From positions 1 through 64,000 of the forward strand of contig NZ_DF967973.1 of NCBI RefSeq assembly GCF_001050235.1: DNA of 64,000 nucleotides, in the 5' to 3' direction. Each line of letters opens with the position of its first letter. The first letter of the stretch is position 1. The position numbers and the translations under genes are program-made. This stretch comes from Longilinea arvoryzae (lineage in GTDB: Bacteria; Chloroflexota; Anaerolineae; Anaerolineales; Anaerolineaceae). The notes under the pieces are model-generated. The model searched no databases, was not told the origin of the DNA, and saw only the letters and a program-made list of their open reading frames with translations. Of the stretch, positions 1 to 64,000 are shown in pieces.

Positions 1-64
1 AAATCGGCACGCAGCCAACCAGGGAAAGGAGGGTGACGAGGAGGATGAGGGCAGCGCGGCGCAT
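1..64 (-). CDS. Lipoprotein, N-terminal fragment (runs off window)
   Basis: The window opens inside a gene read leftwards; only its first 21 codons are present. They encode a short basic start (MRR), a hydrophobic stretch and the lipobox SLVGC, so the product should be an exported lipoprotein anchored through that cysteine. Nothing of the mature domain is visible and no function can be named. No Shine-Dalgarno sequence precedes the ATG; a TATAAT lies 6 bases upstream instead. Confidence 0.7.
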   Translation of the reverse strand, partial: MRRAALILLVTLLSLVGCVPI

Positions 65-70
65 GAGATG

Positions 71-76
71 ATTATA
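71..76 (-). promoter_or_regulatory. -10 box of a probable leaderless promoter
   Basis: TATAAT on the complementary strand, followed by CATCTC and then the ATG of the lipoprotein gene. With only 6 bases between box and start codon, transcription would begin at or next to the ATG. No -35 hexamer is obvious. Confidence 0.5.
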
Positions 77-314
77 CGCGAACCGGGTGAAACGGGAAGA
101 CGCAACGTTGCGAAAGAAATGCTTGCAGTAATCGTTGATTATATCGATCGATAAATATTGAATTTTGATTGTAAATGTGGATAATTGAATCAGAATTCTG
201 GTTTCCGGGATCGAAGACTACAATCCAGGAGGAAATTAAAACCACGCGATGGCTGCCTGAATTGCGGGGTGGGCTGCCGTTCGTTCGAACCGGGCCATGA
301 AAAAAGAGGCAAGT

Positions 315-713
315 ATGTACAGGGTCAATTATCTTTCGGAGAACTATTTCTATATGATCGTCCTGGCCATCATCGTCGGGGTGCTCGGCCTCGTTCTGCA
401 GTTCATCCCGGGTTTTGAAATCCTGGCATTTGTGCTGGTGGCGGCGGCGCTGGGTGGGCTGTTGGGCGGAAGCCGCCGGTTCGCCGGAAAAGAGCTCAAT
501 TACGCCAGACGGTATTTCAAGATCGCCTTCGACTGGATGCTGTTGACCATTCTGGCGGCGTACGCGCTGATTGTTCTTTCGCAATGGCTGCCTGCGCTGC
601 AGGGCGCGATCGATTTCCTGAACGCGCACTGGGCGGGCTTGATCCTGTCGATGATGTGCATCGTGCTGGGCGTGTGCGCACTGCTCAAGGAAAACGCGCC
701 GAAAACGGAGTAA
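315..713 (+). CDS. Small four-helix membrane protein, unknown function
   Basis: A 132-residue integral membrane protein with about four hydrophobic helices (roughly 12-32, 34-54, 74-94 and 104-124) and a short basic loop after helix 2 (SRRFAGKELNYARR). I chose the ATG at 315 over the one at 297 because AGAGG sits a few bases before it, while nothing useful precedes 297. The C-terminus is polar (KENAPKTE). I recognise no family. The stop codon is followed at once by the AGAAGAAGAATTGACAGG type of repeat word. Confidence 0.7.
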   Translation: MYRVNYLSENYFYMIVLAIIVGVLGLVLQFIPGFEILAFVLVAAALGGLLGGSRRFAGKELNYARRYFKIAFDWMLLTILAAYALIVLSQWLPALQGAIDFLNAHWAGLILSMMCIVLGVCALLKENAPKTE

Positions 714-1422
714 GAGAAGAAGAATTGACAGGATGTACAGGATGATAAGGATTTGAGGAGAAGAAGAAGAAACAGGGATGCAGAGGGTGAAGAGGATTTG
801 AAGGCAAGAAGAAACAGGGATACGCAGGATAAACAGGATTTGAGATAATTAGAAGACATCCACTGATTGGCATTCCACAAGCACGCGCGGTCGGAGACCG
901 GCGCGAGCATGGGTCGATTTCGGCAAGGGTCACAACGGCGTAAGGGCCCAGCGGGGAATATGGATCACGTCGATCGATCGAGGCCAAGCTGCGCCCGGGC
1001 TTGCATGCGCCCCGTGGGCTGGCGCGGCGGGCGATGAGAAACAGGGATGCAGAGGGTGAAGAGGATTTGAAGGCAAGAAGAAACAGGGATACGCAGGATA
1101 AACAGGATTTGAGATAATTAGAAGACATCCACTGATTGGCATTCCACAAGCACGCGCGGTCGGAGACCGGCGCGAGCATGGGTCGATTTCGGCAAGGGTC
1201 ACAACGGCGTAAGGGCCCAGCGGGGAATATGGACCGCGTCGATCGATCGAGGCCAAGCTGCGCCCGGGCTTGCATGTGCCCCGTGGGCTGGCGCGGCGGG
1301 CGATGAGAAACAGGGATGCAGAGGGTGAAGAGGATTTGAAGAGAAGAGAACTGGAATGCGTCCAACGTCTGGTATTGTAAAGACGCGCGCAAGTAATCGT
1401 TGATTATCAGAAAGGGGAAAGT
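714..1422. repeat. Repeat-filled intergenic region with a 269-bp tandem duplication
   Basis: After a lead-in of ACAGGATG/AAGGATTTGA words, a unit beginning AACAGGGATGCAGAGG occurs at 771, at 1040 and, as a partial third copy, at 1309: an exact period of 269 bases. Each full unit holds word repeats (AGGATTTGA, ACAGGGATACG), the hairpin GGTC-GGA-GACC near its middle, and a GC-rich block ending GGCGCGGCGGGCGATGAG. The two full copies differ by only a few bases. A diverged copy lies at 2664-2935. No gene is credible here. Confidence 0.85.
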
Positions 1423-2394
1423 ATGGACGCTCCCATCGATTGGCTTCTGGAAGGGGATGCCTGGATCGCCTACCGCACCCGGATGGACATGCTTGGGCAG
1501 TCCGAGAAGGATGACGCGGTGAAAGCCGCCCGCGCGGGCATGCTGGCGGATAGCCGCGTGCAGGCGCTGGTGACGGAACTGGGCAACTGGCCGGGAAAGG
1601 TTATCGCGAGTCATAAGAGCGCCGGGCAGCCCTTTCACAGGCTGACCTTTCTGGCCGATTTGGGGCTGCGGGCCGATGACCCGGGCGTTGATCAGATCAC
1701 TGCGCGCATTTTCGAGCATCCGTCGGCGGAGGGACCCTTTCAACTGTCGGCAGCCGTTTCCAGCGCGTACGGCGGGACGGGCCGGGAGGTGTGGGCCTGG
1801 GCGCTGTGCGACGCCCCGCTGATCCTGTATGCACTGGTGAAATTTGGCCTGCAGGAAGATCCCAGGGTGAGGGCAGGCATTGCCTATCTGGCCGGGCTGG
1901 CGCGTGAGAACGGCTGGCCGTGCGTCGTATCGCAGGAATTGGGCAGCTTCCGCGGGCCGGGGCGCAGGGAAGATCCGTGCCCGTTCGCCACGCTGGCCAT
2001 GTTGAAGCTGTGCGCGCAGGTCGATTGGCTGCGCGACAGTTCGGCCGCCCGCAGCGGCGCCGAGGCGCTGCTGAGCCTGTGGAGCGACAGCCGGACGCGC
2101 CATCCGTATATCTTCTACATGGGCACCGATTTCCGCAAACTCAAGGCGCCGTTCGTGTGGTACGACCTGATGCACGTACTGGACGTCCTGTCGGGTTTCG
2201 CGTGGCTCAAAGGCGACGCCCGCCTGCAGGATATGTTGGGGGTGCTGCAGAGAAAGGCCGACGATCAGGGGCGATTTACGGTCGAGTCGGTCTGGACAGC
2301 CTGGAAGGATTGGGAATTCGGGCAGAAGAAAGAACCGTCGCGATGGTTGACGTTAATGGCGTGGCGGGTGATGAAGAGGAATGCACAGGGATGA
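1423..2394 (+). CDS. Hypothetical protein, possible alpha/alpha-toroid (prenyltransferase-like) fold
   Basis: A 323-residue soluble protein with no signal peptide, starting at an ATG preceded by GAAAGGGGAAAG. It is rich in W, A, L and G and has repeated helix pairs (AGIAYLAGLARENGWP, AMLKLCAQVDWLRD, ARSGAEALLSLW) like those of the squalene cyclase/prenyltransferase toroid superfamily. I see no DxDD or other catalytic motif, so the fold is a guess and no reaction is proposed. The last codons (NAQG) and the TGA fall inside the downstream repeat word AGGAATGCACAGGGATGA, so the repeat appears to have supplied the C-terminus. Confidence 0.75.
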   Translation: MDAPIDWLLEGDAWIAYRTRMDMLGQSEKDDAVKAARAGMLADSRVQALVTELGNWPGKVIASHKSAGQPFHRLTFLADLGLRADDPGVDQITARIFEHPSAEGPFQLSAAVSSAYGGTGREVWAWALCDAPLILYALVKFGLQEDPRVRAGIAYLAGLARENGWPCVVSQELGSFRGPGRREDPCPFATLAMLKLCAQVDWLRDSSAARSGAEALLSLWSDSRTRHPYIFYMGTDFRKLKAPFVWYDLMHVLDVLSGFAWLKGDARLQDMLGVLQRKADDQGRFTVESVWTAWKDWEFGQKKEPSRWLTLMAWRVMKRNAQG

Positions 2395-3164
2395 AGAAGA
2401 TGGGGAGGATTTGAAAAGAGAAGAAGAATTGACAGGATGCACAGGATGGAAAGGATTGGAAGAGAAGAGGAATGCACAGGGATACACAAGATGAAGAGGA
2501 TCGAAAAAAAAGCGCGTAGTCGCGGACCTGCGTGTCCGCTCTTTGCCGGCGCCGGTCGACTCTCGATGTCAGTAGCAGGGGTGCCGGATGACTGACTTCA
2601 TGATGAGCATGCTTCCAATGATAAGGGTTTTCTCAGGCAGGCCGCGGCAGGCTCCGCACGGAGTGCACCCGATCCGGGGGAAGAGACCAGCGCGGGCGAG
2701 GGGCGATTTCGACAGGTGTCACCACGGCGTAAGGGCCCAGCGGGGAATATGGACCGCGTCAATCAATTGAGTTCAAGCTGCGCCCGGGCTTGCATGTGCC
2801 CCGTGGGCTGGCGTGGCGACCGTTGAAGAAGAATTGACAGGAATACCGAGGGTGAAAAGGATTTGAAGAGAAGAAAATTGGAATGCGTCCAACGTTTGGT
2901 ATCGCACGGGCGCGCGCGGTCGGAGACCGGCGCGAGCAAGAAAGTCTTATTTACAATGCGATTGCAATTTTTACCAACTATATACCGGAAACTAAAACAA
3001 GGCAAGCCATTTGGATCTTGCGCCATGAGTGAAGAGCAAGAAATGCGTCGGCCACAGGTTTCAATTCACAACCCTTTTCCAATCAAGATTCGAAAACCCA
3101 TAAACTATTATGATATACAATAAATTCGGGGGTATTCGATCCGCATTGGCAAGGGGAGGAAAGC
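2395..3164. repeat. Intergenic region made of word repeats and palindromes
   Basis: Starts with AGAAGAATTGACAGGATG-type words (2395-2500). A palindrome, GCGGAC-CTGCGT-GTCCGC, lies near 2526-2543 and recurs inverted at about 22784-22816. From about 2664 a diverged copy of the 269-bp unit follows, ending in GCGCGGTCGGAGACCGGCGC near 2913. The last 220 bases are AT-richer and may hold the promoter of the small lipoprotein gene. No convincing larger gene is seen. Confidence 0.65.
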
Positions 3165-3311
3165 GTGTTCACAACCGCACTGCGAAGAATCCGGCCGGTT
3201 GGGTTGGTGTTGCTGTTCGCGCTGACCGGCTGCGTCCCGGCGACGAAGACGCCGATCGATGGTTGGAACACGGCGACGTCTGAGCCAGCGCTGATCGGTT
3301 CACCCGGTTGA
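3165..3311 (+). CDS. Short lipoprotein-like peptide, probably a truncated gene
   Basis: A GTG start preceded by the strong ribosome-binding sequence AAGGGGAGGAAAGC opens a 48-codon frame with a basic N-terminus, a hydrophobic core and the lipobox ALTGC. It then runs about 25 polar residues to TGA. A second frame opens at the overlapping ATG (TGATG, 3311) and continues with plausible coding sequence (LQAQPDGSWGTLEDGA) until a CTCTGTGATCTCTG repeat word supplies TGA near 3436. The likeliest reading is a small lipoprotein gene broken by a frameshift and cut short by the repeat; a genuine small lipoprotein cannot be excluded. Confidence 0.45.
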   Translation: MFTTALRRIRPVGLVLLFALTGCVPATKTPIDGWNTATSEPALIGSPG

Positions 3312-3475
3312 TGCTATCCGTGGCGGCCAGGGTTGCATCGACTTCGGGCGTGGCACGCAACCTGCAGGCCCAACCGGATGGGAGCTGGGGGACGCTGGAG
3401 GATGGCGCAGTCGTCTTCCTCTCTCTGCGATCTCTGTGATCTCTGTGGCATTCTGATCTTCCAATGGGGGCAGCT

Positions 3476-4984
3476 ATGTGGGGAAAAGACAGCCGGGAAA
3501 ACATCTGGAGCACCATCGAACGGTCCTGGGATTTGCTGGTGGTGGGCGGGGGCATCAGCGGGGCGGGCATTTTCAATTATGCCGCGCGCGCCGGCCTGCG
3601 CGTGCTGCTGGTGGAGGCGAATGATTTTGCCTTCGGCGCCTCCGGACGTTCCGGCAAGCAGATTCAGGTTTGGAATGACTCCGGCCTGCCGGTGGAAGAA
3701 CTGGTCCGCGAACGGGACAGGCTGCTGCGCGAAGCGCCCAACCTGGTCCGGTCGATGGCCTGTTATCAGGCCGCCTATCCGGGTCAGGCGTCCAGTTCCT
3801 GGCCGGGCAAATCCATCCCGGCCCGGGATTTGACCTTCGAAGTCCCCCACTTGCGCACCAAAGGGTTAAGCCACGGGAAACGCGGCGAAGGCGCCTGCCT
3901 GGACGACGCCCGCCTGGTGCTGCGCCTGATCCGCGAGGGCGTCAACTACGGTGGGGTGGCCATCAATTACGTGCGCGCCGAACAGCTTTTGTTCACGGCG
4001 TACGGACAGGTGTGCGGCGCCGTGCTGCGCGACCGCGCTCAGGGCGAGGACGGACGCACCGCTGAAGCCCAGGCGCGCGGGGTGATCAACACCTCCGGAA
4101 CGAGCTGCGATGAACTGCATTCCAAGGCGGGCGGCAGGCGCCAGTTGCGCCAATGGATTGGTTCGCATCTGTTCCTGCCCGGCGAACGCCTGCCGCTGAC
4201 CTGCGGGTTGACCGTTTCTCACCCGCGGGATGGCCGGCCGCTGTCTTTTATTCCCTGGAACGGCGTGGTCAGCGTGGGCGGTATGCACCTGGAATACCGT
4301 CTGCCGGAGGACATGGCCGAGCCGTCGATCAGCGCCCAGGAGATCGAATACCTGCTGGAAGGACTCAAATTTGCCTTCCCGACCCTGGAACTGGGATTGG
4401 GGGATGTGCTGGCCTGCCATGCCGGCGTTCAGCAAACGCCGGAAGGGACTGCGGCGGCTCCGGTCCTGGGCACCTTGCGGGAGGAGAACGGCCTGGTGAG
4501 CGTAACCGGCGGCAGATTGGGGGCATTTCGCCTGACGGCGGCGCGGGCCTTGAATGCGCTGCGCGCACGCCTGCCCGGGCTGCGGCCCTTCAGTGCCGAC
4601 CAGCCGATCTTCGAGCCGGATGGGGAGATGCCTTACAGCACTTCGCTGGATCCGGCCGGTTGGTCTTATCTGGCGGGGCGCTACGGTCGCGAATTGCCGG
4701 CTCTGCTGGCCTCCACGCCGGTGGATGAGTTGCAGAGCATTTATCCACAGCTGCCGGCCATGTGGGCCGAGCTGCACTGGGCGGCTCACGACGGCGCGGT
4801 GGTGCACCTGGACGATTTGCTGTTGCGCCGGCTGCGCCTGGGCTTGCAGGTGAAACGCGGCGGGTTGTACGAAATCGAGGATATGCGCGCCATGATTCAA
4901 CCCAAGTTGGGCTGGGACAACATCCGCTGGCAGTGGGAAGTAGCCCGCTATGCAAGAATACACGAGTTGTATTATTCGGTGTGA
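3476..4984 (+). CDS. FAD-dependent oxidoreductase related to glycerol-3-phosphate dehydrogenase
   Basis: About 502 residues with the FAD/DAO fold. The N-terminus has the dinucleotide motif VVGGGISGAG, followed by a GlpD-like stretch (GASGRSGK). The middle has the substrate-domain pattern (RPLSFIPWNGVVSVGG) and the second FAD region VTGGRLGAFRLTAARAL. The C-terminal helical domain matches GlpD (DDLLLRRLRLGL, PKLGWDNIRWQWEVARYARIHELYYS). GlpD oxidises glycerol 3-phosphate to dihydroxyacetone phosphate, but the usual GTTD and GGKxTTYR signatures are altered here, so the substrate may differ. ATG 3476 was chosen over 3464 because a G-rich sequence lies just before it. An FGGY kinase follows 292 bases on, which fits a phosphorylate-then-oxidise pathway. 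Confidence 0.8.
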   Translation: MWGKDSRENIWSTIERSWDLLVVGGGISGAGIFNYAARAGLRVLLVEANDFAFGASGRSGKQIQVWNDSGLPVEELVRERDRLLREAPNLVRSMACYQAAYPGQASSSWPGKSIPARDLTFEVPHLRTKGLSHGKRGEGACLDDARLVLRLIREGVNYGGVAINYVRAEQLLFTAYGQVCGAVLRDRAQGEDGRTAEAQARGVINTSGTSCDELHSKAGGRRQLRQWIGSHLFLPGERLPLTCGLTVSHPRDGRPLSFIPWNGVVSVGGMHLEYRLPEDMAEPSISAQEIEYLLEGLKFAFPTLELGLGDVLACHAGVQQTPEGTAAAPVLGTLREENGLVSVTGGRLGAFRLTAARALNALRARLPGLRPFSADQPIFEPDGEMPYSTSLDPAGWSYLAGRYGRELPALLASTPVDELQSIYPQLPAMWAELHWAAHDGAVVHLDDLLLRRLRLGLQVKRGGLYEIEDMRAMIQPKLGWDNIRWQWEVARYARIHELYYSV

Positions 4985-5276
4985 AGAGGGTATTGGGGAT
5001 TCGTTGATGAGGTATTCGGTAAGAGTGAAGAGTGAGGAGAGAAGCGTGAAGAGTGAGGAGTGAAAAGGGAAGATGGAAGAGGGAAGAGGGAAGCGGAAGA
5101 ATTGCCGATCGTCGATTGCTGATTGAGGATTGGTCAGGAAAGACTTCGCACCCGATCGATGCAATCCAAAATTTCCAGCTCACGCCATACCCGCATCGAA
5201 TACCGAATCAACGAATACCGATTTACACTTTTGGACTACAATAATCCCAGTAATTATCTTATCCCTCGGAGCCCCC
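4985..5276. repeat. Intergenic word repeats before the kinase gene
   Basis: Contains GAAGAGTGAGGAGAGAAG-type 7-base words (about 5020-5100), GATTGCTGATTGAGGATTG words (5105-5135) and an ATACCGAATCAACGAATACC segment near 5200-5220. These are three of the word families used across the window. The last 50 bases are AT-rich and carry CTCGGAG before the kinase ATG. Confidence 0.7.
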
Positions 5277-6824
5277 ATGCCCGCCGAAAATTTGCTGGCA
5301 ATCGATAATGGCACGCAGAGCGTGCGCGCCCTGCTTTTCGATCCGCGCGGAAACCTGCTGGCCAAGCAGCGCATCCCCATTGAATCCTACTATTCGGAAG
5401 GGCCGGGATTGGCCGAGCAGGATCCGCTGGTGTTCTGGAACGCAGTTTGCCAGGCCTGCCAGGGTCTGTGGCAGCAGCCGGGCGTGGATCGCGGCAGTAT
5501 CGCGGCGGTGGCGCTGACCACGCAGCGTTCGACGCTGGTCAACGTCGACCGGGAGGGCCGGCCGCTGCGCCCGGCCATTCACTGGCTGGACCAGCGCGAA
5601 ACGAAAGGCCTGAAGCCCGTCAGTGGGCTGTGGGGATTGGCCTTCGCGCTGGCCGGAGCCAGCGATACCGTGGCCTACCTGCAGGCCGAGGCCGAAGTCA
5701 ACTGGATTCGCAAATTCCAGCCCGAAATCTGGGACAAGACCTACAAATATCTGTTCCTATCGGGTTACCTGACCTTTATGCTGACCGGCCGGTTCGTCGA
5801 TTCGGTCGGTTCGCAGGTGGGCTACGTCCCGTTCGATTACAAAACCCAAAAATGGGCCGGTAAACACGACTGGAAGTGGCAGGCTGTGCCCATGGATCCG
5901 CGGGTGCTGCCGGAATTGGTGCCGCCCGGCCAGCCGCTGGGTGAGATCACACCCGAAGCCGCTGCCGCCACCGGCATCCCGGTTGGGTTGAAGCTGATCG
6001 CAGCCGCGGCGGATAAAGCCTGCGAGGTGATCGGCTCGGGCGCGCTGGACCCGCACATTGCCTGCCTGAGTTACGGCACGACGGCGACCATCAACACCAC
6101 CCACGACCGCTACATCGAAATCATTCCTCTGATTCCACCGTATCCTTCGGCGGTTCCGGGGGCCTATAACCTGGAATTGCAGATCTTTCGCGGTTACTGG
6201 ATGGTAAGCTGGTTCAAACAGGAGTTCGGGCACGAAGAACGCCTGCGCGCATCCGAACAGGGCGTGGAGGCCGAGATTTTCTTCGACGAACTCGTGCGCC
6301 AGGCACCGCCGGGATCGGACGGCCTGGTGCTGCAGCCGTACTGGTCGCCGGGTCTGCGCAAGCCGGGTCCCGAGGCGCGCGGCGCGGTGATTGGTTTTGC
6401 GGACGTGCACACGCGGGCGCATCTGTACCGCGCCATTCTCGAGGGACTGGCCTACGCGCTGCGCGAGGGCGCCGAACGGACTTCGAAAAGCAGCGGCGTG
6501 AAGATCGAAGCGCTGCGCGTGGCGGGCGGCGGCTCGCAAAGCGACGCCGGCATGCAGCTCACCGCGGATGTATTCGGGCTGGCCGCATCCCGGCCGCATG
6601 TCTACGAAGCCTCCGGGCTGGGCGCGGCCATCGATGCCGCGGTCGGCATCGGGCTGCACCCGGATTTCGCCAGCGCGGTGCGCGAGATGACGCGCGTTTC
6701 ACAGACCTTCGAGCCGGATCCAAAGGTGCACGCGATTTACGATGAACTGTACGCCAAAGTGTACCTGAAGATGTATGACCGGCTGAAACCTCTATACCAG
6801 GCCATGCAAAAGTTGGGGGGATAG
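5277..6824 (+). CDS. FGGY-family carbohydrate (polyol) kinase
   Basis: A 515-residue sugar kinase of the FGGY family: N-terminal phosphate-binding loop ([15 protein letters not shown]), the substrate-region sequence [13 protein letters not shown], and the C-terminal ATPase lobe with [21 protein letters not shown] and [15 protein letters not shown]. Such enzymes phosphorylate glycerol, xylulose, gluconate or related substrates with ATP. The upstream GlpD-like gene makes glycerol or a related polyol attractive, but no glycerol-kinase-specific residues were confirmed. The frame stays open upstream, but the ATG at 5277 is right: the family consensus starts here and CTCGGAG precedes it. The TAG stop is followed directly by AGATCAGCTTTTAGCGG repeat words. 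Confidence 0.85.
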
Positions 6825-7332
6825 AGATCAGCTTTTAGCGGTTCGCTTTCAGCAGTTTACAGTTAGCGGGCAGAGGCAAGTGATTGGCCGTTAAGGCGAG
6901 ATTTTCGATCGGGCCCGGGTAGGGCCAGGCCTGATGATCTGACATGATTTCAGGAATCGCATGCGGCCGACTCCGATGAGCCGGTTTGCGGCGGTAAAGT
7001 AATGACATCCCGGCCAGGAGCGTTTGCCAGGGGTCCCTGGCTCGAGGCTGGTTAACCGGAGCCACGGAATGGTGGTTTCACGCCCGAACCGGTTTGGTAA
7101 GGTCCGGCCTGAACGCGCAGGTGGGCTGGTTGGGATGGCCTGCGCCTGGTCAATGGAAGGGGCCGGCTATGAACATTCGACCGGCGTTTTCGGGTTGAAA
7201 ATGCCGTATGATTGTTAAATTGATGTAAATATCCAGGATGTGAGACGCAATCCTCTCGTCAATCAGGACGCACGGGATTCGGGTGCCAAAAAGCGTGCCG
7301 TGGTTCGCCCTGAAAACGCAGGAGCATGAAAA
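6825..7332. other. Intergenic region, no gene seen
   Basis: The first 40 bases are degenerate TTAGC-type heptamers. The rest is unremarkable GC-rich sequence with no supported coding frame. The final 130 bases become AT-rich (near 7205-7230) and probably contain the promoter of the NAD synthase gene, but no clear -35/-10 pair can be assigned. Confidence 0.5.
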
Positions 7333-8310
7333 ATGACGATCGAAACCGACCGAAATCCGTTGGAGTGGGCTTTGATTTTCGATCCGCAGGCCGAGATCGA
7401 GCGGATTTCGACCTTTATTCAGACAGAAGTGGCCCGCCGCGGCGCGCGCGGCGTGTTGACCGGTTTGAGCGGCGGGTTGGATTCGAGCGTGTGCGCTTAT
7501 CTGTGCGCGCGGGCGCTGCCCATCGAACAGGTGCACGTTCTGATGCTGCCCGAACGCGACAGCGACTCGAAGCTGCACGAACAGGCGCACGCGGTCGTGC
7601 GATCGTTGGGATTGCGTACCAGCGAAGCCGACATGACCTCATTGATGGATTGGCTGGGCCTGTATGACGATACCCCGCAGGAGGTGGCCAGAAACCGCAC
7701 GCTGCTGGAACGTTGGATGCGCGGGATCCGGCGTTTGAGCGGCGCTCCGGCCTTGTTCCCCTGGGTTCAGGAATACGCCTACGGGCAGCGCCGCGGACTG
7801 GCCGCCGGCGCTTTGCAGCGCTGGATGTGGCGTTATGCCGGTCAGACGCAGGCCTTTGTCCTCGGCAAGCTGCGGGCGCGCATGCTGGCGCTTTCGTTGC
7901 GGGCCGCGCGCCAGGACTGCCTGCTGGTGTGCACCACCGACCGCTCCGAATGGTCGATCGGTTTCTACGATCCGCACGGCGACGGGGTGGGCGACCTGGC
8001 CTTGCTGAGCCACCTGTTCAAGACGCAGATTCGCGCCCTGGGACGGGAACTGGGCCTGCCCGAGAGTATCATCACCCAGCCTTCGAGCGGCGATCTGGCG
8101 GCCGGGCTGCCCAACGAGGAAGCCATCGGGATGAGCTATGAACTGCTCGACCACCTGTTGGTGGGCCTGTCGTTGGGTATGAGCGATGAAGCCATCGCGC
8201 TGCACGCGGACGCCAGCCCGCGGCTGGCAGCGACGGTGCGTTCGGCCTGCGCCCTGGCGGACGCGCGGCGGGGGATGCCGGTGAGGCTGGAACCGTTGGG
8301 ACGAGATTAA
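7333..8310 (+). CDS. nadE: NAD synthase, ammonia-dependent type
   Basis: A 325-residue adenine-nucleotide alpha-hydrolase enzyme. The pyrophosphate loop SGGLDSS is at about 46-52, and the C-terminal half carries the NadE pattern CTTDRSEWSIGFYDPHGDG, LLSHLFKTQIRALGRELGLP and PSSGDLAAGLPNEEAIGMSY. It adenylates deamido-NAD and amidates it to NAD. There is no glutaminase domain, so ammonia should be the nitrogen donor. A W/R/G-rich insert at about 125-170 lengthens the protein relative to typical 250-280-residue NadE enzymes. GGAG lies 9 bases before the ATG. The gene stands alone. Confidence 0.85.
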   Translation: MTIETDRNPLEWALIFDPQAEIERISTFIQTEVARRGARGVLTGLSGGLDSSVCAYLCARALPIEQVHVLMLPERDSDSKLHEQAHAVVRSLGLRTSEADMTSLMDWLGLYDDTPQEVARNRTLLERWMRGIRRLSGAPALFPWVQEYAYGQRRGLAAGALQRWMWRYAGQTQAFVLGKLRARMLALSLRAARQDCLLVCTTDRSEWSIGFYDPHGDGVGDLALLSHLFKTQIRALGRELGLPESIITQPSSGDLAAGLPNEEAIGMSYELLDHLLVGLSLGMSDEAIALHADASPRLAATVRSACALADARRGMPVRLEPLGRD

Positions 8311-8371
8311 GCAATCATTCGATACTTCATCGAAAGATTTCCCGGGGAAGTTCTGAGAGGGAATTCCGAAA

Positions 8372-9121
8372 ATGTCCTCTAAAATCGACCTGTATCGCAG
8401 CGCTTTACGCGAGTGTCCGGACTGGCCCGGCTATCTTTGCGCCAACAGTCATCTGCCCGGCCCACGCGGCAACCTTGAACTGGCAGAAGCGGTTTTTCAG
8501 GAAGCCAGCCGTGAGATGATCTTAAGCCTGATCGCCCGGGATTCGACCGAAGTGGAAGAGAATTCACCGCAGGTGTTTGGGGTATTTTGCGGCGTATTCG
8601 GGTTGGGCAGGCTCCTGGCCGGCGGCGAGCTCGACTGGATGCCAAAACTGCGGGAATATGCGAGCGACCGGCGCTGGCGCGTTCGCGAGGCGGTGGCCTG
8701 GGCCTTGCAAAAATACGGCGCCGCCGACATGCCCGGTTTACTGGCGCAGATGCGTCCCTGGGCGGCCGGAACGTTTCTGGAACAGCGCGCCGTGGCAGTG
8801 GCGTTGTGCGAACCGTCCCTGCTGAACGACCCGGCGGCCGTCCGCGAGGTGCTACAAATCCTGGACGGCATTACGGTTTCGCTGAGCCGGGCCGTGGAGC
8901 GAAAAACGGACGATTTTCGAGCCCTGCGCCAGACGCTGGGTTACGGTTGGAGCGTCGCGGCCGTGGCATCCTGGGCGGATGGCAAAGCCTTTCTCGAGCG
9001 CTGGTTCGAATGCGCGGATCCCGACGTGCGTTGGCTGATGCGTGAAAATTTGAAGAAAAAACGATTGGAACGCGCGGACAGTGATTGGGTGCAAAAGTGG
9101 AGGATCGACCTCGATCGATAA
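8372..9121 (+). CDS. HEAT-repeat-like protein, unknown function
   Basis: A 249-residue soluble alpha-helical protein. Paired helices such as WMPKLREYASDRRWRVREAVAWALQKYG and AFLERWFECADPDVRWLMRENLKKKRL resemble the HEAT/ARM solenoid of the AlkC/AlkD-like DNA-repair family. No catalytic residue of an alkylpurine glycosylase could be assigned, so the role is open (scaffold, nucleic-acid or protein binding). The start is preceded by GAGAGGGAATTCCG. It ends 71 bases from the convergent secreted-protein gene, with an inverted repeat between them. Confidence 0.7.
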   Translation: MSSKIDLYRSALRECPDWPGYLCANSHLPGPRGNLELAEAVFQEASREMILSLIARDSTEVEENSPQVFGVFCGVFGLGRLLAGGELDWMPKLREYASDRRWRVREAVAWALQKYGAADMPGLLAQMRPWAAGTFLEQRAVAVALCEPSLLNDPAAVREVLQILDGITVSLSRAVERKTDDFRALRQTLGYGWSVAAVASWADGKAFLERWFECADPDVRWLMRENLKKKRLERADSDWVQKWRIDLDR

Positions 9122-9128
9122 TCAAATC

Positions 9129-9162
9129 GGGGTTCCGCCCGGAAAAGCATGGGCGAAACCCC
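9129..9162. terminator. Inverted repeat between convergent genes
   Basis: GGGGTTCCGCCC, a 10-base loop, then GGGCGAAACCCC: a 12-base stem with one mismatch, midway between two convergent genes. It lacks a T-run on either side, so it is only a possible bidirectional terminator. Confidence 0.45.
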
Positions 9163-9192
9163 GAAGGATCAAGCTGCGCAGGGGCGGGCAGC

Positions 9193-9720
9193 TTACTCCG
9201 CGAACTTCTCGATGGCCGAGTCGATCAGGCGCATGGCGCGGCGCAGATTCTTGCCGGATAAGGCCACCTGCTCGGTGGCGGACTTGAGGGTGGCCTCGGT
9301 GACCTTCAAATCGGTGACCTTGCTGATGGACACCTTGAAGCCATACCCGCTGACCTCGAAGCCCTTGTGATCGGACAGGAGTTGATCGGCGCTCTGGACG
9401 GCGGCATCCGCGTTGGTGATGCGCGTGTTCAGGGCGTTGAGGTACCATTGCAGGGTGTTGTATGCAGCATCGGTGGGCTTGAAGTCACCCTGAAGGTCCT
9501 CCACGATGGTCAGGCGTTCTCTGGCATACGCCAGCAGTTCCTTCTGGTAGGCCAGTTCTTTCACCTGCGCGATGTAGGCCTTGTTGAGCTGGCCGAGTTT
9601 GGCCGCGCTGACGGTGGTCCCGCCATCGGCTGAAACGACGCCGGACGGCAGAACGCTGAAGGCCAACCCGAGCAGTAATGCGGCGATAAAGATCAGATTA
9701 AAATACGACTTGCGTGGCAT
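9193..9720 (-). CDS. Secreted helical protein, unknown function
   Basis: A 175-residue protein with a clear signal peptide (MPRKSYF, a hydrophobic core to about 25, cleavage near VSADG). The mature part is almost wholly helical and rich in K, L, A and Q with coiled-coil character (LNKAYIAQVKELAYQKELL). There is no lipobox cysteine. AAAGGAG lies 8 bases before the ATG. I recognise no family; it resembles generic exported all-alpha proteins. Confidence 0.7.
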   Translation of the reverse strand: MPRKSYFNLIFIAALLLGLAFSVLPSGVVSADGGTTVSAAKLGQLNKAYIAQVKELAYQKELLAYARERLTIVEDLQGDFKPTDAAYNTLQWYLNALNTRITNADAAVQSADQLLSDHKGFEVSGYGFKVSISKVTDLKVTEATLKSATEQVALSGKNLRRAMRLIDSAIEKFAE

Positions 9721-9924
9721 TTCGACTCCTTTGGTTTGTCTGGCGGATCCCCATCGAAGGGTTAGCGACCCTTGACCGGGTCCGGATAATGCTCAGACGC
9801 CGCAGGTTCTCCAAAAGTTCCCGATTCAGGCTTGAATTCTTGATCGAATTCCTATACAACTAATTCTGAAAAGCGACAATAATCTTCAATCAACGCAATC
9901 CGATCGACTGATGGAGTAGACAGT

Positions 9925-10389
9925 ATGGCAATCGACCGTTCATTCAGCGAAAGAAATCGGGCGGCGACGGAACGCATCCGCCGCCTGGGTAATCTGGACG
10001 ACACCGCGCTGCTGACGCGGGTGGGGGAGGATTGGACTGTGGCGGTGGTGCTGGCGCACCTGGCCTTTTGGGATCGAAAGATCTTAATAATGCTGGACAG
10101 GACCGAACAGGACGGCAAACTTTATGCGCCGGCGATCGATGTGATTGTCAACGACCTGGCGCTGCCGCTGTGGGCGGCCATCCCACCCCACGAAGCTGTG
10201 CGCCTGGCGCTGGAAGCTGCCGAAACGCTCGACCGGCGCCTGGAGGAATATCCGGAGCGATGGTTGGAGCGGGTGTATGTGAACAATCCGCGCTGGGTGG
10301 AACGATACCAGCACCGCAACGCGCACCTGGATGAGGCGGAGGCGGCTTTGAAAGGGCTCCAGGATCCACGGTCGCCTAAATCCTTGTGA
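9925..10389 (+). CDS. DinB / maleylpyruvate-isomerase-like four-helix protein
   Basis: A 154-residue protein with the DinB-superfamily pattern: an N-terminal helix (RNRAATERIRRLG), then WTVAVVLAHLAFWDRKIL with the first metal-ligand histidine, and a late helix with RNAHLDEAE holding another. DinB-like proteins bind a divalent metal and include thiol-dependent transferases and isomerases. The substrate here is unknown. It is a single gene followed by repeat sequence. Confidence 0.7.
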   Translation: MAIDRSFSERNRAATERIRRLGNLDDTALLTRVGEDWTVAVVLAHLAFWDRKILIMLDRTEQDGKLYAPAIDVIVNDLALPLWAAIPPHEAVRLALEAAETLDRRLEEYPERWLERVYVNNPRWVERYQHRNAHLDEAEAALKGLQDPRSPKSL

Positions 10390-10480
10390 TGTCCTCCGAT
10401 AAACTCCAAGAATCCATCCGATAAGCCTTCACTTCGATCGATCCTGGTCCGTTTTCGAATACAACAGGAGGATTTTCAGC

Positions 10481-10612
10481 ATGAAACCCATCCATGCAGC
10501 CTTTCTATGCCTGATCGCGCTCCTGGTGCTCACCACCGTTCCAACAGGCGCGCCGTTTCATCAAACCCAGGGGACCATTGTACCTGCCGTTGATCCTGCG
10601 CTGAGATGGTGA
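10481..10612 (+). CDS. Truncated secreted peptide gene (signal peptide only)
   Basis: An ATG with an excellent Shine-Dalgarno sequence (ACAGGAGGATTTTCAGC) opens a 43-codon frame. It is a signal peptide (MKPIHAAFLCLIALLVLTTV, then PTGAP) plus about 20 polar residues, ending in TGA just as a long TTAGC heptamer array begins. The likeliest reading is that the array replaced the rest of a secreted-protein gene. A real short exported peptide is the alternative. Confidence 0.45.
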   Translation: MKPIHAAFLCLIALLVLTTVPTGAPFHQTQGTIVPAVDPALRW

Positions 10613-10842
10613 TTAGCAATTAGCGATTAGCGATTAGCGGTTAGCTATTAGCTGTTAGCCATTAGCAATTAGCGATTAGCGATCAGCTGTTAGCCATTAG
10701 CGATCAGCCATTCGCTGTTAGTTGTTAATACAAATCACAATTCGCCAAGAGCTATAAGCCAAGAGCCAAGAGCTAAAAGCTAAAAGCTAAAAGCTAAAAG
10801 CTAAAAGCTAAAAGCTAAAAGCTAAAAGCTAAAAGCTAAAAG
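10613..10842. repeat. Heptamer arrays (xxTTAGC, then GCTAAAA)
   Basis: The first half is a run of degenerate 7-base words of the form NNTTAGC (GATTAGC, GGTTAGC, TATTAGC, TGTTAGC, CATTAGC, AATTAGC). The second half changes to GAGCTAAAAGCTAAAAG, a near-perfect array of GCTAAAA. Period 7 is kept throughout. The right edge supplies the TAG stop of the leftward GNAT gene. There are no spacers, so this is not CRISPR. Confidence 0.9.
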
Positions 10843-11742
10843 CTATAATTCCTTCTCCCAGGCCATCACGCGGTCGACTTCCCTGAAACCGACCGAGGCA
10901 TACAGCTTCATGGCCGGTTCCTCGCTGGCGTCGCAGTAGACGTGCCCGAACCGCCCGCCCAGCCGGCGCAGGCGGCGCAGGCCTTCGAGCAGCAGCGCGC
11001 GGGTGAGCCCCTGGCGGCGGAACTGCGGGGCACAGCCGACCGGCTCGAACTCGCCGATGCGGTTGGCCTCGTCGAACCACAGGATGGCGAATGCCGCCAG
11101 GGTCCCGTCCGGGGCGGCGACCACCAGGTCCAGGTCAGGGCGGTAGGTGGGCTGGCTGCGGACGGCGCGGTATTTGGCCGCCGTGAAGCGCGAGGGATCG
11201 AACGCCTGGCGATGCAATTCCACGCGGGCTTTATATTCCTCCTTGCCTGCCACCGGACGGATCTTGAAACCGTCCGGTAAAACGGTGGGCGGCACTTCAC
11301 CTTCCAGGGGGTAATTGAAGAAGGCGAAGGAATCGCTGGCGCGCTGGTAGCCGTTGCGGCCCAGCAGCGTCTGACGGGATGAATCGCTGGTGAGGGCCCA
11401 GGCGCGCCACGCGCGTTGGCCGTTGGAACCGGCAAGTTTCTCGCGCTGCTGTTGCTCGGACCAGGCCAACATGTCGGCTTCGACGCGCCGGCGGGTGGGA
11501 TGCGAGAACAGATCCACCTGATTACCCCCCTGCCAGGCAAAACCGCCCAACTCGCCGCGCTCGTCCCACCACAGGCGCAGGAAGGACCAGTCCCTGGGGT
11601 CATCGCGCTCAGCGCGCCACCAGTCCAGATCGCCGACCGTGGCATAGACCAGCGGCCCATTGATGGCGTAGGCCGCCTGCAGCAGCTTGCGCATGGCCGG
11701 GTAATCTTTTTTGGGGTCGAACGGACGGGAAGTGTAGTTCAT
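10843..11742 (-). CDS. GNAT-family N-acetyltransferase
   Basis: A 299-residue protein whose C-terminal 140 residues form a GNAT domain: acetyl-CoA loop region VGCAPQFRRQGLTRALLLEGL, then VYCDASEEPAMKLYASVGFREVDRV. The N-terminal half (YPAMRKLLQAAYAIN) may be a second, degenerate GNAT repeat. The acceptor is unknown. The frame is open far upstream only because repeat words are read through; the ATG at 11742 gives a normal length. No Shine-Dalgarno is seen, since the complementary strand there reads CCTCCTCCC. The stop codon TAG is formed by the adjoining GCTAAAA array. Confidence 0.75.
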   Translation of the reverse strand: MNYTSRPFDPKKDYPAMRKLLQAAYAINGPLVYATVGDLDWWRAERDDPRDWSFLRLWWDERGELGGFAWQGGNQVDLFSHPTRRRVEADMLAWSEQQQREKLAGSNGQRAWRAWALTSDSSRQTLLGRNGYQRASDSFAFFNYPLEGEVPPTVLPDGFKIRPVAGKEEYKARVELHRQAFDPSRFTAAKYRAVRSQPTYRPDLDLVVAAPDGTLAAFAILWFDEANRIGEFEPVGCAPQFRRQGLTRALLLEGLRRLRRLGGRFGHVYCDASEEPAMKLYASVGFREVDRVMAWEKEL

Positions 11743-11889
11743 GGGAGGAGGTGAGGGGTGAAGGGTGGAGGGTGAAGAGGTATTCGTTGATTCGGTATTC
11801 GGTATTCGTTGATTCGGTATGGGGTAGGTGTCGATGCAGAATTTCGTCCGAATACCGGATACCGAATACCGGATACCCAATACCGGACC
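11743..11889. repeat. Word repeats upstream of the GNAT gene
   Basis: GAGGGTGAAGGGTGGAGGGTGAAG words (11743-11780) are followed by GTATTCGTTGATTCG / CGAATACCGGATACC words running in both orientations (11780-11889). The CGAATACC family recurs at 53720-53828, 5200-5225 and 25910-25935. Confidence 0.8.
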
Positions 11890-12450
11890 TCACGCCGGCG
11901 TAATCGTGGGCGGCTGGGGTGGAAGGACGCCGGACTGGCGCAGAGCCTCATCGAGCTTTTCGAGCTGGCCCAGGGCGCGCAGGCCGCTGACCAGACCCCA
12001 GATCACGATCAGGTGGAAGGCGAAGCTGAGGAGGTCGGGGCTATCCCAGACGAACAGCGTCGCCAGGGCATCCAGGCCGTAGAGCCCCATCCCCACATAG
12101 AAAGCCCAGCGTTTGCGCTTGTTGGCGAATACGCCAAAAAGGGCGAAAATGCCGACGATGACCAGGTTCATCACCCAACCGATGATGCGCACGGTGTTGA
12201 CGGATTCAAGGCCCAGGTCCTGGCCGATGAGATACGCCATGGCGTCGATGATCTGGGTGATGCCCAGCCCAAAAATGAAGCTGATTTTGGAACTGGCCAT
12301 CATCAGGATGGAGTTGATGATCGAAAGGACCGCGATCCAGTAGAACCAGGAGGCGCCGGAGCGCAGGCGGTTTTGCAGCTTCAACTTGAGTTCGAGCGGC
12401 GAAACCACCGGTCGGGGGGTGGCGGATGAGGGGGCGGGTGTTTGATACAT
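11890..12450 (-). CDS. Four-helix membrane protein, unknown function
   Basis: A 186-residue protein with a cytoplasmic, proline-rich N-terminus (about 30 residues), then four hydrophobic helices at roughly 34-52, 58-78, 88-108 and 115-160. The C-terminus is polar (RALGQLEKLDEALRQSG) with a proline-rich end. CCGAGGAGTCCC precedes the ATG. It resembles generic integral membrane proteins of unknown function. The next gene upstream on this strand is a lipoprotein gene starting 1.26 kb away, so an operon is possible but unproven. Confidence 0.65.
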   Translation of the reverse strand: MYQTPAPSSATPRPVVSPLELKLKLQNRLRSGASWFYWIAVLSIINSILMMASSKISFIFGLGITQIIDAMAYLIGQDLGLESVNTVRIIGWVMNLVIVGIFALFGVFANKRKRWAFYVGMGLYGLDALATLFVWDSPDLLSFAFHLIVIWGLVSGLRALGQLEKLDEALRQSGVLPPQPPTITPA

Positions 12451-12568
12451 GGGACTCCTCGGAATGCTGAAGGATGAAAGAAGATGGGATGAGTGAAGCG
12501 TGATGCGTGAACCGTCGATTCGGTGTGCGACGAATAATTTCTACGCCGCACACCGGCAGAGACTTCCT

Positions 12569-13708
12569 TTACTGGCAGGCGGTGGCCAGGAGCGGGGTCA
12601 CATCCGTACTGTTATCGACCTGCTTGACGGTGGCGCTTTTGATTCCCAGGGGCGCGAAGGGCAGCGTACCCTGAATGCCAGGCTGGGCAAGGTGCAGCGT
12701 GTAGCAGGCGACAAAGGTCTGGCTCTTGCCGTCCGTCAGAGTCGCTTTCATGGCCACCGGCAGGGCGTAATAGATCTGCCCGGCGCCGGCATCCGGCGTG
12801 GCCGTGCCGAACTGGAGCTTGACCGTTTCGGTGTTGGCGTAACCGGCCGCGAAGGCGGCGTAATCCTTGGGCGGGGTCTGCCAGTAAGAGTACGCCCGCA
12901 CGTATTCCTTGCGGTTAACCGCGTTGAACAGCGAACTGAGGACCGCCACGGGATCGGAACGGTTATCGATGTAGTTCTGGCTGCTGAGGTCGGTCAGCGA
13001 TTCGAGTTGGGCCGGGGCAGCCCCCGGACCGGTCGGATAATCCGGTTCAGGGCAGGCCGAGGCCAGCGCATCCGCATCCGCGGTGCCGGCCGCGATCGAC
13101 TTCGCCGTGCCGCGCTCGATGTGCATGGGCGTGATGGGCGGTTCACCGTAGTTGCCAGGCTGCGGCAGGCGCACCACGTAGCAGGCGGCGTATTTTTGGG
13201 CGGCATTGGCAGTGTTGGTGACGTTCAGAACCATCGGAACCGTGTAATACAGGCTGCCGGCCGCACCCTCACCGGAGATCTCACCGATGACGACTGCCAC
13301 TGACTGGGTGGTTTCGTAGCCGGCCGTGAACTGGTCGAGCGTGCCCAGATCGGTAAAGTTGGTGTAATACGAATAAGCGCGCAAATACTCGTGTTTGTTG
13401 ATGGCGTTGAAGAAGGAAAGCATGACCGCGGCCGGGGTGCTGCGGTCGTCCAGGTAGTTTGCGGCGCTAATATCCGGCAGACCGGCGCCGGAGGTCTCAA
13501 GCGTGGGAGCGACGTTTTCGGTGGGCGTTACGGCGGAAGATGGAGCGCCCGTGGGGGTGACAATGATGGGTGACTGGGTCGGGGTGGGAGAAGCAATCTC
13601 GGGCAGCGGGGTTTGAGTCACAATGGGCGCCAGCGTCGGCTGGCCGGCGCAGGCGGACAAACCCAGAATCCATCCGAGCAAAAGGGCAATGCGAAATTTT
13701 TTCAACAT
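12569..13708 (-). CDS. Lipoprotein with two tandem copies of an unknown domain
   Basis: About 379 residues. The signal peptide ends in the lipobox GLSAC and is followed by a Pro/Thr-rich linker of some 60 residues. Two homologous domains come next: the first opens NYLDDRSTPAAVMLSFFNAINKHEYLRAYSYY and the second repeats this as NYIDNRSDPVAVL and LFNAVNRKEYVRAYSYW. Each has an internal cysteine near its end (YAACYVVRLPQPG; FVACYTLHLAQPG). The start at 13708 is preferred because AAGGA sits 8 bases before it. The domain family was not recognised; the protein should be anchored outside the membrane. Confidence 0.75.
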   Translation of the reverse strand: MLKKFRIALLLGWILGLSACAGQPTLAPIVTQTPLPEIASPTPTQSPIIVTPTGAPSSAVTPTENVAPTLETSGAGLPDISAANYLDDRSTPAAVMLSFFNAINKHEYLRAYSYYTNFTDLGTLDQFTAGYETTQSVAVVIGEISGEGAAGSLYYTVPMVLNVTNTANAAQKYAACYVVRLPQPGNYGEPPITPMHIERGTAKSIAAGTADADALASACPEPDYPTGPGAAPAQLESLTDLSSQNYIDNRSDPVAVLSSLFNAVNRKEYVRAYSYWQTPPKDYAAFAAGYANTETVKLQFGTATPDAGAGQIYYALPVAMKATLTDGKSQTFVACYTLHLAQPGIQGTLPFAPLGIKSATVKQVDNSTDVTPLLATACQ

Positions 13709-13746
13709 AAGAGAATCCTTCATGGATGCTGATTACAAAAGAACGT

Positions 13747-14490
13747 TCAGAATTGTGACCCGCTGAAACGGGCGATTTCGATCCCGGCGAGCTGCAGCGC
13801 GTCCCGCACAACGCGGGCGTTTTCGACGGCGCGCGGGTGGTCGCCGTGCAGACACAGCGTGTCGATGGCGCCCGTTCCAATGCCCGCCTGGGCCAGGCGG
13901 ACGGCGTTGCGCGCCACCTCGACCGGCGATTCGAGCACAGCGCCGGGCTGGCTGCGCGGCATGAGCGAGCCGTCCGGCAGGTAAGCCCGGTCGGGGAAGC
14001 CCTCGGCGGCGGCGGGCAGGCCGATTTCGGCGGCCGCGGCCAGCGAACAGGACCCGGCCAGCCCCACCAGCACCAGATGGCGGGAGAAGCGCCGGACGGC
14101 GCGCGCCACGGCGGCCGCCAGGGCCGGGTCGCGGGCGGCCTGGTTGTAGAGCGCGCCGTGGGGTTTGACATGGGTCAATTCGAGCCCCTCGGCGCGGGCG
14201 AACGCGGCCAGCGCGCCGATCTGGTAGAGCACCAGGGCCTCGGCCTCGGCGGGCGAAAAGGTCATCTCACGCCGGCCGAAGCCCTGCAGGTCCGGCCAGC
14301 CGGGATGCGCGCCGGCGGCCACGTTGTGCTGCCCGGCCAGGCGCAGGGTGGCCTGCATGACCAGCGGGTCGCCGGCGTGGCAGCCGCAGGCAATGTTGGC
14401 AGAGGTGATGAGGGGCATCAGGGCGGCATCCTGGCCGAGCGTGTAGCGGCCGAAGGATTCGCCCATATCGCAATTGAGATCAATTTCCAT
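13747..14490 (-). CDS. pxpA: 5-oxoprolinase subunit A (LamB/YcsF family)
   Basis: A 247-residue protein with the LamB/YcsF hallmarks: the N-terminal LNCDMGESFGRY, NIACGCHAGDP, GAHPGWPDLQGFGRR, HVKPHGALYN and the C-terminal LCLHGDHPRA. PxpA opens the ring of 5-oxoproline together with PxpB and PxpC in an ATP-dependent reaction yielding glutamate. The other two subunits lie 1-3 kb upstream on the same strand (16517-17173 and 15415-16395), with a HIT gene between, so the locus is complete but not tightly packed. Confidence 0.9.
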   Translation of the reverse strand: MEIDLNCDMGESFGRYTLGQDAALMPLITSANIACGCHAGDPLVMQATLRLAGQHNVAAGAHPGWPDLQGFGRREMTFSPAEAEALVLYQIGALAAFARAEGLELTHVKPHGALYNQAARDPALAAAVARAVRRFSRHLVLVGLAGSCSLAAAAEIGLPAAAEGFPDRAYLPDGSLMPRSQPGAVLESPVEVARNAVRLAQAGIGTGAIDTLCLHGDHPRAVENARVVRDALQLAGIEIARFSGSQF

Positions 14491-14633
14491 AGGTTAGGTC
14501 AGATTGTTCTGTGCAATGAGTTCTGAGTTGATGAGAAAGAACACACCTTATTATAGACAAATTTTGGGGTTGCAGAGATACAGAAAAAGAATGAACAGGG
14601 ATTGGGAGGATGAAAAGGATTTGAAGAAGAGAT

Positions 14634-14696
14634 GTAGGTTGGGTTGAGTGTTCTTACCCTATGCCGAGGTTAACCGTGTGCTGAAACGAAACCCAG
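14634..14696. repeat. Palindromic repeat GTAGGTTGGGTT...AACCCA
   Basis: GTAGGTTGGGTTGAGTG at the left and CTGAAACGAAACCCAG at the right can pair to close a loop of about 35 bases. A sister copy lies at 15224-15288. Elements starting GTAGGTTGGGTTGAG and ending GAAACCCAAC are widely dispersed in bacterial genomes; these copies have an enlarged loop. Confidence 0.7.
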
Positions 14697-14717
14697 TATG
14701 GATTTCTATCCCGTTCA

Positions 14718-15161
14718 TCACAGCCGTTTCTGGATGGCCCCGGCCAATCGGGCGATGAGGTCCGCGTCGCGAATCGGGTCGAAGGGGGTGCCGTTGAGGA
14801 TCTCGTCCGGATACGACCACGGCCCGATTTTGCGGTAGGCGTCCGGCTCGGTCCGGTAGCGCGGGATGATGTGCGTGTGCAGCGCGGGCTCACTGTTGCC
14901 CATGGTGGCGTAGTTGATGCGGTAGGCGCCGGTGACCTCGATCAGGGCGTCGCCGATGACGGCCGTGTCGAGCAGGTAGGCCGCCCGCGCGGCGCGATCG
15001 AGCGCGTTCAGAGAAGACACGACCGGGTCGGCCAGCAGGATGGTGTAGCCGCGCAGGTACTGCATATCGCACAGCACCGCCCAGCCGGAGGGTAAACGGC
15101 AGATGAGCGGCGGGAAGGTTCCGGCGCGGCAGGCTTCGACATTGCGGTGGATGAGGGTCAT
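14718..15161 (-). CDS. HIT-family nucleotide hydrolase/transferase
   Basis: A 147-residue histidine-triad protein: N-terminal substrate region (LPSGWAVLCDMQYLRGYTILL), then ALHTHIIPRY. In the HxHxH triad the first histidine is replaced by alanine while the central nucleophile and the third are kept, as in some HIT subfamilies. HIT enzymes cleave nucleotide phosphoramidates or dinucleoside polyphosphates. The start is set by AGGAG 5 bases before the ATG. It sits between pxpC and pxpA, with repeat-bearing gaps on both sides. Confidence 0.8.
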   Translation of the reverse strand: MTLIHRNVEACRAGTFPPLICRLPSGWAVLCDMQYLRGYTILLADPVVSSLNALDRAARAAYLLDTAVIGDALIEVTGAYRINYATMGNSEPALHTHIIPRYRTEPDAYRKIGPWSYPDEILNGTPFDPIRDADLIARLAGAIQKRL

Positions 15162-15223
15162 GGGGCTCCTGGAAGAATTCACAGGGATGGGGAGGATGAA
15201 GAGGATGTGAGGAAAGAAAATAT

Positions 15224-15288
15224 GTAGGTTAGGTTGAGTGTTATTTACATCTGCTACAGGTAAGTATATGCCGAAACGAAACCCAACG
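15224..15288. repeat. Palindromic repeat GTAGGTTAGGTT...AACCCAAC
   Basis: Second copy of the element at 14634: it starts GTAGGTTAGGTTGAGTG and ends CCGAAACGAAACCCAAC. The two copies bracket the HIT gene as direct repeats about 590 bases apart. Confidence 0.7.
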
Positions 15289-15414
15289 TAAAGAGTCGAG
15301 GTCGCGTAAAGGGGTGTGCGGCGAGACTCGTCGATTGGTCCAGGCTCACCCCGAAACCCGACGTGAGAGGATCGGGAAAACAGGATGGACAGGATTTGCA
15401 GGATAAAAAAGGAT

Positions 15415-16395
15415 TTAGCCTCCTGCCCAGCCCAGGTTTTCCGTTTCAGTGGGTTGGATGCCAGTGCGCAGGATCTTCCATTGTTCCTGCGTGCGCGCCT
15501 GGGCTACGGCAAGCGAAACTTCGCGAAAGCGGATGCGGCCTTCGCCGGGCGGCACCTGAGCCAGGAGCGCGCGATCGAGCGCCGGCAGCGAGGCGATCTG
15601 GGTGTAGCCGCCGGAGGTGGGCGCGTCCGCCATCAACACCACCGCCTGACCGGAGGCGGGCACCTGCACGCAGCCGGGCAGCAGTCCGGCCGAGAGGATG
15701 TCGGCTCCATCCCCCTGAGCGCCGGATCGAACATGGTCCAAGCGCGGGCCGTCCAGGCGGTAGCCGGTCCGGTCGGCGAGGCCGGAGACGCTGAAGACCG
15801 CACTGTGGAACGCCGCGAGCGCCTCCGGGGTGAAGCGCCCGACGTGCGGGCCAGGCAGCGCGGCCAGGTGCAGGTCGAGCGAATAGGGCGGGCGTCCGGC
15901 GGGCGGCAGGGTCGCGCCGGCGCGAAGGCCCACATCGGGCGGTTGGGCGGCGGTGGACAGCAGCGCGCCGGGGGATACGGCCTGCCCCAGCCCGGCGGGA
16001 CGGTAGGCGGCCCGCGAGCCCATGATGAGTTCGGTCTGCAGGCCGCCGGAGACGGCCAGGTAGCCCCACACGCCGGCGCCGGAGCGCTCGATTTGCAATG
16101 AGGAGCCGGCCGGCACGAAAACGGCGCTCCAATCCGGCATGATGGCGCCGTCGACGCGCAGCGCCAGCCCGGGGCCGGCCAGGGCGATCAGGCAGTCGTC
16201 CCAACTGCGCAGAGTCAGTTCACCCGGACCTATTTCGATACCGGCCGCGCCGGGCGGGTTGCCGAGCAGCAGGTTGGCGGCGGTGAAGGCGAAGGGGTCC
16301 ATTGGCCCGGCGGCGGGCAGGCCGAACGGACGCCAGGCGGCGCGGCCGGAATCTTGAATGGTGCAGAAGGGGGAGGCAGAGAGAATTTCGAGCAT
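15415..16395 (-). CDS. pxpC: 5-oxoprolinase subunit C (biotin-dependent carboxyltransferase/KipA family)
   Basis: A 326-residue protein with the AHS2/KipA pattern: the N-terminal SASPFCTIQDSGRAAWRPFGLPAAGPMDPFA, AGIEIGPGELTL, GYLAVSGGLQ, DRTGYRLDGPRL and SGGYTQIASL. With PxpA and PxpB it forms the ATP-dependent 5-oxoprolinase. The ATG at 16395 matches the family start. No Shine-Dalgarno sequence is visible, and ATTCAGC-type heptamers come to within about 20 bases of the start, separating it from pxpB. Confidence 0.85.
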   Translation of the reverse strand: MLEILSASPFCTIQDSGRAAWRPFGLPAAGPMDPFAFTAANLLLGNPPGAAGIEIGPGELTLRSWDDCLIALAGPGLALRVDGAIMPDWSAVFVPAGSSLQIERSGAGVWGYLAVSGGLQTELIMGSRAAYRPAGLGQAVSPGALLSTAAQPPDVGLRAGATLPPAGRPPYSLDLHLAALPGPHVGRFTPEALAAFHSAVFSVSGLADRTGYRLDGPRLDHVRSGAQGDGADILSAGLLPGCVQVPASGQAVVLMADAPTSGGYTQIASLPALDRALLAQVPPGEGRIRFREVSLAVAQARTQEQWKILRTGIQPTETENLGWAGG

Positions 16396-16516
16396 GGGCG
16401 GGAAATGTGGAATGTAGAATGATGAATGCTGAATGAAGAAGGTGAAGAGAGGACGGTGAACGGCGGAGTCGATTTTGGTAACTGGTTTATCAACGACCCA
16501 ACGAATACCGTTCGGC

Positions 16517-17173
16517 TCACACCGCCACAAATTTCACCCGATCCCCGGGCTCGAGCAGGAAGGGCGGCTCGCGCGAGGGATCGAAGAGCAGCCGTTCGGT
16601 GCGGCCGATCAACCGCCAACCGCCGGGCGTTTCGAGCGGGTAGACGCCGGTCTGGCTGCCGGCGATGCCGACCGAGCCGGCCGGGATGCGCGTGCGCGGA
16701 GAGGTTAGGCGCGGGGCGGCGATGCGCGGGTCGAGCCCGCCCAGGTAGGGGAAACCGGGCGCGAAGCCCATGAAGTAGACCGGGTACAAAGGCGCGGTAT
16801 GCCGGGCGATTACCTCGGCCGGGGTGAGATGGTTGTGTGCGGCGACGAAGTCCAGGTCGGGCCCGTCCGCGCCGCCGTAGCGCACGGGGATCTCGACGGT
16901 GCGGGATTGGGCGGCCGGGAGAGGCTGGATAGTCTCGATATTTGCGCGTAGCCAATCCGAAAGCGCGGAGAAGGCGAGTTGGGCCGGATCGTATGGCACC
17001 AGCAGCGAGGCGTAGCCCGGCACGGCCTGCCCCAGCCCGGGCAGTCCGGAGGAGCGCAGCGCGGCGGCCAGGGCGTGCGCGCGCGCGTTGAGGTCAGGAT
17101 CGATGGCGTCGCCGAGTTCGAGGAGCAAAGCGGAGTCGGTGAGCGGGGTGAGGCGGGGAAAAGTGGAAGGCAT
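16517..17173 (-). CDS. pxpB: 5-oxoprolinase subunit B (allophanate hydrolase subunit 1/KipI family)
   Basis: A 218-residue AHS1/KipI protein: VEIPVRYGG, the family signature MGFAPGFPYLGGLD, PRTRIPAGSVGIAGSQTGVYPLETPGGW and the C-terminal EPGDRVKF. It is the first gene of the leftward oxoprolinase locus. TATAAT lies 6 bases before the ATG and no Shine-Dalgarno sequence is present, so the locus probably begins with a leaderless start. Confidence 0.88.
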   Translation of the reverse strand: MPSTFPRLTPLTDSALLLELGDAIDPDLNARAHALAAALRSSGLPGLGQAVPGYASLLVPYDPAQLAFSALSDWLRANIETIQPLPAAQSRTVEIPVRYGGADGPDLDFVAAHNHLTPAEVIARHTAPLYPVYFMGFAPGFPYLGGLDPRIAAPRLTSPRTRIPAGSVGIAGSQTGVYPLETPGGWRLIGRTERLLFDPSREPPFLLEPGDRVKFVAV

Positions 17174-17179
17174 GAGAAG

Positions 17180-17185
17180 ATTATA
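17180..17185 (-). promoter_or_regulatory. -10 box of pxpB, leaderless type
   Basis: TATAAT on the complementary strand, then CTTCTC and the pxpB ATG. The upstream DNA is repeat sequence and shows no -35 hexamer at the usual distance. Confidence 0.5.
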
Positions 17186-17200
17186 ACGGAATGAAGAGGA

Positions 17201-17435
17201 ATTGCTGATTGTCGATTGCTGATTTCTGATTGAGAAGAGAGGAACGGTGTGCCGCGTAGGATGGGTGGAGGGGCAAAGACGCCGCAATTCGGGAAACGGA
17301 TCCGGCTGCCCCGGAACCCATCGTTCAGGCCGGAGTGGGACCCTCACCCGGATGGAATTGACTTCCAACCGCGCGAGCTGTCCCTCTCCCTGCGGGGCGA
17401 GGGCACAGCGGCCCGAATCGCGCAGGATGGGTGGA
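17201..17435. repeat. Left direct repeat bracketing the ABC-exporter cassette
   Basis: The segment from ATTGCTGATTGTCG through the first GTAGGATGGGT unit and the CCCTCTCCC hairpin recurs at 22319-22553 with a constant offset of 5118 bases. By eye there are about nine mismatches in 235 bases. Confidence 0.85.
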
Positions 17436-18128
17436 GGGGCATTGGACCAGGGAACCGGTTGCTCCGAAACTCATCGTTACGGCCGGAGTGGGACCCTCAC
17501 CCGGATGGAATTGACTTCCAACCGCGCGGGCTGTCCCTCTCCCTGCGCGGCGAGGGCGCAGCGGTCCGTATCGCGTAGGATGGGTGGAGGGCATAGGCGC
17601 CGCAATTGGACCTGGGAACCGGCTGCCCGAAACCCATTGTTACGGCCGGTGTGGGACCCTCACCCGGATGGAATTGACTTCCGACCGCGCGAGCTGTCCC
17701 TCTCCCTGCGGGGCGAGGGCGCAGCGGCCCGTATCGCGTAGGATGGGTGGAGGGCATAGGCGCCGCAATTGGACCTGGGAACCGGCTGCCCGAAACCCAT
17801 TGTTACGGCCGGTGTGGGACCCTCACCCGGATGGAATTGACTTCCGACCGCGCGAGCTGTCCCTCTCCCTGCGGGGCGAGGGCGCAGCGGCCCGTATCGC
17901 GTAGGATGGGTGGAGGGCATAGGCGCCGCAATTGGACCTGGGAACCGGCTGCCCGAAACCCATTGTTACGGCCGGTGTGGGACCCTCACCCGGATGGAAT
18001 TGACTTCCGACCGCGCGAGCTGTCCCTCTCCCTGCGGGGCGAGGGCGCAGCGGCCCGTATCGCGTAGGATTGGAGAGGGGCAAAGGCGCCGCGGTTGGAC
18101 CAGGGAACCGGTTGTCCAAAACCCATCG
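17249..18128. repeat. Tandem array of 163-bp units with two hairpins each
   Basis: Units begin GTAGGATGGGTGGAGGG and repeat every 163 bases in the central part (about 17575, 17738, 17901), with more diverged copies at both ends (17263, 17421, 18064). Each unit holds a long-loop palindrome (GATGGGT...ACCCAT) and a compact hairpin, CCCTCTCCC-TGCG-GGGCGAGGG. The central copies are almost identical, which implies recent duplication. Open frames reading through them are by-products. Confidence 0.9.
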
Positions 18129-18141
18129 TTACGTCTATAAT
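18112..18141 (+). promoter_or_regulatory. Promoter of the ABC permease gene
   Basis: TTGTCC at 18112-18117, 18 bases, then TATAAT at 18136-18141. The -35 half lies in the last repeat unit, so the repeat edge contributes to expression of the cassette. The permease start is 50 bases downstream. Confidence 0.55.
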
Positions 18142-18191
18142 GGCAAGAGAATTACAATAATTGAATCAATGATGACATAAACCAAAAAAGT

Positions 18192-21100
18192 ATGGATTTT
18201 ATGAAAACTAATATTTTCTTGACTGCCAGTCTGCGTAAACCGTTCAGATCTATTCTTTTGCTGGCCTTGTTTGGGTTAATTTCCTTTGTCTTTATCACGA
18301 AAGCGGTTGGATTCATCCTGGTACAGCGTGAAACCGGGGTTTTGGGCAGCTACTACCGCTCGATTGGCGTCCTCGAAAACGTTAAAGATCCCCAATCGGG
18401 GGATGTTTCAGCCGGGATCCGTCTGATCAACTCCAGCCCCCATTTTGCCTATGGCAACCCTGCTGAAGTGGTCTCGGGCATCATGTCGCACACCTTTAAT
18501 ACCAGCTTCCTCAGCACCAATGCCACAATGCTGATCAAAGCATTACCCGCAGAGTATTGGTCCAATGTCCATGATACCGATATCTGGTTCACTGGTGAAC
18601 TCCTCGACAAAAAAGAAATCGGGGCGGATGGCAAACAGCCAGACGGTGGGAATGCATTAGGTTATTCCCTCAAATTTGACATTGACACCCTTTTAGCTGC
18701 CTTCCCCGAAAACGCCAGTCAAGGCAGTTCGGTTGTTCTCCTGTTTTTGTTTGATAAAAACGAATCCGCCATCCCGACCATCCGGGAAATGACAGTCGGG
18801 CAGAGATATCTGATCCGCGCCTGGGATGACTTTGATTCCCTGCCGACGCAACTGACCCGATTCCGATTTCAGATCCTGCCCCTGGATGATCAACAGCTCT
18901 GGTACAAGGCGGTGGCAAAAGATGAGCGCCTTGACTTCAGTTCACCAGAAATGGCTTCCATCAAAAACAGGATCGACATTCTGAACGAAAACCTGCACAC
19001 GCTCGGAATCATCGCCACCGCAGATATGAGCGCCATGCCCAGGATGCAGGAAACCTCCCACTTTTACACCCTGACCGCGGGCAGGTGGTTGAACCACCAG
19101 GACGATCTGGCCGGGTCAAAATTGATCGTGATCCCCGAGGATCTTGCCAGCCAGCGTAGTCTGAGCCTGGGCGATGAGCTGCAGCTCACCTTTCGTCCGC
19201 TGCGCGATACCTATTATGGTCAAATCCGGGACGGCATCGATACCGTTCTCTGGCGCAGCTACCCGACCTACCAGGATACCTTCACGATCGTCGGCATTTA
19301 TACCAGCCGTTATGGCGCCATTTGGTCCTACATCCCCATCGGCAGTCTGCAACCCGGTTTTACCTCAGCGACTCAAAAACAATTCCAGGATGAAACCGGT
19401 TACAGCTTTGTTCTCGACTCCTCACGCAGCCAGGCGCTCTTTATTCAGGAGTATCAGAATACCCTCCAGTCACTGGGCATCAACCTGACCTTCCTCGATA
19501 ACAGCGGGGCAGCCTATTGGGCTGCCGTGGATCCCATCCGCCGCTCCTCCTTTGCAGATATCCTGACCTTTGGGCTGCTGATGGTTGTGGCGCTCAGCAT
19601 GGCGGTTTTCCTGTACATGATGCAGCACAAACGGGAATATGCGATTTCGCGAGCACTCGGTGTCGCAAGAAATCAGGCCAGCCATCAGTTGATTTTGCCC
19701 CTGCTGTTGTTCGGCGGATTCGGGATTCTGCTGGGCGGGATGATCTCCTGGAAGGATGCTTTGGGTAAAGCCAACGCCAATCTGTCCACCATTCCCACCC
19801 CCGCCGGGGTGGCTCCGTCCGCAGACCTCAATCCCCTCTTTTTAGTGATCCTGTGCCTTGTCATTTTCTTTCTTCTGGCTGTGTTTTCCTGGCTCGGCGC
19901 GCAATTCCTCGCCAGGCGATCTGTTTTTGACTTGCTCCAGGGGCAGATCCAGCGACCGGCAGAGCAGAAACCAGCGAATGTCAGCCTGGCAGGCCCGGTC
20001 AACCCCTCATCCTCTTCCAGTCAGACCGGCGCAGTGGATAAATCGCCCAAAGCCGATGCTGCAACCCGGGTCTCACCCGCCTTACAGGCAAAATACACGC
20101 CTGCATCCTTGAGCCGGTATGCCTTCCGCCAGGCGCTGCGTTCGGGGATCAAATCCATACTAACCCTGGCAATCGCCCTGGGCTTTATGTTCGCCTCAGG
20201 GTGGCTATCGCAGACCCTGCAGCGCAGCCAGGCAGAAATCGACCGTCTCTACAATACCACCGTGGTGGAAGCCGACATCCTCCCTGCTGATCCTTCTGCC
20301 GGATCGACCCTTGGGACCGTCCCGCATGGCAATGGCTTTGTATACCTGAATACCGTCAATAGCATCCTGGACAGCGGTTACGTGATCAGCAGCACCCTCG
20401 AAGCGGAAACCCTTTGGTCTAAAATTCAAGGCACTGGGTCTCAAACCGGGCTGACGGGTTCCGTCCCGGTCTACGCCTATGACGGTCCTGAAGCATTCAC
20501 TTCCGGTCTGGCAGATCCAAGTTCACTGGTTTTTGCTTCCGGATGGGATGCGAACCTCTTTGCCAGGCAATGGACCCTTGAAGACATCCAAAAAGAGGGC
20601 ATCCCAATGCTCATTCCATCCAGCATGCTTGAACAAGCGCAGCTTGAGATTGGGGATAAGGTCAAGGTCAGCGAGATGTCCGGCAGCATCTCCCCGGGTG
20701 TGATCGTTGGGCAGTACTCAGGCGGGCGGGCGGTCACGATCAATCATGTCAAAACAAAGGTGATCGGCAGCGAGTCGATCCTGATCCCACTCTCCGTGCT
20801 TAAAGCCATGGAACGCAGCAAAACCGCCTTCACGGTGGCGCATTTCGTTCTCGATCCCGCCAGGAACCGCGACCTTTCCCAGGTCAGTTCGGACCTGCAA
20901 AAGGTGATCAAAGCCCCCGGAGCGGGTACGCGGGATTTGCGCTTTATGATCTGGGATGAGCAATTGAGGATTGTGATCGACCAACTTGAAAAGAACCTGT
21001 CCATCCTCAAGGTGCTTTATCCGGTTGTGATGGCCGTCTCGGTCTTGATCGCGGCCGGATTGTGTTTTTTGCTCCTGCTGCAAAAGAGCAGGGAGGCCGC

Positions 21101-21359
21101 CATCCTGCGCGTGCTTGGTATCACCCGCACTGCGGTCTGTGTGGCGTTGATCCTGGACTCTTTTTGCCTTTCGCTCATTGGCGCGGTCATGGGTCTCGGA
21201 TTGGCTGCCCTTTTGTGGATGTCAGCGGGGGTAATGCCTGCCGGTGGTTTGCTGACCAGTGCTGGACTGTACCTGGCCGGGGCTTTGGCCGGTTTGGTAA
21301 GCGGAGCCATCCTGGTCACCCATAAGCAGCCGCTTGAGCTTTTGCAGGTCAAGGAATAG
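18192..21359 (+). CDS. FtsX-like ABC transporter permease
   Basis: A 1055-residue fused permease. A TM helix lies near 20-45 and a large extracytoplasmic domain spans about 50-440. A first FtsX module (helices from about 453) carries the coupling motif KREYAISRALGVAR near 479. After a Ser/Pro-rich linker (about 600-630), a second half starts SRYAFRQALRSGIKSILTLAIAL and ends with a second FtsX module (SREAAILRVLGITR near 966). Such MacB/LolC-type permeases move lipoproteins, peptides or drugs from the membrane outward. The ATPase gene follows 9 bases later. Codon use is visibly less GC-biased than in neighbours (many AAA, GAT, ATT). The ATG at 18201 is an alternative start. Confidence 0.85.
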   Translation: MDFMKTNIFLTASLRKPFRSILLLALFGLISFVFITKAVGFILVQRETGVLGSYYRSIGVLENVKDPQSGDVSAGIRLINSSPHFAYGNPAEVVSGIMSHTFNTSFLSTNATMLIKALPAEYWSNVHDTDIWFTGELLDKKEIGADGKQPDGGNALGYSLKFDIDTLLAAFPENASQGSSVVLLFLFDKNESAIPTIREMTVGQRYLIRAWDDFDSLPTQLTRFRFQILPLDDQQLWYKAVAKDERLDFSSPEMASIKNRIDILNENLHTLGIIATADMSAMPRMQETSHFYTLTAGRWLNHQDDLAGSKLIVIPEDLASQRSLSLGDELQLTFRPLRDTYYGQIRDGIDTVLWRSYPTYQDTFTIVGIYTSRYGAIWSYIPIGSLQPGFTSATQKQFQDETGYSFVLDSSRSQALFIQEYQNTLQSLGINLTFLDNSGAAYWAAVDPIRRSSFADILTFGLLMVVALSMAVFLYMMQHKREYAISRALGVARNQASHQLILPLLLFGGFGILLGGMISWKDALGKANANLSTIPTPAGVAPSADLNPLFLVILCLVIFFLLAVFSWLGAQFLARRSVFDLLQGQIQRPAEQKPANVSLAGPVNPSSSSSQTGAVDKSPKADAATRVSPALQAKYTPASLSRYAFRQALRSGIKSILTLAIALGFMFASGWLSQTLQRSQAEIDRLYNTTVVEADILPADPSAGSTLGTVPHGNGFVYLNTVNSILDSGYVISSTLEAETLWSKIQGTGSQTGLTGSVPVYAYDGPEAFTSGLADPSSLVFASGWDANLFARQWTLEDIQKEGIPMLIPSSMLEQAQLEIGDKVKVSEMSGSISPGVIVGQYSGGRAVTINHVKTKVIGSESILIPLSVLKAMERSKTAFTVAHFVLDPARNRDLSQVSSDLQKVIKAPGAGTRDLRFMIWDEQLRIVIDQLEKNLSILKVLYPVVMAVSVLIAAGLCFLLLLQKSREAAILRVLGITRTAVCVALILDSFCLSLIGAVMGLGLAALLWMSAGVMPAGGLLTSAGLYLAGALAGLVSGAILVTHKQPLELLQVKE

Positions 21360-21368
21360 GGATCCATC

Positions 21369-22034
21369 ATGTCAAAACTAACCTTGGAGAACGTCGCCTA
21401 CCGCTATAAAAGCGGGAATCGGAACGTGGTCGATTCAGTCTCCTGCACCCTTGAAAGCGGAAAACTCAATGCCGTGGTGGGCTCCTCCGGCAGCGGCAAG
21501 ACCACCCTGCTCTCGCTCATGGCCGGGCTGGACCAACCCACCCAGGGCAGCATACACATCAACGGGGAGGATCTGGCCAGGCTTGACCTGGATCAGTACC
21601 GCCGCGAACGGGTTTCGATGATCTTCCAGGCCTTTCAACTTTTCCCGCTGCTGACCGTACTGGAGAATGTCTGCTTCCCGATGGAACTCAACGGTCTATC
21701 GTTGAAAGATGCGGCCGGGCGGGCCGGGTCGTTCCTGGCGTCGGTTGGAATCCATGAAGACAAATTCAGGCGTTACCCGGCCAACCTCTCGGGCGGCGAA
21801 CAGCAGCGCGTGGCCATTGCCCGCTCCCTGGCCTCCGGTGCGCGCGTGCTGCTGGCCGATGAACCGACCGGCAACCTGGACAAGGCTAACGGTGAGAATG
21901 TGGTGGAGATCCTGCAGCACCTGGCGCACGACCAGGATTACTGCGTGGTCATCGTCACCCACGATCCCGGCATCGCTGAAAAGTCGGATAAAGTGTGGCG
22001 CATGTCGGATGGGGTTTTGAAAGAAAACGGGTAA
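21369..22034 (+). CDS. ABC transporter ATPase of the LolD/MacB type
   Basis: A 221-residue ATPase with all motifs: Walker [10 protein letters not shown] (38-46), Q-loop in [10 protein letters not shown], signature LSGGEQQR, Walker B VLLADEPT and switch histidine VIVTHD. The length and sequence type match ATPases that pair with FtsX-domain permeases, and the permease ends 9 bases upstream. It powers conformational change rather than classical import. Its stop is followed at once by the right half of a repeat unit (GGTTGGACCTTGGAACC). Confidence 0.9.
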
Positions 22035-23014
22035 CCGGTTGGACCTTGGAACCTGGCTGGTCGAAACCCATCATCCGGAATATAGAACCCTCTTCGAGGG
22101 CAGGCAATTGTTGATGGTCGATTGCTGATTTCTGATTGAGAAGAGAGGAACGGCGTGCCGCGTAGGATGGGTGGAGGGGCAAAGACGCCGCAATTCGGGC
22201 AACGGATCCGGCTGCCCCGGAACCCATCATTACAAATGTAGAATGCTGAATGCTGAATGCTGAATGCTGAATGCTGAATGAAGAACCCTCTTCGAGGGCA
22301 GGTGCTGAATGTAGAGCAATTGCTGATTGTCGATTGCTGATTTCTGATTGAGAAGAGAGGAACGGTGTGCCGCGTAGGATGGGTGGAGGGGCAAAGACGC
22401 CGCAATTCGGGAAACGGATCCGGCTGCCCCGGAACCCATCGTTACGGCCGGAGTGGGACCCTCACCCGGATTGAATTGACTTCCGACCGCGCGGGCTGTC
22501 CCTCTCCCTGCGGGGCGAGGGCACAGCGACCCGTACCGCGCAGGATGGGTGGAGGGCATAGGCGCCGCGGTTGGACCTGGGAACCGGTTGCCCCGAAACC
22601 CATCGTTCAGGCTGCGGTGGGACCCTCACCCGGATGGAATTGACTTCCAACCGCGCGGGCTGTCCCTCTCCCTGCGGGGCGAGGGCACAGCGACCCGTAC
22701 CGCGTAGGATGGGAGGGGCAAAGACGCCGCAATTCGGGCAACGGATCCGGCTGTCCCGGAACCCATCGTTCAGATCGCGTCCAAAGAGCGGACACGCAGG
22801 TCCGCGGCTACGCGGATTAATCCTAAACGGAGCATGAATAATAGCCGGGGTCGTGGCCCGGATCGGGCGGATTTTGGTAAATGCGAACCGGTAAGCCTTC
22901 ATATTCCCCACTCCACCCTACGGGCACAGGCACCCTTACGCGATCGGCTGCAGGGAATCGCATGCCCAAAGCTCGCAACCCCGCTGCGTCCGAGGCGCGG
23001 GCTGCAGTGGCGGA
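22035..23014. repeat. Repeat mosaic right of the ABC cassette
   Basis: Holds, in order: a half unit ending ACCCATCATCC; two copies of GAACCCTCTTCGAGGGCAGG; GATTGCTGATTTCTGATTG words; full GTAGGATGGGT units near 22162, 22375, 22541 and 22706; and a run of TGAATGC heptamers (22235-22280). Near 22784-22816 comes a copy of the GCGGACACGCAGGTCCGC palindrome, also found near 2526. The last 200 bases are not clearly repetitive, and no coding frame is supported. Confidence 0.85.
22319..22553. repeat. Right direct repeat bracketing the ABC-exporter cassette
   Basis: Partner of 17201-17435, same orientation, offset 5118 bases, about nine mismatches seen by eye, including the CAG/ACG change after CCCATCGTT. 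Confidence 0.85.
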
Positions 23015-23647
23015 TCAGCGCCGTTTCAGGCGTCTCTTGACCCACGGAATTCGCATAGCCAGTAGGATCAGGATCACAACGGCGTACAGCAACGGCAGCA
23101 GTTCGTTGCCGCGCAGGTGGAAGAAGTCGCCCTTGAGCGCCAGGCCGTAATGGATGACCACCAGGATGCCGGCGACGTACACCAGGCGGTGCAGGCGCTT
23201 CCAATTCCTGCCCAGCCTGCGCATCCACCATTTGAATGAAGTGATCGCCAGCGCGGCCAGGAGAATCAGGGCGCTCAAACCCAACAGAATGAAGGGCTTT
23301 TCGCGAAGTTCCTGCCACAGCAGCGGTCCCGAAAACCCAAAGTCCAGACCGATGAAGACCAGGAAGTGCGCAAAGGCGTAACCGAAGGCATACAGCCCGA
23401 GCGGTCGGGCCAGTTTGCTCAATTTGTGCCAGCCGGTGATCGTGACGGCCGGGTTGACCGCCAGGTCGGCGGTCAGTACGGCAATGGCGGCGTCTCCCAG
23501 GCGCTGTTCGACGTATTGAATTGGGTTGACCGTCAATCCGCCGGTCAGGGCGGCGAAGATGAGGTGCGCCAGTGGCAGCAGTGCCAGGGCGTGAGCCAGA
23601 ATCAGAACAACGCGGAAGGAAAAATTTTGGGATGAGTTCTGTGTCAA
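23015..23647 (-). CDS. msrQ: Heme-binding membrane subunit of the MsrPQ system
   Basis: About 210 residues with six hydrophobic helices of the ferric-reductase-like domain: LGLYAFGYAFAHFLVFIGLDF and RRLGRNWKRLHRLVYVAGILVVIHYGLALKG carry the heme-ligand histidines. MsrQ passes electrons from the quinone pool or a flavin reductase to the periplasmic molybdoenzyme MsrP, encoded just upstream. No ATG fits: upstream of the conserved region the frame is repeat sequence, and the best start is TTG at 23647 (then TQNSSQNFSFRVV). The repeat array between msrP and msrQ seems to have invaded the 5' end. Confidence 0.8.
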   Translation of the reverse strand: MTQNSSQNFSFRVVLILAHALALLPLAHLIFAALTGGLTVNPIQYVEQRLGDAAIAVLTADLAVNPAVTITGWHKLSKLARPLGLYAFGYAFAHFLVFIGLDFGFSGPLLWQELREKPFILLGLSALILLAALAITSFKWWMRRLGRNWKRLHRLVYVAGILVVIHYGLALKGDFFHLRGNELLPLLYAVVILILLAMRIPWVKRRLKRR

Positions 23648-23839
23648 TGGGTGATGAGGGGAAGGGTGAGGAGGTGAAAAGGGATGAGTGGAAGAGGGAT
23701 GAGTAAATGAGGCGTGAGTGGTTGATGTCTTCCTGGAAAATCTCAACATCCTTTTTTCCGTTTCCATCCATCGACTTCAGAACTCTTGACTCATCCCTCA
23801 GAACTCATCCCTCAGAACTCATAACTCAGACCCCATCCC
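23648..23839. repeat. Word-repeat array between msrP and msrQ
   Basis: On the coding (complementary) strand it consists of GAGGGATGAGTTCTGAGGGATGAG words followed by others rich in CTCATCC and CACTCATC. It begins exactly at the TGA stop of msrP and runs to the msrQ start. Confidence 0.8.
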
Positions 23840-24811
23840 TCAGTACTCCTTCTTTAAATCCATCCCTGCATACAGCCCCGCCACATCCGCAGCGTAGCCG
23901 TTGAACAGGTAGGTCGGGCGGCGGGTCAGCTCGCCGATGCGGCGTTCGGAGGCCTGCGACCAGCGTGGATGGGGCACATCCGGGTTTACATTGGCGTAGA
24001 AGCCGTATTCATTCGGTGCAATGCTCGACCACAGGGTGGCGGGCTGCTCGGCGACCAGTTCGATCTTGATGATGGATTTGATGCTCTTGAAGCCGTACTT
24101 CCAGGGGACCACCAGGCGGATGGGGGCGCCGTTCTGCGGCAGCAGCGCCTTACCATACAACCCGGTCGAGAGGATGGTGAGCGGGTGCATGGCCTCGTCC
24201 AGGCGCAGCCCTTCCTGATACGGCCATGGATAGCTGGGGTCGCTCTCACCGGGCATCTGGGATGGATCCATCAGCGTGACGAAGCGCACGTATTTGGCGT
24301 CTCCGGTGGGTTCGACGGCCTTGAGCAGGCTGGCGAGCGGGAACCCCAGCCAGGGAATGACCATCGACCAGGCTTCCACACAGCGCAGACGGTAGATCCG
24401 TTCCTCGGGCGGGAACAGATGGGTCAGGTCTTCGACGCCGTAGGTCTTGGGATTGGTGACCAGGCCGCCCACCTCCACCGTCCAGGGGGAGGTGCGCAGG
24501 TCCTTGGAAAGCTGCGCCACGGCCTGTTTGTCGACCGAGTATTCGTAGAAGTTGTTATAGTTGGTAATGGCTTCGAAGTCGGTGAGCGTGTCCGGAAGCA
24601 TAGTCGGGGTAGGCGTGATCTCATTCGCGGATGGGGTTGCGGCGTTCAGGGTCGGGCCTGCATTGGACCCCAACGGAGCGCAGGCGGCCAGGGCGGCCAG
24701 CGAAACGGCAGCGGCGCCCAATTTCATAAACTGACGCCGGTTGAGATAGACGTGTTCGGGTGTAATTTCATGCGCCGCAGGCGGCGCGGATTGGGAACGG
24801 TAGGTTTTCAT
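23840..24811 (-). CDS. msrP: Protein-methionine-sulfoxide reductase catalytic subunit
   Basis: A 323-residue molybdopterin oxidoreductase of the MsrP/YedY type. The Tat signal NRRQFMKLG (about 24-32) is followed by a hydrophobic stretch ending LAAC, which could be a lipobox. The molybdenum-ligand cysteine is in [14 protein letters not shown] (about residue 144). [12 protein letters not shown] is also typical. MsrP reduces methionine sulfoxide in exported proteins using electrons from MsrQ. A weak GGATCGAG precedes the ATG. The TGA stop lies at the edge of a repeat array. Confidence 0.9.
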
Positions 24812-25009
24812 AATCAGCTCGATCCCTAAATGGATATATTTGATAACATTATATCCATCCGGGATCGAGATTGCATTACAGCGGCATTAAAAAGGGGTTT
24901 GGCGGTTCGGCACCGGGATGGGTCCGGCTGACCCAACCCAACCGTTCGAAACGATGTGAAAGATCGAAAGGCGCCTGTTCTCCGCTGCACAGGTTGCGCA
25001 TAGCCGGTT

Positions 25010-25038
25010 TTGATTTGGACATAAGGATGAAATATAAT
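25010..25038 (+). promoter_or_regulatory. Sigma-70-type promoter of the MBL-fold gene
   Basis: TTGATT at 25010-25015, a 17-base spacer, TATAAT at 25033-25038, giving a leader of about 48 bases before the ATG at 25094. Confidence 0.6.
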
Positions 25039-25093
25039 TCGAACCGTTACAGCCAAAAGGTCGGTGCAGTTTTTAACCGCAAAGGAGGTTGGG

Positions 25094-25846
25094 ATGAAAA
25101 TCGAGGATGGTCTGATCATGCTCGAAGTGGCCGCAAGTTCGTTCGGAAATCCGCGCGTCATTTATCCGGCGCTGCTTGTGGACGGCGATCACGTCATTCT
25201 GGTTGACACGGGTTACCCCGGCCAGCTCGCCAGTGTTCGCAAGGCGGTCGAAGGGGAGGGCGTGGCCTTCGAGCGGATCGATCAGGTGATCCTGACGCAC
25301 CATGACATCGATCACATCGGCGGGCTGGCCAGCCTGCGCAGAGAACTGGCCCGGCCGGTGACGGTGATGGCCCACAGCGTTGAAAAAGCATACATCGAGG
25401 GCGAAAAGACCCCTTTGAAGTTGGCCCGGCTCGAAGCCAACCCGGCGGCTCAAACGGAGGAGCAGAAAGCCTTCCTCAGGCAGTTGCAGACTGCGTTTCA
25501 AAACAGTTTTTCGCGGGTGGATGAGACGCTGGCAGACGGCCAGATTCTGCCCTATTGCGGCGGGGTTCGGCTCATCCACACCCCGGGCCACACCCTGGGC
25601 CATATGTGTCTGTATTTCGAGCGGATCAAGGCCCTGATCGCAGGGGACGCGTTGACCATCCGGCAGGGCGAACTGGCAATGCTCGACCCGGCCTTGAATT
25701 ATGACACTGAATTATGCCGCCAATCGCTGCGCAAACTGGCGCAACTCGATATCGACCTCGTGATCACCTATCACGGGGGTCTCTATCGGGGCGATGCCGC
25801 GCGGCGCATTGGCGCCTTATCGGAAGAGCGTGAGCCGGGGCCGTGA
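25094..25846 (+). CDS. Metallo-beta-lactamase-fold hydrolase
   Basis: A 250-residue MBL-fold protein: LVDTGYPG, then the metal motif THHDIDHIGG (69-77; the second histidine of the usual HxHxDH is Asp, as in many proteins with LTHxDxDH), LIHTPGHTLGHMCLY, AGDAL and a late YHGG. It probably binds two metal ions and hydrolyses an ester or thioester; the substrate cannot be read. The ATG at 25094 is preferred over 25064 because AAAGGAGGTTGGG precedes it. Confidence 0.85.
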   Translation: MKIEDGLIMLEVAASSFGNPRVIYPALLVDGDHVILVDTGYPGQLASVRKAVEGEGVAFERIDQVILTHHDIDHIGGLASLRRELARPVTVMAHSVEKAYIEGEKTPLKLARLEANPAAQTEEQKAFLRQLQTAFQNSFSRVDETLADGQILPYCGGVRLIHTPGHTLGHMCLYFERIKALIAGDALTIRQGELAMLDPALNYDTELCRQSLRKLAQLDIDLVITYHGGLYRGDAARRIGALSEEREPGP

Positions 25847-25949
25847 GCCGGAAGAACGCAAATTGTGAACCGTAGATCATCTGGACGGTTCACAATTTAC
25901 CGCTCACGAATCACCGAATACCGAATACCGGATTACGTTCCCCTCTTCG

Positions 25950-26621
25950 TTACGGCCGGTACACCATTAGATTATCGAAGCGCATGTCGGTGCCGCCCTC
26001 GTCGTAAGTACCGCTGGCCAGGCCGATATCGCCGCTGGAGAAGTCAGCGTCGGTGACCTCGGCCAGGAGTTCGCTGTTCACGTACAGCGTCAGGTGATCG
26101 CCCACACAATCGGCACGCAGGCGGTTGACGGCGCCGGCATCGGTCTTGATCAGGTCGGATCCCTGGAGCGAATCGCTGCCGAGCAGGGTGTCTTCGCCGT
26201 CTTTATATTTGATGATGCCGTAATAGCCGTCGGTGGTGATACTGAGCAGGTAGAAGTTCGATGCATCGACATAGCGGCAGATGATGGCCGCATCGCCATC
26301 CGGGCCGTCGGCCTTCCAGGCGTCCACTTCGATGTGCACATCGCCCAAGGTCTTGCCTGGATTGGCCCAGGCGTACCAGTTGGTTTCGGTAATTTTGATC
26401 TGATAGGTGTCGTCGATGTAGTCGGTGGTGGAACTCTCGTCGGTCGAGCGGTCCCAACCGCTGCCGGTGCGTGAAAAATCATCCTGGAAAAGCAGGGTGG
26501 GCCCCGCAGGGGCTTTGGTCGAAACCGAAGTTTGATCAGATGTGCCTTTGGTGAGCGAGCAGGCCAGGGCTGCCAGACTGAGTACGGCCAGGACGGCCAG
26601 AATGCGGTAGACGGATTTCAT
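25950..26621 (-). CDS. Lipoprotein with a lectin-like jelly-roll domain
   Basis: A 223-residue protein. The signal peptide ends in LAALAC, and a short Ser/Thr linker leads to a beta-rich domain (LLFQDDFSRTGSGWDR, YQIKITETNWYAWANPGKTLGDVHIEVDAW, GYYGIIKYKDG, LRADCVGDHLTLYVNSELLAEVTDADFSSGDIGLASGTY) typical of the concanavalin-like/LamG group. It is probably an outer-surface binding module; the ligand is unknown. GAGGTCCAT precedes the ATG. Confidence 0.75.
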   Translation of the reverse strand: MKSVYRILAVLAVLSLAALACSLTKGTSDQTSVSTKAPAGPTLLFQDDFSRTGSGWDRSTDESSTTDYIDDTYQIKITETNWYAWANPGKTLGDVHIEVDAWKADGPDGDAAIICRYVDASNFYLLSITTDGYYGIIKYKDGEDTLLGSDSLQGSDLIKTDAGAVNRLRADCVGDHLTLYVNSELLAEVTDADFSSGDIGLASGTYDEGGTDMRFDNLMVYRP

Positions 26622-26770
26622 ATGGACCTCGGAAATGGATGATGCGCTCTACGGTAGGTTTTGGGTTCATCAGGCGTTGATCGGATGCTCGAAAGCGGCA
26701 AATAGAGCCTCAAAGAATAGGTTGTCTCACGGTTCACATCGCCCGAACCAACACACCTCGAATGGCAATT

Positions 26771-27358
26771 TTAATAATGGGTCAATCGCAGGCCCCGGCC
26801 ACGCACCGATTGCAGCAGGTCGCCGCCTTCGGCGCTGCGCAGGCGTTGGCGCAGGCGTTTGACCAGCCCATCCACGGCTTCGTCCGAGACGCCGGCCGGG
26901 TCGACCCCCGGCCAGACGGCGGAGACGATTTCGCCGCGCGAAAGCAGCCGCCCGGCGGCCTGATAAAGCGCGTTCAACAGGGTGAACTGGGCCGGAGAGA
27001 GGGCCGGTTCCACCAGGTTGCCGTCGACATAGACTTCCCGCGACGCGGCGTCGATCCACACGCCGCCGTCCAGAATCAGGCTGGGCGGTTCGCCGGGCGC
27101 CTGTTCGACATGCAGGCGCACCGCGCCGGCCAGTACCAACACGTCTCCCGGGTGCAGCGGTGTGGCTTTTTCGCCCACCGGGGAACCGTTCAAGGTCGTT
27201 CCGTTGGCGCTGCCCAGGTCGCACAGGCTGTAGCCTTGCGCGCTGCGCCGGATGGCGGCGTGGCGTCGCGAAATGGGCGGCAGGCCCAGCACGATCTGGC
27301 ACACCGGGTCGCGTCCCAGGATAATTTCATCGCTGTTGAGAAGAAAAGACCCCTTCAT
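26771..27358 (-). CDS. FHA-domain transcriptional regulator with OmpR-type winged helix
   Basis: A 195-residue two-domain protein. Residues 1-85 form an FHA phosphothreonine-binding domain (ILGRDPVCQIVL, ISRRHAAI, DLGSANGTTLNG). Residues 100-195 form a PhoB/OmpR-type DNA-binding domain (LSPAQFTLLNALYQAAGRLLSRGEIVSAVWP, VDGLVKRLRQRL, VRGRGLRL). This suggests a regulator whose DNA binding is tuned by a Ser/Thr kinase or phosphopeptide rather than by a receiver domain. In the EmbR regulators the order is reversed. TACAAT lies 7 bases before the ATG and there is no Shine-Dalgarno sequence. No kinase gene is adjacent. Confidence 0.85.
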   Translation of the reverse strand: MKGSFLLNSDEIILGRDPVCQIVLGLPPISRRHAAIRRSAQGYSLCDLGSANGTTLNGSPVGEKATPLHPGDVLVLAGAVRLHVEQAPGEPPSLILDGGVWIDAASREVYVDGNLVEPALSPAQFTLLNALYQAAGRLLSRGEIVSAVWPGVDPAGVSDEAVDGLVKRLRQRLRSAEGGDLLQSVRGRGLRLTHY

Positions 27359-27365
27359 GGAAAAT

Positions 27366-27371
27366 ATTGTA
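27366..27371 (-). promoter_or_regulatory. -10 box of the FHA regulator, leaderless type
   Basis: TACAAT on the complementary strand, 7 bases (ATTTTCC) before the ATG, with no ribosome-binding sequence in between and no clear -35. Confidence 0.45.
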
Positions 27372-27431
27372 CACTGAAAGCGCACGGAAATGGAATTTTT
27401 GCAACTTCCAGTTCTGATAATTCGGGGGAAA

Positions 27432-27497
27432 AGAGGCCACAGACGCGGAAGAGAAGAAAGCCACAGAGAGCACAGAGGACTCAGAGAAAGAAATGGG
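27432..27497. repeat. GCCACAGA/CACAGAG word repeat
   Basis: GGCCACAGACGCGG, AAGCCACAGAGAGCACAGAGGACTCAGAG: the CACAGAG word family, also present at 28285-28447, 43139-43305, 50341-50480 and 3419-3455. Confidence 0.7.
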
Positions 27498-27627
27498 AAA
27501 TGAAGAGGAAAAAGCATAGAGTGTGGTCTCCGTGGCTTTTTTTTAATTTTTATGTATAAAACTTTGCCGGTGGAAGTCGTATAATAAATGCAAATTTCAT
27601 TATTGATGGTCTAGAAGGAGGCCGGCT

Positions 27628-28281
27628 ATGTTCGTTGGCGATCGCATGTCCCATCCCGTTATCACCATCCTCCCGGGCGCTTCATTGAGCGACGCCTGGT
27701 ATTTGATGAGTCGCGAGCACATTTCCCGCCTGCCGGTTGTCGACAACCGCGGCCACATGGTGGGCATCGTTTCGCTCAAACAATTATTGCGCTACATGCC
27801 CTCCGAGGCGACCACGCTGGATGTGTATGAAATCAAAGGCGCGATGAACACCATCAAGATCGAGAAGATGATGACGCGCAAGGTCATTACGGTCACGGCC
27901 GATACCCCCATCGAAGAGGCGGCCCGCATCATGGTGGACAACGAGATCGGCGGCATCCCGGTGGTGGAGGGTGAAAGCCTGGTGGGCATCATCACCGAAA
28001 CCGACCTGTTCAAGACCTTCCTGGAAGTGATGGGCGCGCGCGAACCCGGTATCCGCCTGAGCGTGGCGATCCCCAAGGCGCCCGGCCAACTGGCCCGGCT
28101 GACTCACGCGCTGTTCGGTGTCGGCGCCAATGTCCTGTCCATCGGCACGTTCGAGGGCCACAGCAGCACCAGCGGCGAAGTGACGCTCAAGGTGGTTGGT
28201 GTCAATAAAGAGGAACTGGTCAAGCTGGTCACGCCGTTGGTGGAGAAGGTGCTGGACGTGCGCGAGACGAAGGCGCTTTAA
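27628..28281 (+). CDS. CBS-domain pair with C-terminal ACT domain
   Basis: A 217-residue protein: CBS repeats at about 1-58 (MFVGDRMSHPVITILPG, HISRLPVVDNRGHMVGIVSL) and 78-135 (MMTRKVITVTADTPIEEAARIMVDNEIGGIPVVEG, GIITETDLF), then an ACT domain (RLSVAIPKAPGQLARLTHALFGVGANVLSIGTF). CBS pairs sense adenine nucleotides and ACT domains bind amino acids, so this is probably a small regulatory sensor, similar in build to AcuB. AGAAGGAGG precedes the ATG. A strong terminator follows. Confidence 0.85.
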   Translation: MFVGDRMSHPVITILPGASLSDAWYLMSREHISRLPVVDNRGHMVGIVSLKQLLRYMPSEATTLDVYEIKGAMNTIKIEKMMTRKVITVTADTPIEEAARIMVDNEIGGIPVVEGESLVGIITETDLFKTFLEVMGAREPGIRLSVAIPKAPGQLARLTHALFGVGANVLSIGTFEGHSSTSGEVTLKVVGVNKEELVKLVTPLVEKVLDVRETKAL

Positions 28282-28284
28282 GAG

Positions 28285-28447
28285 ATAGCCACAGAGGCCA
28301 CAGAGATCACAGAGTAAGAAGAGATTAGAGGAAAAAAAGGAGAGGAAATCATATCCTCTCCTTTTTTTGTTTTTTTTCGTTGAAAACCGGACTCTCTGTG
28401 ATTTTCTTTCTTATTCTTTCTCTGAGCACTCTGTGATCTCTGTGGCT
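28285..28447. repeat. Inverted CACAGAG word arrays flanking a terminator
   Basis: AGCCACAGAGGCCACAGAG (28289 on) and its inverse ending CTCTGTGATCTCTGTGGCT (to 28446) face each other across the terminator between the convergent CBS-ACT and rnhA genes. Together they form a palindrome of about 150 bases. The rnhA stop codon TAG abuts the right arm directly. Confidence 0.75.
28332..28368. terminator. Strong bidirectional intrinsic terminator
   Basis: A-run, GGAGAGGA, 7-base loop, TCCTCTCC, then TTTTTTT. The A-run makes it work for the leftward rnhA gene as well as for the CBS-ACT gene. Confidence 0.85.
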
Positions 28448-28931
28448 AAATCTTCTCTCCCGCCTCGAAAACAGCGTCCGGCGGCAGGTTGGGGCGCTGG
28501 GCGGCGGCAACGGAGAGCCGGTCGCAGCGTTCGTTCTGCGAATTGCCGGCGTGGCCGCGCACCCACACGAAGGTCACTTTGCGCTGGTCGAGCAGTTTGA
28601 GCAGGCGCTCCCACAGATCCGGGTTGAGCGCCTTCTCTTTGGTGGAGCGCCGCCAGCCTTTGGCTTTCCAGCCGCGCGCCCAGCCAAGGTTGACGGCCTG
28701 AACCAGGTAATTCGAGTCGGAGTAAAGGGTGGCCTGACTGCCGGCCGGGATGCTTTCGAGGGCGACGATGGCGGCGGTCAGTTCCATGCGGTTGTTGGTG
28801 GTGCGGCGAAACCCGCCGCTGAATTCGCGTTCCTGCGCACCCTGGCGCACGATGGCGGCATAGCCGCCCGGCCCGGGGTTGCCCAGGCAGGCGCCGTCGG
28901 TATAGATGATGTAGGGGGTTGGATCAGGCAT
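28446..28931 (-). CDS. rnhA: Ribonuclease HI
   Basis: A 161-residue RNase H fold with the catalytic carboxylates D12 (YTDGAC), E50 (NNRMELTAA), D72 (YSDSNY) and D137 (NERCDRL), plus H127 in VRGHAGN and the basic handle ([10 protein letters not shown]). It degrades the RNA strand of RNA-DNA hybrids. TATAAT lies 7 bases upstream of the ATG (28939-28944) without a Shine-Dalgarno sequence. The TAG stop touches the CACAGAG array. Confidence 0.92.
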
Positions 28932-28938
28932 GGGGAGG

Positions 28939-28944
28939 ATTATA
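28939..28944 (-). promoter_or_regulatory. -10 box of rnhA, leaderless type
   Basis: TATAAT on the complementary strand followed by CCTCCCC and ATG; 7-base gap, no -35 hexamer found. Confidence 0.5.
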
Positions 28945-28961
28945 CAGGGAAATATTGATTT

Positions 28962-30173
28962 CTAGACGCCTTTTAATCGCAATCCCGATTTTGTAAACAG
29001 GATCCAACCGGCCAGCCCAAGCAGCGCGCAGGTGAGGACGATGGTCCCCAACCCGGTGACGAAATTGGACCAGGGCAGCGTGCCCAGGACCATGCCGAGG
29101 GAACCCAGGGCAGTGTTGCCGAAGTTGATCAGCGAGGAAGCCGATCCGGTATCGCTATCCTGCTGGTTCAGGAGGATGTTGGTGGAGAGCGGCCGGATCG
29201 AGCTGGAGCAGAAGGAAAGCGGAGCAAATGAGAGCAGGAATGCCAGCGGGGAGATCCTGCCGAGCAGGAGAATGGCAGCGCCGCTCACAGCCGCCAGGGT
29301 GAACAGGGCGGGAACGACTTTGCGTGTAGCCATGGAACGATTGGCGCGAATGTAAAGGATCGGGCCAAGGATCAACACGGCGGAATTGATGGCGAAGTAA
29401 AGGCTGTAGGTCGTTTCGGAAAGCGCGAAGAAATCGATATAGATATACGAACTCACAGCAATATAAGCCATGAATGCGGTCGGAATCATGGCCACCACCA
29501 ACAGGAAGAAGCTAAAAGATTTGTTTTTCCCCACGGCGATCAACCGGCCGATGCTGCCGAAAGGCTTGCCGTGGTAGCGCGCCTGCGGGGGAAGCGTCTC
29601 CTGCAGGAGCAGCGTGACGAGCAGGCACGTGGTTGAGATGCCGAACAGGACCCAGAAGGTCACGCGCCACGAGGTGTAGCGGGCGATGAATGCGCCGATA
29701 ATGGGCGCAACCATCGGCGCAATGATGGACATGGATTGGATGATGGCGAGGATGGTGCCCCTTGTTTTTACATCGAAACAATCCTTGACGAGGGCGGTGG
29801 AAACCGAGACCATGCAACCGGCGCCAAGCCCTTCGATCACCCGGAAGGAGATGAGCTGCCAGACGGAGGTCGAGAGGGCGCAGAGAGCGCTGAAGAGCGT
29901 ATAGATTGCCAGTCCGGAGAGCAGCACCGGGCGTCTTCCATATTTATCGCTTAAAGGGCCGAAAACGAGCATCCCGACGGCGAAGAAGAAGAAAAAGCCG
30001 ACCAACGCCAGGTTGAGAATGCTCGCGGAAGTATCGAAAAATGCCATCATCGTGGGGATGGATGGCATATACATATCGGTGGAGAGGGGGGCGGTCATGT
30101 TCAGGACGGTAATCAAGAAGATGACGCCGGGAACTTTCAAGCTTTTTTGCTCGACGGTCAGCGCGTGTTCCAT
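28962..30173 (-). CDS. MFS multidrug transporter of the Bcr/CflA type
   Basis: About 403 residues with 12 hydrophobic helices. Motifs typical of drug:proton antiporters of the Bcr/CflA family are visible: STDMYMPSIPTM in helix 1, GPLSDKYGRRPVLLSGL in loop 2-3, FRVIEGLGAGCMVSVSTALVKD, and the motif-C-like stretch APMVAPIIGAFIA. It should export a drug or metabolite in exchange for protons. The ATG at 30173 gives a normal length; the 40 extra N-terminal codons of the open frame look non-coding. No good Shine-Dalgarno sequence was found, so the start is uncertain. Confidence 0.85.
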   Translation of the reverse strand: MEHALTVEQKSLKVPGVIFLITVLNMTAPLSTDMYMPSIPTMMAFFDTSASILNLALVGFFFFFAVGMLVFGPLSDKYGRRPVLLSGLAIYTLFSALCALSTSVWQLISFRVIEGLGAGCMVSVSTALVKDCFDVKTRGTILAIIQSMSIIAPMVAPIIGAFIARYTSWRVTFWVLFGISTTCLLVTLLLQETLPPQARYHGKPFGSIGRLIAVGKNKSFSFFLLVVAMIPTAFMAYIAVSSYIYIDFFALSETTYSLYFAINSAVLILGPILYIRANRSMATRKVVPALFTLAAVSGAAILLLGRISPLAFLLSFAPLSFCSSSIRPLSTNILLNQQDSDTGSASSLINFGNTALGSLGMVLGTLPWSNFVTGLGTIVLTCALLGLAGWILFTKSGLRLKGV

Positions 30174-30565
30174 CGTAAAGGTCAGGGTCGATCCGATATC
30201 CACACGGGGAAGGGTGGATATCCTGTCGTCATCGATAAGATGTGAAATGGATGCTGCTTGTTGCGAGATCCGAATGAGGATCTGACGACCCATTTTTGTG
30301 AAGATCTGGATTTGGGGTTAAGGACCGCCTGGGCGCGGTGGATGGAGAAAGGCATGGGGGTGATTATACCGAGAATTGGATCGATTTATATTTGCAATTT
30401 TTGTTTTATTCCCATTATGACTTTTGCGACAGCTTTTGGTAAAAGTCGTATATGATTATAAAAATCAATGTAGATTGGCAATTCAGAAAAATATTGTTTT
30501 CGGACCGTTCCCGTTTATTTGTCGCGTGCTTCACACCTAATCCATAAATTCTCGTGAGGGGCACC
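30174..30565. other. Divergent intergenic region, AT-rich in its second half
   Basis: Separates the leftward MFS gene from the rightward membrane-protein gene. Positions 30370-30500 are distinctly AT-rich and contain the inverted repeat GACTTTT-N15-AAAAGTC (30419-30447), a possible operator. No gene is seen. Confidence 0.45.
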
Positions 30566-31534
30566 ATGGATAAAACAGAAAATTCACCCCGGTTTCGGCT
30601 CCTGGTGTTTTTTATCGTCGGACTGGTGGTATTAATCATTTTCGCGGCAATCTCAGAATCAGGCCTGATCGGTTATTGGGTGCCTCTTGGCCGACCGACA
30701 GAACGGGTGAGTGGGCTGGTTACCTTTATCGGTGGCGATCTATCTCCACATCTACTCGTGTCCGGCATGGATGGAAGGCAATTTATGTGTGTCAGTCCTG
30801 AAGGCGGTTGTCACTCCTGGGAGCCCAGAACCGAGGAAATGAGAGTCACCCGAGAAGTCGGAAAATATTCCTGCGACTTATTGCATCCACGGTTCACGCT
30901 TTTTCGCCGGCCTTTTGATAAGGTGGCGGATTGTTTGGAAATCCTGTACCGCGCCGGTGGGTATGGATCATCCCGGTATCTTCTCGTTTTGGATGGTCAG
31001 GGGGACTTGTGGGCAGGGATTTTTGATGAAGATCCAGAAGAAATCCTCCTTTCGTTTTTCTTATTTTCACCGATTGCCCTGCTGGGGTCATTTTTCACTG
31101 CGTTGGTCTGGAACTTCTTATCTTCGCGCCATCCGCCAGGAGCGCAAGAAACACGTGCAGCCCAGCGCAGGGCGTTTCGCGGATGGTTATGGCGAACGTT
31201 GCGAATTGCCGCGCGAGTTGGAAGCATACCCTGTTTTCTGTACGCATACTATGCATTGATCCATGTTGGGAACCTTCTGGAGGATCCAGGAACCCTGTTG
31301 TATTCTTCGATTGCGGTTTGCATGCTGATCGCATGGCGAATGCCGTTGGCCGGTGGGATTTCTGGAATGGTTTGTTTCCTGTTCCTGGCGCTTCGGGTGG
31401 GATTCGACAATATGGTTGGGGATTTCTTCTCAGCATTAATTTCGATCTGGTACATGACCGTTTTGTTATCGTTTATCGGTTCGTCGATCGTCCGAACGCG
31501 GAACCCTGAGGAGATCGAGACTCCAACTCGATAA
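30566..31534 (+). CDS. Membrane protein with an N-terminal extracytoplasmic domain, unknown
   Basis: About 322 residues: one helix at roughly 13-33, an exported-looking domain (about 35-160) with four cysteines (FMCVSPEGGCHSW, KYSCDLLH, ADCLEILY), then a C-terminal block of about five helices from 163 on. I recognise no family. GAGGGGCACC precedes the ATG at 30566, which I prefer to the GTG at 30554. The base composition is lower in GC than most neighbours. Confidence 0.65.
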   Translation: MDKTENSPRFRLLVFFIVGLVVLIIFAAISESGLIGYWVPLGRPTERVSGLVTFIGGDLSPHLLVSGMDGRQFMCVSPEGGCHSWEPRTEEMRVTREVGKYSCDLLHPRFTLFRRPFDKVADCLEILYRAGGYGSSRYLLVLDGQGDLWAGIFDEDPEEILLSFFLFSPIALLGSFFTALVWNFLSSRHPPGAQETRAAQRRAFRGWLWRTLRIAARVGSIPCFLYAYYALIHVGNLLEDPGTLLYSSIAVCMLIAWRMPLAGGISGMVCFLFLALRVGFDNMVGDFFSALISIWYMTVLLSFIGSSIVRTRNPEEIETPTR

Positions 31535-31561
31535 ATATCAGCCTGCATTGCAGTTTCAAGC

Positions 31562-31567
31562 TACAAT
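31562..31567 (+). promoter_or_regulatory. -10 box of the lipid-kinase gene, leaderless type
   Basis: TACAAT, then TAATCC and the ATG at 31574. The 6-base gap excludes a Shine-Dalgarno sequence. Confidence 0.45.
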
Positions 31568-31573
31568 TAATCC

Positions 31574-32533
31574 ATGACACAACGCGCTTTCATTGTCATC
31601 AACCCGGTCGCAGGGGTATCGAAACCCCAGGATATTCGCGCGACCATCGAGCGCGTGCTCGGCAAGGCGGGTTGGGAAATCGAATATTATGAAACCACCG
31701 GCCTGGAAGATCTGCCTAATATCGTCCGGGCCGGGTTGGAATCAAAACCCGACCTGGTGGTGGCGGCCGGCGGCGATGGAACGATTTCCGGGGTGGCGGC
31801 CGGTCTGGCCGGCAGCGGTGTGCCGATGGGCATCATCCCGGCCGGCAGTTGGAACGCCCTGGCCCGCAATCTGGAGATCCCGGGGTCGCACGAAGAAGCC
31901 GCCCGCCTGTGGCTGGATAAGCACGAAATACAGCCCCTGGACGGTATACGCGTGGGCCAGCGCATGTATTTTCTCAACGTCGGCGTGGGGGTCAGTTCGC
32001 GGCTGATGTCGCAGACGCCGCGCGGCGAAAAACGTTTCTTTGGCGGACTGGCTTACATCCGGACGCTGGTGGCGGAGCTCACCGGACTTTCGATGCGCCG
32101 TTATCGCGTGACCATCGACGGCAAGGTGACCAAGGTGCGCGCCGTCGAGGTGATCGCGGTCAGCGCCAGCCTGGGCGGGGTGGGCGAAATGCGCTCGCAC
32201 GATATTTTTCACCCGGGCGACGGGCGGGTGGAGCTGTGCGCCATCCGCGCCAAGACCTTTGGGCAGGGGGTGATGGTGATCCTGCGCTTCATCGCCGGAC
32301 GGCGCGGCAAGAACGCCGGTATCCTGTACCGCCGCGCAGAACACACCTTTACGGTGCAGACCCAGCGCCGCCTGCCGGTGCAGGCGGATGGCGAGATCGT
32401 CGGGTGGACGCCGTTGGTGGGGGAAGTGGTCCCGCACGCGGTGAAGGTGATCGTCAAACCCGGCTGGCAGGTGCGCATGAACGAACGCCTGCGCGCGCAG
32501 GCCCGCCAGCGGGACATCCCGAAATGGGGTTGA
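31574..32533 (+). CDS. Diacylglycerol/lipid kinase (YegS/DgkB family)
   Basis: A 319-residue protein of the DAGK catalytic fold: INPVAG at 9-14, AAGGDGTISGVAAGL with the nucleotide motif GGDGT at 66-70, IIPAGSWNALARNL, VGVGVSSRLM and the C-terminal VQADGEIVG. It phosphorylates diacylglycerol or a related lipid or sphingoid base with ATP; the substrate cannot be told from sequence. It has no membrane helix and is probably peripheral. Confidence 0.88.
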   Translation: MTQRAFIVINPVAGVSKPQDIRATIERVLGKAGWEIEYYETTGLEDLPNIVRAGLESKPDLVVAAGGDGTISGVAAGLAGSGVPMGIIPAGSWNALARNLEIPGSHEEAARLWLDKHEIQPLDGIRVGQRMYFLNVGVGVSSRLMSQTPRGEKRFFGGLAYIRTLVAELTGLSMRRYRVTIDGKVTKVRAVEVIAVSASLGGVGEMRSHDIFHPGDGRVELCAIRAKTFGQGVMVILRFIAGRRGKNAGILYRRAEHTFTVQTQRRLPVQADGEIVGWTPLVGEVVPHAVKVIVKPGWQVRMNERLRAQARQRDIPKWG

Positions 32534-32626
32534 AGCGTAAAATCCATGCCTTTTGCGAACCCTGATAATTGGAAAATTCCGGTAAAATAAGGTCAGCATT
32601 AATCAATACTTTCAGGAGGAATTCTC

Positions 32627-33199
32627 ATGCTTGCTGATCTGGTACGCAAGAATCGCAGTTACCGGCGCTTTTATCAAGATCAGGCAGTGTCCGAAGACAC
32701 CCTGCGCGAACTGGTGGACCTGGCGCGCCTGACCCCATCCGGCCGCAACGTGCAGCCGCTGCGCTACATGTTGAGTTGGACGCCTGAGATGAACGCGCAA
32801 ATCTTTCCGACTCTGGCCTGGGCAGGCTATCTGACCGACTGGCAGGGTCCCGAACCGGGCGAGCAGCCGGCTGCTTACATTATCATTCTGGGCGATAAGA
32901 CAGTTACGCCGAATTTCGGCGTCGACCCCGGCATTACCGCGCAGACGATCCTGCTGGGCGCGACGGAGAAGGGGCTGGGCGGCTGCATCGTCGCCACCGT
33001 GCAGCGCGTGCGCATGACCGAACTGCTCAAGATCCCGGAACGGTATGAGATCCTCCTGGTGCTCGCGCTGGGAGTCCCCAAGGAAGAAGTCGTCGTCGAG
33101 ACGGTGGGCGAGAGCGGCGATATCAAGTACTGGCGCGACGAGGCCCACGTGCACCACGTTCCCAAGCGCAAGCTGGAAGACATCATCCTGAAATTTTAG
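32627..33199 (+). CDS. Nitroreductase-family flavoprotein
   Basis: A 190-residue FMN protein: RKNRSYRRFYQDQAVSEDTLRELVDLARLTPSGRNVQPLRYML at the N-terminus, then GITAQTILLGATEKGLGGCIVATVQ and ILLVLALGVPKEE. It resembles the small nitroreductases of anaerobes that reduce nitro, quinone or flavin substrates with NAD(P)H. TTCAGGAGGAATTCTC precedes the ATG. A terminator follows at 33274. Confidence 0.85.
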   Translation: MLADLVRKNRSYRRFYQDQAVSEDTLRELVDLARLTPSGRNVQPLRYMLSWTPEMNAQIFPTLAWAGYLTDWQGPEPGEQPAAYIIILGDKTVTPNFGVDPGITAQTILLGATEKGLGGCIVATVQRVRMTELLKIPERYEILLVLALGVPKEEVVVETVGESGDIKYWRDEAHVHHVPKRKLEDIILKF

Positions 33200-33273
33200 G
33201 GTGAAGGATGAAGAACGGTCATGAAAATGCGGATTGCTGATTTCTGATCGTTGATTGAACCAGAGAATGCAGA

Positions 33274-33313
33274 CCTGCGATCTGTATCCGATGAGGGTAC
33301 AGATCGCGGTTTT
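33274..33313 (+). terminator. Intrinsic terminator after the nitroreductase gene
   Basis: GCGATCTGTA (33277-33286), an 11-base loop, TACAGATCGC (33298-33307), then GGTTTT. The perfect 10-base stem and T-run fit rho-independent termination. The remainder of 33200-33529 holds some GATTGCTGATTTCTGATCG words and no gene. Confidence 0.7.
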
Positions 33314-33529
33314 AATAACCCAGCAAAGCCCGAACACCGCGAAAGAAGGTTCTCTGGGCATCGAGCCTGGGACGGATGGGTTTCAGGGATGTCGCGAAAG
33401 CGGTAAAATTACCAGGGGATGACCTGCGCCCGAATTTGGGCCGACGACCCCCGCCGGGCGGAAAGAAATGTGATTAAACCGGCAAAATTCAGGGGGTTCA
33501 TCCGTAGCGGCCAGGTTGGAAGGATTTAT

Positions 33530-34558
33530 ATGAACCAAATCATCGAAGAAATGCAGAAACTCTCCTCCAGCGGTGAGCCGTTCGCCCTCGCGACGGTGAT
33601 CGACCGCAGCGGTTCCGCGCCGCGCTCTGCCGGCGCCAGGATGCTTGTGAGACGGGATGGCGGAATCGTGGGTACGGTGGGCGGCGGCATTTTGGAAGCC
33701 CAGGTTCAGCGCCTGGCGGCCCGGATGATCGAGGAACAGGCTGGTGTGATTTCTTCCTATCAATTCAACGGCAAGGACGCCGCTGAAATGGATGCCATCT
33801 GCGGCGGACAGGTGGAAGTGCTGGTCGAGGGATTGAATCCGACCGAACCGCAAACCGGATTGGCCCTTCAAGGGTTGGCGGATGCGGTTGGTGGACACCG
33901 CAAGAGCTGGTGGCTCACGGTTGTAAACAAAGGTTCCGCGTCGACGACGCACACCCTGGTTCAGGCCGATGGAACGACAATCGGTACTTTGCCAGTCGGA
34001 TTAGCCATTGAAAAGATCCTGGATATCCGCCAGGTGGCAATGATCGATCTGGATCAGCAGCAGGTCCTGATCGAGCCGAATTTTCCGGCTGAGACGGCCT
34101 ATATCTTCGGCGCGGGGCACGTTGCGCGCAGCCTGGCCGGGTTCACCAGCGCGGTGGGTTTCCGGACGGTGGTGCTGGACGACCGGGCGGATTTTGCCAA
34201 CCGGGAACGCTACCCGAACGCAGACGCGGTGATCGTCCTCGAGTCGTTCGCGGATCCTTTCAAAGGAATTTCCATCGATCGGGACAGCTTTATTGTTATC
34301 GTTACGCGCGGTCATCAGAACGATCTGATCGTGCTGTCGCGGGCGCTCAAAACGGACGCCGGCTATATCGGCATGATCGGCAGCAAGCGTAAGTGCGCGT
34401 TGATTTTCGAGAACCTTCGCCAACAGGGTTACAAAGAAGAGGATATCCAACGCGTGCACGCGCCGATCGGAATTCAGATCGCTGCCGAGACGCCTGAGGA
34501 GATCGGCATCAGCATCGTGGCCGAGATGATCCAGGCCAGGGCAAGAAAAGCATCCTGA
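33530..34558 (+). CDS. XdhC/CoxI-family molybdoenzyme maturation protein
   Basis: About 342 residues. The XdhC/CoxI N-terminal module (ALATVIDRSGSAPRSAGARMLVRRDGGIVGTVGGG, with CGGQVEVLVE) is followed by the XdhC Rossmann module (AYIFGAGHVARSLAGFTSAVGFRTVVLDDRADFANRERYP, and YIGMIGSKRKCALIF). XdhC proteins insert sulfurated molybdenum cofactor into xanthine-dehydrogenase-type enzymes. No such enzyme is encoded nearby, and the only molybdoenzyme in the window, MsrP, is not of that class. The ATG at 33530 has TTGGAAGGATTTAT before it. Confidence 0.88.
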   Translation: MNQIIEEMQKLSSSGEPFALATVIDRSGSAPRSAGARMLVRRDGGIVGTVGGGILEAQVQRLAARMIEEQAGVISSYQFNGKDAAEMDAICGGQVEVLVEGLNPTEPQTGLALQGLADAVGGHRKSWWLTVVNKGSASTTHTLVQADGTTIGTLPVGLAIEKILDIRQVAMIDLDQQQVLIEPNFPAETAYIFGAGHVARSLAGFTSAVGFRTVVLDDRADFANRERYPNADAVIVLESFADPFKGISIDRDSFIVIVTRGHQNDLIVLSRALKTDAGYIGMIGSKRKCALIFENLRQQGYKEEDIQRVHAPIGIQIAAETPEEIGISIVAEMIQARARKAS

Positions 34559-34561
34559 CCC

Positions 34562-34667
34562 CTCCTGGGATGGCGCACGGTCAGAGACCGGCGCCAGCAC
34601 AAGCCAGCACAAACCAAAGGTCTGGAGACCACAACAAAAGAGGCGCACGGTCGGAGACCGGCGCCAT
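34562..34667. repeat. Two GGTC-GGA-GACC hairpin repeats
   Basis: GGCGCACGGTCAGAGACCGGCGCCAG near 34572 and GGCGCACGGTCGGAGACCGGCGCCAT near 34642 are the family found in the 269-bp units (near 888, 1158) and near 2916. The spacing is about 70 bases. Confidence 0.75.
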
Positions 34668-34685
34668 CTTTGGGGATGCGCTCAC

Positions 34686-36167
34686 CTACACCGCGAGTGG
34701 TAAGCGAGAATTGTCCTTGTCTTTCTCACGCAGCCAGGCGTCGATATCCGCGGCGGCGCGCTTGCCGGCGCCCATGGCGCTGATGACGGTGGCTGCGCCG
34801 GTGACGACATCGCCGCCGGCCCACACGCCGGGTTCATCCGTGCGGCCGTTGCTGGCATCCACCAGGATATTGCCCCTGGGCGAGCGTTCGACGGCCGGGG
34901 CGGCTTCCGAGGTGAGCGGATTGGCGCGCGTGCCCAGGGCCATGATGACCGTGTCGACCGGCAGGACGAATTCGCTGCCGGGGATTTCGACCGGGCTGCG
35001 CCGGCCGCTGGCATCCGGCTCGCCTAACTGCATGCGCACACAGCGCATACCGGTGACGACATTCGATACATTGACCAGGATCTCGACCGGATTGGTGAGG
35101 AAATCGAATTGGACGCCTTCATCTTCGGCGTGCTCCACTTCTTCGGCCCGGGCGGGCACTTCTTCGCGCGAGCGGCGGTAGACGACGTGAACTTCCGGTT
35201 TCTGGCTGCCCTTGCCGTCCTGATGCAGCCCGCACATGCGCAGCGCGCAGCGGGCGGCGTCCATGGCCACGTTACCCGCACCGACCACGGCGATGAATTT
35301 GCCGACATGCACCGGGGTATCGTATTCGGGGAAACGGAAGCCCTTCATCAGGTTGATGCGGGTCAGGAATTCATTGGCTGAATAGACGCCGATGGCGTTG
35401 ATGCCGGGAATGTTCATGAAGACGGGCAGTCCCGCGCCCGTGCCCATGAAGACGGCGTCGAAACCCTGCTCGTGGAGCAGTTCGTCCACCGTGTACAGCT
35501 TGCCGGCCACGCAGTCGAGATGCACTTTGACGCCCAGGCGTTCGACGTAGGCGACTTCCTTGCGCACGATTTCCTTCGGCAGACGAAATTCGGGGATGCC
35601 GTAGATCAAAACGCCGCCCGGTTCGTGCAAAGCCTCGAAGACCTCAACCGAATGACCCTGTCGCGCCAGATCGGCGGCGCAGGTTAGCCCGGCCGGGCCT
35701 GAACCGATGACCGCCACCCGCTTGCCGGTGGCAGGCGCTTTTTCGATCTGATCCTGTGAGTGCTGCAAATCCCAATCGGCCACAAACCGTTCCAAACGGC
35801 CGATGGCCACCGCGCGGCCTTTGAGGCCCAGCGTGCAGCGGCTTTCGCACTGGCTTTCCTGCGGGCAAACCCGCCCGCTGACGGCCGGCAGGTTGTTTTT
35901 TTCCTTGATGATCTGGGCGGCTTTGGCCAGATCGCCGGCGCGCAAGGCCATGATGAAGCGGTTGATGGGCACCTGTACTGGGCAGCCCTGGATGCAGGGT
36001 GTGTTCTTGCATTGCAGGCAGCGCTCGGCCTCGGCCATGGCGGTCTCCAGATCGTAGCCCAGGGCTACTTCACTGAAATTGTGGGCGCGAACGACGGGAT
36101 TTTGGAGGGGCATTTCGTGGCGCGGGATGCTCATGCGTTCTTTGACGGTTAAATTGACCTCAGTCAT
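34686..36167 (-). CDS. nfnB: NADPH-side subunit of NfnAB (GltD-like FAD protein)
   Basis: A 493-residue GltD-type protein. The N-terminal Fer4 domain has clustered cysteines (CLQCKNTPCIQGCPVQVPINRF; CPQESQCESRC), then FAD and NADPH Rossmann motifs (VAVIGSGPAGLTCAADLARQGH, VVGAGNVAMDAARCALRM) and the C-terminal AGGDVVTGAATVISAMGAGKRAA. With the adjacent NfnA it should make the electron-bifurcating NADH-dependent ferredoxin:NADP oxidoreductase. A stand-alone GltD role is less likely because the partner is 18 bases upstream. GAGGTGGATC precedes the ATG. Confidence 0.88.
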   Translation of the reverse strand: MTEVNLTVKERMSIPRHEMPLQNPVVRAHNFSEVALGYDLETAMAEAERCLQCKNTPCIQGCPVQVPINRFIMALRAGDLAKAAQIIKEKNNLPAVSGRVCPQESQCESRCTLGLKGRAVAIGRLERFVADWDLQHSQDQIEKAPATGKRVAVIGSGPAGLTCAADLARQGHSVEVFEALHEPGGVLIYGIPEFRLPKEIVRKEVAYVERLGVKVHLDCVAGKLYTVDELLHEQGFDAVFMGTGAGLPVFMNIPGINAIGVYSANEFLTRINLMKGFRFPEYDTPVHVGKFIAVVGAGNVAMDAARCALRMCGLHQDGKGSQKPEVHVVYRRSREEVPARAEEVEHAEDEGVQFDFLTNPVEILVNVSNVVTGMRCVRMQLGEPDASGRRSPVEIPGSEFVLPVDTVIMALGTRANPLTSEAAPAVERSPRGNILVDASNGRTDEPGVWAGGDVVTGAATVISAMGAGKRAAADIDAWLREKDKDNSRLPLAV

Positions 36168-36185
36168 GATCCACCTCTTCGCCGC

Positions 36186-37094
36186 TCAATCACCCGCCAG
36201 CGGCAGAACGCGCCGATTTTCCTGGCGGCGCACGGCGCTTTCCAGGTTGCAAATGTGTTCGCTCTGGTGTTCGCGGTTCCAGACCTGCATGGCTTCCTGT
36301 TCTTCCTGCGAGAAGACCTTCTTTCGGGCCAGAACGACGTCCCAGTTCACCTTGGAACCGTCGAATTCAGGCCCGTCGACGCAGGCAAAGCGCATCTGGC
36401 CGTCCACTTCCACGCGGCAGGCGCCGCACATGCCGGTGCCATCCACCATGATCGAATCCAGGCTGACATCGATGGGGGCGTCGAAGGGTTCGACGGTCTT
36501 GCAGCAGAACTTCATCATGATGGCCGGACCGATGGCCCAGACGTGACCCGTGATCCAGGGGGCCTCGAGGAGTTCGGTCAGGGGCTCGGTGACCACGCAT
36601 TTGCGGCCGCGCGAGCCGTCGTCGGTGCAGAGGATGAGTTCGTCGCACACGGCGTTCATCTTATCCTCCCAGAAGATCAGGTCGGCGCTGCGGGCGCCCA
36701 TGATGACATAAACGTAGTTGCCGGCGTCCTTCAGGGCGCGGGCGATGGGGTAGACGGGGGCGATGCCCACGCCGCCGGCCACCAGAATGACGCGGCCGCC
36801 GTACATCTTGATGGTGGAGGGCTTGCCAAGCGGCCCGACGAAGTTGCGAATGACGTCGCCGCTCTTCAGTTCACCGAGTTCGCGGGTCGATTTGCCGACC
36901 TTTTGGAAGATGACCGTCACCGTGCCCTGCTCGCGATCGAAATCGGCGATGGTCAGGGGGATGCGTTCGCAGGTTTCATCCTTGCGCAGGATAACGAATT
37001 GTCCCGGCGCCGCTTTGCGGGCGATTTCCGGGGCATCGATGATCATCAGATCGGTATTGGGCGTTAAAGATTGCTTTTCAATAATTTTGAACAT
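36186..37094 (-). CDS. nfnA: NADH-side subunit of NfnAB (ferredoxin-NADP reductase-like)
   Basis: About 302 residues: FAD-binding ferredoxin-reductase domain (PGQFVILRKDETCERIPLTIADFD), the NAD motif ILVAGGVGIAPVYPIARAL, and the C-terminal [2Fe-2S] motif GTGMCGACRVEVDGQMRFACVDGPEFD. It reversibly couples NADH and ferredoxin to NADPH with NfnB in the cytoplasm. The ATG at 37094 has GAGGTG upstream; the frame start at 37106 is less likely. It lies between the alcohol dehydrogenase gene and nfnB and is probably co-transcribed. Confidence 0.9.
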   Translation of the reverse strand: MFKIIEKQSLTPNTDLMIIDAPEIARKAAPGQFVILRKDETCERIPLTIADFDREQGTVTVIFQKVGKSTRELGELKSGDVIRNFVGPLGKPSTIKMYGGRVILVAGGVGIAPVYPIARALKDAGNYVYVIMGARSADLIFWEDKMNAVCDELILCTDDGSRGRKCVVTEPLTELLEAPWITGHVWAIGPAIMMKFCCKTVEPFDAPIDVSLDSIMVDGTGMCGACRVEVDGQMRFACVDGPEFDGSKVNWDVVLARKKVFSQEEQEAMQVWNREHQSEHICNLESAVRRQENRRVLPLAGD

Positions 37095-37221
37095 GGAACA
37101 CCTCATTTCGAAGCGGGAGGGCAGGCTCTTTCGGCTGCCCGGGTCGGCCTGGAAGGGCCGGCCGTGCGAGCCAGCTCCTCCAGGCGTTCCTTTCAGGTCT
37201 CGGATATCCTATCGATAAGTC

Positions 37222-38463
37222 TTAAGCTGCAACCGGTAAATTTTCGTACTGGATCGAGTGCATGCTGCGCTCGTAAATGCTGCGGACGATATCGCTGTTG
37301 GCGTCCACCGGTGCCAGGTCGAGGAGCATGCCCAGGGAGGGTGTCTCGCGGGCCAGGTCGGTCAGTCTTTCCAGGTCGCTCGTGGAATACCCCTCATCTT
37401 CCAGCTTGGAAGTCAGGCCGAGGGAGAACAGCCATTTTTCCACACCCACGGCCAGGCGCTTGGCTTCAGCCAGGCTGCCGTTGCCGGTCAGCCCGCTGAC
37501 GATGGGCGAGTAGATGTCCGCCAGGGTCTGGGGGACCGCCGGGTAGATGGTCTCGAGGACGGCGGGCAGCAGCATGGCCAGGCCCAGGCCGTGGGCGAGA
37601 TCGGGTTTGACGGCGCTCAGCGGGTGTTCGAGGGCATGGGTCAGGTGAAGCATGCCGTTATCGAAGGCGATGCCGGCGATGGCGGAGGCATAGGCCAGAT
37701 AGTAGCGCGCTTCGAGGTCGTCCTGTTTCTTCATGGCGCGCGGCAGGTATTTGGCCACCAGGCGAATGGTCTCTTTGGCCAGCATGATGGCGTAGGGCGA
37801 GGCAACCTTGGTGGTGGCGGCTTCGGTGACGTGGTTGATGGCATCGACCGACACGTAAGCCGTCTGGTTGGCGGGCAGTTTGGCCATCAGGGCCGGGTCA
37901 TCGATGGCATAAAGCGGATAAATGAAATCCTGGGCGATGCAGGGCTTGAAGCCCAGATCGGGGATCGACACGACTGCGAAACGATCGACTTCCGTCCCGG
38001 TGCCGTGGGTGGTGTTGATGGCAACCAGCGGAACGGCGGTCTCGGGCGCAAATTCGTAGGTGTAGAGTTCCTTGCAGTTGTGCTGCGGGTACTTCAGGAG
38101 GACGGCGACGCTCTTGCCGGCGTCGATGGGGCTGCCGCCGCCGACGCCGATGACGGCCTGGGCGCCAAACTGGCGGGCCATGGCAGCGGCTTCATCCACC
38201 TGGCGGTTGTCAGGGTTGGGGGTCACACCGTTATAAATCGTGTAGGCAATCTGACTCTTTTCGAACGCGGGCTTCATCACATCCCAGGCGCCGCACTTGA
38301 TGTAGGCGCTCTTCGAAGCAACGACGATCACTCGATCGATGCCGCGCTTCTTGAGGTCAGCGCAGATATCTTCGAACTTGTGAATGGCGCCTACACCCAG
38401 GTAGAGGGTGGTCTTGCAGCGGATTTCGCGGACTTCATGAATGTCGATCTCGTTTTCCCACAT
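37222..38463 (-). CDS. Iron-containing alcohol dehydrogenase
   Basis: A 413-residue group III alcohol dehydrogenase: VIGVGGGSPIDAGKSVA (about 104-120), NTTHGTGTEVDRFAVVS, DAINHVTEA, and HLTHALEHPLSAVKPDLAHGLGLAMLLP with metal-binding histidines. It interconverts aldehydes and alcohols with NAD(P)H, a common electron sink in fermenters. AAAGGAGAAACCAGC precedes the ATG at 38463; the longer open frame is not supported. It is the first gene of the leftward arm and carries Rex-like sites in its promoter. 127 bases with GC-rich hairpins separate it from nfnA. Confidence 0.9.
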   Translation of the reverse strand: MWENEIDIHEVREIRCKTTLYLGVGAIHKFEDICADLKKRGIDRVIVVASKSAYIKCGAWDVMKPAFEKSQIAYTIYNGVTPNPDNRQVDEAAAMARQFGAQAVIGVGGGSPIDAGKSVAVLLKYPQHNCKELYTYEFAPETAVPLVAINTTHGTGTEVDRFAVVSIPDLGFKPCIAQDFIYPLYAIDDPALMAKLPANQTAYVSVDAINHVTEAATTKVASPYAIMLAKETIRLVAKYLPRAMKKQDDLEARYYLAYASAIAGIAFDNGMLHLTHALEHPLSAVKPDLAHGLGLAMLLPAVLETIYPAVPQTLADIYSPIVSGLTGNGSLAEAKRLAVGVEKWLFSLGLTSKLEDEGYSTSDLERLTDLARETPSLGMLLDLAPVDANSDIVRSIYERSMHSIQYENLPVAA

Positions 38464-38532
38464 GCTGGTTTCTCCTTTAAAACTCTCCAACAAATCTATT
38501 GCTAAGGTTTGAACGATCCTGAGATCGTCTGT

Positions 38533-38554
38533 ATTCGTTATTATTTTCACGATT
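38533..38554. promoter_or_regulatory. Rex-like operator B (downstream of the ADH promoter)
   Basis: ATTCGTTA-N6-TCACGATT, an imperfect copy of the site at 38592 (11 of 16 arm bases shared with its own inverse by eye). It sits at the expected start point of leftward transcription, where a bound repressor would block the ADH promoter. Confidence 0.55.
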
Positions 38555-38560
38555 GACCGT

Positions 38561-38588
38561 ATTATAGGTCGTTTGAACCCTGAGTCAA
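38561..38588 (-). promoter_or_regulatory. Promoter of the ADH-nfnA-nfnB arm
   Basis: On the complementary strand TTGACT (38583-38588), a 16-base spacer and TATAAT (38561-38566). Rex-like sites lie immediately on both sides. Confidence 0.7.
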
Positions 38589-38591
38589 TAG

Positions 38592-38613
38592 ATTCGTGAA
38601 CTAAATCACGAAT
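38592..38613. promoter_or_regulatory. Rex-like operator A (perfect palindrome)
   Basis: ATTCGTGA-N6-TCACGAAT, a perfect 8-base inverted repeat. Its GTGA-N6-TCAC core has the same geometry as the known Rex consensus TTGTGAA-N4-TTCACAA. It lies 3 bases upstream of the -35 of the ADH promoter and between the divergent genes. Confidence 0.75.
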
Positions 38614-38691
38614 AATAATGAGCCTTTCGATCGAAATCCATATTTTTGATGAGGCCCGGCGCAAGTTTTTTCCATTTCAAAATAGGTGCGC

Positions 38692-38720
38692 TTGACAATG
38701 GGGTGCGAGATGGATAGAAT
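38692..38720 (+). promoter_or_regulatory. Promoter of the rex operon
   Basis: TTGACA at 38692-38697, exactly 17 bases, TAGAAT at 38715-38720: a near-consensus sigma-70-type promoter. The third Rex-like site begins 4 bases after the -10 box. Confidence 0.8.
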
Positions 38721-38723
38721 TGA

Positions 38724-38745
38724 ATTCGTGAAAAGATTAACGATA
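38724..38745. promoter_or_regulatory. Rex-like operator C (rex autoregulation)
   Basis: ATTCGTGA-N6-TAACGATA: the left arm is identical to operator A and the right arm is degenerate. It covers the predicted transcription start of rex. Confidence 0.6.
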
Positions 38746-38768
38746 TTAAATCAAGGCTGTGCCTGCCA

Positions 38769-39467
38769 ATGAAGAAGACAACGATACCCTTACCCTCCTT
38801 ACGAAGATTGTTGCTCTATTACCGGCATCTGCTCGCGGCCATCGATGCGGGCCAGGAGTATCAGTCCTCGGCCGAACTGGCCTGGACCGCGGATACCACG
38901 CCCGAACAGGTGCGTAAGGATTTGAGCTATTTGCCCAGCCAGGGACGCAGCCGGGTCGGCTACCCGACTCAGAAGCTGGCCCAGATCATCGAAGAGACCC
39001 TGAACCTGACCAGCGACAAAGATGTGCTGCTGGCCGGTGCAGGCAACCTGGGGCGGGCGCTGGCGCTCTACCCGGGCTTCAAACAATACGGCCTGAACAT
39101 CGTAGTCCTGTTCGATAACGACCCGGCCCGGGTGGGCACGCGGGTGGGCAGGCTGCAGGTGCTGCCGGTGGAAAAACTGAGCAACCTGGCAGCGCGCATG
39201 CTGATCCGGATCGGGATCATCGCCACACCCCCCGAAAATGCCCAGGACGTGGCGGATGCCATGGTGGCCGGCGGCATCAAGGCCATCTGGAATTTCACGT
39301 CCGCCCGGCTGACCGTGCCCGAGGACGTGCTGGTCAATACCATCGACCTGTCGCCGGAATTACTGGTGCTGTCGCAGTACGTTCACAACCTGGGCAAACA
39401 CCCCGGTCATTCCGAAGCCATCCCGGAACACCCGACCCTCGAGAGGGAAGGTCAGGACCCGGCATGA
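38769..39467 (+). CDS. rex: Redox-sensing repressor Rex
   Basis: A 232-residue Rex protein: N-terminal winged helix (IPLPSLRRLLLYYRHL, TPEQVRKDLSYLPSQGRSRVGY), Rossmann domain with AGAGNLGRALA and VVLFDNDPARVGTRVG, and the helix VLSQYVHNLG. Rex dimers bind DNA at low NADH/NAD and release it when NADH rises. Three matching palindromes in its own upstream region support auto-regulation and control of the divergent ADH-NfnAB arm. It starts a run of four genes whose frames overlap or touch. No strong Shine-Dalgarno sequence is seen. Confidence 0.92.
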   Translation: MKKTTIPLPSLRRLLLYYRHLLAAIDAGQEYQSSAELAWTADTTPEQVRKDLSYLPSQGRSRVGYPTQKLAQIIEETLNLTSDKDVLLAGAGNLGRALALYPGFKQYGLNIVVLFDNDPARVGTRVGRLQVLPVEKLSNLAARMLIRIGIIATPPENAQDVADAMVAGGIKAIWNFTSARLTVPEDVLVNTIDLSPELLVLSQYVHNLGKHPGHSEAIPEHPTLEREGQDPA

Positions 39468-39733
39468 GCGCGCGCATGGATCTGGTTGTATGCATGGGCT
39501 CGGCTTGTCACCAGATGGGCGCGTTTGAGGTGGTGACGGCCCTGAAAAGGTTGTTGAAAGAGCACAACCTGCAGGACGCGGTCAACCTCAAGGGCGCCTT
39601 TTGCCTGGGGGAGTGCGGCAAAGGCGTCGTTTTGGATTTCGACGGCCGGCGCATTCTTCACGTGCAACCCGATACGGTGGAGACGATTTTCGATGAAGAA
39701 ATTTTGCCCTGTTTTGTGGAAAGGAAATCCTGA
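39464..39733 (+). CDS. NuoE-like thioredoxin-fold [2Fe-2S] protein
   Basis: An 89-residue protein with the cysteine pattern of the NuoE/HydC ferredoxin family: C10-x4-C15 (VCMGSACHQMG) and C47-x3-C51 (GAFCLGECGKG). It should bind a [2Fe-2S] cluster. It starts within the rex stop codon (ATGA overlap) and so is translationally coupled. Its short length and the signalling genes after it suggest a redox partner or sensor rather than a subunit of complex I; no NuoF or NuoG is present. Confidence 0.85.
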   Translation: MSARMDLVVCMGSACHQMGAFEVVTALKRLLKEHNLQDAVNLKGAFCLGECGKGVVLDFDGRRILHVQPDTVETIFDEEILPCFVERKS

Positions 39734-40233
39734 TGGTTGAAAAATCACTTTGGGAGCTGCTGTGGGATTACGATCCAAACGGCCTGGTCGTGCTCGATCG
39801 GGATTATAAGATTCAGATCGTCAACCCTTCCTTTTGCGGACTGTTCAAACTCAAGGAAGAGGAGATCAAGGGCCGGCCGGCGGCAGAGGTCTTTGATGAC
39901 CTGAGTGATTTCGAGGCGGTCTGGGAACGCGGCGAGGTGATCAAGGGGCGCGAGCGCGAGTACCCGCGCTACGGGCTGTACCTGCGCGGCGTGTATTTTC
40001 CGGTGGTGGGGCAGGGGCTGGCGGCCTGCATTCTGGTGGACTTGACCAAGGAACACCAGCGCGCCGAGGAACTGCGCGAGGTGAAACAGGAATTGAGCAA
40101 GCAGGTCAATAAAGTGATCGACAAACAGATGAGCATTGCCCAGGAGATTGCCGGCCTGCTGGGCGAGACGACCGCCGAAGCCAAGGTCAGCCTGTTGAAA
40201 ATTCGCAATATGCTCGATTCGGAGATTCGCTAG
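39733..40233 (+). CDS. PAS-domain sensor protein without output domain
   Basis: A 166-residue protein: a PAS domain at about 8-105 (GLVVLDRDYKIQIVNPSFCGLFKLKEEEIKGRPAAEVF, GLAACILVDLTKEHQRAEEL), then a coiled coil at about 105-165. No kinase, GGDEF or DNA-binding domain follows. A single cysteine (C35) sits in the PAS core. The start overlaps the previous stop by one base (TGATG). The coiled coil probably docks on, or dimerises with, the SpoIIE-type phosphatase encoded next. Confidence 0.85.
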   Translation: MVEKSLWELLWDYDPNGLVVLDRDYKIQIVNPSFCGLFKLKEEEIKGRPAAEVFDDLSDFEAVWERGEVIKGREREYPRYGLYLRGVYFPVVGQGLAACILVDLTKEHQRAEELREVKQELSKQVNKVIDKQMSIAQEIAGLLGETTAEAKVSLLKIRNMLDSEIR

Positions 40234-41393
40234 TGAATTATTTTGGCGACATCCACACCATTTTCCTGAACAAGCACGGTGAAGAGCTGTGCGGCGATCA
40301 GGTGCGCATTCTGACCGGCGAGGAAAAAACCTGCATCGTGCTCTCGGACGGCCTGGGCAGCGGCGTGAAGGCCAACATCCTGTCGACCCTTACCTCGGAA
40401 ATCATCATCCACATGTGGCAGGAAGACGTGGCCCTGGAGGATGTGATGGAAACCATCGCCGCCACCCTTCCGGTTTGCAAGGACCGCAACCTGGCTTACG
40501 CCACCTTCTCGGTGCTCGAGATGGAACGCAAAACGGGCAAATTCCGGGCTTATAACTTCGACAATCCCAACCTTCTCTTTTTCCACCGCGGGAAGTATCA
40601 GGAACTGCCGGCCCAGATCGAGCAGATCGGCGGGCGGAAAATTCAGATTGTGACCGGGCAGGCCGCAGCGGATGATTTTCTGGCCATGCTGAGCGATGGG
40701 GTGGTCTTCGCGGGGCTGGGCACCACCCTGAACTTCGGCTGGAGCCTGCCGAAAATTGCCGCTTTCATCGAGAGACTGTTCATCTATCATCCCACCAGCT
40801 CGCGTTCGCTGGTACAGGCCACCATGGCCCACACCCGCGACCTTTACGGCGGCGAACCCGGCGACGATGCCTCGATGGTGGGCATGTTCATGCGCGCCTG
40901 CCGGACGGCCATGGTTTTTACCGGGCCGCCGCTGAACGAGGCCGATGACGACGCCCTGGCGGAACGGTTGATGAACTTCGACGGCGAGCGCATCGTGTGC
41001 GGCGGCACCACCGCCAAGATCGTCTCGTATTTCCTCGGGCAGACCGTGGAAACAGATATTTCCACCAGCCGCGAGGATGTGCCGCCGATCGGGTATCTGG
41101 ACGGGGTCGACCTGCTGACCGAGGGAATATTGACCCTCAACAAGGCGGCCGAATGGCTCGAACAGACGGACGGGGATATCAACCGGCTGCCGGTGGACCG
41201 CAATGGCGCCGTGCTGCTGGCGCGTTCGCTGTTGAACGCGGACGAGATCACTTTCATGGTCGGGCAGAAGATGAACCCGTTCTACCAGAATCCGCTCCTG
41301 CCGGTGAGCGTTTCCATCCGGAAGAGCCTGGTGGAAAAGATTACGGCGCGGTTACGGCTCTTGAACAAGCATGTGAAGGTGGAGTATTTTTAG
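40233..41393 (+). CDS. SpoIIE-type PP2C serine/threonine phosphatase
   Basis: A 386-residue protein whose N-terminal 230 residues form a SpoIIE/PP2C phosphatase: GDQVRILTGEEKTCIVLSDGLGSGVKAN, AYATFSVLEMERKTGKFRAYNFDNPNLLF, FLAMLSDGV and GEPGDDASMVGMF provide the metal-binding aspartates. The C-terminal 150 residues (from about VFTGPPLNEADDDALAERLMNFDGERIVCGGTTAKIVSYFLG) form an extra domain seen in phosphatases of this type near hydrogenase genes. It starts at GTG sharing one base with the PAS stop. Its phosphoprotein target (often an anti-sigma antagonist) is not in the window. Confidence 0.88.
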   Translation: MNYFGDIHTIFLNKHGEELCGDQVRILTGEEKTCIVLSDGLGSGVKANILSTLTSEIIIHMWQEDVALEDVMETIAATLPVCKDRNLAYATFSVLEMERKTGKFRAYNFDNPNLLFFHRGKYQELPAQIEQIGGRKIQIVTGQAAADDFLAMLSDGVVFAGLGTTLNFGWSLPKIAAFIERLFIYHPTSSRSLVQATMAHTRDLYGGEPGDDASMVGMFMRACRTAMVFTGPPLNEADDDALAERLMNFDGERIVCGGTTAKIVSYFLGQTVETDISTSREDVPPIGYLDGVDLLTEGILTLNKAAEWLEQTDGDINRLPVDRNGAVLLARSLLNADEITFMVGQKMNPFYQNPLLPVSVSIRKSLVEKITARLRLLNKHVKVEYF

Positions 41394-41397
41394 GAGG

Positions 41398-41516
41398 GGT
41401 GAAGAGTGAAGGGTGAAGAGGTGAGAAGTGAAGAGTGAAGAGTAATGAGTGATGCGTGTTCTGAAAACTCCGACTCTCGCAGATCACCCCTGACCTCTTA
41501 CCTCATCACTCATGAC
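41398..41516. repeat. GAAGAGTGAAGGGTGAAGAGG word repeats
   Basis: 7-base words GAAGAGT/GAAGGGT and their inverse (ACTCATGACTCATCC) fill the gap between the convergent phosphatase and TetR genes. The TGA stop of the TetR gene lies inside the array. Confidence 0.75.
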
Positions 41517-42125
41517 TCATCCCCTCTTCACCAGATAATCCATCACCAGGTGTTCGGTGTCTTCCAATAATTTGGAGAGTTCGGCGGCATCCGTCAGGTG
41601 ACCGGAGGTGTATAGAAGCAGCGGGCCGTTGAAGAGGCTGAAGAGCATCACGGCCGCTTCGCGCGACTCGGTGGGCTGAAATTGGCCCTGCTGGATCCCC
41701 AGGTCGATCAGGTCGCTGAGAAACTGAAGGCCGGTTTCGAACAGGAGAAGATGGTACTTTTGAGCCTCATCCACCGGCAGCGTCCATTGCAGCAGATACG
41801 AACGCGGCCGTTGAAGGGCCGCCTGCGAGAATAACCTGACCACTTCACGCAGTACCCCGCCGGCCCCTTCCTGGCGGGCGCGTTTCAAAAATTGCTCGGC
41901 GCTTTCCTGTAGAATCCGGAGCTGGCGTTCGCTGAGCGATTTCAGCAGTTCTTCGCGCGAAGCGAAGTAAGAGTAGAAGGTCATCGGCGAGACTCCCAGG
42001 CGGGCCGTGACCGCCCGGATGCTGACTTCCTCCGGCCCCTGCGTTTCGAGCAGATCGCCGGCAGCCGCCAGAATACGCTCGCGCATGGCTTCGCGTTCGA
42101 GGGTGGTTTTTTTGGGACGGGACAT
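41517..42125 (-). CDS. TetR-family transcriptional regulator
   Basis: A 202-residue regulator. The N-terminal HTH is MRERILAAAGDLLETQGPEEVSIRAVTARLGVSPMTFYSYFASREELL, and the helical ligand domain has a W in its core. GGGAGTAAGGAA precedes the ATG. It faces a divergently transcribed acyltransferase gene across 102 bases, the classic layout for local control. A candidate operator with dyad symmetry lies between them. Confidence 0.9.
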   Translation of the reverse strand: MSRPKKTTLEREAMRERILAAAGDLLETQGPEEVSIRAVTARLGVSPMTFYSYFASREELLKSLSERQLRILQESAEQFLKRARQEGAGGVLREVVRLFSQAALQRPRSYLLQWTLPVDEAQKYHLLLFETGLQFLSDLIDLGIQQGQFQPTESREAAVMLFSLFNGPLLLYTSGHLTDAAELSKLLEDTEHLVMDYLVKRG

Positions 42126-42141
42126 TTCCTTACTCCCTAGG

Positions 42142-42166
42142 AGCGCAATACAAAACGCGCTATAAT
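42142..42166 (+). promoter_or_regulatory. Candidate TetR operator overlapping a -10 box
   Basis: AGCGC-N10-GCGCT (42142-42161) runs into TATAAT (42161-42166) on the rightward strand. A repressor bound here would cover the promoter of the acyltransferase gene. No clear -35 is seen. Confidence 0.45.
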
Positions 42167-42227
42167 GGCATCAAAATTAATTATACGGCGTAAATGAAAG
42201 GACAACAAGCCGTAAAGCAGGTGAACC

Positions 42228-43130
42228 TTGGGAATTCAAGACATCCTTAACAGTCAAGCGATGACAAAACTGGTCCTGAAATTGGGGCAATCGCTTCCGA
42301 CGCGTCCCGGATACGGGTTTGCCCGCTTGATGGGAACGATCCTCGGCCGGCGGACCTACCTGACTCCGGTCAAAGCGGTGCGCGCCAATCAATGGGTGAT
42401 TTCCAATGGCAAAGCCACGGCTGCGGAGTTGAACCGCCTGGCGTTGGAGACCTACCGGACAGCAGCGCACTGCATTTTTGACTTCTATCATTACATGAAC
42501 AATCCAAAGGCGCTGACCGAGATGGTGGAGTACAGCCCGGAGTTCGAGGAAATCTACCAACGTTCGGTCATGCGCAAAGAAGGCGTGATCCTGGCGCTGT
42601 GCCACCTGGCCAATTTCGATCTGGTGGGGCGGGCGGTCGCGCTGCGCGGCATGCCATTGTTTGCCATCACCGCGCCTGAAGCTGCCGGCGGGTATAGAAT
42701 TTCGAATCAGTTGCGCCGTCAATTTAACATCGAAGCCTATCCGGCATCCCTCGAAGCGGTGCATATGGCGGTCGACAGACTCCGCCACGGCGGGACGGTG
42801 GTAATGGGGGCCGACCGGCCGTTTTCCGATTCGCACCACCGGCCACGCTTCTTCGGCCGGCCGGCGGCGCTGCCTGTGGCGCACATTCGTCTGGCGCTCA
42901 AGTTCAACATGCCCGTCTACGCCCTGGGTGGCTGCCTGAAACCGGATGGAAATTACAGGCTGTGGGCTTCCGAGCCGGTGGAAATGCTGCATACCGGAGA
43001 CAAGGATCAGGACGTGGTGGTAAACGCCGAACGCGTACTGGCCAAGATCGAGGAGAACATCCGCCAGTTCCGCACGCAGTGGAACATGACCTACGCGGTC
43101 TGGCCGGAAGTGCTGCCCGAGGTGCCATAA
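42228..43130 (+). CDS. Lysophospholipid/LpxL-like acyltransferase
   Basis: A 300-residue protein of the LpxL/HtrB-like group: VILALCHLANFDLVGRAVALRG (the HxxxxD motif is H-L-A-N-F-D), YPASLEAVHMAVDRLRHGGTVVMGADRP, and PVAHIRLALKFNMPVYALGG. It probably transfers acyl chains to a glycolipid or phospholipid, such as acyl-phosphatidylinositol mannoside type lipids. The start appears to be TTG at 42228 with AGGTGA before it; ATG 42261 lacks a ribosome-binding site. TetR probably controls it. Confidence 0.8.
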   Translation: MGIQDILNSQAMTKLVLKLGQSLPTRPGYGFARLMGTILGRRTYLTPVKAVRANQWVISNGKATAAELNRLALETYRTAAHCIFDFYHYMNNPKALTEMVEYSPEFEEIYQRSVMRKEGVILALCHLANFDLVGRAVALRGMPLFAITAPEAAGGYRISNQLRRQFNIEAYPASLEAVHMAVDRLRHGGTVVMGADRPFSDSHHRPRFFGRPAALPVAHIRLALKFNMPVYALGGCLKPDGNYRLWASEPVEMLHTGDKDQDVVVNAERVLAKIEENIRQFRTQWNMTYAVWPEVLPEVP

Positions 43131-43518
43131 GCGGAATCAGCACAGAGACATTATGCCCGTAGGGGTACAGAGATACCGGAGAAGGCTTCTGGAAAATAAG
43201 AGAAGATCACCACGGAGGCACGGAGATCACGGAGAAGACTTTTGTAGGAAGAGAGAAGAGAAGATCACCGCGGAGACATTAGGCTCATAAAGGCACGGTG
43301 ATTATAGAAAAGACCTTTTAAGAGAGAAGAGAAAATCATTCTTCTCTCTTTTGATATATTCCTATGGGCATTCGCCTGTATCCGGAGGAGATCGAGTCTG
43401 GGGGGCAATTTTTGGTGGATTTATGACCGGTTACCCGGGGTTGGATAGGGTTTTGATCTGTTATTTTTACTGGAATCGTGTACAATCTTTATAGGTTCGA
43501 ACCAACGCGGAGAACAAC
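43131..43518. repeat. CACGGAG/GAGATCAC word repeats and a terminator
   Basis: From 43139 the region holds words such as CACAGAGACATTA, ACAGAGATACCGGAG and ATCACCACGGAGGCACGGAG. A terminator lies at 43319, then about 100 bases of unique sequence and a TACAAT at 43482 that may serve the next gene. No coding frame is supported. Confidence 0.65.
43319..43352 (+). terminator. Intrinsic terminator after the acyltransferase gene
   Basis: AAGAGAGAAGA, a 9-base loop, TCTTCTCTCTTTT: an 11-base stem ending in T's. Confidence 0.75.
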
Positions 43519-44535
43519 GTGATTCGAAAGATACTATTTAGCTTGCTGCTGGTTATATCGGGTTTCTTCGTCCTGACTCACTTTACCGAGATGCAGGCAG
43601 TGGCTGGTTTGTTAGGACGGGGGGACTGGCGGTTCCTCCTGATGGGGGTACTGATCGAAGGGCTCTGGCTGCTCAACGTCAACCAGAGCTATAAAGCGTT
43701 ATACCGCGCGGTGGGCATCGAAGAGAGCCGCAAGAAGCTCTTTTTAATGGCGACCGCCGCGTTCTTTATCACCACCATGGCGCCGGCCGCCGGCATGACC
43801 GGGCTGGCAGTGTTCATCGAGCAGACCGGCAAGGAAAAGGGCAAACCGGCCCCGCACGGGCGCGTGACGGTGGCCTGCATCCTGTATCTGCTGGCCGATT
43901 ACTTTGGCCTGTTGGCAGTCATTCCGCTGGCGCTGTACATCCTGTGGCGCCGCAACCAGATCACGGCCAGCGCCATCATCGCGTCGATCATCCTGGTTGT
44001 ACTGGCGGTTGGATTGGCCACGCTGCTGATGCTGGGCGCCAGATCTTCGCATAAATTAAGCGTCGTTCTGGGATTTATTGCCCGCTTTGTCAACAAAATC
44101 AGCGGCCTGACGCTGCACCGCCAGGCCATTCACCCGGATTGGGCGCAGAATTTCTCGGTCGACGTGAACGTCGGCGTCTCATCCCTGCGCGAACAGCCTC
44201 AAATGCTCATCCAACCCATGCTGTTGGGATTGAACAACAAAGCGCTCATGATGTTCGTGCTGCTTTCGGTGTTCCTGGCCTTCAATATTTCCTTCACCAT
44301 CCCGCTCCTGATCGCGGCCTACGCGCTGGGATACCTGTTCTCGGTGGTATCGCCCACGCCATCCGGCATCGGCATCGTCGAGGGCGTGATGACGGTGGCG
44401 CTGCGTTCGCTGGGTATGCCGCTGGAGAACGCGGCCACGGTGACGCTGGCCTACCGGGGTTTCACTTTCTGGCTGCCGCTGGTGGTCGGTGGGTGGAGCT
44501 TCCGCAGGCTGCAAAAGGCCGAAAAACAGGCCTGA
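43519..44535 (+). CDS. UPF0104 / lysylphosphatidylglycerol-synthase-like membrane protein
   Basis: A 338-residue protein with about eight to nine hydrophobic helices, the TTMAPAAGMTGLAVFIEQ stretch, and the late SPTPSGIGIVEGVMTVALRSLGMPLENAATVTLAYRGFTFWLPLVVGGW typical of UPF0104 (the transmembrane flippase domain of MprF). The start is GTG at 43519 with CGGAG upstream. It probably moves or organises a lipid between leaflets; it lacks the soluble aminoacyl-transferase domain of MprF. It follows an acyltransferase gene, which suggests a shared lipid role. Confidence 0.85.
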   Translation: MIRKILFSLLLVISGFFVLTHFTEMQAVAGLLGRGDWRFLLMGVLIEGLWLLNVNQSYKALYRAVGIEESRKKLFLMATAAFFITTMAPAAGMTGLAVFIEQTGKEKGKPAPHGRVTVACILYLLADYFGLLAVIPLALYILWRRNQITASAIIASIILVVLAVGLATLLMLGARSSHKLSVVLGFIARFVNKISGLTLHRQAIHPDWAQNFSVDVNVGVSSLREQPQMLIQPMLLGLNNKALMMFVLLSVFLAFNISFTIPLLIAAYALGYLFSVVSPTPSGIGIVEGVMTVALRSLGMPLENAATVTLAYRGFTFWLPLVVGGWSFRRLQKAEKQA

Positions 44536-44552
44536 GGCTGACCAGATCGAAC

Positions 44553-44594
44553 CGGACCGGTAAGGGCAATTCATGAATTGTCCTTACCGGTCCG
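44553..44594. terminator. Long bidirectional terminator-like palindrome
   Basis: CGGACCGGTAAGG...CCTTACCGGTCCG with an inner CAATTC/GAATTG. The nearly perfect palindrome of 42 bases lies between the convergent UPF0104 and GGDEF genes. Confidence 0.8.
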
Positions 44595-44600
44595 GCTGAT

Positions 44601-47600
44601 TTAACCCATCATCACGCAATTGCGCCCGTTTTGCTTGGCCGTATAAAGCGCCTGATCGGCGCGGGCGATCAGATGGGTGATGCCGGTCATGTCCTGGGTC
44701 ATTTCGGCCACGCCGATGCTGGCGGTGATGCGCAGCGAACCGGCCGAGGTCTCGAACGGCGCGCTGGAAATGGACTGGCGAATCCGTTCGGCCACTTTAA
44801 GGGCGTCTTCCACGCTGGTTTCGACCAGCAGAATGAGAAATTCCTCGCCCCCGAAGCGAACGGCCACATCCAGTTCGCGGATGTTGGTGCGCACGCGCTC
44901 AGAAAGCAATCGCAGAACTTCATCGCCTACCAGATGGCCGTAGGTGTTGTTGACACGCGAGAACAAATCCAGGTCGATCATCATCGCGGTAAGCGGGCGT
45001 TCGAATCGCCGGGCACGTTCGACTTCGCGTTCGCCGAATTCGTGCATGCCGCGGCGGTTGAACAGGCCGGTCATCTCATCCGTGATGGCCACGCGCTGGA
45101 TTTCTTCATAAAGACTGGCGTTGTGGAAGGCCAGCGCCAGTTGGCTGGCAAAGGTGCTCATCACGTTGCGGTCGCTTTCCTGCAGCGAACCCCACACGAC
45201 CAACAGGCCAATGGAGCGCTCTTTGACGATCAACGGCAGCAGGAACATGCGGGTTTGATCGTCGAAACCGGCCAGGCGAATCAGGACGCGCATGGTTTCG
45301 GGGTCGAGGGATGTCGACAGGCCGTAGATCTTGCGCATCGGGTCCGGAATGAAGATACCGGCCGGGTCTTCCTTGAGCAGATGCTTGAATTCGTCGCGGT
45401 CCAAGAGGCTGGCCAACTGGGAGTGGTTATTGCGCCATTCGGGGTGCGTGCGGAAGGAATAGTACTGGAGCTGCATTTCGCCGGTGGTTGAATCGGCGAG
45501 GGCGATGGCATAGGACAGGTCGAGCTGTTGGAGTTCGATTTCGAGGGTCTTGATGACGCCGCTGCTGTCGGCCGCCGCCCCGATGCGCGTAGCCACATGG
45601 TCCAGCGCGGTAAACAGGCCATTGGCGCGGGCAAGCTGGCGGGTGCGGGTGCGCTCGGCTTCCAGCAACTGGTTCTTGCTGATGCCCAACGCGACCTGCA
45701 GCGCGGCCTGCTCACCCAGCATGATTTCATTCGCGGTGAAATGGTGGGTATATTTGAAACCGATCAGCACCACCCCCATGCGGCTGCCGTTCAGGATCAT
45801 GGGCAGGGCCAGGAGCGCCCGGCAGGGGTGCAGCAACGCGGCGGCGGATTTCACATCCGGGCGGGTTGCCAGGTCTTCGATTTCCAGGGGCTGTTCCATC
45901 AGGATAAAACCGGCCAGTTCGGCATTGGAGAGCTGACCCTTGAGCCGGGTGGATTCGCCGACGATGGCGGCCACCCTGGGGAAGGATCCGTCCATATCGA
46001 AGAGCAGAATGGCAGCACTGTCGGCATTGAAAAGCGCCGTCAGGTGGTTGACCATCGGGTCGAGCATTTCGGATTGGGTGGCCGCCGAAATGGCCGCCTG
46101 GGCCATCTGGTTGAGCAGGGCAATTTGCTGGGCGCGGCGGCGAGCCTCATCGAACAGGCGTGCGTTGCGGATGGCCAGGGACGCCTGGTCGGCGAACACC
46201 TGCAGGCGTTCGGCGTGCACCTGGGTGAACAGGTCGGGTGTTACGCTGTCCACGTTCAGAAAACCGATGGTCTTCCCGTCCTGGCGAATGGGTGCGCCGG
46301 CGAAGGAACGCACCCAGTCAAAGTCGGGTTGCTGCACCCAGGTTCGATTTTCCCCGACGGCGGAGGTGATGACCGGACGCCCTTCCTTGAACATGGTGTT
46401 GAGATTGGGAATTTCAGAGACGCGGTAATGAACGTTATAGATGACGTTCGGGTTGCAGTGTTCCTCGTAACCCCGCGCCCCAATGACGCGGGTCATGCCG
46501 TTGTCGATCAGCATGATGTTGGCCGCATCCATGGGAACCACTTTTTCGACATTCGACAGCACCTGGTCGAACACTTCCTGCAGGTTCAGGCTGGCGTTGA
46601 GGGTTTCAGCCGTGTCGCGCAGCGCTTCGGCCATCTGGCGTTGGTCGCGTTCGGCCTGATAGAGTTGTTCGATCTGTTTTTCAATCTGCCGGCGCTGGAA
46701 GGCAGCCCCAAACACGTTGGCGGCGATCTTGAGGCCTTCCTTTTCGGCTATCGACCACACCGATGGGTGATCGGTATCGAAACTGATGAATCCCCAGATC
46801 TTATCTTCTGCGAATATGGAAACGATCAACATTTCCACGATGTTCAACTGGTCGAGAAGCTGCTTCATCACCTCGGGAATGTCGACTTCCCGGGTGGTGA
46901 TCACCTGATTCTTCACCAGAGTCTTCAGGAATGGGCTTAACTTTGGAATACGCTGCATTCGGGGCCACACGCTGTCCCTGAGCTCGAGTGATCCATCGCT
47001 CGACCAGTAAGCCGACATCTGCATCCCATAGGTTTCAGGGGAATCGTCGTTGAGCTGATAAATGGCGACCCGGTTAGCCTGGCTGGCGCTGCCCAAAGCC
47101 TGCAAGGCCCTTGGCAGGCTCGATTCCCAATCCGGAACGCGCAGCATATCCTCCGCGGCCAGGCTGACGGCCTCCAGAATTCGCTCGCGGTTGTGCAGCT
47201 CTTCCGAAATACGGCGGCGTTCGGTGACATCGTCGATCATGCCGATGCCATACAGCGATTTGCCCGTCAGATCGCGGACCATCGAAAGGGTCAGGTGACC
47301 CCAGAAAGGTGTGCCGTCTTTGCGCAGGTAGCGGATTTCACGCTGGGCGCTGGAAGCCCGGGTTTCGTTCAGTTCCCGCACCAGGTCCGCCGTGATGGAC
47401 CGGTCTTCGGGAAAGGTGACGTCGTCGCTGACCCGCCCGATGACCTCCTCCCGGGTATAGCCGAACATTTCGCAAATCATCGGATTGACATCCGTGATGG
47501 TATTGCCCGCCTCCAGCACCACCGTGCCGATACCGGCGTTTTCGAAGGTGGAACGAAAACGCCGTTCGCTGTCCACCAATTCTTTTTGGATGCGCTGCCG

Positions 47601-48938
47601 CTCGAGGATGTTGGTATAAATTTCAGCCAACAACTGCAACGAGCGAATATCGCCCTCCTGCCAGACATGCAGGCTGGTCAGGGTGCTGATGGCGAAATAA
47701 CCGATGGCGTTGTTTTCCAACACCAGCGGAATGGCCACCAGGGAAAACGCGTCTCCATCTTTCCAATAATCGCGCTCGGCTCCGGCCTCTATCGGAAGAT
47801 TGGTGACGGATGGGATGGTCAGCACCTGGTGATTCCGAATTTGAGCGGCAATCCAGGGGAATTGGGCAAAATCCAGGCCGATGTAAATGTGGTGCATGGT
47901 CGAACCGTTCTTCGACCATTGGTAGAGATCCTTGACGACCACAGACCCGCTTTGAAAAGTGACCAGAAAGGAGCGCTCGGCGTCCAGGAATTCGGCAATT
48001 CGTTTCAGCGAGGCCTGCAGATTGTGGGTGATATCGTGATCGGGGGTGTCGATGAAATGGCTGGAGATCTCCGAAATGAGGTGTTCCAATTCGAGGCGGC
48101 GCTTCAATTCTTCATTGGCCTGCCGGATTTCGGTGATCTCCAGGTTGCTGGCGCGCCGGCCCTGAAACGCTCCGTTGGTATCGTAAACCGGCTGGCAAAT
48201 GTGCCGCAGCCAGATGACTTTCCCATCCGCTCGCCGAATGCGAAGGTCGATCTGGTGGATCGGGCTTTGGCCCTGGGTAAGCGCAAAATGCTCGAGCAGC
48301 GCCGGGCGGTCCTCCTCCAGGGTCAACTGCCAGAGCATGTTGGGATTGTCCATAAAGATATCCGGCGAATAGCCGGTCATGCGCTGCACGGAGGGCGAAG
48401 TGTAGATCATGCGCCCGTCCGGCCCCTGCCAGGCTTCCCAGTTGTAGGTCAGATCCGCCATGGACCGGAAGCGCAGTTCGCTTTCGCGCAGCGCCAATTC
48501 GCTCTTCTGGCGCTCCTCAAGTTGGCGTTGGGTTTGCAGGGTGAGCGAGCGCATATATCCGACCATACCGCCGCTGATCAGCAGGGTGAGCGCGTTGAGC
48601 AGAAAATCCCCGCTGACGATGCCCAATAAATTGGTCTGATAATTTTGGCCCAGGAAATATAGCTCGAGACAGGCCAACAGGAATGCGGCGGAGATCCCTC
48701 CGCCCAGGCCAAGCAGACCGGCCGCAATGACCACAACGAGGATCGAAACGGCCAGGGTGCCGCCGTCCAGATTGGTATGATTATGGGTGAAATAAACGCT
48801 GAAGATGCCGAGGATAAAGGCAATAATGAGCATTCGCTGCCAGACGGGCAGGCGAAGCATTTTACGCAGCAGTGAGACGGCGAAGTTAGCTCTGACAGAT
48901 GTGTAATTCTGCATGCGGTCCGCCGGTATGGGGCCCAT
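44601..48938 (-). CDS. Membrane multi-PAS/GAF diguanylate cyclase
   Basis: A 1445-residue sensor. Membrane helices lie in about 34-130. Then come PAS (150-275), GAF (285-450), PAS (455-575), four more GAF-like regions (about 585-750, 770-930, 945-1090, 1105-1265) and a C-terminal GGDEF domain (1275-1445). The active site is FGGEEF near 1360, and an RELD I-site lies five residues before it, so it should make cyclic di-GMP with product inhibition. Five stacked GAF domains are unusual; they could bind nucleotides, heme or small ligands. The start is uncertain: MQNYTS at 48914 is an alternative, and neither has a clear ribosome-binding site. Confidence 0.88.
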   Translation of the reverse strand: MGPIPADRMQNYTSVRANFAVSLLRKMLRLPVWQRMLIIAFILGIFSVYFTHNHTNLDGGTLAVSILVVVIAAGLLGLGGGISAAFLLACLELYFLGQNYQTNLLGIVSGDFLLNALTLLISGGMVGYMRSLTLQTQRQLEERQKSELALRESELRFRSMADLTYNWEAWQGPDGRMIYTSPSVQRMTGYSPDIFMDNPNMLWQLTLEEDRPALLEHFALTQGQSPIHQIDLRIRRADGKVIWLRHICQPVYDTNGAFQGRRASNLEITEIRQANEELKRRLELEHLISEISSHFIDTPDHDITHNLQASLKRIAEFLDAERSFLVTFQSGSVVVKDLYQWSKNGSTMHHIYIGLDFAQFPWIAAQIRNHQVLTIPSVTNLPIEAGAERDYWKDGDAFSLVAIPLVLENNAIGYFAISTLTSLHVWQEGDIRSLQLLAEIYTNILERQRIQKELVDSERRFRSTFENAGIGTVVLEAGNTITDVNPMICEMFGYTREEVIGRVSDDVTFPEDRSITADLVRELNETRASSAQREIRYLRKDGTPFWGHLTLSMVRDLTGKSLYGIGMIDDVTERRRISEELHNRERILEAVSLAAEDMLRVPDWESSLPRALQALGSASQANRVAIYQLNDDSPETYGMQMSAYWSSDGSLELRDSVWPRMQRIPKLSPFLKTLVKNQVITTREVDIPEVMKQLLDQLNIVEMLIVSIFAEDKIWGFISFDTDHPSVWSIAEKEGLKIAANVFGAAFQRRQIEKQIEQLYQAERDQRQMAEALRDTAETLNASLNLQEVFDQVLSNVEKVVPMDAANIMLIDNGMTRVIGARGYEEHCNPNVIYNVHYRVSEIPNLNTMFKEGRPVITSAVGENRTWVQQPDFDWVRSFAGAPIRQDGKTIGFLNVDSVTPDLFTQVHAERLQVFADQASLAIRNARLFDEARRRAQQIALLNQMAQAAISAATQSEMLDPMVNHLTALFNADSAAILLFDMDGSFPRVAAIVGESTRLKGQLSNAELAGFILMEQPLEIEDLATRPDVKSAAALLHPCRALLALPMILNGSRMGVVLIGFKYTHHFTANEIMLGEQAALQVALGISKNQLLEAERTRTRQLARANGLFTALDHVATRIGAAADSSGVIKTLEIELQQLDLSYAIALADSTTGEMQLQYYSFRTHPEWRNNHSQLASLLDRDEFKHLLKEDPAGIFIPDPMRKIYGLSTSLDPETMRVLIRLAGFDDQTRMFLLPLIVKERSIGLLVVWGSLQESDRNVMSTFASQLALAFHNASLYEEIQRVAITDEMTGLFNRRGMHEFGEREVERARRFERPLTAMMIDLDLFSRVNNTYGHLVGDEVLRLLSERVRTNIRELDVAVRFGGEEFLILLVETSVEDALKVAERIRQSISSAPFETSAGSLRITASIGVAEMTQDMTGITHLIARADQALYTAKQNGRNCVMMG

Positions 48939-49217
48939 AGATGGGGGAAGATTTCGATCGACGTCGATGGATGATGGCTGCAGGCAAAAGCGTTGTTCCC
49001 CCTGCTGGCTTTTCGCCTGGATGAAGATCGACGGACTCTATTGGTCCTATCTTAATACAGCCTGACTGTTTCGGCAAGATTGTTTACTTTACGGATGGCT
49101 TGCAGATTCGGTTTGATCCGGGCCGGTTTTTCTACGCAAAACACCCCTTGAAAAATAAATAATCTGTACTAATCTAATAAATATAGTTCGATTGGAAATC
49201 AAGAACGAGGAGTTAAA

Positions 49218-50339
49218 ATGGCCGCACACCGGGCAGAAGAAACTGTGCGCAGGTTATTCAAGGAAGCCGGCATCCAGATTTACGGCAAGAATCCGTGGGA
49301 CATTCAGGTGAAGGATTCGCGTTTTTACGAGCGCGTGCTGCGGGATGCCTCGCTGGGGCTGGGTGAATCCTATGTCGACGGCTGGTGGGAGGTTGAATCG
49401 ATCGACGGCATGGTCGAGCGAATGCTGCGGGCCAGGTTGGATAAAAAGGTGCGGGGCGACGTGCGCGCGCTGATGCCGGCGCTGTTGGGCCGGTTGACCA
49501 ACCGCCAGGCGCCGTCGCGCGCCTTCGAAGTCGGCGAGGAACATTACGATCTCGGCAACGATCTATACACGGCCATGCTGGACCGGCGCCTGAACTATGC
49601 CTGCGCCTACTGGAAGAATGCCTCGAACCTGGATGAGGCTCAGGAGGCCAAGCTGGATCTGGTATGCCGCAAAATCGGCCTGCAGCCCGGCATGCACGTG
49701 CTGGAATTGGGCTGCGGGTGGGGCGCCTTTGCCAAATACGCGGCCGAGAAATACGGGGTCAGCGTGGTGGGAGTGACCGTGTCGAAGGAGCAGGTGGCTC
49801 TGGGCAGCGAATGGGTCAAAGGTCTGCCGGTGGAGCTGCGCCTGCAGGATTACCGCACCGTGGAAGGCCGCTACGACCGGGTCATTTCCATCGGCATGAT
49901 GGAGCACGTCGGGTATAAGAATTACCGCACTTATATGGAAGTGGTCGACCGCACGCTCAAGCCGGATGGGGTGGGCTTCATCCAAACCATCGGCGGCAAC
50001 GAGAGCCAGACGGCTGGTGATCCCTGGTCGGACCGGTACATCTTCCCGAATGGGATGCTGCCTTCCATCGCGCAGCTCGGCGCGGCGATGGAGGGCCTGT
50101 TCGTGATGGAAGACTGGCACAATTTCGGGCCGGATTACGAGCGCACGCTGCTGGCCTGGCATGATAACTTCGAGGCGGCCTGGCCGGAGTTGAGCAAGAA
50201 GTACAGCGAACGCTTCCACCGCATGTGGCGGTACTACCTGCTGAACAGCGCCGGGGCGTTCCGCGCTCGCAGCCAGCAGTTGTGGCAAATCGTGTTCACT
50301 CGCACCGGCACGCCGCAACCGGATAGCCGGGTGGGGTGA
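49218..50339 (+). CDS. cfa: Cyclopropane-fatty-acyl-phospholipid synthase
   Basis: A 373-residue SAM-dependent enzyme. The N-terminal part resembles the CFA lid (SLGLGESYVDGWWEVESIDGMVERML), followed by YDLGNDLYTAMLDRRLNYACAYW and the SAM motif VLELGCGWGAFAKYAAEKYG, then RVISIGMMEHVGYKNY and IFPNGMLPS. It adds a methylene group across double bonds of membrane phospholipid acyl chains. AACGAGGAGTTAAA precedes the ATG. It stands alone after the GGDEF gene. Confidence 0.93.
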   Translation: MAAHRAEETVRRLFKEAGIQIYGKNPWDIQVKDSRFYERVLRDASLGLGESYVDGWWEVESIDGMVERMLRARLDKKVRGDVRALMPALLGRLTNRQAPSRAFEVGEEHYDLGNDLYTAMLDRRLNYACAYWKNASNLDEAQEAKLDLVCRKIGLQPGMHVLELGCGWGAFAKYAAEKYGVSVVGVTVSKEQVALGSEWVKGLPVELRLQDYRTVEGRYDRVISIGMMEHVGYKNYRTYMEVVDRTLKPDGVGFIQTIGGNESQTAGDPWSDRYIFPNGMLPSIAQLGAAMEGLFVMEDWHNFGPDYERTLLAWHDNFEAAWPELSKKYSERFHRMWRYYLLNSAGAFRARSQQLWQIVFTRTGTPQPDSRVG

Positions 50340-50340
50340 A

Positions 50341-50480
50341 GAGGAAATCACCACGGAGGACACGGAGAAGAGATTTGGAAAGAAGAGAGAAGAGGGAAAG
50401 CCACAGAGGCCACAGAGCCACAGAGGCCACAGAGCCACAGAGGCCACAAAGACCACAGAGAAGATAGAGAAGATAAAGAA
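50341..50480. repeat. CCACAGAGG word array
   Basis: GAGGCCACAGAGCCACAGAGG-type words, the longest CACAGAG array of the window, starting right after the cfa stop codon. Confidence 0.85.
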
Positions 50481-50532
50481 GAGTATTGAATTTATAAAAG
50501 AGAGGAGATGAAAGAGAACAGAGTCTCTTTGC

Positions 50533-50600
50533 GTAGGATGGGTGGAGGAGCGTGAACGGAGGTTATCCGGCAGCGACCTGAGAAGCTCCGGAACCCATCA
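50533..50600. repeat. Solo GTAGGATGGGT...ACCCATCA element
   Basis: GTAGGATGGGTGGAGGAG at the left and TCCGGAACCCATCATTC at the right, the same ends as in the units near 17263 and 22162 but with an unrelated interior. It shows that the paired ends, not the interior, define the element. Confidence 0.75.
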
Positions 50601-50719
50601 TTCGACCTCGAAAAAAACCGAAACACACGAAAAATGGGGAATGGGAAGAAAGTTATGAACGCTCTTCTCTTTCTTCAGCCTTCTTTTTCTCTGCGATCTC
50701 TGTGATCTAGTATGATGAA

Positions 50720-51170
50720 AATGATGAGTGATACCATACAATGGGACCCGGCAGGCCGATCGGGTATAGGTCATAAGAGGCCGTCACAGAGCAGGGTCGC
50801 CGGGTCCGTCGTGTATGTTGCCCGAACAGTTGTGGGGTCCAAGAGACCGTATTCTGCTAGAACGGGCACATCCATTATACAAACAGACGAGGGCAGAATG
50901 GAGCAGCAAATCTCAGTAAGTGTGGTCGGGATTGATGTTTCAAAGAACCGGCTGGATGTCTCAATCGCGGGCCAGGATTGGGCAGAAAGCAACGATATCA
51001 TCGGGATCGAGGCCTTCATTGATAAGCTGAAACCTCTAGCGCCTGGATTGATCGTAGTGGAAGCCACGGGAGGACTGGAACGAGCGGTGGTCTCGTTATT
51101 ATCCCTGGACGGAATCCGATCCCTCTCCGTGTGGTCGTTGTTGCGGATTGCGAAATAGGGAGGGCGTGGC
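50720..51170 (+). mobile_element. IS110-family insertion sequence remnant
   Basis: The 5' end of a transposase gene with about 180 bases of upstream non-coding DNA. In IS110-group elements that left-end DNA encodes the bridge RNA, so a decayed copy may remain here (50720-50897). The right part of the element is gone; the exact boundaries cannot be set. Confidence 0.6.
50898..51158 (+). pseudogene. Truncated IS110-family transposase
   Basis: 86 codons from an ATG (MEQQIS). The DEDD RuvC-like N-terminus is intact (VVGIDVSKNRLDVSIAGQDW, FIDKLKPLAPGLIVVEATGGLERAVVSLLS). After LSLDGI the frame slips: the expected V-V-V-V stretch appears in another frame (PLRVVVVADC), and no further transposase sequence follows. 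A full enzyme is about 320-400 residues. It is therefore a frameshifted, 3'-deleted remnant. Confidence 0.75.
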
Positions 51171-51214
51171 GATAATTCTTAATAAAATTGACCCAGAATT
51201 CACGCCGAAAATAA

Positions 51215-51242
51215 TTGACAAAACTGGATATCAATATAATAA
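51215..51242 (+). promoter_or_regulatory. Possible promoter of the subtilisin gene
   Basis: TTGACA at 51215-51220 followed at 16 bases by TAATAA (a TATAAT is present at 14 bases). It lies in AT-rich DNA about 250 bases before the protease start. The spacing is not ideal. Confidence 0.4.
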
Positions 51243-51490
51243 TCGATGACGCGGTCCATGATCAGGGTCGGTTATTGTTATTCGTGGACTTATTCTTATT
51301 TCAACCTTTAAAATGATCTTTCGAAGCCGCAGGCGCGAAGAACCAGCAGCCTGTGTTGGCTGTTGTTTCGCTTCGGTTCATTTTCAGGTTGAGAAAGGAG
51401 CTGGACAGGCGCCTATATTCATCCCGTCATCCCAGTCCGTCCCAATTTTTCCCACATTTTTCCCATCAAAAACGTAAGAGGAGAATCGGA

Positions 51491-53416
51491 ATGCGTAAAG
51501 TTCATGTCTTTTTTGCCATCGCTATGATTGCTGTCATGGTCGTCAGCATGTTCAACGTCAGCCCGGCGTATTCAAGCTCGGACAACGGCAAAGTACGCGT
51601 GTTCGTGCAGTTCGCCCCGGGCAAGGGCGCAGCAGTCGAAAAAAGCCTGCAGGCCGCGGGTGGTGAAATCCATTATGCCTTTGATGATTTGGAAACCTTC
51701 TCCGTTTCGCTGCCCGAAGCGGCATTGAACGGCATCACTCACAATCCGAACGTGGTGCTCGTCGAAGAAGATGCACCCCGCTACCCGATCAGCATTCTGC
51801 CCTCCGCCAAGGCGGTCGATCTGCCCGAGCAGGTTGTGCCCTACGGTGTGGACATGGTGCAGGCCCGCGATGTGTGGGATGCGAACCGCGACGGCGTGGT
51901 GGATGCCGGCGCTCCGACAGCGGCCAACCGCAAGATCTGCATCATCGATTCGGGCATGTTCACCGGCCATGAGGACTTGCAGGGCCTGAACATTACCGGC
52001 GGTTACCCGACCGGATGGAACAGCGATGGCCTTGGACACGGTACGCATGTGACCGGCACCATTGCCGCCGCCAACAACAGCCTGGGCGTGATCGGCGTGA
52101 CCCCCGGCACGGTGCAGCTCTACATGGTGCGCGTATTCGGCGATGACGGTGCATGGACTTATGCTTCGACGCTGATCGATGCCGCCAACCGTTGCGCCAG
52201 CGTGGGCGCCAACATCATCAGCATGAGCCTGGGCGGTTCGCGCGCCAGCGCTACTGAAAAACGCGGTTTCGCCAGCCTGTACAGCCAGGGCATCCTCTCG
52301 ATCGCGGCGGCCGGCAACGACGGCAACACCGCCTACAGCTATCCGGCCTCCTATGATTCGGTCATGTCGGTGGCGGCCATCGACGAATCCGGCGCCGTGG
52401 CGGACTTCTCGCAGCAGAACGACCAGGTCGAAATCGCGGCCCCCGGCGTGGGCGTGCTCAGCACGGTGCCGTACATCGATGAGACCTTCGTCAGCGTGAA
52501 CGGCGTCAGCTACGCCGGCGGCCACGTCGACTATTCCGCTCGCGGCACGGCCAACGGCGCTCTGGTGGACGGCGGCATTTGCGACACCACCGGCGCGTGG
52601 AGCGGCAAAGTGGTGTTGTGCCAGCGCGGTACGATCTCCTTCTACGATAAGGTCATGAACGTGCAGAATTCGGGCGGCGCGGCGGCGTTGATCTACAACA
52701 ACGTCTCCGGCAGCTTCCTGGGCACGCTGGGCGACGGCTATTCTTCCAATATCATCGGCGTCAGCCTGAGCATGGAAGATGGCCAGTACCTGGTCGCCAA
52801 TGCGCTGGGCCAGGTGGCGGATGTCACCAGTAATCTGTACACCAATGTGAGCGGTTACGAATATTACGACGGCACCTCGATGGCCACGCCGCACGTTTCG
52901 GCGGTGGCTGCTCTGGTGTGGAGCTCCAAACCGACCGCCACCAACGCTGACATCCGGGCTGCCCTGACCGCCACCGCGGTCGACCTGGGCGCGGCCGGCC
53001 GTGATGTGGCCTATGGCTACGGCCTGGTCCAGGCCAAAGCCGCCATCGATTACCTGGGCGGCGGAACTGGCGATGCGGCCCTGCACGTGGCTGACCTGGA
53101 CGGCGTCTCGACGCTGGTCAATTCCAAGGCCTGGAAGGCGACCGTCACCGTCAAGGTGGTGGACGCGAACGGCGTTGCAGTCTCCGGCGCGGTGGTCACG
53201 GGCGTGTGGAGCGGCGGAATCACCGGCACGGGCACCTGCACCACCGGCGTAGCCGGCACCTGCTCGATCGCCAGCAGCAACATCAAGACGACCAAGACTT
53301 CGGCGACCCTGACGGTCAGCGACGTGGCGGCCAGCGGCTTCACCTACGACGCGGCGGCGAACGCCGATCCGGATGGCGACAGCACCGGCACAGTCATCAC
53401 GGTTTTGAAACCGTAA
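51491..53416 (+). CDS. Secreted subtilisin-like serine protease (S8) with PA and Ig-like domains
   Basis: About 641 residues. Signal peptide 1-27; I9-type propeptide to about 105 (VRVFVQFAPGKGAAVEKSLQAAGG); catalytic domain with D153 (IIDSGMF), H186 (GHGTHVTG) and S463 (DGTSMATPHVSA). A protease-associated insert lies at about 340-440 (GALVDGGICDTTGAWSGKVVLCQRG, GAAALIYNNVSG), and a C-terminal beta-sandwich (VTVKVVDANGVAVSGAVVTGVWSGG) is rich in Thr and Ser. It should degrade extracellular proteins. AAGAGGAGAATCGGA sets the start at 51491; the earlier frame start is not used. Confidence 0.92.
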   Translation: MRKVHVFFAIAMIAVMVVSMFNVSPAYSSSDNGKVRVFVQFAPGKGAAVEKSLQAAGGEIHYAFDDLETFSVSLPEAALNGITHNPNVVLVEEDAPRYPISILPSAKAVDLPEQVVPYGVDMVQARDVWDANRDGVVDAGAPTAANRKICIIDSGMFTGHEDLQGLNITGGYPTGWNSDGLGHGTHVTGTIAAANNSLGVIGVTPGTVQLYMVRVFGDDGAWTYASTLIDAANRCASVGANIISMSLGGSRASATEKRGFASLYSQGILSIAAAGNDGNTAYSYPASYDSVMSVAAIDESGAVADFSQQNDQVEIAAPGVGVLSTVPYIDETFVSVNGVSYAGGHVDYSARGTANGALVDGGICDTTGAWSGKVVLCQRGTISFYDKVMNVQNSGGAAALIYNNVSGSFLGTLGDGYSSNIIGVSLSMEDGQYLVANALGQVADVTSNLYTNVSGYEYYDGTSMATPHVSAVAALVWSSKPTATNADIRAALTATAVDLGAAGRDVAYGYGLVQAKAAIDYLGGGTGDAALHVADLDGVSTLVNSKAWKATVTVKVVDANGVAVSGAVVTGVWSGGITGTGTCTTGVAGTCSIASSNIKTTKTSATLTVSDVAASGFTYDAAANADPDGDSTGTVITVLKP

Positions 53417-53436
53417 AAGTTCGAATCATTGATTTC

Positions 53437-53470
53437 AAAGGCCGCCTGGGTTCTCCGGGCGGCCTTTTTT
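53437..53470 (+). terminator. Intrinsic terminator of the subtilisin gene
   Basis: AAAGGCCGCC, a 10-base loop, GGGCGGCCTTTTTT. A strong GC stem with a T-run, 20 bases after the stop. Confidence 0.9.
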
Positions 53471-53472
53471 AA

Positions 53473-53828
53473 TGCTGAATGCTGAATGCAGAATGCAGAA
53501 TGCTGAATGCAGAATGCAGAATGCTGAATGCTGAATGCAGAATGATGAATGCTGAATGATGAATGCAGAATGCTGAAAGCTGAATGATGAATGCTGAATG
53601 ATGAATGCTGAATGCAGAATGCTGAATGATAAATGTTGAAAGCTGAATGCTGAATGATGAATGCTGAATGATGAATGCTGAATGATGGATGATGAATGCT
53701 AAAGGTTAAATTACGAGCACTGAATCAACGAACACCGAATCAACGAGTACCGAATCAACGAATACCGAATCAACGAATACCGAATCAACGAGTACCGAAT
53801 CAACGAATACCGAATCAACGAATACCGG
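53473..53828. repeat. TGAATGC heptamer array followed by a CGAATACCGAATCAA array
   Basis: From 53473 about 30 copies of a 7-base word (GCTGAAT, GCAGAAT, GATGAAT) run without interruption to about 53700. The next block, 53720-53828, alternates CGAATACCGAATCAA with a 15-base period (7+8). Because 15 is divisible by 3, this block leaves an open frame with repeated VFVDS on the complementary strand, which is not a gene. Confidence 0.92.
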
Positions 53829-53836
53829 GTGCCGGC

Positions 53837-54544
53837 TTACCAGATTCCCGGAATTAATCGGAACCGTGTTTCTTTCGCAAACTGCGCATAGCCAGGTAAT
53901 TCGGCCTGCAGGGTGCGGTCTTCGAGCGCGGTGCGCACGAAGGTCAGGATGACGGTCAGGACGGCGGGGAAATAGGCCCACCAGGAACCCAGTACAAGCG
54001 GCACGACCAGGTCGAAGACGACCGACCCCAAATAGCCGGGATGGCGCACGATGCGGTAGGGGCCGCCCTTCACCACGGTCTGGCCGCGGTCGTCCTGGAT
54101 GCGCACGGTGGCGGCGAAAAAGCGGTTGGTCATCATCGCCCACAGCGTAAAGAGGCTGGCGCCAAAGCCCACCAGGAAGGCCGCGATCCACAGGGCGGTT
54201 GGGACCGGGCCGGACCAGTGGAAACGCGCGTCCAGGCTGGCGGTGAGCACCCAGGCCAGCGGCCCGATCATCGCCACCAACGGCGCCAGGATGCGGTCCC
54301 AGGGTTTGGTGTTGGCCTGCATTTTCGAGCGCTCGGCAATCAGGTCGGCGTGATGGGGCAGGAACAGGACGGCGCTGAGGATCTGGGTGGCCGCGCCCAG
54401 CGCCAGGAAGCTCCAGCCGCCGCGCCAGTCGAGGCGCCCGGCAACGAGGAAGAGCAGCAGGCCGAAGAAGATGAGTTGGGCCAGGGTTTTGAGTCCCCAG
54501 CGCAGGAGCTCGGATGAAGCGGGTTTGTTGGATGCATGGACCAT
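53837..54544 (-). CDS. Isoprenylcysteine/phospholipid methyltransferase-like membrane protein
   Basis: A 235-residue membrane protein with five or six helices and the ICMT/PEMT C-terminus: VVKGGPYRIVRHPGYLGSVVFDLVVPLVL, then RTALEDRTLQAELPGYAQFAKETRFRLIPGIW, which forms the SAM pocket in this family. It methylates a lipid or a carboxyl/thiol group; the substrate is unknown. TGGAGAAAA precedes the ATG. The last codons abut the CGAATACC repeat. Confidence 0.85.
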   Translation of the reverse strand: MVHASNKPASSELLRWGLKTLAQLIFFGLLLFLVAGRLDWRGGWSFLALGAATQILSAVLFLPHHADLIAERSKMQANTKPWDRILAPLVAMIGPLAWVLTASLDARFHWSGPVPTALWIAAFLVGFGASLFTLWAMMTNRFFAATVRIQDDRGQTVVKGGPYRIVRHPGYLGSVVFDLVVPLVLGSWWAYFPAVLTVILTFVRTALEDRTLQAELPGYAQFAKETRFRLIPGIW

Positions 54545-54599
54545 CGTGATTTTCTCCAGATGAATTCTTTATAGATCGGTTGCAGAGAGAAGGTTATCA

Positions 54600-55349
54600 T
54601 CAAAGGACGCGAGCCAGAAAAATATCGGCCGCGGCGCGAAATTCGACCGGGCGCGTCCACATCAAAGGATGCGATCCTCCGTTAGCCAGGAAGACATGGC
54701 TGCCCGGAATCTGGCGCGCCATGCGCAGCGCCGCGCCGCCGGCATCGGGAATCAGGTCATCGGTCAGGCTGGCGGTGAACAGCACCGGGCAGCGAATTCC
54801 GCCCAGGTCCTGGCGGAAGAAACGCCCGCCTTCATCGGCCAGCCGCAGCAGCAGACGGTTGTCTTCCTCGACCACGTCCTTCCAGTCCGGGCCGTGAGCG
54901 CGCGACCAGAAATCGACCTGCCCGGGCAGGCAGCGCCGGCGCGAGGCGACTTCGGCCCGCAAATCCTCGGGACGCTGGGCGTCGGTCGACGAATCGGCAA
55001 TCACCGCCCGCACGGCCTCCGGCGCTTCCAACGCGGCCAGGAGGGCGGCCACGCCGCCGCCGCTGGTGCCGATCAGGATGGGACGCTCCCCTCCCAGGTG
55101 AGCCGCCAGCGCCAGCGCATCCCGCCCGCCCTGCGCCCACCAGTCCGTCGTCCAACCGGCCAGACGGTCGGATTGGCCGCAGCCCCAGAAATCGAAGGCC
55201 ACGGCATGGCAGCCGCGGGCGGCGAAATGTTCCAGCTCGCCTTGATGGTAGACGGACGAGGCGGTGTTGCCGTGCAGCAGGATGAGCAGCGGCCCGCTGC
55301 CCTGCTCGCGGTAAAAGATGCGGTGATTTTGGGCGATGAAGGATGGCAT
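54600..55349 (-). CDS. Alpha/beta hydrolase
   Basis: A 249-residue alpha/beta-hydrolase: oxyanion region LLHGNTASS (24-32), VAFDFWGCGQSDR, nucleophile elbow IGTSGGGVAAL with S96, a late aspartate in LTDDLIPDAG and the catalytic histidine in GGSHPLMW. It probably hydrolyses a small ester or amide. TATAAT lies 6 bases before the ATG (55356-55361) with no ribosome-binding sequence. Confidence 0.85.
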   Translation of the reverse strand: MPSFIAQNHRIFYREQGSGPLLILLHGNTASSVYHQGELEHFAARGCHAVAFDFWGCGQSDRLAGWTTDWWAQGGRDALALAAHLGGERPILIGTSGGGVAALLAALEAPEAVRAVIADSSTDAQRPEDLRAEVASRRRCLPGQVDFWSRAHGPDWKDVVEEDNRLLLRLADEGGRFFRQDLGGIRCPVLFTASLTDDLIPDAGGAALRMARQIPGSHVFLANGGSHPLMWTRPVEFRAAADIFLARVL

Positions 55350-55355
55350 AGGCTT

Positions 55356-55361
55356 ATTATA
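55356..55361 (-). promoter_or_regulatory. -10 box of the hydrolase gene, leaderless type
   Basis: TATAAT on the complementary strand, then AAGCCT and the ATG. Confidence 0.5.
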
Positions 55362-55440
55362 AAGAGAATATCCAACCGGGCATGTCGCCGATGGGTGGGT
55401 TTTTGGCCAGTGTTAAAATGGAATAGGCGAAAAATCAACG

Positions 55441-55515
55441 ACGAACGTCGTCCGCCTGAGCGGCAACATCCAGGCCTGGATCGCGGCGGGGTATGAAACC
55501 GTCAAAGGAAAGTGA
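55441..55515 (+). pseudogene. C-terminal remnant of a rhodanese-like gene
   Basis: 24 codons ending in TGA read NVVRLSGNIQAWIAAGYETV, which matches the last strand and helix of a rhodanese domain (the usual form is L-x-G-G-x-x-A-W-x-x-A-G-Y-P-V). The active-site cysteine part is absent and no start codon is near. It is probably a gene scrap left after deletion. Confidence 0.5.
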
Positions 55516-55666
55516 TCTGTTTTGAGTTCCGGTATCGAGGTGTGAGTTCTGAAGGAATGTTACCCACATCCACTTAAAACCTGGCAACACTTCATCTCAT
55601 CCTTCTACCTGGAACCTTCCCGGTGATGATTTCGTCTCTTGATTCACAGGGAGAAAGGATTCGGAA

Positions 55667-56089
55667 ATGAAGGTAAGCGGTTTTTGGAGGGGATGGTTCG
55701 TGGCAGCACTGGCGCTCGTTCTGGCGTCCTGCTCGCCCCCGGCGGGTGGTTCGCCGGCTGAAGTGACGGTCGAAAAAGCCGCCGCGGGCAGCACGCTGAC
55801 GTTGAACGTGGACCAGTTGCTGGCGGTGAAGCTCGAATCGAACCCGACCACGGGTTACGGCTGGCATATCCTCGAGGTAGACGATACGATCCTGCAATCG
55901 CAGGGTGATCCGGAGTATGTCCAGCAGGACACCCAGGGCACGCCCAGGGTCGGCGTCGGCGGCTGGGAGACGCTGCGCTTCAAGGCGCTCAAGAGCGGCA
56001 CAACCACGCTCAAACTGGGCTATTCGCGCTCATTCGAGCCGGATGTGGCGCCAATCGAGGAATTCACGCTCACGGTGGAAGTGAAATAA
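55667..56089 (+). CDS. Chagasin-type cysteine-protease inhibitor lipoprotein (I42 family)
   Basis: A 140-residue lipoprotein: lipobox LASC with C22, then an immunoglobulin-like inhibitor fold with the three binding loops of the family, NPTTGYGW (59-66), GVGGWE (96-101) and RSFEP (121-125, the RPWE-like loop). I42 inhibitors block papain-type cysteine proteases, here outside the membrane. GGGAGAAAGG precedes the ATG. Confidence 0.88.
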   Translation: MKVSGFWRGWFVAALALVLASCSPPAGGSPAEVTVEKAAAGSTLTLNVDQLLAVKLESNPTTGYGWHILEVDDTILQSQGDPEYVQQDTQGTPRVGVGGWETLRFKALKSGTTTLKLGYSRSFEPDVAPIEEFTLTVEVK

Positions 56090-56091
56090 GG

Positions 56092-56130
56092 AAAAAGGTC
56101 CTGAAGATCATTTGATCCTCAGGACCTTTT
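56092..56130. terminator. Bidirectional intrinsic terminator
   Basis: AAAAAGGTCCTGA...TCAGGACCTTTT with inner GATCA/TGATC pairing, between the convergent inhibitor and membrane-protein genes. Confidence 0.88.
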
Positions 56131-56149
56131 CTTCTTTCAAAATCATGTT

Positions 56150-56773
56150 TCAGGGTTTGCTACCGCCGGATCCGGGTGTGCCGGTGATTTGCTGGCCTGA
56201 CCTCACCAACCAGAACAACAGCAGGGCGGCGGGCAGGGAGAAGAGCAGGCCGGTCAGCATGGATTGAAGCGCCAGGTCCCACAGGTTGTGGAACCCGATC
56301 GAACCCAACGGGAACAGACAGGCCAGCCCGGCGACATAGACCAGAATCCACCAGCCGGCTGCTCGATAGCGGGTTCGCAGGACCACCCACTGCGCCAGGC
56401 CCAGTGAGACGCCTGAATAAATGAACAAGAATACGGTCAAGGCAGTGGAGTTGGGTATGAGGGACTCGAAAAAATAGGAAATGACGACCGGCAGCAGCAA
56501 GAACAGACTGCCGATGGCTGTGGCCGCGAACCAGCGCCCCAACCTGGGTATGGCTGGGCCGGCCAGGAGGGCCTGAAACAGGCCGAGCAGCAGGCCGACG
56601 CACAGAAAAATGGTGATCGGCCAGAAGCGGTCTTCGTTGATGGGCGCCAGTTTTTGAATGCCAAAGACGAGCAGCCAGGAAAGCGGCAATCCCAGGCCGA
56701 AGGTCAGCGCGCCTGCCAGCAACCAGCGCGCGGCCAGCAATCCGGTGTGTGTCATCGAACGAGTCAGGATCAT
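56150..56773 (-). CDS. Six-helix membrane protein, unknown function
   Basis: A 207-residue protein with about six hydrophobic helices separated by short loops, including GLAQWVVLRTRYRAAGWWILVY. It resembles generic multi-pass proteins with no catalytic motif. GGAAAGGGGAAAA precedes the ATG. The C-terminus is polar and glycine-rich (TGTPGSGGSKP). Confidence 0.7.
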   Translation of the reverse strand: MILTRSMTHTGLLAARWLLAGALTFGLGLPLSWLLVFGIQKLAPINEDRFWPITIFLCVGLLLGLFQALLAGPAIPRLGRWFAATAIGSLFLLLPVVISYFFESLIPNSTALTVFLFIYSGVSLGLAQWVVLRTRYRAAGWWILVYVAGLACLFPLGSIGFHNLWDLALQSMLTGLLFSLPAALLLFWLVRSGQQITGTPGSGGSKP

Positions 56774-56983
56774 TTTTCCCCTTTCCCATCAATCGATTCG
56801 ATCGGATTCCTTTTCACTTTACAACAAAATGCAAGACTGTTCAGCATTGCGGGCGATTTGTGATTTTTTATGCGATAAAAACGAATACGCCCGTGTACCG
56901 TAAAAATCATTTTGAAAATTCAGGGCGAAACGTGTTTCAGTAAAGCGTATAGTCATTCTTCCTGGCTTTTCGAGCCCTCAGTC

Positions 56984-57012
56984 TTGTCATTTGGGTTGAA
57001 AATTGCCATAAT
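56984..57012 (+). promoter_or_regulatory. Promoter of the Gfo/Idh/MocA gene
   Basis: TTGTCA at 56984-56989, 17 bases, CATAAT at 57007-57012. It leaves a leader of about 44 bases. Confidence 0.6.
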
Positions 57013-57062
57013 GATGGTGAAGGCATCCTGATTGTATCGCCACCCACGCGAAGGGAGGGGCC

Positions 57063-58079
57063 ATGGCGCTGAGAATCGCGATCGCGGGAACGGGCGGCAT
57101 GGCGGCCGCGCACGCGCGCGCCGTCCAATCCCTGCCGGGTGTGGAATTATCGGCCGTGACCGGGCACACGCGCGAACGGCTGCGCCAGTTCGCAGCCGAG
57201 TTCAATATTCCGCGCGCCTATGATTCACTCGACGATCTGCTGACCATGCGCGCCGCAGACGCGCTGGTGATTGCCACGCCCACCTACCTGCACTCGGCGC
57301 AGGCCGTCCTGGCGCTGCAGGAACGTGTTCACGTGCTCGTCGAGCGCCCGCTGGGACTGGATGTGGGTCAGGCGCACGCCATCGAGGAAGCCGCCTTGTT
57401 CAGCAATGGTTTCCTGATGGTCGGGCAGGTCTACCGCTTCGATGAGCAGGTCCTTTGGCTGCGCCAGCAGGTGTTGAGCGGGCGGCTCGGCAAGGTAATT
57501 CGCTCGCGCGCGCTGGGATTGCGCAGCGGCGGACCGCCGGGTGGGGTATGGTACACCGCAAAGCGCCACTCCGGTGGGGGCGTGCTGGCCGAGGCCGGAT
57601 TGGATGCGCTGGACACATTGCGTTTCATTCTGGGCAGTCCCGATCCGGGTCTCATTTACGCGCACCTGGATTTCGGGGATGGCGGCGGCGAGGTCGAAGA
57701 ATCGGCCGAGGTGATGATTCAATGGGAAGACGGCAGCAGCTCCACGCTGGAAGCCGCCTGGCGCCAGTCATACGTCGAAGCGCCTCTGGGTTTCACCCAG
57801 GTCTACGGCAGCGAGGGATACGGCCAGATCTTCCCGGCCTTTATTCAGACGCGGGCCGAAAATGGCACGGTTCGCGAAGACGCGGGTTTGGGGATGGGCG
57901 ATCCGCAGCCTTCCCAGGAGCACTACAACCGCCAGATGGCCTATTTCGTAAGGTGCATCCTGCAGAACCGTCCACCCCAACCGGGCGGCTGCGACGGCGT
58001 GCTCAACCAGCAGATTCTCGAAGCAGCTTACCTCTCTGCGCGTACGAAACAGGTGGGCAAGGTGCGGGTGAAGACGTGA
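57063..58079 (+). CDS. Gfo/Idh/MocA-family oxidoreductase
   Basis: A 338-residue NAD(P)-dependent dehydrogenase: Rossmann motif IAGTGGMAAAHARAV (7-21), ALVIATPTYLHSAQAVLAL, VLVERPLGLD (ERP instead of the common EKP), and the C-terminal barrel with GGVLAEAGLDALDTLRFILG (the catalytic histidine of the usual G-x-x-D-x-G-x-H pattern is not obvious). The substrate is probably a sugar, inositol or their derivatives. GAAGGGAGGGGCC precedes the ATG. No transporter or pathway partner is adjacent. Confidence 0.85.
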   Translation: MALRIAIAGTGGMAAAHARAVQSLPGVELSAVTGHTRERLRQFAAEFNIPRAYDSLDDLLTMRAADALVIATPTYLHSAQAVLALQERVHVLVERPLGLDVGQAHAIEEAALFSNGFLMVGQVYRFDEQVLWLRQQVLSGRLGKVIRSRALGLRSGGPPGGVWYTAKRHSGGGVLAEAGLDALDTLRFILGSPDPGLIYAHLDFGDGGGEVEESAEVMIQWEDGSSSTLEAAWRQSYVEAPLGFTQVYGSEGYGQIFPAFIQTRAENGTVREDAGLGMGDPQPSQEHYNRQMAYFVRCILQNRPPQPGGCDGVLNQQILEAAYLSARTKQVGKVRVKT

Positions 58080-58123
58080 TAAAAACCTTGCAAACTCCTC
58101 AGGGTGAGGAAGAATTGCTGAAC

Positions 58124-58271
58124 GTCGGATCTGCGGGGTGGGTAAAGGCCGGTGGCGGCCCCTCCGATCCGACCTACGAAATGCGGACTCGGGGTATGGG
58201 AACGTCGGATCTGCGGGGCGGGTAAAGGCCGGTGGCGGCCCGGGTTGGCGACCCCTCCGATCCGACCTACG
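58124..58271. repeat. Two tandem GTCGGATC...GATCCGAC elements
   Basis: Copies at 58124-58178 and 58204-58271, 80 bases apart. Each reads GTCGGATCTGCGGGG, then GGCCGGTGGCGGCC, then CCTCCGATCCGACCTACG; inverted, this is GTAGGTCGGATC...GATCCGAC. The outer arms pair. A degenerate third copy may lie near 60150-60190. Confidence 0.8.
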
Positions 58272-58301
58272 TAACATTTTTTGCAGCCGGATTGAAAAAA
58301 T

Positions 58302-59918
58302 TCATCTCACGGCGTCGCGCCGATAACTGCCCCGGCCGGTGCCCCACAGGATTCTGGCGGCAGACGTGCCGGGCAGGTCGTAAACCACCACGCCCGATGT
58401 GGCGGTATTGATGACCACCTCCAGGTCGGCGTCGGCATCGACGTTGGCCAGCGTCGGCGCGGCCAGGCCGCCGTTCCAGGTGGCGCTGCTGGAGCGCGGA
58501 GCGGGCAGGTTGGTTTGGAACAGGCTGTTCCCATTCGAATCGAGGATATGCAGTCTGCCGTACTGGTTGGAGCCGATTTGCGTCCAGGAGGTGAAGATTA
58601 CCTCGGCCGTGCCGTCGTTGTACAGGTCGGCCACGACCGGTTCGGAGGCAAAACGGTAGATGCCTTCGGAGGCGTTGTAGACGGAATACGGCCAATCGCC
58701 GTGCTCGGTCTTATCGAGCCAGAAGGCGTGCAGCCGGCCGTCGTAGGACGCGAAGAGAATCTCCTGCCTGCCGTCGCCGTCCAGATCGGCGATGACCGGG
58801 TTGGGCTGAGCCGTCTCGATCACGTTGTAATCTTCGCTGATGGGCGCGCCGGTGTCGACGGGGATGGTCGTCCAATCGTAGCCGCCGGTGTTGAAGCGCG
58901 AGCGGTCGGCGTTGAAGATGTAGAGCGCAATATACCGGCTGGGCGTGGATTCGAGGGAGCAGTCGTACATGTTGCCGGTCACGACGACTTCGCGGGTGCC
59001 GTTGCTGTCCAGGTCGGCGATGGCGGCCGGCCCATCGGCGAAATTGGAGCGATAGGATTCGGCGCGTGTCCCATCGCAGGCGCCCCAGCCGCGTTTTTCC
59101 GGGAGGATACTTTCCCAGACGCCGACCTGCCCCCAGTATTTACCAGGATCGATGGTCGCGTTGGCGGGCAGCGCCGAGCCGTTCGGTTCGAAGGCGTTGA
59201 TGTAATGCATATCCGAAGGCACGATCAGCTCGAGACGCGAATCGCCGCTGATATCCCCGGCGGCCGCGTTGGCGTTGTAGACCCCCCAGGCATAGCCGTA
59301 GGTATCATTCGGCAACTGTGGCCAGCCGGCGCGGGTATTGCCGTTTGCGTCCAGCACCCAGGTATTGATGGCGCTGCCGTAGGCGCGGGTCACGATGACC
59401 TCCAGCGCACTGCCGTTGCCGTCCAGATCGGTGACCAGCAGGCCGCGGAACTCGCCCGTGCCGCCGGAGGGTTCTTTTTGCCATTTCACGCTGCCATTCG
59501 GGCGGTAAGCCGTTACCCTTCCACCGGCCTGGGCGACCACGATCTCGGATTGACCGTCCCGATCCAGGTCGGCGACGACCACGCCCGGCCAGGTGCGTTG
59601 GGACGTATCGCCGACCCGCCAGTCCAGCGCCCCGTTTTGACCTTCGAGCGCCCATACCGAATAGGCCGAGGCCAGGATCTCATTGATTCCATCGGCGTCG
59701 ATATCCAGCACCGCGGGCGAAGAATACCAACCCGTTTCGCACCACGAGGCGTAGCAGCCGCCATAACTCCACTTCAGCACGGCGGCAGGGGCGGCTCCAC
59801 CCCCACTCACCAACGGGAGGTAAACGGTGGTGGTTCCATCGGCAGCGCTGACTGAAATGGATCCGATGGCGAGGCTGAGGACCAGGATAAAGAAACCGAT
59901 CGTGAGCTTTTTGCGCAT
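58302..59918 (-). CDS. Secreted FG-GAP/VCBS-repeat beta-propeller protein
   Basis: About 538 residues with a signal peptide (MRKKLTIGFFILVLSL to about SVSAADG). The rest is a string of some seven FG-GAP/VCBS repeats, each with a calcium-like loop D-x-D-x-D-G or D-x-N-G (DIDADGINEIL, DLDRDGQSEIVVAQ, DLDGNGSALEVIVT, DLDSNGTREVVVTG, DLDGDGRQEILFAS, DLYNDGTAEVIFTS, NVDADADLEVVINT). It should fold as a beta-propeller on the cell surface or be secreted, for binding or adhesion. GGAGAATAGC sets the start at 59918. Confidence 0.88.
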   Translation of the reverse strand: MRKKLTIGFFILVLSLAIGSISVSAADGTTTVYLPLVSGGGAAPAAVLKWSYGGCYASWCETGWYSSPAVLDIDADGINEILASAYSVWALEGQNGALDWRVGDTSQRTWPGVVVADLDRDGQSEIVVAQAGGRVTAYRPNGSVKWQKEPSGGTGEFRGLLVTDLDGNGSALEVIVTRAYGSAINTWVLDANGNTRAGWPQLPNDTYGYAWGVYNANAAAGDISGDSRLELIVPSDMHYINAFEPNGSALPANATIDPGKYWGQVGVWESILPEKRGWGACDGTRAESYRSNFADGPAAIADLDSNGTREVVVTGNMYDCSLESTPSRYIALYIFNADRSRFNTGGYDWTTIPVDTGAPISEDYNVIETAQPNPVIADLDGDGRQEILFASYDGRLHAFWLDKTEHGDWPYSVYNASEGIYRFASEPVVADLYNDGTAEVIFTSWTQIGSNQYGRLHILDSNGNSLFQTNLPAPRSSSATWNGGLAAPTLANVDADADLEVVINTATSGVVVYDLPGTSAARILWGTGRGSYRRDAVR

Positions 59919-60269
59919 GCTATTCTCCGCTGGTGGAAGTCCGTAAATGATTAACCACCTGCCCCGAAACCCATGAGGTTGGCCGGGGTAATGGATGAGA
60001 CGGGTGTTTTCGGCCAAAAGGATGGTTATGGTTGTGTATCAATGATCTAAATGTTACCAAGTGATTCTAGCACCGGTTTGAAAAATCACCCGGGTTCGGA
60101 GGGGGTAAATCTCAGGGATGAGTGTTGTTTCTGCAGGGCGGAAAAATGCCGATGATGGCCTGGGGTAACCACCCTTCCGATCCAGAGTAACCTTCCTCAT
60201 CACTCATTACTCATCGCCCATCCCTCATCCGTTGTATAATTAATTTACCATTTCCTCCAGGGGGAGCGC
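59919..60269. other. Divergent intergenic region
   Basis: Between the propeller gene and the TIGR02391-like gene. It contains a degenerate palindrome near 60150-60190 and CATCACTCATTACTCATCGCCCATCC words (60197-60225). A TATAAT at 60235-60240 probably belongs to the rightward gene; no -35 was recognised. Confidence 0.5.
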
Positions 60270-61082
60270 ATGCCGATCTTACCATCTTTCAGCGCTGCAC
60301 AACTCGAATCGATTTGCAACGTGCTGGCCGATCCCAACGATGGATTAACCGGCGCGGAAATTGGCGCGCTGCTGCGAGAAAAAAACATCACCGATCCCTA
60401 CCCGGCGGTGCTCAAGCGCCACCGTTTATTCGAAGCCCTGCGTGAACAGCAGGAGCTGGACGGCTGCGGCAATAACATCGCCGCTTTCATCCTGGCCGCG
60501 CTGCAGCCGGCGCGCTACACGGATAAAGAGGAGCTGTTCAAACGCCGCCTGGAGCGCCTGAATGCTGTTCTGGGGCTGGACGGTTACCAGATCAGCCCGG
60601 ACGGCCTGCTAAAGGTGGTAGCGCCCTCGCACCAGTCGACCGAAGCACAGGATCGCGCCCGCCGCCTGCGTAGCGAACTGGTGCGGCGGGGGGTGCATCC
60701 CAACGTGCTGCGCTGCTGCCTGCCCGAACTGCTGACCGAAAGCTGCTATCCGGCCGTCTACGAGGCGACTCGCGGGCTGGAAGAGCAGATTCGCGAAAAG
60801 ACCGGCCTTAACCTGGAAGGCGTCGAATTGGTGGAGCAGGCCCTGGGACTGCGTATTGGACCGCTGCTGGCCTTCAACACTCTGCAAAGCGAGGCCGAGC
60901 ACGCCGAACATCTGGCCATCAGCGCCTTGATCAAGAATCTGATCAGCGTTTTCAAGAGCACCTCCGCCGTCGAGATTCACAGCGCCTGGGCGCTGGGCGA
61001 AGCCGAAGCCATCGATTTACTGACCCTGGCCTCGATGCTGCACCGGCGCGTCGATCACGCGGTGCTGACAAGACAGGTGTAA
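60270..61082 (+). CDS. TIGR02391/Ymh-like protein, possible abortive-infection type
   Basis: A 270-residue soluble protein in two parts. Residues 1-115 (FSAAQLESICNVLADPNDGLTGAEIGALLREKNI, DGCGNNIAAFILAALQPARY) resemble the N-terminal domain found on AbiJ-like proteins. Residues 125-270 (SELVRRGVHPNVLRCC, CYPAVYEATRGLEEQIREKTGLNLEGVELVEQALG) match the TIGR02391 (Hypoth_Ymh) family, often linked to HEPN-like folds. The usual R-N-P-x-x-H motif of such proteins is not evident. CAGGGGGAGCGC precedes the ATG. It may be a phage-defence gene, but no other defence gene is near. Confidence 0.65.
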   Translation: MPILPSFSAAQLESICNVLADPNDGLTGAEIGALLREKNITDPYPAVLKRHRLFEALREQQELDGCGNNIAAFILAALQPARYTDKEELFKRRLERLNAVLGLDGYQISPDGLLKVVAPSHQSTEAQDRARRLRSELVRRGVHPNVLRCCLPELLTESCYPAVYEATRGLEEQIREKTGLNLEGVELVEQALGLRIGPLLAFNTLQSEAEHAEHLAISALIKNLISVFKSTSAVEIHSAWALGEAEAIDLLTLASMLHRRVDHAVLTRQV

Positions 61083-61104
61083 TCACCGATCCGTAAATAG
61101 AAAG

Positions 61105-62316
61105 TCAATCCATCATCGACTTTTCTGCCATCTCCGCAATCTGCCTCCCAATACTGATAGAAGCCGTGGCGGCCGGGGAGGGGGCGTTGAGCACGTGGAT
61201 CATGTGATCGGCTTCTCGAATGACGAAATCGTCGATCAGGGCGCCGTCCGGGCCGAGAGCCTGCGCGCGCACGCCCGCGCCGCTGCGCCGCACATCCGCA
61301 ACCTGAATTTCGGGCACCAGGCGCTGCAACGCGGCTACAAAGGCGCGTTTACTCCATGAACGGTAGATCTCTCCGAATCCCATACGCCAGTAGCGAAGGC
61401 CCATCCGCCAGAACCCGGAATAGGTGAGGTACTGCGCCACATCCCGAAGCGATAAATCGGTCCAGGCATAGCCTTCGCGTTTGAAGGCGATGACCGCGTT
61501 CGGCCCGGCTTCCACGCCGCCCCCCGCCATACGCGTGAAATGCGCTCCCAGGAATGGGTAGCGCGTATCCGGCACCGGATAGATCAGGTTCTTGACGAGA
61601 TATTCCCGGTCGGGTTTGATTTCGTAGTATTCGCCGCGAAATGGCATGATTTGCAGTCCGGGTTCGACGCCGCACAGCCGCGCCACGCGGTCGGATTGCA
61701 ATCCGGCGCAATTGATCAGGCCGCGGCAGGCAACCTCGCCGCATGGGGCGACCAAAATGAACTCATTTCCCAGCCTGTGGAAGGCCATAACCCGCGCGCC
61801 GGTGCGAATTTCGCCGCCGCCGGCCTGTACGATCTGGCCGAAGCGATCGGTCACCGCGCGGTAATCGACGATTCCGGTTTGCGGCACGAACAGTCCGGCG
61901 ATGCCGGCCGCGTGAGGTTCGTGCTCGCGGATTTGTTCCGGCGCCAGGCGGCGGATTCCCTCCAGACCGTTGGCCAGCCCACGCCGTTCGAGCTCCTCCA
62001 GCGCGGGCAGTTCTTCAGGCCGGGTCGCGACAACCACCTTGCCGGTGTTCTCGGCGCGAATGTCCTGTTCGGCGCAGAACCGGTACATCGCCTGGCGGCC
62101 TTCGACGCAGTTGCGCGCTTTAAGCGAACCGGGCCGGTAATAAAGCCCGGAGTGAATCACCCCGCTGTTGTGACCGGTCTGGTGGGCGGCCAGATGATCC
62201 TCAGCTTCCAGCACGACCAGCTTCAACCCGGGATGAGATTGGATCAGGGCCATGGCGGTGGCGACGCCGACGATTCCGCCGCCGATAATGGTCACGTCGT
62301 AAGCGTTCGAGGTCAT
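61105..62316 (-). CDS. lhgO: L-2-hydroxyglutarate dehydrogenase/oxidase
   Basis: A 403-residue FAD enzyme of the LhgO family: dinucleotide motif VTIIGGGIVGVATAMAL, HLAAHQTGHNSGVIHSGLYYRPGSLKA (hallmark), YRAVTDRF, INCAGLQSDRVARLCG, FRGEYYEIKP and the C-terminal HVLNAPSPAATASISIGRQIAEM. It oxidises L-2-hydroxyglutarate to 2-oxoglutarate, passing electrons to the membrane quinone pool or oxygen. CAGGAG precedes the ATG by 8 bases. Confidence 0.9.
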   Translation of the reverse strand: MTSNAYDVTIIGGGIVGVATAMALIQSHPGLKLVVLEAEDHLAAHQTGHNSGVIHSGLYYRPGSLKARNCVEGRQAMYRFCAEQDIRAENTGKVVVATRPEELPALEELERRGLANGLEGIRRLAPEQIREHEPHAAGIAGLFVPQTGIVDYRAVTDRFGQIVQAGGGEIRTGARVMAFHRLGNEFILVAPCGEVACRGLINCAGLQSDRVARLCGVEPGLQIMPFRGEYYEIKPDREYLVKNLIYPVPDTRYPFLGAHFTRMAGGGVEAGPNAVIAFKREGYAWTDLSLRDVAQYLTYSGFWRMGLRYWRMGFGEIYRSWSKRAFVAALQRLVPEIQVADVRRSGAGVRAQALGPDGALIDDFVIREADHMIHVLNAPSPAATASISIGRQIAEMAEKSMMD

Positions 62317-62391
62317 CGCTGGCGCTCCTGAGCGAAAAGATAACTTATTGTATAATGATGAAGAGTAAAGTCAATGATTCGAAGAGTTTCC

Positions 62392-62667
62392 ATGGATTGG
62401 TCAGAAATTCAAGCCACATACCCGGATACCTGGCTGATTCTCGAGGCGCTCGAAGCGCACAGCGAGGGCGGCCTGCGCATACTGGATAAAGTCACGGTCA
62501 TCACCACCTGCGAGGACGGTGAAAACGCGGCCCGGGCTTACCGCAAACTGCACAAAGAATTCCCGGAGCGCGAATTTTACTTCATTCATACCAGCCGCGA
62601 GACATTGAAGATCGAAGAACGCCTGTGGGTCGGTATCCGGAGCATCCATGCAGATCCAGATTGCTGA
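62392..62667 (+). CDS. Small protein paired with a retropepsin-like gene, unknown
   Basis: A 91-residue soluble protein (MDWSEIQATYPDTWLILEAL, REFYFIHTSRETLKIEERLWVG). I recall small partners of this type encoded just before aspartyl-protease-like genes in other bacteria, but cannot name the family. GAAGAG lies before the ATG at 62392; the ATG at 62374 would add six residues. A TATAAT at 62351-62356 is probably the -10 box. The next gene begins 20 bases before its stop, so the two are coupled. Confidence 0.7.
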   Translation: MDWSEIQATYPDTWLILEALEAHSEGGLRILDKVTVITTCEDGENAARAYRKLHKEFPEREFYFIHTSRETLKIEERLWVGIRSIHADPDC

Positions 62668-63046
62668 CGGTTTGCCATTGGTCGAGTTGCGCCTTGGACA
62701 TGCCGGGCGGGCGGTGCGGATCCAGCGCGTGCTGATCGACACCGGTTCGGGCAGCACGGTCATCTCGTCGCTGCGAGCGCGTGAAATCGGCGTCATCCCC
62801 GAACCGCAGGATCCCATCCGCACCCTGCGCGGGGTGGGCGGCATGGAGGTGGTTTTCGTCAAGCGCGTCGATTACATTCTGGTCGACCGGCGCAGGTTCA
62901 AGAATTTCGAGATCGAGCTTTCGCCGCTGGACTACGGTCTGGAAATCAACGGCATCCTGGGCCTGGATTTTCTGACCGCCACGCGGGCGATCGTGGACCT
63001 AAAACACCTCGAATTGCGCTTCGGCCGCGCGACAAAGGAGATATAG
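62648..63046 (+). CDS. Retropepsin-like aspartyl protease
   Basis: A 132-residue protein with a single pepsin-type motif: VLIDTGSGSTVIS (catalytic D-T-G at about 31-33) and the C-terminal GILGLDFLTA, as in retroviral-type proteases that work as dimers. The target is unknown. Its stop codon (ATA TAG) runs straight into the CGGTTAGCC heptamer array. It overlaps the preceding small gene by 20 bases. Confidence 0.8.
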   Translation: MQIQIADGLPLVELRLGHAGRAVRIQRVLIDTGSGSTVISSLRAREIGVIPEPQDPIRTLRGVGGMEVVFVKRVDYILVDRRRFKNFEIELSPLDYGLEINGILGLDFLTATRAIVDLKHLELRFGRATKEI

Positions 63047-63184
63047 CGGTTAGCCATTAGCCATTAGCCGTTAGCTGTTAGCCGTTAGCAATTCGCGGTT
63101 AGCTCCAAAAGCTATATGCCAATTACTAAACGCTAAAAGCTAAGAGCTAAGAGCCAAAAGCTAAGAGCTAAGAGCTAAGAGCTA
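63047..63184. repeat. Heptamer array between convergent genes (xxTTAGC and GCTAAGA)
   Basis: From 63047 TTAGC words (GGTTAGC, CATTAGC, CGTTAGC, TGTTAGC), then GCTAAAAGCTAAGAGCTAAGAG. The array supplies stops for both flanking genes: TAG at the left (aspartyl protease) and, read leftwards, TAG at 63175 (acyltransferase), whose last residues LSS also come from the array. Confidence 0.9.
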
Positions 63185-63879
63185 AGAGCCAACCCCTGAT
63201 ACCCCTCGCGCACCTCTTCTTCGATGTCCTGAATCCAACTCTCCTTCCCACCCGGGAGGGCAAAAGCAGCCGGAGTCAACTCCAGCGGGGGGTGGAACCA
63301 GATCAGGCGGTGGTCGGCGTGCACGCTGAAGGGGATGATCCGCAGCGGCAAGCCGGTTTTGAGATAATACAGTTCCACCAGCCACAACACGCCTTTGGAG
63401 AAACGATGGATGTGGGTCGCCGGATCTTCTTCCCACTCGGGCTTTTCGGGGAAGACCAGCAGGCACTGCCCTGCCAGCAGGTGTTCCAGGCTGGTTTGCA
63501 GCGTCACCTGCATCTGGCGCAGGCTTTCGGACGAATACACCGGAATACAGCCAACACTGTGCAGCAGCGGCACTGTCAAGCGCGCCAACCTTCCGGCAAC
63601 CCGGGCGCTGGCCGGCGGCTTGAGGCGCAGATCTTTTTCGACAAAATCCGTTTGCAGGTAGGCCGGAGCGCGGTGTGGATCGAGCATCGCCGAATGGATC
63701 CAGGGATACATACGCCGGCCCGCAGCGCTGACACAGGCGATCGGCCCCAGCGAGCCGGAGTGGTTGCCAATAAAAATGGCCGGCCCGCGCCGGGGCAAAT
63801 TTTCGCCACCCAGCGTCTGGCCGCGCCAGAGTAAGATTCTCAATAACCCGCAAATCGTACCAAATAACCGGTCGTTCAT
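63175..63879 (-). CDS. Lysophospholipid (1-acylglycerol-3-phosphate) acyltransferase, PlsC-like
   Basis: A 234-residue protein with the PlsC pattern: NLPRRGPAIFIGNHSGSLGPIAC (the NHxxxxD motif here reads NHSGSLGP, lacking the aspartate), HSVGCIPVYSSESLRQMQVTLQTSLEHLLAGQCLLVFPEKPEW and the hydrophobic IIPFSVHADHR. It should acylate a lysophospholipid at the membrane, but the missing aspartate leaves the activity in doubt. GGAGGCGGCC precedes the ATG. The C-terminus is formed by a heptamer repeat. Confidence 0.75.
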   Translation of the reverse strand: MNDRLFGTICGLLRILLWRGQTLGGENLPRRGPAIFIGNHSGSLGPIACVSAAGRRMYPWIHSAMLDPHRAPAYLQTDFVEKDLRLKPPASARVAGRLARLTVPLLHSVGCIPVYSSESLRQMQVTLQTSLEHLLAGQCLLVFPEKPEWEEDPATHIHRFSKGVLWLVELYYLKTGLPLRIIPFSVHADHRLIWFHPPLELTPAAFALPGGKESWIQDIEEEVREGYQGLALSS

Positions 63880-64000
63880 GGCCGCCTCCCAATGCGGAAC
63901 CGATTGGATTCAAGCAGCCTCTTTCATTAATTATAACCCGCCCGCTTCGATCGGGTTACACCCTTATCCGTAGGGAAACAGGATCAGGAAGAAAATCAAC
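63880..64000. other. Intergenic sequence, nothing assignable
   Basis: AT-rich stretch near 63920 (possible leftward -10 TATAAT at 63931-63936) followed by repeat-like AAACAGGATCAGGAAG at the window end. Confidence 0.4.

Follow-up and report, generated by a model that had tools for sequence, protein, structure and literature searches.

Rex repressors of Firmicutes, Thermotoga and other bacteria control their regulons through the operator TTGTGAA-N4-TTCACAA (PMC6391272, PMC8376106). The NAD+-bound form represses and NADH releases it, and in solved complexes an arginine together with a lysine or arginine of helix 3 reads the two G of GTGA (PMC8836258, PMC8376106). Two further described systems are close to the locus reported here: the rex-crt1-bcd1-etfB1A1-hbd1-nfn operon of Clostridium kluyveri, in which Nfn is under Rex control (reviewed in PMC6405883), and the HydS architecture of Thermotoga maritima, in which a hydrogenase carries a C-terminal PAS domain (PMC10055695).

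We analyzed a window of 64,000 nucleotides of the Longilinea arvoryzae genome, in which an adh-nfnAB operon diverges from a rex operon that also encodes a signalling module. The locus resembles known Rex regulons (PMC6391272, PMC8376106) in repressor family, palindrome length, GTGA-N6-TCAC core, putative rex autoregulation and putative alcohol dehydrogenase control, but differs from them in a C instead of T before GTGA, in the presence of a second, hydrogenase-clade Rex (Rex2) and in having no excess of sites beyond the locus. Unlike in C. kluyveri, where nfn shares one operon with rex and butyrate genes, adh-nfnAB here faces away from rex, and its partner is a PAS-phosphatase module. This module follows the gene order of HydS-type operons (rex, optionally adh, [2Fe-2S] protein, PAS, SpoIIE) with homologous PAS and phosphatase, yet it lacks the hydrogenase portion of HydS and has NfnAB-ADH as its neighbour instead. 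Since Rex control of nfn is known from C. kluyveri (PMC6405883), the metabolic logic is not new; what stands out is that a signalling operon without hydrogenase is the partner and that the predicted operators are spelled CGTGA. On the sequence evidence set out below, we consider it highly probable that Rex2, by predicted binding to three palindromes, forms a divergent switch with negative autoregulation over adh-nfnAB and its own operon.

Candidate operator sites and promoters of the adh/rex gap

The start codons of the leftward adh and the rightward rex are separated by an intergenic gap of 305 bp. The features of the locus, in window coordinates, are:

34686..36167, minus strand: NfnB, NfnAB large subunit (4ylf_B, E 3e-162; 5jca_L, E 9e-141)
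36186..37106, minus strand: NfnA, NfnAB small subunit (5jca_S, E 1e-88; 4ylf_A, E 8e-78)
37222..38463, minus strand: iron-containing alcohol dehydrogenase, 413 aa (Pfam PF00465/PF25137; Fe-ADH matches in PDB; 76% identity to the relative L005)
38533..38554, no strand: site 1, ATTCGTTATTATTTTCACGATT, palindrome ATTCGTTA-TTATTT-TCACGATT with 2 mismatches
38561..38588, minus strand: adh-nfnAB promoter, TTGACT (38588-38583)-N16-TATAAT (38566-38561)
38592..38613, no strand: site 2, perfect palindrome ATTCGTGA-ACTAAA-TCACGAAT
38692..38720, plus strand: rex operon promoter, TTGACA (38692-38697)-N17-TAGAAT (38715-38720)
38724..38745, no strand: site 3, ATTCGTGAAAAGATTAACGATA, palindrome ATTCGTGA-AAAGAT-TAACGATA with 3 mismatches
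38769..39467, plus strand: Rex2, redox-sensing repressor of the hydrogenase-linked clade (PF06971 and PF02629; NF003994 at 220 bits, cut-off 130; Rex matches in PDB; tree)
39464..39733, plus strand: thioredoxin-like [2Fe-2S] protein, 89 aa (PF01257; counterparts in the corresponding position of other HydS-type operons)
39733..40233, plus strand: stand-alone PAS protein, 166 aa (PAS families; equivalent to the C-terminal PAS of HydS)
40233..41393, plus strand: SpoIIE-type PP2C phosphatase, 386 aa (PF07228; full-length homologues beside HydS and HydABC)

The three palindromes have exactly the positions and sequences given in the original prediction, and its two divergent promoters were likewise borne out, each matching the sigma-70 consensus at 11 of 12 positions, with an imperfect -10 (TAGAAT) on the rex side. 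The sites had been placed at the -35, -10 and start positions; they do lie beside the promoter boxes, but sites 1 and 3 are downstream of the -10 elements and site 2 is upstream of the leftward -35. Site 1 covers the adh-nfn start region directly downstream of the leftward -10, site 2 adjoins the upstream side of the leftward -35 with its centre near -48, and site 3, which begins 3 bp after the rightward -10, covers the rex start region. Such positions, downstream of or flanking sigma-70 boxes, fit a repressor. Together, the sites define a GTKA-N6-TMAC palindrome whose GTGA-N6-TCAC core is exact in site 2; sites 1 and 3 each deviate from this core once. The remark that CGTGA stands where the usual Rex site has TGTGA is correct for all three sites, with C before GTGA in six of six half-sites.

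Chance palindromes are rejected by genome count and by simulation. Exact matches to TYGTKA-N6-TMACRA number six in the 4.44-Mb genome (three for the reversed-pattern control), of which three fall inside the single 213-bp stretch of sites 1 to 3, and none of 200,000 Markov-model gaps (305 bp, same dinucleotide statistics) had even two motif matches; a weaker test, the window-wide scan with three mismatches allowed, gave at least three matches in 2 of 100 shuffles. With one mismatch allowed, the whole genome holds 57 matches versus 72 for the reversed control and thus no excess, which leaves a wide Rex2 regulon in L. arvoryzae unsupported. Only one exact match outside the locus, before rubrerythrin, is in a plausible promoter position; this sequence, TTGTGAGCTTTGTCACGA (G000:C1:248375-248392; L170:2976-2993), lies ca. 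96 bp upstream of the rubrerythrin-like gene and may be due to chance. As only sites 1 to 3 stand above chance in the genome, Rex2 looks like a local regulator in L. arvoryzae.

Identity of Rex2 and its relationship to Rex1

The gene adjoining the sites had been called a Rex, and its Pfam and PDB matches and an NCBIfam score above cut-off agree. Rex2 combines an N-terminal winged helix with a C-terminal Rossmann domain and aligns to solved Rex structures over nearly the whole chain. Its GAGNLG, ALALY and IDLS motifs correspond in the alignment to GAGNIG, Tyr100 and Asp191 of T. maritima Rex, so that GxGxxG is kept together with the Tyr and Asp that serve in NADH sensing (PMC8836258), and the two GTGA-reading residues of helix 3, Arg and Lys, are retained as well.

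L. arvoryzae encodes two Rex proteins. Rex1, encoded close to the genes for ATP synthase (L140), clusters with the Rex of most sampled Anaerolineae; we saw no operator site at its gene, and Rex1 autoregulation was dropped as a candidate. Across a well-supported split (99/91), Rex2 falls into a clade that spans many phyla, in which its own group (99/98) consists of five sequences from Anaerolineaceae. This clade is usually encoded beside [FeFe]-hydrogenases: 80 examined loci, nearly all of them in the Rex2 clade, include 41 with a HydA-like [FeFe]-hydrogenase match within ca. 6 kb and 14 with a SpoIIE phosphatase. Recurrent gene orders are rex-adhE-[2Fe-2S]-HydS-SpoIIE and [2Fe-2S]-PAS/HydS-SpoIIE-HydCBA-rex.

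Conservation of the sites in relatives

A scan of related genomes found the sites conserved next to rex, as the original prediction demanded. In an Anaerolineaceae metagenome-assembled genome (L005; same genes as G386:C65), nfnB-nfnA-adh faces rex-PAS-spoIIE, and sites are found at matching places (ATTCGTTACTGTTTTCACGAAT for site 1, then TTTTCGTGCAATTTTTCACGAATT and TTTGTGAAATAATTAACGAT) around the promoters TTGACT-N16-TATACT, between the first two sites, and TTGACT-N17-TATAAT, before the third. The spacing of sites 1 and 2 is 59 bp in both genomes, and the two differ by 50 bp in how far away site 3 lies. When the two gaps are aligned globally, sites 1 and 2 show identity at 35 of 44 positions versus 71 of 158 in the rest of the aligned gap; site 3 is misplaced in that alignment and was hence compared directly.

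Further afield, Ornatilinea apprima (L006; G014) has a rex gene on its own with ATCGTGAAAATAATCACGAT after TTGACT-N17-TACAAT as well as TCGTGATATAATTCACGA in front of adhE. Another member of the Anaerolineaceae (G015, L134) has rex-PAS-spoIIE with ATTGTGAAGTTTGTCACGAA after TATAAT and, in front of an adhE-like gene, a pair of TTGTGA-type sites spaced by 65 bp, and G386 carries TTGTGAAATTTTTCACAA at the adhE start. The core of the Ornatilinea rex site, CGTGAAAATAATCACG, recurs as an identical copy in a different phylum, after the -10 of a hydrogenase-rex operon of Thermosipho; it is the sole CGTGA-N6-TCACG match in that genome, where it follows TTGACT and TAAAAT boxes in front of an operon that ends in rex. 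Two Thermotogota hydrogenase promoters (L200 in G410 and L197 in G411) each carry a tandem pair of overlapping Rex-like sites with an offset of 14 bp.

The position of site 3 after the rex -10 is thus repeated in L005, Ornatilinea and G015, and also upstream of hydrogenase-rex operons in Thermotogota, while sites 1 and 2 are conserved in one relative, L005. It could be argued from this wider conservation of the autoregulatory site that site 3 alone is the working operator, that the other two sites contribute little and that adh-nfnAB is not truly under Rex. We think this improbable, given that sites 1 and 2 are more similar to L005 than the sequence outside them, that they flank a conserved promoter at an unchanged spacing, and that adhE carries such sites where nfn is no neighbour. 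The proposal of one Rex sensor over both arms is supported by site conservation and Rex identity, with the adh-nfn side resting on one relative.

A regulator of the CRP/FNR family as the true ligand is similarly improbable. The CRP consensus is TGTGA-N6-TCACA, its core is identical to that of our sites, and site 2 lies upstream of a -35. However, sites 1 and 3 are on the downstream side of the -10, a position from which activators do not act, the outer base of the sites is C where CRP has T, and the sites track rex, adhE and hydrogenase promoters over two phyla. That Rex1 rather than Rex2 is the main binder is likewise improbable. The genome does encode Rex1, with a canonical recognition helix, but no such sites accompany Rex1 genes, and related sites stand beside Rex2-clade genes, also in Thermotogota, which are without the Chloroflexota Rex1. 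Rex2 is thus our preferred binder of the three sites, and Rex1 could bind them in addition.

Operator spelling and the recognition helix

Rex2 of L. arvoryzae, L005 and Ornatilinea as well as the Rex of four Thermotogota/Dictyoglomota loci have a Glu three residues before the helix-3 Arg, a helix position that is Ala, Ser, Thr, Ile or Val in other Rex sequences. In a hand count that includes some Thermotogota promoters found with a C-biased pattern, and whose sequences are not independent because the Glu type may go back to no more than one or two origins, C precedes GTGA in 23 of 32 half-sites at promoters of Glu-type Rex versus 1 of 20 at others (Fisher 2e-6); by genome, CGTGA occurs in six of six Glu types versus one of eight others (Fisher 0.005). 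Counter-cases are a Ser-type Rex (L029) with a near-site bearing C and an Ile-type Rex (L023) with a one-mismatch candidate bearing C. The association is suggestive of a specificity change in which the CGTGA operator goes with Glu in the recognition helix. Direct reading of base 4 by this residue (Glu47 in S. agalactiae numbering) is doubtful because Ala47 of the S. agalactiae complex is near base pairs 6 and 7, and the Rex2 wing GRSRVGY (versus GKRGVGY) is an equal candidate for the specificity determinant.

The adh-nfnAB operon

The leftward operon encodes, in this order, the alcohol dehydrogenase and the small and large subunits of NfnAB, the latter as two adjacent genes that are each homologous to a subunit of solved NfnAB. 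The dehydrogenase has VASK at the position of VTDK in 1,3-propanediol dehydrogenase. The Asp of this motif in Fe-ADHs is thought to favour NAD, so its absence hints at the use of NADPH. No full bifunctional AdhE that could be under Rex2 was found in the L. arvoryzae genome, which has separate aldehyde and alcohol dehydrogenase matches only.

A HydS-type signalling operon without hydrogenase

The genes of the rightward operon (rex, [2Fe-2S] protein, PAS protein and SpoIIE phosphatase) each overlap the next by 1 to 4 bp. The PAS protein aligns to residues 409-558 of a HydS-like protein of 558 aa from G330 (E 7e-22); in G330 and G271 the matching region is the last 150 residues of proteins of 558-566 aa that begin with an [FeFe]-hydrogenase. 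The window's protein consists of PAS only, without the PF02906 hydrogenase domain of HydS, and neither a PF02906 match nor another [FeFe]-hydrogenase was found in the L. arvoryzae genome. Four genomes with a stand-alone PAS (G000, which is L. arvoryzae, G015, G005 and G199) have no PF02906 match anywhere, G386 has a stand-alone PAS and one hydrogenase elsewhere in the genome, and in genomes with the fused form the hydrogenase is part of the module. Homology between the SpoIIE partners extends from end to end, and the Asp positions of the metal-binding motifs (CGD, SDG, DG, DD) are conserved in nine aligned sequences. A planctomycete locus (L023) shows the same order rex-[2Fe-2S]-PAS-SpoIIE followed by a hydrogenase-like match.

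With PAS and SpoIIE homologous to those of HydS systems and no hydrogenase present, the signalling genes of the rex operon look like what remains of a hydrogen-sensor system after loss of the hydrogenase, namely its output half. What had been broadly termed a redox-signalling operon is thus indeed a signalling module, and can be identified more closely as the [2Fe-2S]-PAS-SpoIIE segment of a HydS-type operon. An independent tie between this module and Nfn comes from G271, where HydS-SpoIIE directly follows nfnAB: the order nfnAB-[2Fe-2S]-HydS-SpoIIE (L142:2507-8312) stands beside a LysR-type gene with no Rex nearby, and Nfn and the HydS module are linked there under another regulator.

Two further observations concern signalling proteins of the window. 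The C-terminal extension of the SpoIIE phosphatase (40900-41393), with GPP, CGGTT, EG[IV][IL]T and YQNP-type motifs, is conserved in these operons and has no Pfam match. On the minus strand at 44601-48938, a 1445-aa protein reads by sequence and BLAST neighbours as a multi-sensor (PAS/GAF-like) diguanylate cyclase.

A model of the switch and its implications

In the switch that we propose, NAD+-bound Rex2 on site 3 would repress its own operon and, on sites 1 and 2 at either side of the adh core promoter, would repress adh-nfnAB. A rise in NADH would release Rex2 and turn both operons on. Nfn would then form NADPH from NADH and reduced ferredoxin, and the alcohol dehydrogenase might spend reductant on an aldehyde and so relieve the NADH excess. 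The [2Fe-2S]/PAS/PP2C module probably responds to some redox signal that is not H2, and would dephosphorylate a partner. A broader reading, which we rate as less likely than not, is that a Rex subfamily shifted its operator from TGTGA to CGTGA along with the helix Glu. In this lineage it would govern a circuit of its own, where the output module of a hydrogen sensor, minus the hydrogenase, would convey the redox state of the cell to a phosphatase in parallel with NfnAB.

A base pair and an amino acid residue that appear to covary across Chloroflexota and Thermotogota would offer a sharp test of how Rex reads DNA. A module that seems to have kept PAS and phosphatase after the loss of its hydrogenase may allow signal and target to be searched for where H2 sensing by the protein is ruled out. 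For the Anaerolineaceae, the locus suggests how the NADH, NADPH and ferredoxin pools may connect to alcohol formation.
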